Positions 1 through 38,246 of a DNA stretch of 38,246 nt are shown here, piece by piece. The notes below the pieces were generated by a model. It worked only from the letters and a program-made list of their open reading frames with translations. It was not told the origin of the DNA and did not search any database. Position 1 is the stretch's first letter; each line of letters begins with the position of its first letter. A program made the position numbers and the translations under genes. Location: contig JALOPB010000001.1 in assembly GCA_025454115.1 (NCBI GenBank), forward strand, positions 1 through 38,246. Reading direction: 5' to 3'. Source of the DNA: Desulfobacterales bacterium (GTDB taxonomy: Bacteria; Desulfobacterota; Desulfobacteria; Desulfobacterales; SpSt-501).

Positions 1-99
1 CGGCCTGGTCTCCGGGCGCCTTCGGGATCGGGCCGGGCTTCAACCAGTAGAAGCAGCGGGCGAGCGCCGTGGCATAGGCCAGGTTGTGGATGATGTCCC
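1..99. repeat. Left copy of 99-bp exact terminal direct repeat (circular-assembly overlap)
   Basis: cggcctggtctccgggcgcc...gatgatgtccc at 1-99 is identical to 38148-38246. Confidence 0.97.
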
Positions 100-397
100 G
101 GTCGGTGAGCTGGCCGTCCTGGCCGTCGACGGCGAGATTGAGCGCCATGAGCTTCGCATGCAGTGCCGGGTGGCGCAGGGCGAGCATGGCAAGCACCGAG
201 CGCTCGCTGGCCGGCTCAACCTGGTAGATCCCGCGTGCCGGGCCCTTGATCTGCACGAGGTATTTTCCGAGCTGGGTCTCCTGGGCCGCGGTCAGCATGA
301 GCAACTCGACGGCCGCCTCAGAATATGGGATCTCCGGCTCCAGGTGGCGCAGGGTCTCGCGGATCAGCTGCCTCAAGTGGTCCTTATGGATTGCCAT
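1..397 (-). CDS. 5' part of junction-spanning lysozyme-like/transglycosylase-like protein (continues at 38047-38246)
   Basis: Manual translation MAIHKDHLRQLIRETLRHLEPEIPYSEAAVELLMLTAAQETQLGKYLVQIKGPARGIYQVEP...; AQET...GIYQ pattern resembles phage lysozyme-like proteins; gene missing from the ORF track because the contig is cut inside it. Confidence 0.75.
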   Translation of the reverse strand, partial: MAIHKDHLRQLIRETLRHLEPEIPYSEAAVELLMLTAAQETQLGKYLVQIKGPARGIYQVEPASERSVLAMLALRHPALHAKLMALNLAVDGQDGQLTDRDIIHNLAYATALARCFYWLKPGPIPKAPGDQA

Positions 398-602
398 GAT
401 CTCCTCCTTTGTTTCGGGCGGCATGCTGGGCGGCGTGGTTGTCGCAGTGGCCGTCCAGGTCCGTCCGGTGGTGCATGCACCCGGTATCGTGAGGGCCGGC
501 GGGGAAATAGAATTCGCACCCGCAGCGCTCGACGTCGTCGACGGCGCCGCAACTGGACATCCCGCAGCCAGTGATGCAGAAATTAACGCCGCCGGGAGCC
601 AT
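384..602 (-). CDS. Cys/His-rich small protein
   Basis: 72 aa ORF between the holin-like and lysozyme-like genes, multiple Cys/His. Confidence 0.5.
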   Translation of the reverse strand: MAPGGVNFCITGCGMSSCGAVDDVERCGCEFYFPAGPHDTGCMHHRTDLDGHCDNHAAQHAARNKGGDHGNP

Positions 603-606
603 CTTT

Positions 607-870
607 TCACCCGGCCGGCTTTTTGGCCTCGATCGCCTTGAGCGCCGAGCGCTCCTTGCCCTGCTGGTATTGCAGGACGATGGCGCCGACCATCCCGGCC
701 AGCTGGATCAGGCCGTCGATGACCACCTGTACGACCGGCAGAATAGAGTCTGCCGCGTCGGTGATTTTCTTGCCGACCTCGGGCTGGATCGCCCCGCCGC
801 CGACACCCAGTCCGACGATGGTGGCGATCATGCGGCCCCAGAATTCAGTCGTTTTCCATCCAGCTTTCAC
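607..870 (-). CDS. Holin-like small membrane protein
   Basis: 87 aa, hydrophobic segments, Lys-rich C-terminus, in lysis cluster. Confidence 0.55.
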   Translation of the reverse strand: MKAGWKTTEFWGRMIATIVGLGVGGGAIQPEVGKKITDAADSILPVVQVVIDGLIQLAGMVGAIVLQYQQGKERSALKAIEAKKPAG

Positions 871-1080
871 AGCGCGCCTCCTTTTTTGGTTTCCCCCGGC
901 GGATCGGCGGGAGCCGTCGGTTCGGACGTCTGCCCCCTCATCGGGCCTCGCCGCCGGGGAAATCGGTTAAAGCCCCGGCCGGATCGGAATGGTCGGGGAA
1001 ATGTCAACGGGCGGACTTGTGTCCTGCTTGTACTGGTCTCGGTGCTCGGCCTGGACCTCCAGGCGCACGGTGACGTCCCG

Positions 1081-1185
1081 TCAGTCGGACATCCAGAGGT
1101 TGTACTCCCTGGGCGTATGCACGACCGAGCAGCCGGCCAGCATCAGAACCAGCGCAAATACGAGTCGAGTTGATCGAGCTCCCAT
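1081..1185 (-). CDS. Short lipoprotein, candidate outer-membrane spanin or its remnant; in-frame ORF continues past TGA to 967
   Basis: Manual translation MGARSTRLVFALVLMLAGCSVVHTPREYNLWMSD* with lipobox LAGC; starts inside the end of the 1143-1643 gene. Confidence 0.5.
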   Translation of the reverse strand: MGARSTRLVFALVLMLAGCSVVHTPREYNLWMSD

Positions 1186-1643
1186 GTCACCATCGCCTTG
1201 TCGATCGGCAGGAACGGCTTGATATTGAGCACCGGAACGGCCGCGAGATCCGGCAGCCGCCGCTGCAGCAGCAGGAGAAAGGCCGGATTTAGCTTGGCCT
1301 TATCCATCACCTCCTTGTAGAGCGACTCCATGGTGAGGATGTCTTTTTCAACGACCCACTTGCGCAGCTCGGCCGATGTCTTGCGCAGAGCCGGTCCGTC
1401 AACGATCTTGGTGCCCAGGCCGAGCAGCGTCGCGTCGATGATGATCTCGTGCATCTGCTCGGGCTGGAGCTGGAGCTTTGCGCCGATGGCGCAGATCACG
1501 GATCCGGCATACTCCGGCTTGAGGCACACGGGGGTCTCGGGCGGCTTGTAGATCTGTCCGAACTGGGGGCATCCGGCCAGGATCATCACCATGGCTATTA
1601 TCAGGGCCAATCCGCAAAGTTTTCCGTTGATGTGATTTTTCAT
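1143..1643 (-). CDS. Phage lipoprotein
   Basis: 166 aa, signal sequence with lipobox (MVMILAGC). Confidence 0.65.
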   Translation of the reverse strand: MKNHINGKLCGLALIIAMVMILAGCPQFGQIYKPPETPVCLKPEYAGSVICAIGAKLQLQPEQMHEIIIDATLLGLGTKIVDGPALRKTSAELRKWVVEKDILTMESLYKEVMDKAKLNPAFLLLLQRRLPDLAAVPVLNIKPFLPIDKAMVTWELDQLDSYLRWF

Positions 1644-2047
1644 GGGTTCCTCCTTTGGTTTTCGGACATGACTGTCATGTCCTCGGAAAGTTGTTCGACG
1701 CGCTCGGATAGGACGGCGAGCGCCTGTTTGACATCGGACATCTGGGCCGCGGACTGCTCCTTGGCGTGCTCGCGGCGGGAGTCAAAAAGATCCATCTTGA
1801 CGGAGAGCGCCTCGATCTTTCCGCAGGTGATCTGCTGGCACCGGGCCTGCTCGCGCTCGCATCCATTTCGCGGCATGAAGTGCGTCTGGCCGTCCTCGCG
1901 GTAAAGGGCGTGGCGCAGGGTGCTTGCCAGATCGGACACCTGGGTTGCGAGCTGGCGCTTTATGCCGCGCATGTCGGCCCAGATCAGCGCGATCGCGCCT
2001 ACGGCGATAGTCGTTGGCAGCCAGGCCTGGATGGTTGCGACGTCCAT
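1640..2047 (-). CDS. Membrane-anchored coiled-coil protein (possible spanin- or holin-associated)
   Basis: 135 aa, N-terminal TM segment then charged helical region; overlaps next gene. Confidence 0.55.
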   Translation of the reverse strand: MDVATIQAWLPTTIAVGAIALIWADMRGIKRQLATQVSDLASTLRHALYREDGQTHFMPRNGCEREQARCQQITCGKIEALSVKMDLFDSRREHAKEQSAAQMSDVKQALAVLSERVEQLSEDMTVMSENQRRNP

Positions 2048-2086
2048 GAGGTCAGTCCTCCGTAAGCGCAGAAATAAAACAGGGCT

Positions 2087-2482
2087 TCAGCTTCCTTCGT
2101 TGATGACCGCCATCCCCTTCGGCTGGCTCAAGCTGGGAACTTTCAATAAAAAAGGGGCGGAGGTGCTCCACCGGTCGGCCGTGGTGGTCTGCCCGGTGGT
2201 CTGGTCGGTGACCGAGAGCACCGCGCCCGCCTGGGCCTGGCCGCTGTAGTCGGCCGGCGGTACGCCGCCGAGATCGAATCTCATGGCATTGGACACCGCA
2301 GGCCCAACGGTCCAGGCGCCCCAGGTGGTGCCGTCGGTCGAGAGCCTGATACGGTACTTGGTTGCGTCGGTCTGCGGGTCAGCGGATAGGTACGGCTCCA
2401 CAAAAGCGCTCGCCTGCGCAAAAAGCAGCAGGCATAGGCCCGCCAAGGTAAATATTTTTTCAATACGCGCGCGGTTTTTCAT
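2087..2482 (-). CDS. Secreted protein with signal peptide
   Basis: 131 aa, MKNRARIEKIFTLAGLCLLLFAQASAF signal; beta-rich remainder. Confidence 0.55.
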   Translation of the reverse strand: MKNRARIEKIFTLAGLCLLLFAQASAFVEPYLSADPQTDATKYRIRLSTDGTTWGAWTVGPAVSNAMRFDLGGVPPADYSGQAQAGAVLSVTDQTTGQTTTADRWSTSAPFLLKVPSLSQPKGMAVINEGS

Positions 2483-2503
2483 AGCTTTCCCTCCCGTTGA
2501 ATA

Positions 2504-2549
2504 GAAAAGGGGCGCTGCCAGAGTGCGGGCTCCCGCAGCGCCCCTTTTC
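2504..2549. terminator. Bidirectional rho-independent terminator at the end of the tail operon
   Basis: Perfect 15-bp arms GAAAAGGGGCGCTGC (2504-2518) / GCAGCGCCCCTTTTC (2535-2549). Confidence 0.8.
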
Positions 2550-2602
2550 CTGTTGCTCCCGCGCCGGCCGTCGCCGGGCGGGAATCGGTTGTTAATGTCT
2601 GT

Positions 2603-2911
2603 CTACGTGTCATGGACGAGCAGCTCGATCACATACTCCCGATGGTTGTCTCCGTTTGTGCTGACGCGCATGATCACGTAGTATCTGGTCCCGCTGGTCC
2701 CGCCCCTGACATAGGGCTTTATCAGCGTTGTCGTGAAGGTGTTTTTGGCGGCGTCGAGCAGGGTGGCGCTCACGTCCGTTCCCGCCGCGTCCTTGGCGCT
2801 GAAGGTCACGTTCGATATGGTCTCGGACCCAAGCCAGGCGGCCGCGTCGATCTCCACGAAGAACTTCTCCCAGCTCGCCTTTACCTCCTGCAATACAAAT
2901 TTCTCGCTCAT
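2603..2911 (-). CDS. Beta-rich virion-associated protein
   Basis: 102 aa ORF at end of tail operon, short and colinear. Confidence 0.5.
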   Translation of the reverse strand: MSEKFVLQEVKASWEKFFVEIDAAAWLGSETISNVTFSAKDAAGTDVSATLLDAAKNTFTTTLIKPYVRGGTSGTRYYVIMRVSTNGDNHREYVIELLVHDT

Positions 2912-2918
2912 GGCGCCC

Positions 2919-3272
2919 TCACATGTAAAGCTCGTAGTCCGGCCGGGTGACGATGACCTGCCCGCTCGAAAGCACCCAGGTGCGGTGCCGGTTGGTGACG
3001 CAGCAGTTGACGTACTCGCGCAGCTTGATGCCGTCCGGCCCCTGCTTCATGAACCCTCGGCCGAAACGCTTCTCAAACCGTTCTCCGGCCGTGATGTCGA
3101 TGAAAACGTGATGCAACGGCAGCAGCGGCACGAGCGGCTGGAAGGACACCCGCACGACCTGTTCAAGGGGGAGATCCTTCCATGTCTGCTCGCATCCGCT
3201 CTCGGCGTACTGTCGGCGCACGGATCCGTCCACGAGCTGAATCTCCCAGGCGTAGTGCTTGTTCGGTTCCAC
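2919..3272 (-). CDS. Hypothetical protein
   Basis: 117 aa ORF in operon. Confidence 0.55.
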   Translation of the reverse strand: MEPNKHYAWEIQLVDGSVRRQYAESGCEQTWKDLPLEQVVRVSFQPLVPLLPLHHVFIDITAGERFEKRFGRGFMKQGPDGIKLREYVNCCVTNRHRTWVLSSGQVIVTRPDYELYM

Positions 3273-3290
3273 GGGTGTCCCTCCTGTCGG

Positions 3291-3785
3291 TTAGGTTTCG
3301 TCGTAGGCGAAGGTCAGGGTTTCGGCGGTCAGCGTGCCCGGTGAGGCCGTGCTGGCGACCGTCATCTGCAACCGCAGCAGGTCGCCCTTGTATCCGGTTC
3401 CGGTGTGCGGTCCGGTGTTGACCGCGTCCAGGTCGATCGGGGAGCCGGAATTCTTGGTGAAAAGATCCGTGCCGCTGATGTTCGTGTTGACGTTCGGGTT
3501 GAACGTGTTTCCGGGCACGTCGTACTGCACCCCGATCCCGGTGCCAAACCCGTTGGACCCGTCGGAATAGGCCCGCAGGTTCTGGATGTCGACACTCGGC
3601 CCGGTGGAGAAGTAGAACCGCAGTTGCTTGGTGTAGCTGTAGTTCGTTCCCGCCGCCGGGACCTGCAGGCGGTTGTTGGTGTCGACACTGTTCTCGTCGG
3701 CGGTCTTGAAGCGCACGGTGCCGGAGGTCTTGTCCACCCCGGTCGCCAGGGCCGACATCTCGTGAATCTGAACGGTGGCTGCCAT
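3291..3785 (-). CDS. Hypothetical structural protein
   Basis: 164 aa ORF in operon with AGGAG-like RBS upstream. Confidence 0.6.
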   Translation of the reverse strand: MAATVQIHEMSALATGVDKTSGTVRFKTADENSVDTNNRLQVPAAGTNYSYTKQLRFYFSTGPSVDIQNLRAYSDGSNGFGTGIGVQYDVPGNTFNPNVNTNISGTDLFTKNSGSPIDLDAVNTGPHTGTGYKGDLLRLQMTVASTASPGTLTAETLTFAYDET

Positions 3786-3814
3786 GGTCGTTTCTCCTTA
3801 GCGGTTGCCGGGCC

Positions 3815-6181
3815 TCATGTTGCTGCGAAGGCCGGCCGGCCAAGCCTGGAGATGAATGCGGCGCGAGGCACGCGGGCGACGTGGGACGGCCGAGGCAAAG
3901 ACGCCACGAACCGCACCTTGGCGAGCGCCACCGCGAGCGCCGAGTACACGATCGCATCGAGGAGCGTCGCCGCGGCGGCGTTCGGGCGCTGGAGCAGCCC
4001 GTCCATATTCACCGCGTGGGACAGCTCGCCGAAAACAATTGCGTCCAAGCTTGCCAGCCGGATCTCGCCCCTCACGAGCAGCGCATCCAGGCTGATGAGT
4101 TGATAATTACCAGCTCCCGACAGGATGGCATCCAGCCCAACCTGCGGACCGAAGGTCCTGGTAATAACGGCGTCCAACTGCGGCGCGATGGTGCGCAGCG
4201 CATACAGCCATGCGTCCATCTGGACGGTTGAGGTTAGGCCGCTTTTCTGCAACATGGCGTCGAGCGTCAGGCTCTGAACCATGGAGCGCGTAATCACGGC
4301 GTCCAGGGCGGCGGAAAGCGCCGCCGAGGCGTATATCATGGCGTCGAGCGACGCCGCGCGGGTGAGGCCCGTGGCGGCCAGGAGCGCATCGAGGCCTGCT
4401 CCGATCTGGCCGGACGCAATCGAGTACAGGATCGCATCGAGCGCCGTCCCTGCGGTTCGGCCGGACTGGTTAATGAGGGCGTCAAGCGAGGCGGACCGGG
4501 TGAGGCCAGCCTTGTTCAGCAGGGCATCTATGGAGGCCGCGCGGGTGAGGCCGACCTGGTTCAGTAGGGCGTCTATCGCCGTCGCGGCGCCCATGCCGGC
4601 ACGGTTTAGGCAGGCGTCAAGCGAGGCGGACCGGGTGAGGCCGGACGCGGCCAGAAGCGCATCGAGCGATGCCGCGCGGGTGAGGCCCGTGGCGTTCAGG
4701 CAAGCGTCAAACGCTGCCGTTCGGACCGCCGCGATCTGGACCATGGCATCTATACTCACGGTCTTCTGCCCGGTGGCCTGCAGGTAGGCGTCCAGCGCGG
4801 CCGTCAGCGCCTGCGCCTTCTGGGCGATCGCATCGAGCGAGAGGGCTGCGACCATGCCGGACTTGCTGACCAGCGCATCGAGGGAGGCCGTCAGGCTGTA
4901 AGTGGCCGCCTGTATCAAAAGAGCGTCGATCCCGGTGGCGGCCGAAATGCCCTCCTTGTTGATGAGTGCGTCGATGGAGTGGCTCGCGGTGACGCCGGAC
5001 CGGGTCAGCAGGGCGTCGAGCGACGCCGCGCGGGTGAGCCCGGTCGCGCCCAAAAGCGCGTCGAGCGCAGCGGTGCGCGTCCCCAGGACCTGCAACAGCG
5101 AGTCGATCGAAAGGGTAACCGGGATTGATTTTTGCAAGTAGGCGTCGAGCGAGGCTGTGCGCGACAACGTTTTCTGCACCAGAGAGTCAAGCGAGACCGT
5201 GCGGGTGTAGGTCTGCGCTCCGGCAGAAACATACTCATCCGCCCCAATATCCCATGTCGCCCCGCTGCCGCCTCGGTCCTGGCCGTCGATGTCGGTCTGG
5301 AACGGGAAGCTGGCATCGTTGTAGAGATTGGTGCCGTGACCTAAAGCCCCGGCATCATTTGACGCCAGGTGGAAATCGTCGTTGGCCTCATCGACAAACG
5401 AGAAGGTTTGGGAGATACGATCTCCAACAGCGCCGCCAGTGACCGTGTACCCCATAGACGAAACATCGGTGGCGTTGTAGCCACTTCCGGCGGCGTAATT
5501 ATAGCCTGGGCTGGCGGGCACCGTGCAAGATAAAAAAATATTGTTTTTCAGGAGCAAGCTGTTTGGAGCAGTGTGCATCACGCCATACAGGCAGTTATGC
5601 ACGGTGCAATTGAACATGATGTTTCCAGAGCCGCCGCCTCTCAGCCAAACCGCATAGTTGCCGTGATCGTAAAATATTGAGTTGTAAATGATCCATCCTA
5701 TTGCAGTATATGAAGCTCCACAATAGATTGCCTCGGAATACCCATTCGCGCCGTGAATGATGCAATAACCAAAGCGCATTCCAGTCAGCGACGACTCCAC
5801 ATGAATAATATCAGCGCCGCCGGTATTCGAAACTTGAAGACCCTCAAAACGAGTGTAGGACGCGTTGCAAATGATGCTGTACCAATCGTTTGTAAGAACC
5901 AGCCGATACTTATTTCCGGTTGACCACTTGCCGGCGTGACGGTAGCCCTCCGCTGGATCAGTCCAAATCTTGACGTATTGAGTCGAAGAAGTTGTCCAAC
6001 CATCAATCGTGACAGCCGTTGTGTCCGCCGTCCCGCCGGTACAGCGGCATTTGGCAACGGCGATTTCATCCCGCCCCCCGGTCAGGTCGCCTTGCTGGGC
6101 CGCCTCCCAATCGTAGAGCGAATCGTAATCAGCCCCGGCGCCAAGATCGGGGTCGATGATTTTGATGACTTCGGTTGCCAT
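3815..6181 (-). CDS. Candidate tail fibre/receptor-binding protein: N-terminal parallel beta-helix, then about 29 tandem 14-15 aa repeats
   Basis: 788 aa; N-terminal half has beta-helix-type repeats ending DIDGQDRGGSGATWDIGADEY; C-terminal half is tandem TRAASLDALLxxxG-type repeats. Confidence 0.75.
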   Translation of the reverse strand: MATEVIKIIDPDLGAGADYDSLYDWEAAQQGDLTGGRDEIAVAKCRCTGGTADTTAVTIDGWTTSSTQYVKIWTDPAEGYRHAGKWSTGNKYRLVLTNDWYSIICNASYTRFEGLQVSNTGGADIIHVESSLTGMRFGYCIIHGANGYSEAIYCGASYTAIGWIIYNSIFYDHGNYAVWLRGGGSGNIMFNCTVHNCLYGVMHTAPNSLLLKNNIFLSCTVPASPGYNYAAGSGYNATDVSSMGYTVTGGAVGDRISQTFSFVDEANDDFHLASNDAGALGHGTNLYNDASFPFQTDIDGQDRGGSGATWDIGADEYVSAGAQTYTRTVSLDSLVQKTLSRTASLDAYLQKSIPVTLSIDSLLQVLGTRTAALDALLGATGLTRAASLDALLTRSGVTASHSIDALINKEGISAATGIDALLIQAATYSLTASLDALVSKSGMVAALSLDAIAQKAQALTAALDAYLQATGQKTVSIDAMVQIAAVRTAAFDACLNATGLTRAASLDALLAASGLTRSASLDACLNRAGMGAATAIDALLNQVGLTRAASIDALLNKAGLTRSASLDALINQSGRTAGTALDAILYSIASGQIGAGLDALLAATGLTRAASLDAMIYASAALSAALDAVITRSMVQSLTLDAMLQKSGLTSTVQMDAWLYALRTIAPQLDAVITRTFGPQVGLDAILSGAGNYQLISLDALLVRGEIRLASLDAIVFGELSHAVNMDGLLQRPNAAAATLLDAIVYSALAVALAKVRFVASLPRPSHVARVPRAAFISRLGRPAFAAT
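3960..5215 (-). repeat. Tandem coding repeats, about 42-45 bp per unit, encoding (G)LTRAASLDALLNKA-like units
   Basis: About 29 xLDAxx cores counted in the translation; several units nearly identical at DNA level (gcgtcaagcgaggcggaccgggtgaggcc at about 4470 and 4615). Confidence 0.85.
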
Positions 6182-6184
6182 TGC

Positions 6185-7066
6185 TTAACCCGCCATTTTG
6201 TTAATCAGCTTGCTCAGAAATTCGGCTTTCGTCATGGTAACGATCCCGCCCGCCGCCATGATCGCGTCATGGTCGGTTTGTGAAATGCCGTATTGATGGC
6301 GAATGTAGACCTGTTCCATGCAGCGCTTAACGTCCTGCCTGAATCGGGTTAGAATGTCTCTGCGCTCGATCTTAAATGTGAAATTGGGGTAAACCTGGGA
6401 TATGACCGTGCCGCCGCGCTCGGTGACTTTCCGGTTGACGCGCTCACCGATCAAAGCCTCGATTTCAAGCTGCGTCATCGGCTGGCCGTCCTTCTCAAAC
6501 GGCCCCCACGCCTCCTGGCTGACCGTGACCGTGATTGTGCCGACTCCGGTTGCAGGCACATAGCCGTCAAGGGCAAAGCTCAGCCCGGCAAGCTGCGTCA
6601 CCGGCAAGTCCCAGAAATTTGCCGATCTGACCGCATCCCACAGGCTGAACGTGAAGCTCGCGTCGGTCGCCGTCAGGCCGAAGTTTGAGCAGCCCCAGGC
6701 CATCAGATAGCTTCTAACCTTCGTGGCCTTGACGCCCGCGATGTGGTTTTGCCCAATCGCCCCGGCGTTCTTCTCAAAAATCCTGACATCAAACCGCCCC
6801 TGTGCTGGGCGGGTGGCGACGACCTCGTAGTCGAAATCGTCCCGCCAGCTTCGGCGGTGGTCGCTCGCCTGCGCTTCGGAAAGCGTGATACCCGGCACTT
6901 TGACCACGATGAAGTCTTTGGGATAGCTCGACTGCGCCCAATTCGGATGTGCGCTCCACCCGTCCGGCTTGAAGTTGACGAGGTCGGTTCGCTTGTGGAC
7001 GCCCCGGCGGTCTTTGTCGGGGTCGGGGTGGGTGTAGTCCGTGCGCTTGAAGATAAATTCGGCCAT
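6185..7066 (-). CDS. Hypothetical tail-region protein
   Basis: 293 aa from MAEFIFKRTDYTHPDPDKD; start at 7066 preferred over the ORF-track start at 7090. Confidence 0.65.
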   Translation of the reverse strand: MAEFIFKRTDYTHPDPDKDRRGVHKRTDLVNFKPDGWSAHPNWAQSSYPKDFIVVKVPGITLSEAQASDHRRSWRDDFDYEVVATRPAQGRFDVRIFEKNAGAIGQNHIAGVKATKVRSYLMAWGCSNFGLTATDASFTFSLWDAVRSANFWDLPVTQLAGLSFALDGYVPATGVGTITVTVSQEAWGPFEKDGQPMTQLEIEALIGERVNRKVTERGGTVISQVYPNFTFKIERRDILTRFRQDVKRCMEQVYIRHQYGISQTDHDAIMAAGGIVTMTKAEFLSKLINKMAG

Positions 7067-7109
7067 TATGCGAAAAACTCCCAAAACCAATCCTGTAGGC
7101 GTTTTTTAC

Positions 7110-7397
7110 CTATCCGATTTTCGCCAGCACGAACCCGGCCACTGCGGCCGGGAGCCCCGGCTGGTCGAAGGTTGTTTTCAAAAGCGCGACATCGTCGGCG
7201 TCCATCCTCAAAATATCGACCGACGCCAGGATCGCCTGCCCAAGCGCATAAACCTTGATGCTCTCCGCCCCGCTCTTCGCGCGATAGCTGCCGACCTGCT
7301 CTAACAGCGCGTCCTTGACCGTCATGGGGCTGCCGTCGGCGTTGATGTAGGGCAGGCCACGGAAGCTCTTGATCTCTTCTTTCAGGTTTATTTCCAT
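7110..7397 (-). CDS. Hypothetical protein
   Basis: 95 aa ORF; start overlaps the end of the upstream lipoprotein. Confidence 0.6.
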   Translation of the reverse strand: MEINLKEEIKSFRGLPYINADGSPMTVKDALLEQVGSYRAKSGAESIKVYALGQAILASVDILRMDADDVALLKTTFDQPGLPAAVAGFVLAKIG

Positions 7398-7549
7398 GAC
7401 CCGTCCTCCTGTCGCTCTTCGCCGATCAGGTCAGCCTTTGTGTAGGACCGGTCGGCCGCGTCCCCGCCGGTTCCGATCAGCGTGTCGAGCCAGCACCCCG
7501 ATGCGCCCATGACCGCCACGAACAACACGACCGCCATCATCTTTTTCAT
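7388..7549 (-). CDS. Small lipoprotein (53 aa)
   Basis: Manual translation MKKMMAVVLFVAVMGASGCWLDTLIGTGGDAADRSYTKADLIGEERQEDGSWK*; lipobox GASGC; below the ORF-track length cutoff. Confidence 0.6.
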   Translation of the reverse strand: MKKMMAVVLFVAVMGASGCWLDTLIGTGGDAADRSYTKADLIGEERQEDGSWK

Positions 7550-7574
7550 CTCTCGCTCCTCCCTTTTTGAGCTT

Positions 7575-10500
7575 CTATGCCCTGCGCGCGGCCCCCACGG
7601 CCGCGATTTTCCCGTCCAGCTGCCGGCAGGCCCCCATGAGCAGGCTCAGCAGCACCTTGAGCCTGATATAGGGCTTGCCGTCCGGGTCACGCTCGATAGC
7701 CCCCGCCCTCGTGCGCGCCAACAGCCAGTCCGGCAGCGTGTCGTCGTTGATCAGCTCGTGCCCGGTCTCAGGGTCCACCTGGCCGCTGCCCTTGATGCCG
7801 TGCAGCACGGCCAGGTCGTCCAACGTGTCCAGATGAAGGAAATCGGCCACGTTGTCGAAATCGTCGGAGTAGACGTGGTCCCAGGCGTAGGAGGACATGC
7901 CGCAATAGTAGACCTTGTTTTCGCCCGGGTACATGGTTTCGCCCGCGAACATATAGGACCGCTCGTTGGCGCCATCATGTTTCGTTACGATCTGGCAATA
8001 TCCGTTAGATGGGTTGGCGTAAGTCAAAAACTTTCCGTGCCGGGTCGGATTGTACGATGCCAATTCCGATGTGCCCTGCGAAAACACTCTGGCCTTCGTG
8101 TTCGCCCCGATATAAATGTTCAGGAATTCCAAAATGCCGATATAGGTCGGGTCTCCGCCGATTATCAAATCCGTTGCCTCGTCGGTCACCGGCTTGATGC
8201 TCATCAGGGTCCCCGCGCCGTTGACACCCATGTACGTGGAATAGCTCGACCCCGCAAACACCACCTTACCGGGCTGGCTGTTATCCCCCTCGAGCTTGAT
8301 GTTGCCGCCGGACTTTATGACGACGGCATCCGAACGCGAGCTCGAAAACTCCGCGTTCGTCCCGTCGAATTTGATGTAATTGTTCGATCCATCACCACAA
8401 TAGAAGCGAGGGTCGGCGCCGTTGTAGTCGAGCTGAATTCCATCGGCGCCGAAGGTTGCGCTCTTGATGCTGACGACCCCGCCCGAGAGCCGCACCGCGT
8501 TGGCGGCCCCGCCGCTGTTGATCTCGACCACCCCGGCCGCGTATTTGATATAGTCCTGTGAGCCGTTCCCGGCGTAGAAGCGCGGGGCGCCGCCGTTGTA
8601 CTCGAACTGGATGCCCAGGTTTCCGAACGTGGCCGAGCCGATCGCAACCGCGCTCGTCGCTTGGATCTTGGTGCCGGAAATGCTCTGAATATGGGCGTCG
8701 AGCACCCCCAGGTTTTCGATGTAGGCCGAGCCGATCACCTGGTTTGCGAGTGCGTTCCATGCAGCCTGGCCAACGCCCGCGACGTTCACCGCGATAATGA
8801 AGTCCTCGCCCGGGACCCAGCCGGCGATCGATGCCGGGTGCGTGGCGGAGGTGGCGAACGAGTTCGAGAGGTCTTTCCAATAGATATATTTTTGGTCCGT
8901 GGCCGGCGTGTCACCGGATAGGATCGGGTAGGCGACCCCGTTGTAGTAAACCGTGCAGTCGTTCCAGGCCACGCGCCCGGCGGCCGGGCTGTTGTCGGTC
9001 AGCGATAAACCTTGGACCACCGGAATTTTATTGAAAACCTTGGAGGCCGAGACCGCGAAGTCGTCGATGTCGCTCTCCTTGACGTTGAGCGATCCGCAGA
9101 TCTCGCTGTCGGCCAATGACCCGCTCTCCTGGCCGAAGACATCGACCGCCTTGACCTCGAAGTAGATCTCGGCATCAGCGCCGTGGGCGTCCTTTTCGGC
9201 CCCCGATAGCAGACGCTCGATCCCGGTGCGATCCGTGCGCTGCCACGCTCCCCAGGTGCCGCCCGAGGCCACCTTCAGCCGCTGCAGGAAATGGGAGAAG
9301 TCCGCCTCGGAGTTGGCCGTCCAGTAGAACTCGACCCCGCCCATGAAGCTGCGGCTGCCAAGACCCTGAGGATTGCCGGGGGCCGGGTTCGTGGCGGTCA
9401 GGCTTGCCGCTGCGGCCGACAGATCCCCCCAGCGCGAGCGAGCCTTGACGCGGAACTGCAGCGAGGCCCGGGGGCCGCCGTCGGCCAGGTTGTCCGCGAA
9501 GCTGTAGGTGTAGCGGGCGTCGGCGACGTAGACGGTCCGCAGAATCGTCAGGCCGTCGGAGGTCCTCACCTCGACCTGGTAGTCCTCGATCAGCAGCCCG
9601 GCCGTTCCGCCTCCGGTGACAGGGGTCCACTCGATCGGGCAGTCGGCCGCCAGGAAAGACGTCCCGCCGCCAACGACCTGCAGACCGGAGACATCCGCAG
9701 GGGTCGTGCCGGAGAGCGCCACGGCGATCTCGGACTCGGTGTCCCAGGCAGAATAGAGCCCGGGCAGGGAAAACGACCGCACGCGCACGTCGTAGCTCGC
9801 GTCGTTTTTGACGTCGACCGTAAACCGCCGCGCGTATCCCGGCAGCACCGGAAGGTCCTGCCACTGCGCATTTCCGGATAGCCGCCACTGGGCCTGGAAT
9901 CCCTGGATCACATCCGGGGCCGCCTGGCCGAATCCGCCGGTCGTCTGCGAAAATCCGGAGGTCGCCTCGAAGACCACGACGAGCAGGACCCCCACCGTGC
10001 CGTCGTCGGCAAGCGATCCGTCCTTGATGCTGTAAGAGGTCGATACGATGTTCGGCGCGGCCGGCAGGCGGTTGTCGACCGGGGGCACGGTGATCCCGGA
10101 GTCGTAGGCCGGGATCGCCCCGCTGTCGGCCGTGAGCACCGCAGGCGAATACGGGATCAGGCAGATCCGCGCGGTGAAGTTTTTTCCGGGCATGATCCGC
10201 TGCACGAGCGCCTGGACAGTCTCGGAGGCCGCCTCTCCGAAGCTGCAGAGGTCACCGACCGCAAGCCCGGACGCGACCGGAATGGCCGGCGAGAGCGTCA
10301 CGGTGTAGTTGTCGCCCTCGACCCTGGCGACCACCGCGGAGCCGTCCGCCCCGGTTGCCGTGCGGTAGCGGAAGCCGTAGGTGCCGGAGGCGCCCATCGG
10401 GAAGACATCGTCGAAGGTGACGGTCAAAATGTTCCCGCCGCCGGTCGTCATCGAAACGACCCGGCCGGCGCCGAGTCCGACCGAAATCGCATCATGGCTC

Positions 10501-12362
10501 AGAAGCACCATGTCCCCGCGCGTGCAGCGCAGGTGCTCGAAATCGGCGTTGATCTCCCAGCGCTCGGCCCGCAGCCTGGCGCAGGCGATCATGTACCGGC
10601 CCCACTTCCACGCCTGGTCGGCATCGGTGCAGCCAAAGAGATCGAGTGTTTCGAATTTGGTGGCGGTCGCCTCGGTGTAGCCGTCGTCCGGAACGATGCG
10701 CTCCACCTGGGTGTAATTGCTGGCCGCGTCGAAAAAGCGGATTTTAAGCGCGTGCGGCCGGTCCGGGAAAGCGACCCCGCCGGAGAACCCCCAGCAGTTG
10801 CGCTGGGTGAAATGCTGCCGGGGGGTCGACTGGACCTTGTCCTCGATCACCGTGTAAGCGCCGTTGACCATGCCGCGCGAGGCCCGTCCCACCGTGCAGA
10901 TGTCCTGGCAAAGATCGCGCACGCTGGTCTTGAAGTCGATCACGGCGTCAAACGTCCGTCCGGCGGTGTCGCAGTTGGCGGCCCAGGCGCGGATCGCGGC
11001 GAGATCGAGCCGTGAGTCCGGCACCGGCCGCTCGTTCGAGGTGCCCCTCAGGACCTCGCAGAAGGCCCAGGCGGGGTTTCTGGTCTTGACGTCGGTCCAG
11101 CTGGTGCCGTCGTGGGCCGGGACGATCGCCTCGGCGATGCAGTTGAACTGGTCGATGACTCCGTTCAGCTGGCCGCTGGCCTTGATCCGCAGGCCGATCA
11201 GGGTGCAGCCCGCGAGGTTCCAGGGCGCCTCGTAGGAGATCGAGCGCAGCGCCGTCCAGTAGCTCGCGTCCACCGTGTTGGCCCGGCCGTCTGTCGTGGT
11301 GCGCCGGATGCGCAGGTCCCACGTGCCGCGCGGGACCTTGATCGTGAACCCGTAGCGGAAAAGCTCGTTGTGCTGGGCGTTGATCGATACCTGCGAGCCG
11401 AGATCGGTCAGGCTTGCGACCGCGGCGGTGACGGAGCCCGCGATCAGCACATTCTCGCCCGCGATGAAATGCCCGCTCGACTCCTCCACCCGGATCCAGT
11501 CGGTGTACTGAACGAGGTTATAGATCTGCTGGCCGTTGTCATTGGTCTCGCCCGTGTCGACCCCGGTGCTGTTCCGGTGAGCGTAGCGCACGGTCCCGAC
11601 GGCCCCCGAGCTCTGCCCGACGACGCTCTGCCCGGCCGCGATCCCGGAAGACGGCAGGCCAGAGAAAAACAGATCCTTGCTGATCCCGAAGTTTATCCAG
11701 TTGCCGGACCCGGAGACGGCGTACTGGATTTCGAAGACGACCGTCTCGGGCGAGCGGTTGCCGCCGGAGTTTATGTCGTAGAGGCCCGATGGGAAACTGA
11801 TGTCAAAGGAGATCTCGTCGGTGTCGGGCGCCGTGGTGCGGCTCTGCCAGCTGCCGGCGGCGGTCAGCGCGACCGAGAGCGCCTCCTCGTTGACGTCCGA
11901 CGGGAAAAGCGCGAAGTGATTGCTGCCGCCGGAGTAATACTGCTCCATCTGCACGTCGGTGAAATTTCCGATCGGTGTCTCGCCGATCTTGTGATCGGAG
12001 AGCACGTAGCGGCCCTTGGCGATCAGAAACAGGCAGCGCAGGTACTGCTCGGACCCGACGAGCTCCGTGTAGGGCTTGGCCGCGTATTTCGGGTAGGTGA
12101 TGTGCCGGCCAAAAATGCGCGTGATCGGGCCGTAGGGCTCGGAGACGTTGCGCATGCCGGTCAGGCTGTAAGTCGGCGAGCTGCTGTAGGAGTTGATCTT
12201 GGGCTGCTGCGGCGGCACGATCGCATTAAGCAAAAGCGATCCCGAAAATGCCGTGGCCGCTCCGGCGGCGGCAGCCCAGGGCCCGGTCAGTCCGATCGCG
12301 CCCGGAACGTATATCGACGCGGCGACGATCGCGATCATGCCTATGATGCGCAGCATGTCCAT
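7575..12362 (-). CDS. J: Tail tip attachment/host-specificity protein (lambda gpJ-like)
   Basis: 1595 aa, hydrophobic Gly/Ala-rich N-terminus, FNIII-like segments, position after TMP and minor tail genes. Confidence 0.85.
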   Translation of the reverse strand: MDMLRIIGMIAIVAASIYVPGAIGLTGPWAAAAGAATAFSGSLLLNAIVPPQQPKINSYSSSPTYSLTGMRNVSEPYGPITRIFGRHITYPKYAAKPYTELVGSEQYLRCLFLIAKGRYVLSDHKIGETPIGNFTDVQMEQYYSGGSNHFALFPSDVNEEALSVALTAAGSWQSRTTAPDTDEISFDISFPSGLYDINSGGNRSPETVVFEIQYAVSGSGNWINFGISKDLFFSGLPSSGIAAGQSVVGQSSGAVGTVRYAHRNSTGVDTGETNDNGQQIYNLVQYTDWIRVEESSGHFIAGENVLIAGSVTAAVASLTDLGSQVSINAQHNELFRYGFTIKVPRGTWDLRIRRTTTDGRANTVDASYWTALRSISYEAPWNLAGCTLIGLRIKASGQLNGVIDQFNCIAEAIVPAHDGTSWTDVKTRNPAWAFCEVLRGTSNERPVPDSRLDLAAIRAWAANCDTAGRTFDAVIDFKTSVRDLCQDICTVGRASRGMVNGAYTVIEDKVQSTPRQHFTQRNCWGFSGGVAFPDRPHALKIRFFDAASNYTQVERIVPDDGYTEATATKFETLDLFGCTDADQAWKWGRYMIACARLRAERWEINADFEHLRCTRGDMVLLSHDAISVGLGAGRVVSMTTGGGNILTVTFDDVFPMGASGTYGFRYRTATGADGSAVVARVEGDNYTVTLSPAIPVASGLAVGDLCSFGEAASETVQALVQRIMPGKNFTARICLIPYSPAVLTADSGAIPAYDSGITVPPVDNRLPAAPNIVSTSYSIKDGSLADDGTVGVLLVVVFEATSGFSQTTGGFGQAAPDVIQGFQAQWRLSGNAQWQDLPVLPGYARRFTVDVKNDASYDVRVRSFSLPGLYSAWDTESEIAVALSGTTPADVSGLQVVGGGTSFLAADCPIEWTPVTGGGTAGLLIEDYQVEVRTSDGLTILRTVYVADARYTYSFADNLADGGPRASLQFRVKARSRWGDLSAAAASLTATNPAPGNPQGLGSRSFMGGVEFYWTANSEADFSHFLQRLKVASGGTWGAWQRTDRTGIERLLSGAEKDAHGADAEIYFEVKAVDVFGQESGSLADSEICGSLNVKESDIDDFAVSASKVFNKIPVVQGLSLTDNSPAAGRVAWNDCTVYYNGVAYPILSGDTPATDQKYIYWKDLSNSFATSATHPASIAGWVPGEDFIIAVNVAGVGQAAWNALANQVIGSAYIENLGVLDAHIQSISGTKIQATSAVAIGSATFGNLGIQFEYNGGAPRFYAGNGSQDYIKYAAGVVEINSGGAANAVRLSGGVVSIKSATFGADGIQLDYNGADPRFYCGDGSNNYIKFDGTNAEFSSSRSDAVVIKSGGNIKLEGDNSQPGKVVFAGSSYSTYMGVNGAGTLMSIKPVTDEATDLIIGGDPTYIGILEFLNIYIGANTKARVFSQGTSELASYNPTRHGKFLTYANPSNGYCQIVTKHDGANERSYMFAGETMYPGENKVYYCGMSSYAWDHVYSDDFDNVADFLHLDTLDDLAVLHGIKGSGQVDPETGHELINDDTLPDWLLARTRAGAIERDPDGKPYIRLKVLLSLLMGACRQLDGKIAAVGAARRA

Positions 12363-12845
12363 TTAAAACAGCCCCGGGGCGTTGGCCGGCGTGAACGCGT
12401 CGCACGGGTATGGCTCGCTGTCGGTGTCCTCGACCGATAGCACGCAGGATACCACCGTGCCGTCGTAGGTGGCGTCTCTCATGTAAAGGGTCACGGCGGA
12501 TCCCTGCACGGTGTCAGGTGAATCCGCCAGGACCAACTTAAACGTGACCGTCATGGACTCTGCCGACCCCGCAAGCGAGCGCACGGCCTGGGTGATCGCA
12601 AGATCCGGGTCGCCGATCGTCATCCGGGCAGAGGGCAGGTTGTCCTCGACGTCGTCCGGCAACTGCAGCTCGAGGTAGACCCCTGTGTAGGTGTCTCCGC
12701 CGCTCACCACGTCGGCGTAGTTCCCGGCCCGCAGGATCGGCCCGCCGAGGTCGGAATGGTCGATCGAGACGAGCGCGACCAGCGCCTCGCCCGTTCTCTG
12801 GGCGTGGGCGGCGGCGACGAACGTGCTGGAGAGTCCGGTCCTCAC
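12363..12845 (-). CDS. Minor tail protein, DUF1833-like
   Basis: 160 aa just upstream of the J-like gene; content resembles DUF1833 phage proteins. Confidence 0.6.
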   Translation of the reverse strand: MRTGLSSTFVAAAHAQRTGEALVALVSIDHSDLGGPILRAGNYADVVSGGDTYTGVYLELQLPDDVEDNLPSARMTIGDPDLAITQAVRSLAGSAESMTVTFKLVLADSPDTVQGSAVTLYMRDATYDGTVVSCVLSVEDTDSEPYPCDAFTPANAPGLF

Positions 12846-13201
12846 GAAAGCACCTCGACCTGGTGCGCCACGATCCAGCGCCCGGGGGTGTTGGGGGCCG
12901 GGGCGATGGCCGGCGGGGCGGCATAGAGCATGGTGACATCGGATCCGGTGCGCGGGTGCTTGCGGGTGAATTCAAGCGCGCCGTACTTGAGCGTCGTGCG
13001 GTAGAACGTGATCAGGTAGCCGATCTCGGCCGTGGAGAGGTTTTGCCGGAATGATACCGGGGCCGGGGCTGCCGTGCCGCGGCGTCGCACCTTGGGCGGC
13101 CCGGAGTCCGTCGGCTGGCGCACCAGGTTGTTGGGTTCCTGCTCGGAGTATCCGTCCTCGAGGGCGTCCTCGGCAACCGTCGCCGGCCAGTCGATAGCCA
13201 T
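12842..13201 (-). CDS. Minor tail protein (gpM-like position)
   Basis: 119 aa, follows TMP, overlaps neighbours by a few nt. Confidence 0.55.
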   Translation of the reverse strand: MAIDWPATVAEDALEDGYSEQEPNNLVRQPTDSGPPKVRRRGTAAPAPVSFRQNLSTAEIGYLITFYRTTLKYGALEFTRKHPRTGSDVTMLYAAPPAIAPAPNTPGRWIVAHQVEVLS

Positions 13202-15288
13202 CAGTACCTCCCGCGCCGCCGGACGCCGGTTGCGTGCTGGTGCGCCCGGAGCACGTCGCCGCCGCCCGCGATGTCGGCGGCCACGACATCGACGATCAGC
13301 CTCCGCAGCCCGGAGGGGTCGATCTCCTCCCGGGGGGCGACCTGGACGCCCGGGGCGTTGTTGTTGATGACCACTTGCAGACCGCCGTCGGAGGCTGACT
13401 CGACCCCGAGCCGGCCGCTTGGAAGGCGCTTAAGCGGCATGATGGCCTCCGGGCCGGCCTCGCCCATCAGTCCCGTACCGCCGGCGAACGGAAATATCGT
13501 CGGCCGATTGACGACCCCGCCGCGTGCGAACGGCACCGCTCCGGACTGGCCGAAAACAAGTCCCTTTGCCCCGGCCAGAAGCTCCGGGCCGCCGCCACCG
13601 AAAAGATCCTTGAGCCAGCCGCCGAGAGATCCCATCAGCCCGCCCCCGCCCGAGGTGGCGCCGACCGATTTGCTGCCGAAAATGGCCTCGGTGGCCATCT
13701 GCCCGGCCATGTCGGCCGCGGCTCGCTGAATGGACTCGAAGATGGCGTTGGCGTAGTCATCCAGCGACTTCAACTCGCCCTTGAACGCATCGAAGAAAAG
13801 GTTGGAGAAGTTGTCCTGCATGCGCTCGGCGGTCCGCTCGGAGAGCTGCACCATGTAGTCGAAGCCCGTCTCCATGGACTTGGCGATCTCGTTGATCTGC
13901 TCGTCGAGCCCCTCTTTCTGCAAAAACGGAATCTCTTTTTCCAGGCGGCGCGTGTCGCCCTCGGAGGCCTTCTTGTAAAGTTCCATGTTGAACTCGGAGG
14001 CCGCCTGCGTGGTCTTGATCAGCTCCTGGCGAAGCAGCTCGAGCTTCTCGTAGTCGTCCTCCCAGGCCCCGTAGGAGGTCAGCCCCGATGAGGAGCTCAT
14101 GTATTCCTTCCAGGCTTTTTCGGATTCCTTTTTGGCCGCCTCGATCTGCTCCAGGTAGGACTTCCAGCGGGCGTCGGCGTCGTAGGCGATTTCGTTGTCG
14201 GATACGCGCCGCCCGCCGTAAAATTCAGGCTCAAGCGACCCAAAGCGGCCCCGCACGTTGCCGCGGCCGAAGTCGGTCATCCCCTCCATCGGGATGGCCT
14301 TGCGGCGGGCCATCAAGCGGCGATATTCGACGTCCTGCGGCTCGTTGTACCCCCAGGACTTGCGGCTCTCCATGTCGCCGTACTTCTTGTTCAGCTCGGC
14401 GATCCGGGCGTCGATGCTCGCGATCGAGCTGCCGTACTCCCTGGCGGCGTCAGAGCCGGCTTTAAGCTCCATGTTTATCCGCCGCAGCACTCCGGCCACC
14501 GCCTCAAAAAGCGGGTTGCTTTCCTCGGCTATTTTCTTGCTCAACGCGGCCATGGCGTCGGTCCACTCGGATGTGGCCTTGGCCACGCCGTCGAGCGACC
14601 CCTGGGACGATCCGATGCGCCGGATCATGTCCTCGCCGGACTTCAAAACCGAATTCATGAACGCCTGGCGCTTTTCGGTATCGCTCAAAGCGTCGGCCGT
14701 CTTCCCAAGCGAGCGCGCGTAGTCCTGGTTTGCCTTGTCGACGTCGACGATGATCCCGAGGTTATCGAGGATCATCCGCGACTGCCTGGCGACGCCGAGC
14801 GTAATGTCGTTGAAGGCCTCGGTCATGGTCTGGCCGGTGGCGCGGCTGGTGGCCGCGGCGATCTTCATCAGCTCGGAGATCTTCTCGGCCGGGATGTTCA
14901 TCAGCATGGCCTTGCCGGCTGCGGCCATGAGATCGGCCTCGGCGATCATGCCGCCCGAGGCCTGCTTGAGGGATTCGACCATCCGTCCGGCGCTCGTGCC
15001 GGCCGAGGCCGCCAGGTTGTCAAAAGCCTTGGCCTGCTTGTCGAGCAGGACGCCGGCCTGAGACATTTCAACGACCTGGCCGATGGTGCGAAAAGCGGCG
15101 TAGATCGCCGCAGCTCCGGCCACGGCGCCGGCCTTCATCTTGTCCCAGTTGAAGGAGCTCTCGGCCGCCTTGGCGGTCTTGGCCATGTCCTGCTGCAGGC
15201 CGGTGAGCTGGCCCTTCAGCTCGCGGAAAGCCGCCTCGCTCTGATTCTTCGCCTGGAGTAGAACTTCAAGTTTTACGTCGTCGGCCAT
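13201..15288 (-). CDS. Tail tape measure protein
   Basis: About 695 aa from MADDVKLEVLLQAKNQSEAAFRELKGQ; coiled coil, hydrophobic segments, phage tail TMP C-terminus (GEAGPEAIMPL). Confidence 0.88.
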   Translation of the reverse strand: MADDVKLEVLLQAKNQSEAAFRELKGQLTGLQQDMAKTAKAAESSFNWDKMKAGAVAGAAAIYAAFRTIGQVVEMSQAGVLLDKQAKAFDNLAASAGTSAGRMVESLKQASGGMIAEADLMAAAGKAMLMNIPAEKISELMKIAAATSRATGQTMTEAFNDITLGVARQSRMILDNLGIIVDVDKANQDYARSLGKTADALSDTEKRQAFMNSVLKSGEDMIRRIGSSQGSLDGVAKATSEWTDAMAALSKKIAEESNPLFEAVAGVLRRINMELKAGSDAAREYGSSIASIDARIAELNKKYGDMESRKSWGYNEPQDVEYRRLMARRKAIPMEGMTDFGRGNVRGRFGSLEPEFYGGRRVSDNEIAYDADARWKSYLEQIEAAKKESEKAWKEYMSSSSGLTSYGAWEDDYEKLELLRQELIKTTQAASEFNMELYKKASEGDTRRLEKEIPFLQKEGLDEQINEIAKSMETGFDYMVQLSERTAERMQDNFSNLFFDAFKGELKSLDDYANAIFESIQRAAADMAGQMATEAIFGSKSVGATSGGGGLMGSLGGWLKDLFGGGGPELLAGAKGLVFGQSGAVPFARGGVVNRPTIFPFAGGTGLMGEAGPEAIMPLKRLPSGRLGVESASDGGLQVVINNNAPGVQVAPREEIDPSGLRRLIVDVVAADIAGGGDVLRAHQHATGVRRRGRY

Positions 15289-15292
15289 TTCA

Positions 15293-15940
15293 TCACCACA
15301 TCGCAAATTCCTGGGGCGTGTAGAGCACGCCGCCTGGGGCTCCGGCGCCGCGCGCGATCAGGCGGAAGTTGCGCCGGATCCGCACGGCCGACTTGTCTTT
15401 TTCAGCCGCCCAGAAGGGGGCGATGATCGGCCGGGGCGGGGTCACCAGCCGCTTGGTGGAAAGGCGCAAAAAGAGCGGGTTGCCCAGCCGCCGTCCGCGC
15501 CGGGAGCGCGAGAAGCTCCGCTGCGCCCCGCGGCGGCGCATGTACATGCGCAGCTCCGGCGTCACCGGCCGCGAGAACCCCTTCTGCTGCATCTCGGCCG
15601 CGCGGCGCACCCAAAAGGGCGAGCGGGAGGTGAACCCCAGGCGCATCTCGCCCGACGACTCGTTGACGACGTAGGTCAGGCCGGCGGCGAGCCTCTGAAG
15701 CGCCCGGGGCTGGCGCAGGCCGGTTTTGCGGTTGATCGTCCGCGCAATGATCGAAAGCTCCGCGAAGGCATTGCCAGGGGCCGGCTTCCCCATGCGGATG
15801 GCGTTGGCGATGGTCTCCTTGAGCGAAAAGCCCTCGACCTTGATCGCGTTCAACTGCGCCTTGCGGATGTTCGCATCGGCCGTGTCCACGGTTCTTACGA
15901 GCTTTTTAATGTCAGAGGATTTGACGTTTAGCTGGATCAT
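15293..15940 (-). CDS. Minor tail/virion protein
   Basis: 215 aa from MIQLNVKSSDIKKLVRTVD; start at 15940 preferred over 16378, whose extra N-terminus is antisense-like Arg-rich sequence. Confidence 0.65.
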   Translation of the reverse strand: MIQLNVKSSDIKKLVRTVDTADANIRKAQLNAIKVEGFSLKETIANAIRMGKPAPGNAFAELSIIARTINRKTGLRQPRALQRLAAGLTYVVNESSGEMRLGFTSRSPFWVRRAAEMQQKGFSRPVTPELRMYMRRRGAQRSFSRSRRGRRLGNPLFLRLSTKRLVTPPRPIIAPFWAAEKDKSAVRIRRNFRLIARGAGAPGGVLYTPQEFAMW

Positions 15941-16146
15941 GATTCGGGCACCTTGTTCATCTTTTTGAGCGCCGCGGCCTCGATGGCCTGGATCTTGCCC
16001 AGGAGGGCCGGGGTGATTTCGATCCGCATGAGCCGGGAGAGCTTGAGCACCAGGCCGTAGTCCAGCCCGATCACCCCCATGCCGGCCGCCCGCCACTGTG
16101 TCCTGCACGCCTGCCAGAGCTCCCAGGCGTCGATGTTCCCCGGCAT
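15937..16146 (-). CDS. Tail assembly chaperone T-like segment (DUF1799-like), probably expressed as frameshift product
   Basis: MPGNIDAWELWQACRTQWRAAGMGVIGLDYGLVLKL...; -1 frame is open from the slippery site at 16266-16272 into this ORF. Confidence 0.7.
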   Translation of the reverse strand: MPGNIDAWELWQACRTQWRAAGMGVIGLDYGLVLKLSRLMRIEITPALLGKIQAIEAAALKKMNKVPES

Positions 16147-16580
16147 CAGCCCGGGGGCGGCTCCGTACTCGCAAGTGCTGCAGGGTGGCTCCCGCTTGAC
16201 GCTGCGGCAGGTTCCGCAGTATTCGGCCCGCCGGGAGTCGTTGACCCACTCCCAGCGCTCGAGGAGTTTTTTTCCTCTCCCGGGGTGCCGTAGGTCTCGG
16301 CGATGATCGCCCGGAACGCATCGTGCAGGCCCTTGACGCCGCCCGCCCGGTCGATCCGCTCGATTCCCTCTTTTCCAAACACGGCCGAAAGCGCCGCGTC
16401 CATGATCTCGCCCATGCGCTCCTGCTGGTCGTCCGCGCCCGGCGTGATCTCCGGCACGAAAAGAAAGCGGCCGTAGCCGAGCTTGCGCATCTTCGCCGCG
16501 CTCACCTCGGACAGCCGCAGGCCCCGCGCCGTGAACTTCTCCCCCCCTATTTCGATCTCCCGCACGATTTCCTCCCCCAC
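16146..16580 (-). CDS. Tail assembly chaperone G-like protein
   Basis: 144 aa between tail tube and TMP; low-complexity Ser/Pro C-terminus after GEEKN suggests the zero-frame tail is dispensable. Confidence 0.7.
   Translation of the reverse strand: MGEEIVREIEIGGEKFTARGLRLSEVSAAKMRKLGYGRFLFVPEITPGADDQQERMGEIMDAALSAVFGKEGIERIDRAGGVKGLHDAFRAIIAETYGTPGEEKNSSSAGSGSTTPGGPNTAEPAAASSGSHPAALASTEPPPG
16266..16272 (-). promoter_or_regulatory. Programmed -1 ribosomal frameshift slippery site A_AAA_AAC
   Basis: Zero-frame codons GAG GAA AAA AAC; -1 frame continues LLERWEWVNDSRRAEYCGTCRSVKREPPCSTCEYGAAPGLMPGNIDAW without stop. Confidence 0.82.
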
Positions 16581-16593
16581 TGCGTTTTTTCGG

Positions 16594-17535
16594 TTATGCG
16601 TAGCTCGCCACGCCGTTCGTCACCCGCGCCACGATCGCAGAGGCCTCGGAGCCGTCGTTGTAAAAGGCCCGGAAGGGCATGTCGACATCGAGCCCCTGGG
16701 GGCCGGTGATCTCGGGCGTGGTCCACTCGTAGTAGAGCTCCTGGGCCTCCAGCTCGAAGATACTCGACGCCGAACCGGTCCAGGTGGCCTTGACCCCGCT
16801 CTCGGTCAGCGCAGCGCCCTTGGCGAGCAGCGTCGTGTCCTCGAAGAGCGTCCGCACCCGGCCGGATATCCCCACGATGCCCTCGGGGATGGAGCCCAGC
16901 ACCCCGCCCGCGCCGATCGTGTACTGCGAGAGATCGAGGCCGAAATCGACGTTGAAGCCCACGAGCTTCGCGTTCGTGAGCGAGGAGCCGCCCTCGGTGA
17001 CCGCCGCCTGGAAGTTCTGCAGCCGGGCGAGCGCCACCGCGGTCGGCGTGCAGAAGGCTGCGTTTTCGAAGCTGTGGTTCGCGCCGGCGACGTCGAGCGA
17101 AAGCACGAGCTCGCCGTCGCCCCCGGTTTCGATCGCAAACGATGCGATCTTGCAGCCCACGAACCGGCTGTACTTGTCCGTGGCGAGATCCGTGAACGGC
17201 ACCTCGAGCGTGATCGATGGCATGGTGGCGCCGATCTTGAACTCGTGCACGTAAGGGCCCGCGCCGGTCGTCACGGGCGCCCCGAACATGGCCTTCAGCC
17301 AATAGGGCAGCGCCAGCGAGTCCACCGGGATTACGATCGGCCCGCGCACGCTCTTGTTGCCGGCGAAGGGCTGGGTGGGGCTGCGGTTCGCCGTGAGGGT
17401 CGCCGCCGCATTGATCGCCCGCTGCGCCTTCAGCCCGAAGCTGTTGACCTGGACCTGGAAGCCGGCGGCCGGGGCCGTGCCGAAAACAGATTCAAAGCCG
17501 ATGTTGACGGCGATGGTGCCTTTTTGCTGAGCCAT
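16594..17535 (-). CDS. Major tail tube protein
   Basis: 313 aa, beta-rich, MAQQKGTIAVNIGFESVFGTAPAAGF..., position before the chaperone genes. Confidence 0.8.
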   Translation of the reverse strand: MAQQKGTIAVNIGFESVFGTAPAAGFQVQVNSFGLKAQRAINAAATLTANRSPTQPFAGNKSVRGPIVIPVDSLALPYWLKAMFGAPVTTGAGPYVHEFKIGATMPSITLEVPFTDLATDKYSRFVGCKIASFAIETGGDGELVLSLDVAGANHSFENAAFCTPTAVALARLQNFQAAVTEGGSSLTNAKLVGFNVDFGLDLSQYTIGAGGVLGSIPEGIVGISGRVRTLFEDTTLLAKGAALTESGVKATWTGSASSIFELEAQELYYEWTTPEITGPQGLDVDMPFRAFYNDGSEASAIVARVTNGVASYA

Positions 17536-17553
17536 GGCTCAAGTCCTCCTATT

Positions 17554-18030
17554 TTAGCCCAGCGGATCCATGCCGAGCGTAAGTTCTGTTTTGAAATCAA
17601 GGTCAATATATGCGTAAACCTCCGGCAGCGCCCCGAGGGTGTCTGCCGATAGGCTGTAGCCCATGACGGTATTCGCCGGCAGGGACGCCTTGACGGCATC
17701 TATGACGAGCTGGGCCAGATCGAGCACCAGCTCCACGCCGGCCGGCTGGTCGAGGTTGCCGTAAGCCGTGCTTGCGAGCGCGTCCTTGTTGATGGCCAGG
17801 TCCACCGCTATCGAGTAGTTCTGCTCCCTGCGCTCCTGGTGTTTTTGGACGCCCGGGGTGTGCATGATCGCATACGGCATATCGGACGCCGACGGCAGCC
17901 CCGCTGATGTGACATCCGCGAATACGTTCAGCTTCGTTCCGGCCCCGAACTGCGTGACGCACCAGGACTCGATCGCCGCGTTGCCGGCGATGGCGGTGAC
18001 AAAGGTGTTGAAAAAGTCGTAGTTGTCCAT
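17554..18030 (-). CDS. Tail terminator/head-tail joining protein
   Basis: 158 aa, position before tail tube, content consistent with tail terminator. Confidence 0.6.
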   Translation of the reverse strand: MDNYDFFNTFVTAIAGNAAIESWCVTQFGAGTKLNVFADVTSAGLPSASDMPYAIMHTPGVQKHQERREQNYSIAVDLAINKDALASTAYGNLDQPAGVELVLDLAQLVIDAVKASLPANTVMGYSLSADTLGALPEVYAYIDLDFKTELTLGMDPLG

Positions 18031-18426
18031 CTACGCCTTCGGCTTCCTGGATAGCCGTCCCTTGACTTTTTTTACCAGGCTGCCGGCCGTTTCGGTCGTC
18101 AGCCCGGCCGCCTCGATGGCGGTTTCGGCGGCCCAGGCAAGCGGAGTAGGCCGGGGGTTATCCCCGGCCTGGCCCGGGTCCGCGGCGGCGGCCTCATCGT
18201 CGGCCGTCTCCAGCCCCGCCGCCTGGATCTCCACGGCCTCGCCCGCGCCATTTACAGGCGCAGTGTCGGCGTCCTTTACCGTGACCTCGACCGCCTTGCC
18301 GAGCCGGATCAGCTCGATGGCATCTTTTTCGGACAGGCCCACGGACTCGTCCAAGACCTCTCCCGCCATCACGATCCGGTTCAGCACGACGGTGTGCCGC
18401 GCGATCCTGATGCGCATCATGGCCAC
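18031..18426 (-). CDS. Head-tail connector region protein
   Basis: 131 aa, operon position. Confidence 0.5.
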   Translation of the reverse strand: MAMMRIRIARHTVVLNRIVMAGEVLDESVGLSEKDAIELIRLGKAVEVTVKDADTAPVNGAGEAVEIQAAGLETADDEAAAADPGQAGDNPRPTPLAWAAETAIEAAGLTTETAGSLVKKVKGRLSRKPKA

Positions 18427-18885
18427 CTAGTAGGCCCCGCCGATCGCCGGGAGGTACTGCGGACCGCGGCGCAGCGCCCAGGCGGCGACCGGGATGCCCG
18501 ATGTGTGCGTGCCGGTGAAGTTGAGCACCACGCGCGTGTAGCGCTTGCTGCCGCGGTACTCCGTCCAGTAAAACTGGCTATCCTCCGTCGGTGCGTCGAT
18601 CAAGCCGAAGCATCCGGTGTTCGCCCCGGAAACCGCGTTGGTCAGCTTGGCGGCCGGGACCGCGGTGAAGCTCGAGTTGTCGTCCGACTCCTCGAGCTCG
18701 CACTCGACCTTGACGGATCCCGAAAGCGTGTCTCCCGAGTCCCCCAGGTGCACGACGTGCACGACCTCCTTGAAGCCGCGGCCGTCGACGCTCGTGCAGT
18801 TGGTGTCCGGAGCGGCGCCGGACTTCACCACCGGAAGCAGGGTCGAGGAGAGGATGTCGTCCGATGCGTTGAAATCCTTGATCAT
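18427..18885 (-). CDS. Capsid-adjacent structural protein
   Basis: 152 aa; YTRVVLNFTGTHTSGIPVAAWALRRGPQ typical of a phage protein found next to MCP. Confidence 0.6.
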   Translation of the reverse strand: MIKDFNASDDILSSTLLPVVKSGAAPDTNCTSVDGRGFKEVVHVVHLGDSGDTLSGSVKVECELEESDDNSSFTAVPAAKLTNAVSGANTGCFGLIDAPTEDSQFYWTEYRGSKRYTRVVLNFTGTHTSGIPVAAWALRRGPQYLPAIGGAY

Positions 18886-18967
18886 GGCTTTTTCTCCTTG
18901 TGTGGCGGGCCGGGGCCCGTATGCTGCCCCGGCCCTATCGATTTGGACTTCGGCGTCCTATCGTTCG

Positions 18968-20278
18968 TTAGGTGGTCAGCGCGTCCTTCATGGCGGAGAA
19001 GGAGACCGCGTTCTTGACGGCGATGTCGACATCCTGCAGCGCGATCACACGCACCGTGCCCTGCAGGCCGCCGGTAATCGGGTCGACCATAATGTCGAGG
19101 GCACCCCACTGGCCGATGACCAGGTCGGCGAAGTTGCCGAAGATGATCGCCGAGCAGACGTTGGAGGAGCCCTTGGTGAGCGTGCTCGGGACCTGGTTGC
19201 TGACGGCCGCCCGGTAGCCGATGACCCGGCCCATTCCGTCCGCACCGTCCGTCCAGACCGGGATCTCGCCGTAGGTGGCGTTGGTGAATACCGTGCGCAG
19301 CTTGCCGCGCACCTTGGCGTTGGTCAGGAATGCGAGCGCCCCGACGTCCGCGTTGTCGATGGCGACCTCGGACTCCAGGCCCACGATGTTCGCGTAGGTG
19401 GGGGCCTTGCCGTTGGTGCCGCCGACGACCGCCCCGATCCCGACCACGTTCAGGATCCCGCGCGGCTCGGGCGAGCTGCCGGAGCCGTTGATGGCCGCCC
19501 GGTCGATCTCGAGCGCCACGGTGGTGGCGAGCTCGTTTCGGACGTACATCTCGACGTCGAGGGAGCTCTGCAGCAGGAGCTTGCGGCTGATGTCGCTGTA
19601 GGCCCCGACCGTTTTCGGCGTGAGCGCCACCTGACGGAAGGTCTGGGTGGACTCGGTCGTAATGTCGGTGGACTCGCCGACCCAGTAGGCCGTGGACCCC
19701 GCGAGCGCTCCGGGGATGGCGACGTCGCCCACCAGGCCGGTCAGCATGCGGGTGCCGAGCTGGGCGATCACCATCTTGTTGCGCAGCAGCGTGATGAAGT
19801 CGGCCGCCAGCAGGTTGGTGTCCACCAGGTGCCCGCCCTGGGCGTCCGTGGTGACGTTCAGGTCGCGCCGGAGCACGTCCATCGGGACGAACCCGCCGCG
19901 GGCGCTCTTGCCGAGCTGCTTGGCGACAGCGTCCGAGCACTCGAACTCGAACGCGGCGTGCTCGCGCCGGCCGGTGGAAAGCGCGTGCAGCAGGCGCACG
20001 AAGGAGAACTGCCGCGCCTGGCGGTCCGAGAGCCCGATGTCCGGGGTGGTCTCGACCGGCTTGACCTTGCCGATCTTCTCCAGCACCTGCATGCGGAACT
20101 CGTCCACGGAGGCGCCGCGGTTGATCGCCTCGCCGGCGAAGTCGCGCAGGTTGAACTTCTCCCCGTAGGCCGTGATCTCGCGGATGCGGGTCTGCTCGGC
20201 CTGGCGGGCTTTCTCGGTGATGTCCTTGATCTTCGCGGCCTCGGCGGCCGGGTCGGGTTGAACGGTCTCTTTTTCCAT
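18968..20278 (-). CDS. Putative internally initiated MCP form within the fusion ORF
   Basis: AAGGAG (20285-20290) lies 6 nt before in-frame ATG (20276-20278), starting MEKETVQPDPAAEAAKIKDITEKARQ... Confidence 0.55.
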   Translation of the reverse strand: MEKETVQPDPAAEAAKIKDITEKARQAEQTRIREITAYGEKFNLRDFAGEAINRGASVDEFRMQVLEKIGKVKPVETTPDIGLSDRQARQFSFVRLLHALSTGRREHAAFEFECSDAVAKQLGKSARGGFVPMDVLRRDLNVTTDAQGGHLVDTNLLAADFITLLRNKMVIAQLGTRMLTGLVGDVAIPGALAGSTAYWVGESTDITTESTQTFRQVALTPKTVGAYSDISRKLLLQSSLDVEMYVRNELATTVALEIDRAAINGSGSSPEPRGILNVVGIGAVVGGTNGKAPTYANIVGLESEVAIDNADVGALAFLTNAKVRGKLRTVFTNATYGEIPVWTDGADGMGRVIGYRAAVSNQVPSTLTKGSSNVCSAIIFGNFADLVIGQWGALDIMVDPITGGLQGTVRVIALQDVDIAVKNAVSFSAMKDALTT

Positions 20279-20845
20279 GGGAATCTCCTTTTGATCGTAT
20301 TTGATGACAAGTGAGTGGTTGCGCTGCTGGTCGGAGGCCTCGCGGCCCACCCCCACCGTCACGTCGGCCGGAACGGAAACGAGGCTCACCTCGAACGGTT
20401 CCCAGTCCATGATTCGGTAGGTCTCGACCCCTTCCTTTTCCTCGACCAGCACCGCGCGGTGCACGATGTAGCCCACCGAGACACTCTTGCGGATCCCGTC
20501 GATGACGTCCTGCCAGATCTCCTCGGCGCGCGCGCTCTTACCGAAACGCGCGATGGCCCGCCCCTTGCGGTCATCGCCGATCCAGACCTTTTCGAGGACA
20601 CCGACCTGGTCGCGGGAATTGTGATCCATGAGAAGCGCGCCGCTCGCCTTCAGGCGCTTGACGCGCATGCTTCCGGGCTCGTGATCCAGTATCTCTACAC
20701 CCCACCATCGCTCGTAGGGCTCATCCGATGAAAACGACAGCTCCACCGTGCGGCCCTTCTCGTCTACCGCGGACCGGTCGATCTCCATCTGGCGGAACTG
20801 GTTTTTCTCAATCTGCTTGGTTTTGGTTTTTTGTGCCATCTTCAC
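18968..20845 (-). CDS. HK97-type prohead protease-major capsid protein fusion
   Basis: 625 aa; N-terminus HK97 prohead protease-like (MEIDRSAVDEKGRTVELSFSSDEPYERWWGVEILDH...GALLMDHN), C-terminus HK97 MCP-like (GGHLVDTNLLAADFITLLRNKMVIAQLG...YSDISRKLLLQSS). Confidence 0.85.
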   Translation of the reverse strand: MKMAQKTKTKQIEKNQFRQMEIDRSAVDEKGRTVELSFSSDEPYERWWGVEILDHEPGSMRVKRLKASGALLMDHNSRDQVGVLEKVWIGDDRKGRAIARFGKSARAEEIWQDVIDGIRKSVSVGYIVHRAVLVEEKEGVETYRIMDWEPFEVSLVSVPADVTVGVGREASDQQRNHSLVIKYDQKEIPMEKETVQPDPAAEAAKIKDITEKARQAEQTRIREITAYGEKFNLRDFAGEAINRGASVDEFRMQVLEKIGKVKPVETTPDIGLSDRQARQFSFVRLLHALSTGRREHAAFEFECSDAVAKQLGKSARGGFVPMDVLRRDLNVTTDAQGGHLVDTNLLAADFITLLRNKMVIAQLGTRMLTGLVGDVAIPGALAGSTAYWVGESTDITTESTQTFRQVALTPKTVGAYSDISRKLLLQSSLDVEMYVRNELATTVALEIDRAAINGSGSSPEPRGILNVVGIGAVVGGTNGKAPTYANIVGLESEVAIDNADVGALAFLTNAKVRGKLRTVFTNATYGEIPVWTDGADGMGRVIGYRAAVSNQVPSTLTKGSSNVCSAIIFGNFADLVIGQWGALDIMVDPITGGLQGTVRVIALQDVDIAVKNAVSFSAMKDALTT

Positions 20846-22268
20846 ATCCCTTTCCTTTGCCTATCGAGCCGGACACGTCGATTTCGAGTCGCTCGGCGGC
20901 TTCTTTTTCGGCGTGCAGCTCGGTATAGACGTCGTCTATGTCAAGCCCGAGGTCGCCCGCGATCCGCGTGCGGGAGTTGACCCCCAAGCGCACCTCGCGC
21001 TCGCGCGCATCGATGTCCTTTGACGGGTCGATCCAGCTCCAGCGCTTGGACTGCCAAACCGGCGCGTTCCAGCGCTCCAGATCGCGCATGGGCAGCGCGA
21101 GCTTTCCGGATGCGATCGCGTGCGGCAGCCAGGCCTCGAAAATCGGCTGCACGAGATGCTCGACCAGAAAGCCCTGCAGCATCATGTAAAACGTGCGCTC
21201 CTCGAGCAGCCCCTGCCGCCCGGAGCTGTAGCTCGTCTCGGTCAGGTCGTTTGCGAGCGAGATGTAGGAAATGTTCAGCCCAGAGGCGATCCCTTTCAGC
21301 GCGGACTTGCAGAAATCACCGAACGCCTGGTTGGGATGCGTAGGGTCGAAGGTCTTGAACTCGTAGCCGCTCGGAAGCTCCTGGAACTTGCCAGGCGATA
21401 CCTCGTCGATCAGGTTACCGGACGAATCCTTGTCGTCGTATGGATAGGCGCCCTCGGAGTTGCGCGTGAAAAAACCCATTTTCGCGGCGGAGACCCTGGC
21501 GGCCACGGCCTCGCTGTAGCGGTACTGGCCGAGCTGGTGCAGGTCCTTCAGCGCCGCGACCGTCCACGGGTAGCCGCGGGTCTGCTCCGCGCGCTCGGTG
21601 ACGAAAACGTGCAGGACCTCCGCGGCCGATACCCGCTGGCGCTTCTGCGCCGGCTGCAGCGGGTACTCGCTTCGGCCGGGGTGGTTCGTCAGGATGTGGT
21701 AGGCCACCGGCCCCTTCCACTCGTCAAGCTCGACCCCCATGACGATCCCGTTGGCGATGTCGTTGTAGTCGTGGTCGAGGTATTCTGGGTCGAGCAGCTG
21801 CACGGCAAAGGCGAAGTCGTTGCGGGCGAAGCCGGAGACCGTGCGGGCGATCATCTCGCCGTCCCGGGCGAGCCCTTTTATTCCCAGTGCGAGCAGGTCG
21901 GTAAAGGACAGCTTTCGGGTCACGGTGCAGTTGGCCGGGCGGCACCAGGCGCTCCAGGCCGCCTCGATCTTCTGATTGGCGTTGTCGTCCGGCTTTCCGT
22001 CCGGGCGCTTGACCTTGCTCTGCAACCGTATTCCCTGGGGTCCGACAACGTTGCCGGCGAGCAGCTCAAGGAATCGGCGTCCGTAGCCGTTGTTTGCGCA
22101 AAGGTCGCGGCTGCGGGAGCGCAAAACCGTCAGCCCGGCGCGGATGTCGGCGTCGATGGCGTATGAAGATGTCACCCAATCCGCCAGCAGGCGCGACATG
22201 CGGGCGGCATCGAACGCCCGCGCGGCGATCGGTTTGCGGCTGAACAAGCGCTTGATGGCGCTAATCAT
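20808..22268 (-). CDS. Portal protein, lambda gpB family
   Basis: 486 aa; RAFDAARMSRLLADWVTSSYAIDADIRAGLTVLRSRSRDLCANNGYGRRFLELLAGNVVGPQGIRLQ. Confidence 0.9.
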   Translation of the reverse strand: MISAIKRLFSRKPIAARAFDAARMSRLLADWVTSSYAIDADIRAGLTVLRSRSRDLCANNGYGRRFLELLAGNVVGPQGIRLQSKVKRPDGKPDDNANQKIEAAWSAWCRPANCTVTRKLSFTDLLALGIKGLARDGEMIARTVSGFARNDFAFAVQLLDPEYLDHDYNDIANGIVMGVELDEWKGPVAYHILTNHPGRSEYPLQPAQKRQRVSAAEVLHVFVTERAEQTRGYPWTVAALKDLHQLGQYRYSEAVAARVSAAKMGFFTRNSEGAYPYDDKDSSGNLIDEVSPGKFQELPSGYEFKTFDPTHPNQAFGDFCKSALKGIASGLNISYISLANDLTETSYSSGRQGLLEERTFYMMLQGFLVEHLVQPIFEAWLPHAIASGKLALPMRDLERWNAPVWQSKRWSWIDPSKDIDAREREVRLGVNSRTRIAGDLGLDIDDVYTELHAEKEAAERLEIDVSGSIGKGKGCEDGTKNQNQAD

Positions 22269-22848
22269 TGCCGAACCTCACGAAGATGTTTTTGCCGGTC
22301 CCGAGCCCTTTCGCCACATTCTCTGCGGCCTGCTCCTGCTCGTATGCCTGCTTGTAGCGGCTGTACCACTCGAGCAGCCGCGCGATCGGCATCATGCCGA
22401 CCACCTGGCCGCCGACGACCATCTGCTCCTGGTCTTTCGAGGCCCGCCCTTCGAGCTTGGCCTCCAGGGCGTCGAGCACTTTCTTGACGTGACTGCGGGC
22501 GTCGTAGCCCGACGAGGCGGCGGCGAAGTTGGCCAGGATCTCGATCGTGCCCGAGCCCACCATGTAGCGCTCAGTGGTCTTGGTGACGTAGGCTTGCCAC
22601 CGGTAGACGCCGGGGGAGTATCCGGCGGTTGTGGCGGCCGCGAGTGACACGAGGAAATCGTCGCCGGAGGGGGTTGACGTCAGCGCTATGCGCACGCCGG
22701 ACTTGACCAGGCTGTAGGTGAGCGCCCACCCGGCCGAGGCCTTGGGGACTTCGCCGGTCGGGATGGAAAGGCCTGCGGCCTCGCGCTTCCACTGGATGAG
22801 GTCGCCGGCGGTGAATTTTTCGGGCTCGGTGGTGGCGTATTCAGTCAC
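22261..22848 (-). CDS. gpW-like head completion protein with extra N-terminal Ig-like/beta domain
   Basis: 195 aa between TerL and portal as in lambda A-W-B; C-terminal helix-hairpin-helix (VLDALEAKLEGRASKDQEQMVVGGQVVGMMPIARLLEWYSRYKQAYEQE). Confidence 0.6.
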   Translation of the reverse strand: MTEYATTEPEKFTAGDLIQWKREAAGLSIPTGEVPKASAGWALTYSLVKSGVRIALTSTPSGDDFLVSLAAATTAGYSPGVYRWQAYVTKTTERYMVGSGTIEILANFAAASSGYDARSHVKKVLDALEAKLEGRASKDQEQMVVGGQVVGMMPIARLLEWYSRYKQAYEQEQAAENVAKGLGTGKNIFVRFGND

Positions 22849-22870
22849 ATTTCCGCCCTCGGTAAAAATA

Positions 22871-22915
22871 AAAACCGGGTTTTCTGCTGAGCACCTTCAG
22901 CATAAACCCGGTTTT
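22871..22915. terminator. Rho-independent terminator between terminase and head genes
   Basis: AAAACCGGGTTT(tc)TGCTGA-gcacct-TCAGCA(t)AAACCCGGTTTT, T-rich flanks on both strands. Confidence 0.85.
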
Positions 22916-22998
22916 TTAAGAAAAACGGAAATGGGGTGGAAAACGACCGTTAAACGACACTTTCAGGACGAAAAACGGCCGTTAAAATGCTTGACGGT

Positions 22999-23232
22999 CT
23001 ATTCGGCGTCAGGGTCAACTCCCATTTTGCGGTTGTCGCAGGCCGTGAAGCGCCGTAGGAAATCGTCTATGTTGTCGGTGTGCGCCATCCAGCGCTTGTT
23101 GAAGGCGCGGGCGAGCATTCCGGCGTTGATCAACTCATAAAACAGGCTGTCTCCGACCCCCAGATAGTCGGTGATGGCCTTCTTGCCGACCAGAAGCCGC
23201 CCACGGTGGTTTCCGTTTTTGTGGTCTCCCAT
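22999..23232 (-). CDS. Small helix-turn-helix protein (AlpA/excisionase-like)
   Basis: 77 aa; RLLVGKKAITDYLGVGDSLFYELINAGMLARAFNKRWMAHTDNIDDFLRR. Confidence 0.65.
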   Translation of the reverse strand: MGDHKNGNHRGRLLVGKKAITDYLGVGDSLFYELINAGMLARAFNKRWMAHTDNIDDFLRRFTACDNRKMGVDPDAE

Positions 23233-23241
23233 GGCTGCGCC

Positions 23242-23310
23242 TCAGTCGGTTATGATGCACATCAGAATCGTCACCGCCAGGAATATCCCGATGAAAAGCG
23301 CGTCGCTCAT
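23242..23310 (-). CDS. 22-aa hydrophobic micropeptide
   Basis: MSDALFIGIFLAVTILMCIITD*; ATGA start/stop overlap with upstream gene. Confidence 0.45.
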   Translation of the reverse strand: MSDALFIGIFLAVTILMCIITD

Positions 23311-23909
23311 GGCAACCACCTCCCAAAAACCTCGACAAGCGGGCCGGACACCGCGCGGATCCGCGCCGCGTTCGGGCAATTTTCGAGCGCCGGCCGCCAG
23401 GCCCGCAGGTTGTCCTCAACGCTCGATTCGAGGCACGAGTGTGAATAGCCCGGCCGTTCGTACCAGTATTTTCGGCCGCCCTGGTAGCAGTCCATGCCGG
23501 CCAGGAGCACCTGCTCGAACCCGGCCGCGCAGGCGAACCATACGGCCAGCGCCGACGAGAACCCACCGTTCCACCATGGCTCGTCGATCCGCACGTTTGT
23601 CCAGCGGTCGAACGGGCTGACCGTCCAGGTCGTCGGGCTCATCAGAAGCGCCGTCATAAGGCCCTCCTGCCCGGGGGTTGACGGGTCCTCGAGAAAACAG
23701 CAGACATCGGCCCGCATGTCCTCTGCGCCGGCGAGGTAGATCATGGCGTGCTGTTTGACGGAGATCAGGGCCGGGTCGCAGGCGTCCATGACGAGCTGAA
23801 AATCACGCTCGATCGAGGGACCCCCTCCCATGACGAGCGCCACCTGCGGCCCCCGCCGCTCGGCCCATCGCCTGACATCGTACATCCCCACTATGCGGTC
23901 GTCTATCAC
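23307..23909 (-). CDS. DUF115/MptE-like Rossmann-type protein
   Basis: 200 aa; ALVMGGGPSIERDF...WWNGGFSSALAVWFACAAGFEQVLLAGMDCYQGGRKYWYE. Confidence 0.6.
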   Translation of the reverse strand: MIDDRIVGMYDVRRWAERRGPQVALVMGGGPSIERDFQLVMDACDPALISVKQHAMIYLAGAEDMRADVCCFLEDPSTPGQEGLMTALLMSPTTWTVSPFDRWTNVRIDEPWWNGGFSSALAVWFACAAGFEQVLLAGMDCYQGGRKYWYERPGYSHSCLESSVEDNLRAWRPALENCPNAARIRAVSGPLVEVFGRWLP

Positions 23910-23994
23910 GCTGACATCCTCCCACTGTTTTTTTAGGGCCTACGCGCCGCCACTCCACCGACCGGCGCACGCCGGACCACCCGACTCGGCCCAT

Positions 23995-25980
23995 TCATAT
24001 TCCGCCCATCCAAGTCCCGGCCACCCGCCGCCTGGTCACCACCCGTTTCTCCACCAGCTGCTGGGCGGGTGTCTTTGGTTTTTCATTTTCATTCGCCACC
24101 GACTTGGCCGACTGCCGCTGCAAATCGCCCTCCTTGGCCTTGACGTAGCGGGCGAGCCCTGAGAGGTTCGGGTGCCACCCATTGTCGGCGCAGGCCGCGG
24201 CGTAGATCTCGCAGTCGAGCAGGTGGTTGTCGCTTCTGGTCTTAACCCACTCGATCCTCCCCTTGCGCGTGCGCCGCAACTCCTCCGCCAAAAACTGCTT
24301 GGTGTAGTCGACCCCGGTCTCGGCGTGCAGAAAAAAGCGCTGGCTTTCGGCAGCGATAACGTTTCCGTTTTCGTCTACCTTCTGGTCGCGTCGCGTCAGG
24401 CGCCAGTGCAGGAGCTTCTTCAACTCTCCTGTGTCGAGCATCCTCAGCTCGATCCCGCCCGGTATCGGCTTGTTGCTGCGCGGCATGCGGTCTATCGCCT
24501 GGGGGTAATTGACACGGATCAGTTGTGGGCGGCTGGATCCCTTCACGGCAAAGATCACCTGCCGCGCGTCCCGGCGTCCATGGGCGCGGATGAATTCATA
24601 GATCTCCTCGGTGCGGCTGATGGCCTCGTCGTCGGCGCCCTTGCCGCCGCCGGTGTCCATGGCGGCTCGCCAGATTTGCAGGCGCTCGCCCGTGCCGTCC
24701 TTATGGAAATACGTGTCGAACACCAGCGCCCGAACATCATCGAAGGTCGACAGATAGCCGTACTGTACCAGGTGGCTCGTCAAATCCTCCCCCCAGGCCC
24801 GCACCACGAACCAGAACCCGCGCTTCTGCACGTCGATGCCGGCCGTTAGCGCAACCGTCCACGACGGGCATATCCCCGGCGGAAGGTCCGTCTTGCGCTT
24901 GAACAGATCCCCCTCGGCCTTGGACTCTACAACCTCCTTCCACGGCCGCGCCTGGTGCTGCGTGACAAAGGCCTGGAGCTTCTTCGGATCGTCCTTGCCC
25001 TTAAGAAAATCGGCCGCGGCCTTGGAAAGCGACACGAACGGAGAATACCAGGACTCCAACGGGCCGAAGGCGATCGCCGTCGGACGCTCGACCGGCGTTT
25101 CGGCTTTCCACCTTCCGCCACGCACGGCCACGTTGCGGGCGTGGTCGTCCCAGTCCATGCCGCAGTGAGCGCAGGAGTAGCGGGCGAGCTTGCCGCGAAG
25201 CACTTCGCGGTGGTCACGCTTTCCGTGCCAGTGGATACGCTCGAAGCCCATGATCTGCAGGTGGCCACAGATCGGGCACTTCGCGTGGTAGCGACGGGTC
25301 TCCTCCGCCTCTGATCGTATCAGGCGGTCGAAGGCGTCTCCGTCGAGCTTTGGCGTGCTGTAGAAAATCTGCTTGCTCGTGTACTGGTACGAGTTGGTGC
25401 GGACATCGCCAAGGCTAAACGGGTCCGCCTCGTCGCCGACAAAATCAGGATATTTACCGGGCTCGTCCCAAAGTATGTAGCGCACGGACTCGGACGCCAT
25501 CGCCGCGGCCGATGTCGCCCAGACCATCATCAGGTCCATGCCGTTTACAAAGTTGACGTGCATGGTGGTGACGTCGTCGATCCTGGAGGAGAGCAGCGCG
25601 GCCGTTTTCGGCGTCGAGCGGATTGTGGGGATTAACTGCCGCTTCGCGATCCGCTTGCTGACCTTCTCGTCCGGCATTACGTACATGGCGGGCCCTGGGT
25701 CGACGTCGATCGCATAAAGCATGAAATTTAGCCCCACGGAGGTCTTTCCGGTCTGTGGGGCCCAGCACAGGAAAACCTTGCGCACCCACGGCAGCGCGAT
25801 CGTGTCCATGGGCTCGATGCAGTACGGCGTGACCTCGTTCCGCCACTTGCCTTGTGCGGGGCCCCTGACCACCATGCGATATTTCTCAGCCCACTGGCTG
25901 ACACTGATCCGCTCGCGCGGGCGGAATACGCGACGCTCCGGATCCGTGAAGTGGTCGATGGCGTATGCGACGGATGTCAT
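23995..25980 (-). CDS. Terminase large subunit, lambda gpA family
   Basis: 661 aa; RISVSQWAEKYRMV...GKWRNEVTPYCIEPMDTIALPWVRKVFLCWAPQTGKTSVGLN; Zn-ribbon CPICGH...CAHCGMDWD; ILWDEPGKYPDF; C-terminal nuclease region. Confidence 0.93.
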   Translation of the reverse strand: MTSVAYAIDHFTDPERRVFRPRERISVSQWAEKYRMVVRGPAQGKWRNEVTPYCIEPMDTIALPWVRKVFLCWAPQTGKTSVGLNFMLYAIDVDPGPAMYVMPDEKVSKRIAKRQLIPTIRSTPKTAALLSSRIDDVTTMHVNFVNGMDLMMVWATSAAAMASESVRYILWDEPGKYPDFVGDEADPFSLGDVRTNSYQYTSKQIFYSTPKLDGDAFDRLIRSEAEETRRYHAKCPICGHLQIMGFERIHWHGKRDHREVLRGKLARYSCAHCGMDWDDHARNVAVRGGRWKAETPVERPTAIAFGPLESWYSPFVSLSKAAADFLKGKDDPKKLQAFVTQHQARPWKEVVESKAEGDLFKRKTDLPPGICPSWTVALTAGIDVQKRGFWFVVRAWGEDLTSHLVQYGYLSTFDDVRALVFDTYFHKDGTGERLQIWRAAMDTGGGKGADDEAISRTEEIYEFIRAHGRRDARQVIFAVKGSSRPQLIRVNYPQAIDRMPRSNKPIPGGIELRMLDTGELKKLLHWRLTRRDQKVDENGNVIAAESQRFFLHAETGVDYTKQFLAEELRRTRKGRIEWVKTRSDNHLLDCEIYAAACADNGWHPNLSGLARYVKAKEGDLQRQSAKSVANENEKPKTPAQQLVEKRVVTRRRVAGTWMGGI

Positions 25981-26600
25981 GCTTCGATCTTCTCCAGTCT
26001 GCCGGCATCGATACTTTCCGGAAGCTCGTGGTGCGCGTCCTCGGAGTACCTGGCCAGCCAGCGCTCGGAGGCCTCGAGCATGTACTCAATCACGTCCGGG
26101 GCCTTCAGGTCGTCTCCGGACACCAGCTTGATCATCTCGGCCGAGCTGCTGCGTATAAAGTTTTCAATGTCGCTTTTAAATACCGCTGCGCGCCGCGCCA
26201 GGGCCGCCTCGAAGGCAGAGCGCTCGACGTATTCACCTTTCAGGATCCTGGTCTTGATCTCCCAGTGCTCGGCCTGGGCGCTGACCTTGCGGGCCTCGGC
26301 CGCGGCCTTGTCGTCTGCGACCGCAGGAGAGGCCGGTCGCATCTTTAGGCCGCCGCTGCCGTCCTTCAGCTTCAAAAAAGTGCCGGCATACCGCTCGACG
26401 TCTTTGACAAGGAATGTCCCGTCAGACTGGGGCCTGAGCTTCCCTTGGTCGCGGTGACGGTAGACGGTCGCCTGCTTAACGCGGTACTTGTCGAGCCCCT
26501 CAAGGTATCGCACCACCTCGAGGATACTCTTCAACGCCTCCGGTTTTTCGCTGGGCGCCTGGCTGATCGAGAGCTGCTCTGTCACTTGATTATTTCTCAT
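25977..26600 (-). CDS. Terminase small subunit (HTH, Nu1-like)
   Basis: 207 aa upstream of TerL, N-terminal HTH (YRVKQATVYRHRDQGKLRPQSDGTFLVKDVERYA). Confidence 0.75.
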   Translation of the reverse strand: MRNNQVTEQLSISQAPSEKPEALKSILEVVRYLEGLDKYRVKQATVYRHRDQGKLRPQSDGTFLVKDVERYAGTFLKLKDGSGGLKMRPASPAVADDKAAAEARKVSAQAEHWEIKTRILKGEYVERSAFEAALARRAAVFKSDIENFIRSSSAEMIKLVSGDDLKAPDVIEYMLEASERWLARYSEDAHHELPESIDAGRLEKIEA

Positions 26601-26676
26601 TTACAGGTGGTTATACTTTTCCCACCCGGTTTTTTCTCAACAAGTAGAGATGAATCGAGGTCGTCGAAACCGCACT

Positions 26677-26820
26677 TCAAAGGTCCCTGGAAGGACCCGC
26701 CGAGACCGGTCGAGACCAATCAGACCTCGGAACTTTATCAGCGAGCGCAGCCGTCAGCATGGCGAAGCGCTTGCCGATCTCTTTGATGTGTCCAGGTGAC
26801 CGCGGCGCATCGATCGCCAT
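26677..26820 (-). CDS. Hypothetical small protein
   Basis: MAIDAPRSPGHIKEIGKRFAMLTAALADKVPRSDWSRPVSAGPSRDL; longer ORF-track start at 26922 overlaps the replication gene. Confidence 0.4.
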   Translation of the reverse strand: MAIDAPRSPGHIKEIGKRFAMLTAALADKVPRSDWSRPVSAGPSRDL

Positions 26821-26830
26821 TGCCACCCAG

Positions 26831-27853
26831 TCACAGAGCTCCGATAAGGTCGGCGAGTTCGGTGAGCATCTTTTTGTATTCCTTGCTTTTGGTCTGCTCG
26901 TCGCGCTCGTGGTAGTTTCCATTTTTGGTCCTCATGATCTTGTCAGCGTAGGCCCACGGCTCGCCCTTGATCTGCTCCCAGTACTGGGATAGACCATCGA
27001 GTGAGTCGATCACCGCCTGGGGGTGACCAGCCTTGTTGATCCAGTGTTGGACCCACTGGTAGGGATTGAAGGACCTTGACCCATTGGCCATGCCTTTCAG
27101 CGTTTCACACTTGGCCCGTATCGTCTCGGCGTACTCACCGGCCCGTTTCACAAAATGCCCTTTTTGTTTCAGCCCGGCGCCGCCCTTGGCGCCGGATAGT
27201 ACTTTAGTACTATCCTTTAGAGGCGGTAACGGGGACGGAAACGGAGACGGAGCAGAAACGTCAGCAGGTGCTGGTTTTTGATGCTGTTCTGCTGGCAGCA
27301 TGCTGGCAGCACTGCTATTTTCTGCTGTAGCATGCTGGCTGCATGCTACAGCATGCTGTAGCATGCTGGCAGCATGCTGCGGCATGCTATTAGCATGCCG
27401 CAGCAGGAAACCATATTCAGCAGGATCAAAGCCGTATTTGTCTTTTGCCATTCTCCAGGCGGCATCTTCGCCGTGGTGCTTTATCAGGGCCTTCATCCTG
27501 GCCCTGTTGCTGCGGTCCTTCGACCCTGACGCCCAGCCCTGGTGCTGGGTCCAGTCGTGGACGATCACCACGCCATCGGCCCGGCGCTCGATCCAGCCTG
27601 ATTTTTCAAGGGCAGAAAGCAACTCTCCCGGCTCTCCCGTCCACCTGACCTCGTCGGCTATGTCCTGGTCAGTCCACCCATTCAGTACGCCACCCGGCCG
27701 GCTGACCGCTGTCGCTATCCACAGATCGAGCAGATAGCCGACAGCGCCGGAGCCGAGCATGCTTTCGAGCTTCCGGCGCTTTCGGTGGCCCCTCAATAGT
27801 ACGGATACGCGGATGTCTGAGATCACACGATCCCCTTTTCTTTGGCCAGCCAC
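26831..27853 (-). CDS. Replication initiation/organiser protein (lambda O-like or phage replisome organiser)
   Basis: 340 aa; N-terminal winged-helix-like domain (LLDLWIATAVSRPGGVLNGWTDQDIADEVRWTGEPGELLSALEKSGWIERR), linker, C-terminal helical domain; carries clustered palindromic repeats. Confidence 0.7.
   Translation of the reverse strand: MAGQRKGDRVISDIRVSVLLRGHRKRRKLESMLGSGAVGYLLDLWIATAVSRPGGVLNGWTDQDIADEVRWTGEPGELLSALEKSGWIERRADGVVIVHDWTQHQGWASGSKDRSNRARMKALIKHHGEDAAWRMAKDKYGFDPAEYGFLLRHANSMPQHAASMLQHAVACSQHATAENSSAASMLPAEQHQKPAPADVSAPSPFPSPLPPLKDSTKVLSGAKGGAGLKQKGHFVKRAGEYAETIRAKCETLKGMANGSRSFNPYQWVQHWINKAGHPQAVIDSLDGLSQYWEQIKGEPWAYADKIMRTKNGNYHERDEQTKSKEYKKMLTELADLIGAL
27194..27215. 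repeat. 22-bp perfect inverted repeat next to the iteron cluster
   Basis: GGATAGTAC-TTTA-GTACTATCC. Confidence 0.85.
27298..27398. promoter_or_regulatory. Putative intragenic replication origin: eight GCATGC palindromes, seven phased at 10-11 bp
   Basis: GCATGC starts at 27298, 27330, 27341, 27351, 27361, 27372, 27382, 27393; 26-bp perfect palindrome at 27341-27366. Confidence 0.7.
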
Positions 27854-28017
27854 TCAGGGATCTCGAAAATAAAATCGTTCCTGTGGCTCGCCTTCACACG
27901 CCGCTCCGACTTGACCACGCTCTTCGGGATCCAGGTCTCGTGCTGGCCGTCGAAAACCAGGTAGGCCTTTTCAGTCTCGCGCCGGACTTCGCCGCAGAAT
28001 TCAACAAGGCTGGCCAT
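27823..28017 (-). CDS. Hypothetical protein
   Basis: 64 aa ORF upstream of replication gene. Confidence 0.6.
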   Translation of the reverse strand: MASLVEFCGEVRRETEKAYLVFDGQHETWIPKSVVKSERRVKASHRNDFIFEIPEWLAKEKGIV

Positions 28018-28018
28018 A

Positions 28019-28558
28019 CTAAAACCTCATCGGCATTAAGGCGCCCTTCTGGTCAACGTCTTCGTCCGCTCTTTCGCCGAGAAAAAAGATCATGTCTTCG
28101 GGGCCTGCATAATAAACATGGCCAGAAAACCCTATGCTCAGGCTTGCAAAATAGGCACTATTAAACACGCCCCTCGTGCCTATGATCACTTCGGCGAGAG
28201 TCTTCATCCACCCAACGTCGCCATAACCGGATACGACCACGTTGGTATGTCCCGGCGTGAGCTGGTACAGCTTCTCAAAATCAGGGCAGGGCTGACGCAT
28301 GTCCTCAGGTTTTCGGGAGTGTTTCAGGATAATCGTGCTCGCCTTTTTAATTGGGAGATAACATCCGTCCTCTATGCCTTCCACGCGCACGCTTTTCAGC
28401 ATCGCCCCGTTTGTCCGGTGTATCCAGCCACCAGCTGCGACGGCAAACTGAATATGGTCGCGCTTGTCGGCCGGATCAGTTTTCACATCTATCACCCAAT
28501 TCAGCAGCGGCCACAACTCGTCAGCCTTCTCGGCCTCATACGTTATTGATTTCAGCAT
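28019..28558 (-). CDS. Hypothetical protein, possibly sliding-clamp-like
   Basis: 179 aa; short alternating beta pattern including EGIEDGCYLPIKKASTIILKH; weak inference. Confidence 0.35.
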   Translation of the reverse strand: MLKSITYEAEKADELWPLLNWVIDVKTDPADKRDHIQFAVAAGGWIHRTNGAMLKSVRVEGIEDGCYLPIKKASTIILKHSRKPEDMRQPCPDFEKLYQLTPGHTNVVVSGYGDVGWMKTLAEVIIGTRGVFNSAYFASLSIGFSGHVYYAGPEDMIFFLGERADEDVDQKGALMPMRF

Positions 28559-28582
28559 CTCATCCTCCCACGGTTTACTTGG

Positions 28583-28744
28583 TTATTTAATCCGATCCCA
28601 CAGCCACAACTCTATGAAAACCTTGCCCGGGAAAAACTCGCACTGATCACGCCGCAGCCGCACGATCCTACCGTCGTCGGCGAGCGTCAATTCCAAAACT
28701 TCAGGACGTTCCGTCGGCCTCACGTCGCTGATCGCGACCGCCAC
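28583..28744 (-). CDS. Hypothetical protein
   Basis: Probable GTG start, VAVAISDVRPTERPEVLELTLADDGRIVRLRRDQCEFFPGKVFIELWLWDRIK. Confidence 0.45.
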   Translation of the reverse strand: MAVAISDVRPTERPEVLELTLADDGRIVRLRRDQCEFFPGKVFIELWLWDRIK

Positions 28745-29288
28745 TTTCTGCCTTGAGGCCCTGGTGGATAAAGAACAGGGCCTGGAGCTCGGGTGTCCTG
28801 AAGTTTTCTTGCGCTGAGCGTTTGAGGCGCTCATAGATTTCCTCGAAACCGTTGATGTTGATCATGACAAGTTCTCTGGTCGGTGTAAGCTCCGCTGGAG
28901 TTGCTGGAAGCGTATCATGACCTGTACCGTGTGCGACTGTCTTCCGCGCCTGCACGGATTTCATCTCCGCGTGGCGCTGGCGGATCAAATCGCGGCGGTT
29001 TTTGCCAGTGATCCCCAAAGCGCAGCGCCGCGTGTACACCGATGCGGGCGAGCGTCCGAGTTGTTTGGCAATTTCAGCCGCCGGCATGTCTGGATGATCT
29101 CTCAGAAACTGGTCGTCAGCCTTGGTCTTTTCGGAGCTTTGTCTCGCCATATCCGTCATCTCCACCGGCACGCTGCAGGACCTGCCCTCCAGCGCCGCCA
29201 CGTATTCGACCCGCCGCTTGCATTTCAGGCACGAGTCGTTGTTTTTGTCGCTCATGCCTAACCCACAGCTGCGGCAGGGATTGATCAT
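28701..29288 (-). CDS. Zinc-ribbon plus HTH protein
   Basis: 195 aa; CRSCGLGMSDKNNDSCLKCKRR and FLRDHPDMPAAEIAKQLGRSPASVYTRRCALGI. Confidence 0.6.
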   Translation of the reverse strand: MINPCRSCGLGMSDKNNDSCLKCKRRVEYVAALEGRSCSVPVEMTDMARQSSEKTKADDQFLRDHPDMPAAEIAKQLGRSPASVYTRRCALGITGKNRRDLIRQRHAEMKSVQARKTVAHGTGHDTLPATPAELTPTRELVMININGFEEIYERLKRSAQENFRTPELQALFFIHQGLKAESGGRDQRREADGTS

Positions 29289-29417
29289 GATTTGAAATCG
29301 CCCGTGTTCCTAAGCCGGAGGCGTCGTTCCTTGTTTTGCCGGCCAGTACTTATCCCGTCACGGGCCGCCGGGCAGAGGCCCACCAGTATTCGCGCCCTGG
29401 CGGAGGCGCAACCGGTC

Positions 29418-29651
29418 TCAAATCAGCGGATCGATAGTCGTGCGGCCGGCACGACCATTGCGCGACGCTGCGCACATCCTGCTGGTGGCGTAATAGCCCC
29501 ATTTGGCAGAGGCGACGCAAATCAAGAAATGCATCGCCTCAAATTTCGCGTGGTCGCTTGGATCGCGCTTGAAATCAGCCCAGGCCGTGCAAACCATATC
29601 GAGCGTTTTTCGTGGCAGCTCGCACTCGACAAAATCGTTGTCACCGCACAT
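29418..29651 (-). CDS. Hypothetical protein
   Basis: 77 aa ORF. Confidence 0.45.
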   Translation of the reverse strand: MCGDNDFVECELPRKTLDMVCTAWADFKRDPSDHAKFEAMHFLICVASAKWGYYATSRMCAASRNGRAGRTTIDPLI

Positions 29652-29790
29652 AGACCACCAGCCCCTTGGGTTTGTTGATCATGGAAACCAGGTCTTGCCA
29701 TGCCAGACCGCGCCGCACGCCCAGGATCAGGATGATGGCGATCAGGAAATAGGCGCAGCGCTTGATCAGTTTGGACTTCGATCGATCCAT
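29641..29790 (-). CDS. Small membrane protein
   Basis: MDRSKSKLIKRCAYFLIAIILILGVRRGLAWQDLVSMINKPKGLVVYVR; internal start preferred to the 184-aa ORF-track call. Confidence 0.45.
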   Translation of the reverse strand: MDRSKSKLIKRCAYFLIAIILILGVRRGLAWQDLVSMINKPKGLVVYVR

Positions 29791-29804
29791 GCTATCCGCA
29801 ATTG

Positions 29805-30035
29805 TTAGCGAGCCTCCGCTCGATAGTTCCAAAGTCCCCTTATATGATTGCCAGTGAACCACAGAGACACTACGAACACGCCCCATTGCCCCGCCGTGAA
29901 TGATGTGTAAATCCAGAAAGGTTGACCACAAAGACCAAGGATAAAGCCCATGCGCTTGTGCTTTGTTCCTGCGAATGCCCATATCGAGGCGCAGGAGAAT
30001 ATTAGGATCGCGGTCTGGATGATGTTTTCGAGCAC
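29805..30035 (-). CDS. Small phage membrane protein
   Basis: 76 aa, two or three TM segments (GFILGLCGQPFWIYTSFTAGQWGVFVVSLWFTGNHIRGLWNYR). Confidence 0.65.
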   Translation of the reverse strand: MLENIIQTAILIFSCASIWAFAGTKHKRMGFILGLCGQPFWIYTSFTAGQWGVFVVSLWFTGNHIRGLWNYRAEAR

Positions 30036-30044
30036 TATCGCTGC

Positions 30045-30218
30045 CTACCCCCACAATTTCGCCACAGCGTATCCGACCAGGCCGCCGGCCGCGAAGCCGA
30101 AAAACGTGAAAACCGCGTAAGCCATGACGATGCACGAACCGTTGACATCGATCCATCGGCGTCCGTCGGAACGCCTTCTCTCGGTGAATTCGCATTCGGT
30201 GATCATGGTGTCCTCCAT
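30045..30218 (-). CDS. Small membrane protein
   Basis: MEDTMITECEFTERRRSDGRRWIDVNGSCIVMAYAVFTFFGFAAGGLVGYAVAKLWG. Confidence 0.5.
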   Translation of the reverse strand: MEDTMITECEFTERRRSDGRRWIDVNGSCIVMAYAVFTFFGFAAGGLVGYAVAKLWG

Positions 30219-30388
30219 CACAAACAAAGCGCCAGCGACGCCAGCGCGGTCAAGCAGGTGCCGATCGCCACGGACGCGAGCAGCGACTGGGCGATCTCGC
30301 GCGGGCTGAATCTGTCCTCGGGCTCCTCGTCGCGGATCCAGCGGCCTCGGTGCTCGTCGTAAACGTAGGGGAAGGGTTCGGGGGTCAT
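30218..30388 (-). CDS. Small membrane protein
   Basis: MTPEPFPYVYDEHRGRWIRDEEPEDRFSPREIAQSLLASVAIGTCLTALASLALCL. Confidence 0.45.
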   Translation of the reverse strand: MTPEPFPYVYDEHRGRWIRDEEPEDRFSPREIAQSLLASVAIGTCLTALASLALCL

Positions 30389-31101
30389 GCGGTCCTCCTG
30401 AATTGGATAACCCACACCCACGGATTGCTCTCCCATGGGTGCTTTTTGCCGTTGATTGATTCCCAGATTTTCGCGAACTGATCGCGCTCTGAAAAGACGG
30501 CCTGTCGGCAAGTTTTGGGAAGTTGATCGATTGGTATTTGGCTGCCCTCGGCGATTGCGTCTTCTTCGCTAATTTCCTGCAACCGCTCCACGCGAACGCC
30601 GGTGATCTCAAGCGTGATCCGGCTCGCCCAGCGGGGCATGTGGATGGAGGGACGCCAGCGTCCGCCATACGTTGAAAGGCTAAATGTTCTGGCTGGTTCT
30701 TTGAAGCATTTGCGATAGGCATCAGATTCGATTATGTAACCGTGATGAATCCAAAACCTGCCGCCGCCACCATCGCCAATCCACGCTCCGCATTCAGCAT
30801 CAGCGGCGTATCCGACGATGTTCTTTTGTTCCGAGCACCATTTTTCCCTCACCCACAGCCGGTCTCCTGGCTGTCCGTAGGGGCAGCGCACAAAATCATC
30901 CGCGCAGCAACCACACCACAATTTTCCGCTGTGCCCGGCGGTTTGGTATCCTTCCGGCGTGGTGGCGCACATTTCTTCGGGCTGCCAATCGAAGCCGCAG
31001 TCGCACGGAATTCTTTTCACAATACGCCGCGTCTGCGTCTTACGGCCCTCAAGGATGGCGCGGACCATCGGGCCGCTAAAAATAATCGGACGATCTCTCA
31101 A
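30385..31101 (-). CDS. ASCH-like phage protein
   Basis: RPIIFSGPMVRAILEGRKTQTRRIVK...GQPGDRLWVREKW...LEITGVRVERLQEISEEDAIAEG; TTG start overlapping upstream stop (TTGA). Confidence 0.7.
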   Translation of the reverse strand: MRDRPIIFSGPMVRAILEGRKTQTRRIVKRIPCDCGFDWQPEEMCATTPEGYQTAGHSGKLWCGCCADDFVRCPYGQPGDRLWVREKWCSEQKNIVGYAADAECGAWIGDGGGGRFWIHHGYIIESDAYRKCFKEPARTFSLSTYGGRWRPSIHMPRWASRITLEITGVRVERLQEISEEDAIAEGSQIPIDQLPKTCRQAVFSERDQFAKIWESINGKKHPWESNPWVWVIQFRRTA

Positions 31102-31274
31102 GCCGCCCTCCCGCACGCGCCATCCGCCGGCAGTTCGGCGAACTGGCTCTTGATGTTCAGCATGGTCTCGTCGAAGCAGCGCTCGCAATAGCCGTGACTG
31201 TCGCGGACATCCGAGCGGCCGTCGGGCTTGGTTCCGTAGATGCGGCCACAAACGCAGCAGACGCTCCTGATCAC
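31098..31274 (-). CDS. Small zinc-ribbon protein
   Basis: GTG start; CCVCGRIYG...GYCERCFDE; start and stop overlap neighbours. Confidence 0.55.
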   Translation of the reverse strand: MIRSVCCVCGRIYGTKPDGRSDVRDSHGYCERCFDETMLNIKSQFAELPADGACGRAA

Positions 31275-31471
31275 AGCGCACCCCCGACGATGGCCGCCGC
31301 TGCCGAATATATTTCCGCTCTGCCGAAGATCTCCCGCAGGTTCTCGATCGCGGCGACCAGGTCCTGGGGCGGATGGTATTCGCGATGCCAGTGGCGGCAC
31401 TGTGGATCTCCGCCGGTCCAGGCCGCCGTTGCGATCTCGACGGCGCCGCAGTCTTTGCAGGTCGCGCTCAT
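31271..31471 (-). CDS. Small Cys-containing protein
   Basis: 66 aa MSATCKDCGAVEIATAAWTGGDPQCRHWHREYHPPQDLVAAIENLREIFG. Confidence 0.5.
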   Translation of the reverse strand: MSATCKDCGAVEIATAAWTGGDPQCRHWHREYHPPQDLVAAIENLREIFGRAEIYSAAAAIVGGAL

Positions 31472-31480
31472 GCAGGCCCC

Positions 31481-32275
31481 CTATGCTATCGAGAAACCGC
31501 AGCGGTCTTCGACGACTTCCGACCTGCGCTTTATGTATATACGTTGGCATTCAGATGAAGCCATCCCGTCAGCGTATTTAAGAATGTCCTGGTACATGAA
31601 ATTTTGAAAAGACTCGCCATTGATCAGATCAAGGCGCAACTGCATTCTTTTAGATCCGTCCCCCACTTTTTTCCTTTTCCATCCAAGGAGCGCCTTGTAC
31701 TCGACGTTCTGTGTTATCGCCCCTCGAATTTGGATCTCATATTCCGGCAGCATTTTTTTGCATTGGTCAATGAAGAGGTCCAAGCTGTCGTTGTCTGCAA
31801 ACTCTATCTTTCTGCGCTCTATGAGCGAACGCTGCCCGAACCGTTCAATCAATTTTATCCCGCACTTTTGCTGGCCTGGATTTTTTTTGATGCTTCCGGG
31901 CAGCGCCATAGATCCGCAGCCAGTCGGGAAGATGTGCTCGATCTTCTTTTCGGTGTTGGTGGCGGCATAGGTTCGTTCAATGGTAATAGAAATGATTCTG
32001 TGCCCAAGATCCGACAAGATCTTCTGCGACCACCCGGAAAGGAGCAGCATTTCGGATGGTGCCGATACCGTTAAATGATTCTTTCCCCCGAATGCGAAGC
32101 AAAATTCCTGTGCGTCGCTATGGGTGTTAAAATGCACAATCTCAGTATTGTTGCCCTCCATGAAAGCCACCGACCAGCGGCCGTTTTCTTCTTTTTTCAT
32201 CGCCTTGATCGTGACTTTTCCCTTCCCACGAAACTCATCGATTAGCTTTTTTAGATCGTACTTTTTTTCTTTCAT
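31481..32275 (-). CDS. Hypothetical protein of AT-richer composition
   Basis: 264 aa, no recognisable motif; overlaps next gene. Confidence 0.6.
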   Translation of the reverse strand: MKEKKYDLKKLIDEFRGKGKVTIKAMKKEENGRWSVAFMEGNNTEIVHFNTHSDAQEFCFAFGGKNHLTVSAPSEMLLLSGWSQKILSDLGHRIISITIERTYAATNTEKKIEHIFPTGCGSMALPGSIKKNPGQQKCGIKLIERFGQRSLIERRKIEFADNDSLDLFIDQCKKMLPEYEIQIRGAITQNVEYKALLGWKRKKVGDGSKRMQLRLDLINGESFQNFMYQDILKYADGMASSECQRIYIKRRSEVVEDRCGFSIA

Positions 32276-32795
32276 GGAGCGCCTCCCTTGTTTCAGAGCT
32301 AAAGTGTTCGATTAGACTGAAAGCGGTGCATACATCTGCCAACAATGAATCTGGAACACTGTCTGATACCGGAAACTTGATTCGCTTTTTTAAAAACGAT
32401 CCGAAGCGTTCAATCTCCCGGCACACCTCTCCCCACGCAGCCGTTTCATTTTCTGCCTTTTGGCCCGCCACAGGCCTTCCCGCCCCTTCACGCGCGCCGC
32501 CCCTTGCTGTCGGAGGATGCGTGACGCTGGTTATTGGTGGTTTACTCGGTGTGTTTATCGGTTCGTAAGTGGGCGATTTGGTTGCGGTGTTTGATTTTTT
32601 TGAACATCTGTTCAAATTATTTTCTTCTATTCTCTTGGCCCTCATTCTTAATGTGTGCGGACTAATCGTCACCTCAAACAGCTTCTCCACCCAGGCCGCG
32701 AGTTCCTTGCCGATGGTCCATGGCTTCTTCCCATCCTCAAGGGCGGATTTGATTTCCTGCTCGATGTAGAGCTCGCAGGCCTCGCGGTTAGCCAT
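32235..32795 (-). CDS. Putative DNA-binding protein
   Basis: 186 aa; GKELAAWVEKLFEVTISPHTLRMRAKRIEEN and GGAREGAGRP basic motif. Confidence 0.55.
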   Translation of the reverse strand: MANREACELYIEQEIKSALEDGKKPWTIGKELAAWVEKLFEVTISPHTLRMRAKRIEENNLNRCSKKSNTATKSPTYEPINTPSKPPITSVTHPPTARGGAREGAGRPVAGQKAENETAAWGEVCREIERFGSFLKKRIKFPVSDSVPDSLLADVCTAFSLIEHFSSETREALHERKKVRSKKANR

Positions 32796-33042
32796 TCCTT
32801 GTCCTCCTCCATTCCCTTTTTCGTGGCCGCATGCCGTACATGGCGCGGTACTCGTCAGTTGTGCGTGGCTTGTAGCGCTCCGGGTCCACCGGCGGCAGGG
32901 CCGCGTCGATCTTTGCGAGCGCAGCGTCCAGGTCCATCACCACCCGATCGCGGATCGCCTTGATCTCCATGCGCAGCATCAGGAGCTCTGGCTCGGCCGC
33001 GCTTTTAACTACATTTATTGATGTGTTGACGTTGTTCGACAT
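32788..33042 (-). CDS. Hypothetical protein
   Basis: 84 aa ORF in early operon. Confidence 0.5.
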   Translation of the reverse strand: MSNNVNTSINVVKSAAEPELLMLRMEIKAIRDRVVMDLDAALAKIDAALPPVDPERYKPRTTDEYRAMYGMRPRKREWRRTRNG

Positions 33043-33045
33043 CGT

Positions 33046-33372
33046 TTACCTTGCGTGCCCGTTCCTGGTGTCGTAATCCTCGACCAGGTAGCGTACTGGA
33101 TCGAACGATGACTCATGGAGGTAGCGAGCGATGGCGATCAGGATCTGCTCATTCATCTGTTTCTTCTGCGCCGAGGAGAGCCCGCCGATCCGCTTGAGGG
33201 TCACGTCTGGGATGCGCAGGGCGTACACCTCGGTCAGTTTGTCCATGTTGAGCTCAGGCATGCCGCCCTCCCCCGGTTTGAAACAGTCGATAAGCTCGGC
33301 CACAGGATCGGCATCCGATTTCGCGGGCGCTGGCGTCTGGTGCTTGAGGAGTCGGAGGAAATTGAATCGCAT
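33046..33372 (-). CDS. Hypothetical protein
   Basis: 108 aa ORF in early operon. Confidence 0.5.
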   Translation of the reverse strand: MRFNFLRLLKHQTPAPAKSDADPVAELIDCFKPGEGGMPELNMDKLTEVYALRIPDVTLKRIGGLSSAQKKQMNEQILIAIARYLHESSFDPVRYLVEDYDTRNGHAR

Positions 33373-33424
33373 GGCCGGTTAATTTGTTGACTTATGAAAC
33401 CAAGTCGGTTTAAAATTGATAGGA

Positions 33425-33643
33425 TCAGTTGCAAGCCGCGCGGCGGCACTCTGACAGCTCGGGAAAAACGAACTCGATCGGCAGACCGAGGGCGTCGGCG
33501 ATTCCCTGCGACACCGGCCGCGACACGGCCTTGCGGAAGATCACCCGCTGCACGAGCGAAGGGCTCACGCCGATGTCGCGGGCCACCTTGGTCTGGGTCA
33601 GGTCTTTTCGGATGAACTCGATTCTGATTTCTTTTGGCTCCAT
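33425..33643 (-). CDS. Cro-like HTH regulator
   Basis: 72 aa; IRIEFIRKDLTQTKVARDIGVSPSLVQRVIFRKAVSRPVSQGIADALG; divergent from repressor. Confidence 0.75.
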   Translation of the reverse strand: MEPKEIRIEFIRKDLTQTKVARDIGVSPSLVQRVIFRKAVSRPVSQGIADALGLPIEFVFPELSECRRAACN

Positions 33644-33753
33644 GTTGGCCTCGCGTTTAATTTTGCTTTTGGCTTTTAACTCAATTCTATTATTACATTG
33701 TGATAAATGTCAAGTAAAAAATATCACTTTGTGAATTTTGTTGAATCGTGATG
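33644..33753. promoter_or_regulatory. Divergent genetic-switch intergenic region with candidate operators
   Basis: AT-rich; related sites TTACATTGTGA (33693-33703), TCACTTTGTGA (33724-33734), TTGAATCGTGA (33741-33751). Confidence 0.55.
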
Positions 33754-34242
33754 AAAATAGGGCAAAGAATAAAGCACCTTAGGACAATGCTAAAACTCGA
33801 TCAACGGGAGTTCGGAAAGCCAATTCCCTTGAGTCAGGCGTTCATTTCTGAAATCGAACGCGGTGGCAGATCACTTAGTGATACCGCAATGGAAGTGTTG
33901 TGCAGCCGTTACAAGGCAAACATCGAGTGGCTACGTACTGGCGAAGGCGAAATGTTCTCGAAGGGAGTTGCTCAGGTGGATGACGAAAAACCAGAAGAAG
34001 CCGCGGCCGTCCAGCTTCTGCGAAACATTTTCCGGTCCGGAAACGAGGTCTACGTCAAGGCGATCGTGACCAACTTGTCCGCTTTCAACGAGGCCATCAT
34101 GACATCCGTGCGGCCCGCAAATTATCAGCCCCCGGAGGGAATGGTCCTGATCAAGAACAGGCGATTGAAGGACGACCCGAACTACCCTCCTGAAAAAGAG
34201 AAGCGAGCAGGTGGACAGGGCCGTGGTGGCTCCGTGGGGTAG
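33748..34242 (+). CDS. CI-like repressor (HTH_3 family, no LexA-type peptidase domain seen)
   Basis: 164 aa; IGQRIKHLRTMLKLDQREFGKPIPLSQAFISEIERGGRSLSDTAMEVLCSRYKANIEWLRTGEGEMF. Confidence 0.8.
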   Translation: MMKIGQRIKHLRTMLKLDQREFGKPIPLSQAFISEIERGGRSLSDTAMEVLCSRYKANIEWLRTGEGEMFSKGVAQVDDEKPEEAAAVQLLRNIFRSGNEVYVKAIVTNLSAFNEAIMTSVRPANYQPPEGMVLIKNRRLKDDPNYPPEKEKRAGGQGRGGSVG

Positions 34243-34265
34243 CGCCGCCGGGGGCGCGGCTCGTC

Positions 34266-34583
34266 GTGCGTTACTTGCCCGATGCGCCGGCGTTCACGCG
34301 GATCGCCGTGAACGCCGAGTATTGCCGCGTCTTCGGCGTGAAGAAAATAGATGTGATCGAAGCAAGCTCCCTCTCTCTTATTGCGCACAGAGAGATCGCG
34401 ACCGTGCGCAAGAAACTGACGGCCGCCGTGGAGTCGCGCTCGCCGATGCTCTCAACCGAGACGGCTGTGCGCCCGGACGGATCAAGAGTGCGCGTGCGCT
34501 GGCTGGACTTTCCATTGACGGACTGCGAGTCTGGCGCGGTGGTCGAGATGATCGCGATCGGCGAGGTGATCGAGGAGGGTTGA
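34266..34583 (+). CDS. Minimal stand-alone PAS-domain protein
   Basis: 105 aa, GTG start; IAVNAEYCRVFGVKKIDVI...REIATVRKKLTAAVESRSPMLSTETAVRPDGSRVRVRWLDFPL...GAVVEMIAIGEVI. Confidence 0.65.
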   Translation: MRYLPDAPAFTRIAVNAEYCRVFGVKKIDVIEASSLSLIAHREIATVRKKLTAAVESRSPMLSTETAVRPDGSRVRVRWLDFPLTDCESGAVVEMIAIGEVIEEG

Positions 34584-35237
34584 ATGGTCGAGGCCATTAT
34601 CGTCATCCTCATCGCTTTCACTATTGCATACTATGCCTCGATTAAGAGAAGGAACGGCGCCGTGGCCGCTCGGCCACGAGCCGCACTGCCGTCAGAGCCG
34701 CCCCCGCAGCCGCGCCGCCTGGATTCCATCCCCGGCGTGTCTGCGTTCACGCTGAAACTCTCAGGGTCAAATTTGCAGACTACAATAAAAAGTCGGCGGG
34801 ACAAATCGGCCGAATACGCGGTCGATCTTTCCGCGCAAACCTGCACCTGTCCTGATTTTGTCGAGACGCGCACGGAATTCGAGTTCGGAGATCCGAGACG
34901 CTTTTGCAAGCACATGGTCAAAGCGGCTATCAATGCGGACGCGCTCGAAAAGTCTCCTGCCGTTTTCCGGATGGTTTTTGAAAACGCGCTCGAAATGGGC
35001 AAGGGGCTCACGCGGGATGCGCTGTTCCTCACCGAAATAGACGGCTCGCTCGTACTGATTTCGCAGCCCGAGACCGGCGACTGGATCAACGTCTTTTGCC
35101 GCAACCGCAACCCCAGGAAGGACGGCACCTACAGCTATAAGCGGTTTGGTTTCAGCCTGTCCGAGCAACGCTGGTCCTACGGATACGGTCCGCCCGGGGC
35201 GAAAATTCTGCGCAAGATTTTCAGCGTGCTGAGGTAG
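34584..35237 (+). CDS. Membrane-anchored SWIM zinc-finger protein
   Basis: 217 aa; N-terminal TM then CTCPDFVETRTEFEFGDPRRFCKH (CxC-xn-CxH); start immediately follows PAS stop. Confidence 0.7.
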   Translation: MVEAIIVILIAFTIAYYASIKRRNGAVAARPRAALPSEPPPQPRRLDSIPGVSAFTLKLSGSNLQTTIKSRRDKSAEYAVDLSAQTCTCPDFVETRTEFEFGDPRRFCKHMVKAAINADALEKSPAVFRMVFENALEMGKGLTRDALFLTEIDGSLVLISQPETGDWINVFCRNRNPRKDGTYSYKRFGFSLSEQRWSYGYGPPGAKILRKIFSVLR

Positions 35238-35241
35238 CCCG

Positions 35242-36306
35242 GTGGCACTCACCAAACTCCCTGACGGCCGCTGGATGGTCTATTACCGCGACCCGTCCCG
35301 TGGTCCACGCTACATCCGCCGCGAGTATTTCGGCCGGGGGCCGGATGCTGAAAACAGGGCGCACGATAGGAACCGCGAGCTTGGATTGCGCCCACCGAAA
35401 AAGACCCCCGCCGGAACGCTCGGCCCGCCGTTCTCGGCTCTTGCCATGGAGTATTCGCTCGTGCACCGGTTCGCAAGCCCGCGGGCCCGCTGGCAGCACG
35501 AGCTCAGGATGATCAGCCGGGTGCTCCCGTTTTTCGGCGACATCCGGGCGGCCCGGATCACCGACGCCGACATCGACCGCTACATCTCAAGCCGCCGCGC
35601 TGCCGGCGTGGCCTATTCGACCATCCGCCGCGAGCTGGTCGACTTCAAGGCCATCATGACCTTCGCCGCCCGGCGCCGGCCGCCCATGATCCCGTTCAAC
35701 CCCGTGCGCGACTACCGTCTGCCCAAGGAGGACCTGGCCGTCATCATGCCGCCGACCGCCGAGGAGCTCGCCGCGATCATCGAGGCCGCGCCCGAGCACC
35801 TGCGCCGGATCATCCTGCTCGCCTACTACCTCGGCCTGCGCCCCGGCCCGGTCGAGTGCTACCGGCTGCGCTGGGAGCACGTGGACTGGTCGACCGAGAC
35901 CATCATGGTCACAAGCGCCAAAAAAGGGGGAGGCGACCGCCGGCGCGTGCCGATCCACGAGGACCTGCTGCCGCTCCTCAGGAAATGGTTCGCCGTTGAC
36001 GACGACAAGGGCATCCCCTGGATCATACACTGGTGCGGGAAAACCATCGACCAGATCTGCACCGCTTGGGCGAGCGTGCTCGAAAAAGCGAAAATCAAGC
36101 GGCGCCTTCGCCCCTACGACCTGCGCCATCTTTTCGTCACCCAGGCGCTCGAACGCGGCGCCGACATCAAGAGCCTGTCGGATGTAGTCGGCAGCCGCCC
36201 CGAGACCCTCATGCGCTTCTACCAGCACGTCACCGGCGCCATGCACCGCCGCACGGTATCCCTGATCCCATCGATTGGAGATACCGGAGATACACAAAAA
36301 AATTAA
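35242..36306 (+). CDS. int: Tyrosine-family integrase
   Basis: 354 aa; GLRPGPVECYRLRWEHVDW, TSAKKGGGDRRRVPI, YDLRHLFVTQALERGADIKSLSDVVGSRPETLMRFYQHV. Confidence 0.9.
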   Translation: MALTKLPDGRWMVYYRDPSRGPRYIRREYFGRGPDAENRAHDRNRELGLRPPKKTPAGTLGPPFSALAMEYSLVHRFASPRARWQHELRMISRVLPFFGDIRAARITDADIDRYISSRRAAGVAYSTIRRELVDFKAIMTFAARRRPPMIPFNPVRDYRLPKEDLAVIMPPTAEELAAIIEAAPEHLRRIILLAYYLGLRPGPVECYRLRWEHVDWSTETIMVTSAKKGGGDRRRVPIHEDLLPLLRKWFAVDDDKGIPWIIHWCGKTIDQICTAWASVLEKAKIKRRLRPYDLRHLFVTQALERGADIKSLSDVVGSRPETLMRFYQHVTGAMHRRTVSLIPSIGDTGDTQKN

Positions 36307-36433
36307 ATATCTGTAATGTTTACAGTTACAAGCGACTATTATCGCTAACAGGGTTCACTATTTTTAAAGATATAAAAGCCTCTTTACGGTTTTTTTGGAG
36401 CTACAGGTAGCCCCGCTCGCCCTGTTTTTTTCC
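36307..36433. promoter_or_regulatory. Candidate attP/integrase-binding region
   Basis: AT-rich, immediately 3' of int; inverted repeats CTGTAA-tgt-TTACAG (36311-36325) and AGCGA-ctatta-TCGCT (36331-36346). Confidence 0.45.
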
Positions 36434-36499
36434 TCTTGACATCTTGATTATCTTGATGTACACTATAATCAAATCGACCACTATAACGGAGGATGCAAG
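36434..36499 (+). promoter_or_regulatory. Promoter/operator region of the short rightward operon
   Basis: TTGACA-N17-TACACT; three TCTTGAY copies at 36434, 36442, 36451; direct repeat CACTATAA at 36461 and 36479; RBS GGAGG. Confidence 0.55.
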
Positions 36500-36808
36500 A
36501 TGGACACGAAAGAACTCTACAAGATGGCAATGGATCACACTGATGTTGATGTTGATGTGACGATCAACCTCAAGTCGCTGGCCCAACTCGTGTGGTACGC
36601 TGAGGGACTGGGAGTCAAGCAGATCTGCGACCGGCATAGCGCTATCATTGCCGATTGCCACAAAAAGGCGGCAGCGCTTAGGTATCACCACATGGCCGCC
36701 AAGATCCTCCCGGAGGCCATTATCTACGACGGGCGCTACGGCGATGCTGACGAGTTTGCGGATTGGGGCGTGCGCATGGCCGTATCCGGCAAGGAGGTGG
36801 CCCAGTGA
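36500..36808 (+). CDS. Hypothetical protein
   Basis: 102 aa with good RBS (GGAGGATGCAAGATG). Confidence 0.7.
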   Translation: MDTKELYKMAMDHTDVDVDVTINLKSLAQLVWYAEGLGVKQICDRHSAIIADCHKKAAALRYHHMAAKILPEAIIYDGRYGDADEFADWGVRMAVSGKEVAQ

Positions 36809-37104
36809 AACCATGTGACGCCTGTGGTGCGCCCAAAGGATTGATCGGGATGGGCGGAGCCATCCTGTGCCGGGACTGCGACCCCGTTGTGCGCGCCGAG
36901 ATGGACTCGCTGCGGGCCGAGGGGAAAACGGTGAACACGCTGCACATCGCAAAAAGGATTTTCCGCGAAACCCATTCGGCGGGAAACTACCTGCTGCGCG
37001 ACATACCGGACGACCTGTGGAAAAAAGCGCAGCACCGCGCGGTCGACGAAAAGATCTCCCTGCGGGATCTCCTGCTCAAATCGCTCCACGCATACCTCCG
37101 CTAA
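36805..37104 (+). CDS. Zinc-ribbon/ribbon-helix-helix-like small regulator
   Basis: GTG start overlapping previous stop (GTGA), AGGAGG RBS; CDACGAPKGLIGMGGAILCRDC then IPDDLWKKAQHRAVDEKISLRDLLLKSLHAYLR. Confidence 0.6.
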   Translation: MKPCDACGAPKGLIGMGGAILCRDCDPVVRAEMDSLRAEGKTVNTLHIAKRIFRETHSAGNYLLRDIPDDLWKKAQHRAVDEKISLRDLLLKSLHAYLR

Positions 37105-37109
37105 CCGCC

Positions 37110-37137
37110 TCGGCCCCGGCGCTCAAGCCGGGGCCGA
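37110..37137. terminator. GC-rich hairpin after the rightward operon, no clear U-tract
   Basis: TCGGCCCCGGC-GCTCAA-GCCGGGGCCGA, 11-bp perfect arms. Confidence 0.55.
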
Positions 37138-37246
37138 CTCATCAAACCCCAAAAACACCGAAAACGCATTAGAGGCCCAAATTTCGACGATCTCGGAGGG
37201 GTCGGTATGGTGATATGGGTCTTGGTCGCTGGGGTGGAGGGGGAAA

Positions 37247-37289
37247 GCCCCGGGCAGGGTGGCGTCGGCGTGGGGGCCCTGCCCGGGGC
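37247..37289. repeat. 13-bp perfect inverted repeat, 17-nt spacer
   Basis: GCCCCGGGCAGGG (37247-37259) / CCCTGCCCGGGGC (37277-37289). Confidence 0.8.
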
Positions 37290-37399
37290 GCTGGCGACGA
37301 GGTGGGAGGAGGAACTCTATCGCCAGTGATGGATCCGGCGCGGCGGGTCTGCCTCAACGAAAGCCTCCACCATCGTTGCCCCGCCGGCCGGAAAGCGTG

Positions 37400-37624
37400 T
37401 CAAAACGTCAAAATCATGTCCATCTCCGAAAACGACCGCACCGGCCCGAGCTGCCGGGCGAATGTCCTCGGCAGGCTGTAGGCCGACTGGTAGCACGGAT
37501 CGGCCCGGCACTCGGGGGCCTGCTCGATCGAGGCCAGGTAGCGCTCCTTATCCGCGCAGTTGTAGCATCGGCGGGTACGTTTGGTTTTGTGGAGCCGATC
37601 ACAGGTAAGGCAGGGCGATTTCAT
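37400..37624 (-). CDS. Small Cys-rich zinc-binding-like protein
   Basis: MKSPCLTCDRLHKTKRTRRCYNCADKERYLASIEQAPECRADPCYQSAYSLPRTFARQLGPVRSFSEMDMILTF; start overlaps upstream stop. Confidence 0.55.
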   Translation of the reverse strand: MKSPCLTCDRLHKTKRTRRCYNCADKERYLASIEQAPECRADPCYQSAYSLPRTFARQLGPVRSFSEMDMILTF

Positions 37625-38043
37625 GGGGCCTCCATCAGTTTCCTGCCGCCGTCGCTGCCGGGGCGGCACCATCCGTTTCCGCAGTACTCCACGCCGGCGA
37701 ACACCCAGGCGGCGCGGATACAACTCATGCCGGCCTCGATGCAGATGTCCCGCAGCTCCCGGTTCATGGCCGTGAATTGATCCGTCCCGATGTATCCGTC
37801 GCGCATGAGCTGGGCCAGCGCGTCGTGCACCAGGCTGCCCCGCATGAAATTCGGCGTGTCAACCGTCGGGCCGCTCGGGCCGTCCCAGGCGTAGCCATGC
37901 TTGATCCAGAGCAGGCCGTCGACGGTCAGCTCGATGAACTCGGTGACGATGTCGAACTCGGGCCGGACGTGCGCGAGCTGCGCCCGGTGGTCGTTGACAA
38001 GCTGGTACTTGTAGCCGCAGCGGTAGCGGATACGGGCGGCCAT
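37621..38043 (-). CDS. DUF1353 family phage protein
   Basis: 140 aa; KHGYAWDGPSGPTVDTPNFMRGSLVHDALAQLMRDGYI. Confidence 0.8.
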   Translation of the reverse strand: MAARIRYRCGYKYQLVNDHRAQLAHVRPEFDIVTEFIELTVDGLLWIKHGYAWDGPSGPTVDTPNFMRGSLVHDALAQLMRDGYIGTDQFTAMNRELRDICIEAGMSCIRAAWVFAGVEYCGNGWCRPGSDGGRKLMEAP

Positions 38044-38046
38044 GGC

Positions 38047-38246
38047 TTACGCCTCCTTGACCGGCAGGCAGAGCGAGCAGTAGGCCGCGAGCGCCTCGGC
38101 CTCGGTGGCTTTGCCCAGGTGCGTGTTCCAGTATTTTTTATAGTAGGCGGCCTGGTCTCCGGGCGCCTTCGGGATCGGGCCGGGCTTCAACCAGTAGAAG
38201 CAGCGGGCGAGCGCCGTGGCATAGGCCAGGTTGTGGATGATGTCCC
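38047..38246 (-). CDS. 3' part of the junction-spanning lysozyme-like protein (...ARCFYWLKPGPIPKAPGDQAAYYKKYWNTHLGKATEAEALAAYCSLCLPVKEA*)
   Basis: 397 + 101 unique nt = 498 nt, exactly 166 codons after circularisation. Confidence 0.75.
   Translation of the reverse strand, partial: DIIHNLAYATALARCFYWLKPGPIPKAPGDQAAYYKKYWNTHLGKATEAEALAAYCSLCLPVKEA
38148..38246. repeat. Right copy of 99-bp exact terminal direct repeat
   Basis: Identical to 1-99; merging the copies restores an ORF across the junction. Confidence 0.97.

Follow-up and report, generated by a model that had tools for sequence, protein, structure and literature searches.

The replication origins of lambda and of the Stx lambdoid phages lie inside gene O, between the parts coding for the DNA-binding and C-terminal portions of the initiator (PMC7466680, PMC3349717). 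In lambda, four 18-bp iterons with short spacers are accompanied by a 38-bp AT-rich tract (PMC3349717). Repeats are also found within the O-like gene of Pseudomonas phage MD8 (PMC8508860). The RepA_N initiators of plasmids and of the PLE satellite bind iterons containing inverted repeats through a winged-helix N-domain (PMC7145576; 5kbj). At oriC of Bacillus subtilis, with its DnaD recognition element and DnaA-trios, double-strand boxes are placed beside very short repeats that are read on a single strand (PMC10201434). For the PHROG 9474 family of initiators, the literature searched holds no description of an origin structure. Nor did we find helically phased iterons described for the initiator genes of phages, though the search covered few subscription papers and is weak evidence in this respect.

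We analyzed a stretch of DNA of 38,246 nucleotides, hereafter the window, in which a block of phased palindromes very probably represents the intragenic replication origin of a phage, bound by the phage's own winged-helix initiator, judging from sequence comparison. The mode of replication is probably theta-type. Bases 1-99 of the window are identical to bases 38148-38246; in all likelihood, therefore, the window comprises an entire phage genome of 38,147 bp that is circular (or circularly permuted). The IMG/VR contig 3300037461_000613 (38,173 bp) is identical to the window over the 6.2 kb compared. Profile matches reveal genes for an integrase, a repressor-like regulator, a GpA-type large terminase, a portal, and a major head protein, and this gene content identifies the source as a temperate tailed phage. 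Pfam and PHROG profile searches of the window found no P-like or otherwise recognized helicase-loader gene beside the initiator gene, and an 81-aa ORF between the initiator and small terminase genes has no PHROG match. Of the early-region genes scanned that have no known function, the best conserved is a 298-aa ORF (30385-31281) matching phrog_874 (unknown function, E 2e-71). GC skew was dropped as evidence for an origin, because the skew in the window mainly tracks the strand of the genes.

The protein encoded by the gene that carries the block has a significant profile match at residues 23-108 to the PHROG 9474 "replication initiation protein" (E 3.4e-12). In the Pfam search, the lambda O family gave no match to this protein, and Phage_rep_org_N was found only below the threshold. 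The N-domain is modeled by AlphaFold2 with pLDDT values above 90 over most of its length, while the stretch encoded by the iterons and the Pro-rich code, located between the N- and C-domains, is of low confidence. The coordinates and the model thus support the original prediction, which placed the iterons in the linker separating the DNA-binding domain from the C-terminal one; this linker is disordered. Fold searches gave no match with E < 0.001 and returned only winged-helix look-alikes and unrelated proteins. Among them, the sensible matches belong to winged-helix proteins, one being the RepA_N Rep-DNA complex 5kbj (probability 0.97, E 0.046, not significant). Matches in a profile search against solved structures fall only or mainly in the Pro-rich low-complexity part. 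The C-domain of the window's protein is of a type common to relatives L005, L004, and L158, whereas other domains take its place in other relatives. The types found are that of the window, L005, and L158, a phrog_270/9327 type, and a DnaD-like type. Such variation is expected of a part that meets different loaders, and the C-domain probably recruits a helicase or a loader.

Table 1. Features of the initiator locus (positions in the window)
Feature	Position	Strand	Basis or remark
Small terminase subunit gene	25977-26600		Follows the initiator gene in gene order
Replication initiator gene, 340 aa, GTG start; contains the putative origin block	26831-27853	-	PHROG 9474 and ORF list
Helical C-domain code, residues 227-340, exchangeable part	26834-27175	-	AlphaFold2
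Hairpin, 9-bp perfect stem and 4-base loop: GGATAGTAC TAAA GTACTATCC (gene sense)	27194-27215	.	
Degenerate array of hexamers, CCGTCTCCGTTTCCGTCCCCGTTACCG in gene sense, corresponding to the CCDTCT arrays in relatives	27224-27250	-	
Iteron array, eight GCATGC in 101 bp	27298-27398	.	Sequence; same phased design in relatives
7-bp variant iteron GCACTGC (GCAGTGC in gene sense)	27309-27315	.	Sequence; GCANTGC forms common in relatives
26-bp perfect palindrome spanning three iterons	27341-27366	.	Sequence
N-domain code (residues 13-140) for a predicted DNA-binding winged helix that has a long helix at its C-terminal end	27434-27817	-	AlphaFold2

The GCATGC sites of the array start at 27298, 27330, 27341, 27351, 27361, 27372, 27382, and 27393. 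The sequence count bears out the original prediction of eight sites within this part of the replication gene, with the last seven at steps of 11, 10, 10, 11, 10, and 11 bp. The predicted palindrome and a 16-bp direct repeat (27324-27339 and 27355-27370) are likewise correct. Taken together, all eight sites phase best at a period of 10.5 bp (circular resultant, 0.981). The GCACTGC variant, a form also used by relatives, occupies part of the 32-bp gap from 27298 to 27330. GCATGC is not enriched over the whole window (20 sites seen versus 17.9 expected), and the unusual feature is its clustering and phasing, not its abundance. The self-similarity of the linker DNA in the window is raised at lags of 10, 21, and 31. 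The GC content in 50-bp segments from 27200 to 27450 is 0.46-0.56, without a strongly AT-rich block.

The relation of the array to the reading frame should be noted. GCATGC is read in all three codon phases, as had been claimed and as the phase count confirms. The accompanying claim that the spacing is not a multiple of three holds for the single steps but not for pairs, since 10 and 11 bp sum to 21 bp, that is, seven codons. Most sites therefore alternate between two codon phases, and the linker shows a weak seven-residue echo (QHAASML/QHAVACS). In 20,000 synonymous recodings drawn from the codon usage of the window with the protein fixed, the maximum was seven sites and the longest phased run was six. 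The nine GCATGC sites and the phased run of seven observed in the gene were matched by none of the 20,000. The same number of shuffles of the gene's own codons gave identical maxima, never reaching the observed pattern.

Relatives were gathered by protein similarity alone, with no DNA pattern used. Matches were found in 6 of 96 genomes (one being the window's own), at 72 viral loci, at loci from 23 of 395 genomes of the phylum, and at 15 loci in a species-level genome collection. The nearest relative, L158, comes from a Desulfobacteraceae MAG; its identity is 40%, and the same linker contains five GCATGC sites. To describe the spacing, we measured the self-similarity of the linker DNA at lags of 4-49 and expressed it as z against 100 shuffles of the synonymous codons of each gene. 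Over 79 genes, the mean z is 1.42, 1.15, 0.71, and 0.57 at lags 11, 22, 33, and 44, and below 0.4 at all other lags. Over 87 genes, the mean z of the linker is 1.51 (lag 11) and 1.18 (lag 22); the corresponding values are 0.21 and 0.13 for 153 neighboring genes and −0.19 and −0.04 for the part of those 87 genes that codes for the N-domain. The distances between GCA(N)TGC sites in 81 protein-chosen relatives agree with this result: 47, 55, 30, and 21 lie within half a base of 11, 22, 33, and 44 bp, respectively, versus 0, 0, 1, and 0 within half a base of 5.5, 16.5, 27.5, and 38.5 bp. Two or more such sites are present in 60 of the 81, and several of the remainder use another palindrome. One-turn spacing in the linker code is thus kept family-wide, the comparison that the original prediction had proposed as a check. 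As to whether the protein can be kept with the iterons absent, most relatives keep them, but three distant cultured phages whose homology is partial (FP_Lagaffe, Shimadzu, and Harrison) lack them and give no 11-bp signal. The period of 10.5 bp in the window differs in detail, not in kind, from the 11 bp usual in relatives. Selection at the DNA level for one-turn phasing across replication initiator genes is well supported by this comparison.

Conversely, when viral contigs were scanned by DNA only for three GCATGC one turn apart, 43 stretches were returned. Fourteen of them, including the window's own contig, encode a homologue of the 340-aa protein, and in these the sites are mostly near the middle of the gene. 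At least three further stretches carry other replication genes (DUF1376/primosomal in L042 and L050; phrog_3926 in L034). About half of the 43 are in other or unknown genes (e.g., L027, L014, and L010); phased GCATGC outside recognized replication genes may be in part chance and in part other protein-binding arrays. The DUF1376 N-domain encoded by the genes with phased arrays in L042 and L050 belongs to a different Pfam family, suggesting that another type of initiator may use the same iteron.

In most relatives, the iterons are directly followed by an array of CC(G/T/A)TCT (CCDTCT) hexamers coding for (Pro-Ser)n, and the order of iterons, hexamer array, and hairpin is found in many of them. 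According to statistics that are exploratory because array and hairpin were both noticed after the fact, the Ser codon of the array is TCT in 344 of 350 cases versus 79 of 583 in N-domains, the Pro codon is almost never CCC (4/579), and the codons between the array prolines end in T in 497 of 591 cases. Slippage may explain the uniformity of the array within one phage but not the near-universal TCT. In the window, the array lies about 46 bp from the last iteron, farther than in most relatives, and is a possible unwinding or single-strand recognition element. The single-strand motif TnnT of DnaD was rejected as a general reading of the array, since CCG-type arrays contain no TnnT. Searching viral contigs for (CCNTCT)5 yielded at least 86 ORFs in the Pro-Ser frame, at least 36 of them in the initiator family; the others scanned, among the matches listed, include both unrelated genes and replication proteins (primosomal, DnaD-like, and O-like). 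The control scan for (CCNAGC)5 gave at least 53 ORFs, with none in the initiator family among the matches listed, and the 34 of these ORFs that were scanned gave no replication-family match, again among the matches listed. This distribution suggests that the CCNTCT array is an origin element common to unrelated initiators. In viral contigs L173-L292, CCNTCT arrays are located mid-gene in other phage replication families (primosomal/DUF1376, DnaD-like, and O-like).

The hairpin beyond the array lies in a stretch of the window with a DNA fold z of −3.9. In relatives it is often 10-30 bases past the array. By an equally exploratory count, a tetraloop hairpin with a stem of at least 6 bp occurs in 23 of 72 genes, or about one-third of relatives, whereas other parts of these genes would lead one to expect 3.0. 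The loops are commonly TGAC, TATC, TAGC, or TAAC, closed by C-G. With this closing pair, the loop displays CTG or CTA, which we would guess to be a start site for primase.

An array of palindromes on one helix face would also suit cooperative repressors. Initiators often autoregulate, a further point for reading the block as an operator array that serves a repressor or the initiator's own regulation, with transcription control and no origin function. We regard this reading as improbable, since the array is placed in the middle of the gene, some 450 bp into the coding sequence, at a position kept in relatives, and since the iterons adjoin a hexamer array found again in several families of replication initiators.

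Alternatively, the block might be a packaging (pac/cos) site recognized by the small terminase subunit. The terminase genes adjoin the initiator gene in the window and, by sequence, probably also in L158. The iterons, however, stay with the initiator gene where its neighbors are replication genes, namely, those for a DnaC-like loader (L018), a primase/helicase (L061), a helicase (L051), and NinB (L038), which makes a packaging site very unlikely.

Equally slight is the probability that a nucleic-acid structure, a cruciform or an mRNA hairpin, is selected rather than protein binding to each hexamer. The block does contain a 15-bp perfect inverted repeat (27375-27389/27391-27405), and the single strand of 27290-27410 folds strongly, at −53.4 kcal/mol (z −8.1). 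Contrarily, relatives such as L051 keep the 11-bp phase with non-complementary spacers, so that the long hairpins are peculiar to the phage of the window. The Rfam scan of the window was empty, which also argues against such a structure; a tRNA scan was empty as well.

The motif itself changes among relatives. Sites of the CGTTAACG type recur every 11 bp in L006, and those of the GTTTGCAAAC type every 11 bp in L004. GTATAC/GTAATAC is used in L169 and L161, TTAACG forms in L108 and L078, and GCANTGC in a large group of relatives. In L004, the GTTTGCAAAC-type sites form two separate 11-bp-phased clusters (1209-1290 and 1458-1517), one in the N-domain code and one in the linker, which are mutually inverted. 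The GCATGC group has the linker peptide AC..HA.SM, because the three codon phases force this peptide, and other motifs give different peptides. Since motif and peptide change while the spacing stays, selection acts on the DNA, keeping the phasing rather than the peptide. Motif classes cluster only weakly on the N-domain tree, with 3 of 200 shuffles as low when all labels are taken together on a poorly resolved 88-row tree. Protein repetition, microsatellite-like expansion, or chance without selection on the DNA can hardly account for the array, even if the 21-bp double step leaves its heptapeptide echo and slippage can enlarge repeats, in view of the synonymous null, the three reading phases, the family-wide 11-bp phase after synonymous correction, and the different peptides under different motifs; the earlier claim that protein repetition is insufficient is upheld by these controls.

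We return to the reading of the block as an origin, for which we consider the following mechanism the most likely. The winged-helix N-domain would bind the GCATGC palindromes, probably as dimers. Because the sites recur every 10.5-11 bp, initiator molecules could stack side by side on one helix face, one per turn, to form a filament or a wrapped complex. This complex would strain or open the adjacent DNA at the pyrimidine-rich hexamer array and the hairpin, some 50-100 bp farther along in the direction of the gene. The exchangeable C-domain would then recruit the host helicase or its loader, and helicase and primase would be loaded where the strands open, at the array and the hairpin. Binding by the 340-aa protein, the melting site, and helicase loading are the steps that we infer.

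The same arrangement recurs in dozens of distant phages, in many cases with another palindrome. We put at even chances the broader proposal that these loci constitute a widespread and apparently undescribed class of phage origin, with phased iterons subject to motif turnover, a CCDTCT unwinding or recognition array, and a priming or loading hairpin in a fixed order, the iterons being common to varied C-domains and the array also to other initiator families. One odd repeat becomes a rule that can be put to the test: the 11-bp phasing of palindromes, taken with the CCDTCT array, could allow the origins of many uncultured phages to be located straight from the sequence of their initiator genes. 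The arrangement suggests a compact initiator filament with one unit per helical turn, in which the motif changes faster than the spacing, and offers a natural system for the co-evolution of initiator and origin. The hexamer array is a candidate unwinding element without AT-richness.

Among the known systems, PHROG 9474 is related through N-domain homology, and many relatives match it over most of their length; the protein of the window differs in matching over its N-terminal part only and in having a C-domain of another type. RepA_N and PLE initiators share a winged-helix N-domain, predicted here, and 5kbj is among the top fold matches, but the iterons of PLE are non-coding and longer with a central A tract, and the fold match is weak and non-significant. 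Parallels with B. subtilis oriC provide a possible model for the hexamer array, whereas the array here is CCDNNT with a period of 6, not generally TnnT, and the initiator is not DnaA. The original prediction called the origin lambda-type, which is apt for the iterons inside the initiator gene between its N- and C-parts but not for the Pfam family, the iteron geometry, or a P-like gene, and no clear AT-rich tract was found. The likeness to lambda O comprises the mid-gene iterons and, presumably, the binding of the initiator to its own gene and an adjacent strand-opening stretch. Origins inside the initiator gene are thus already known from lambda O; different here are the iteron geometry, with 6-7 bp palindromes at each helical turn, the hexamer array and hairpin in place of a clear AT tract, and a protein that does not match the Pfam family of lambda O.
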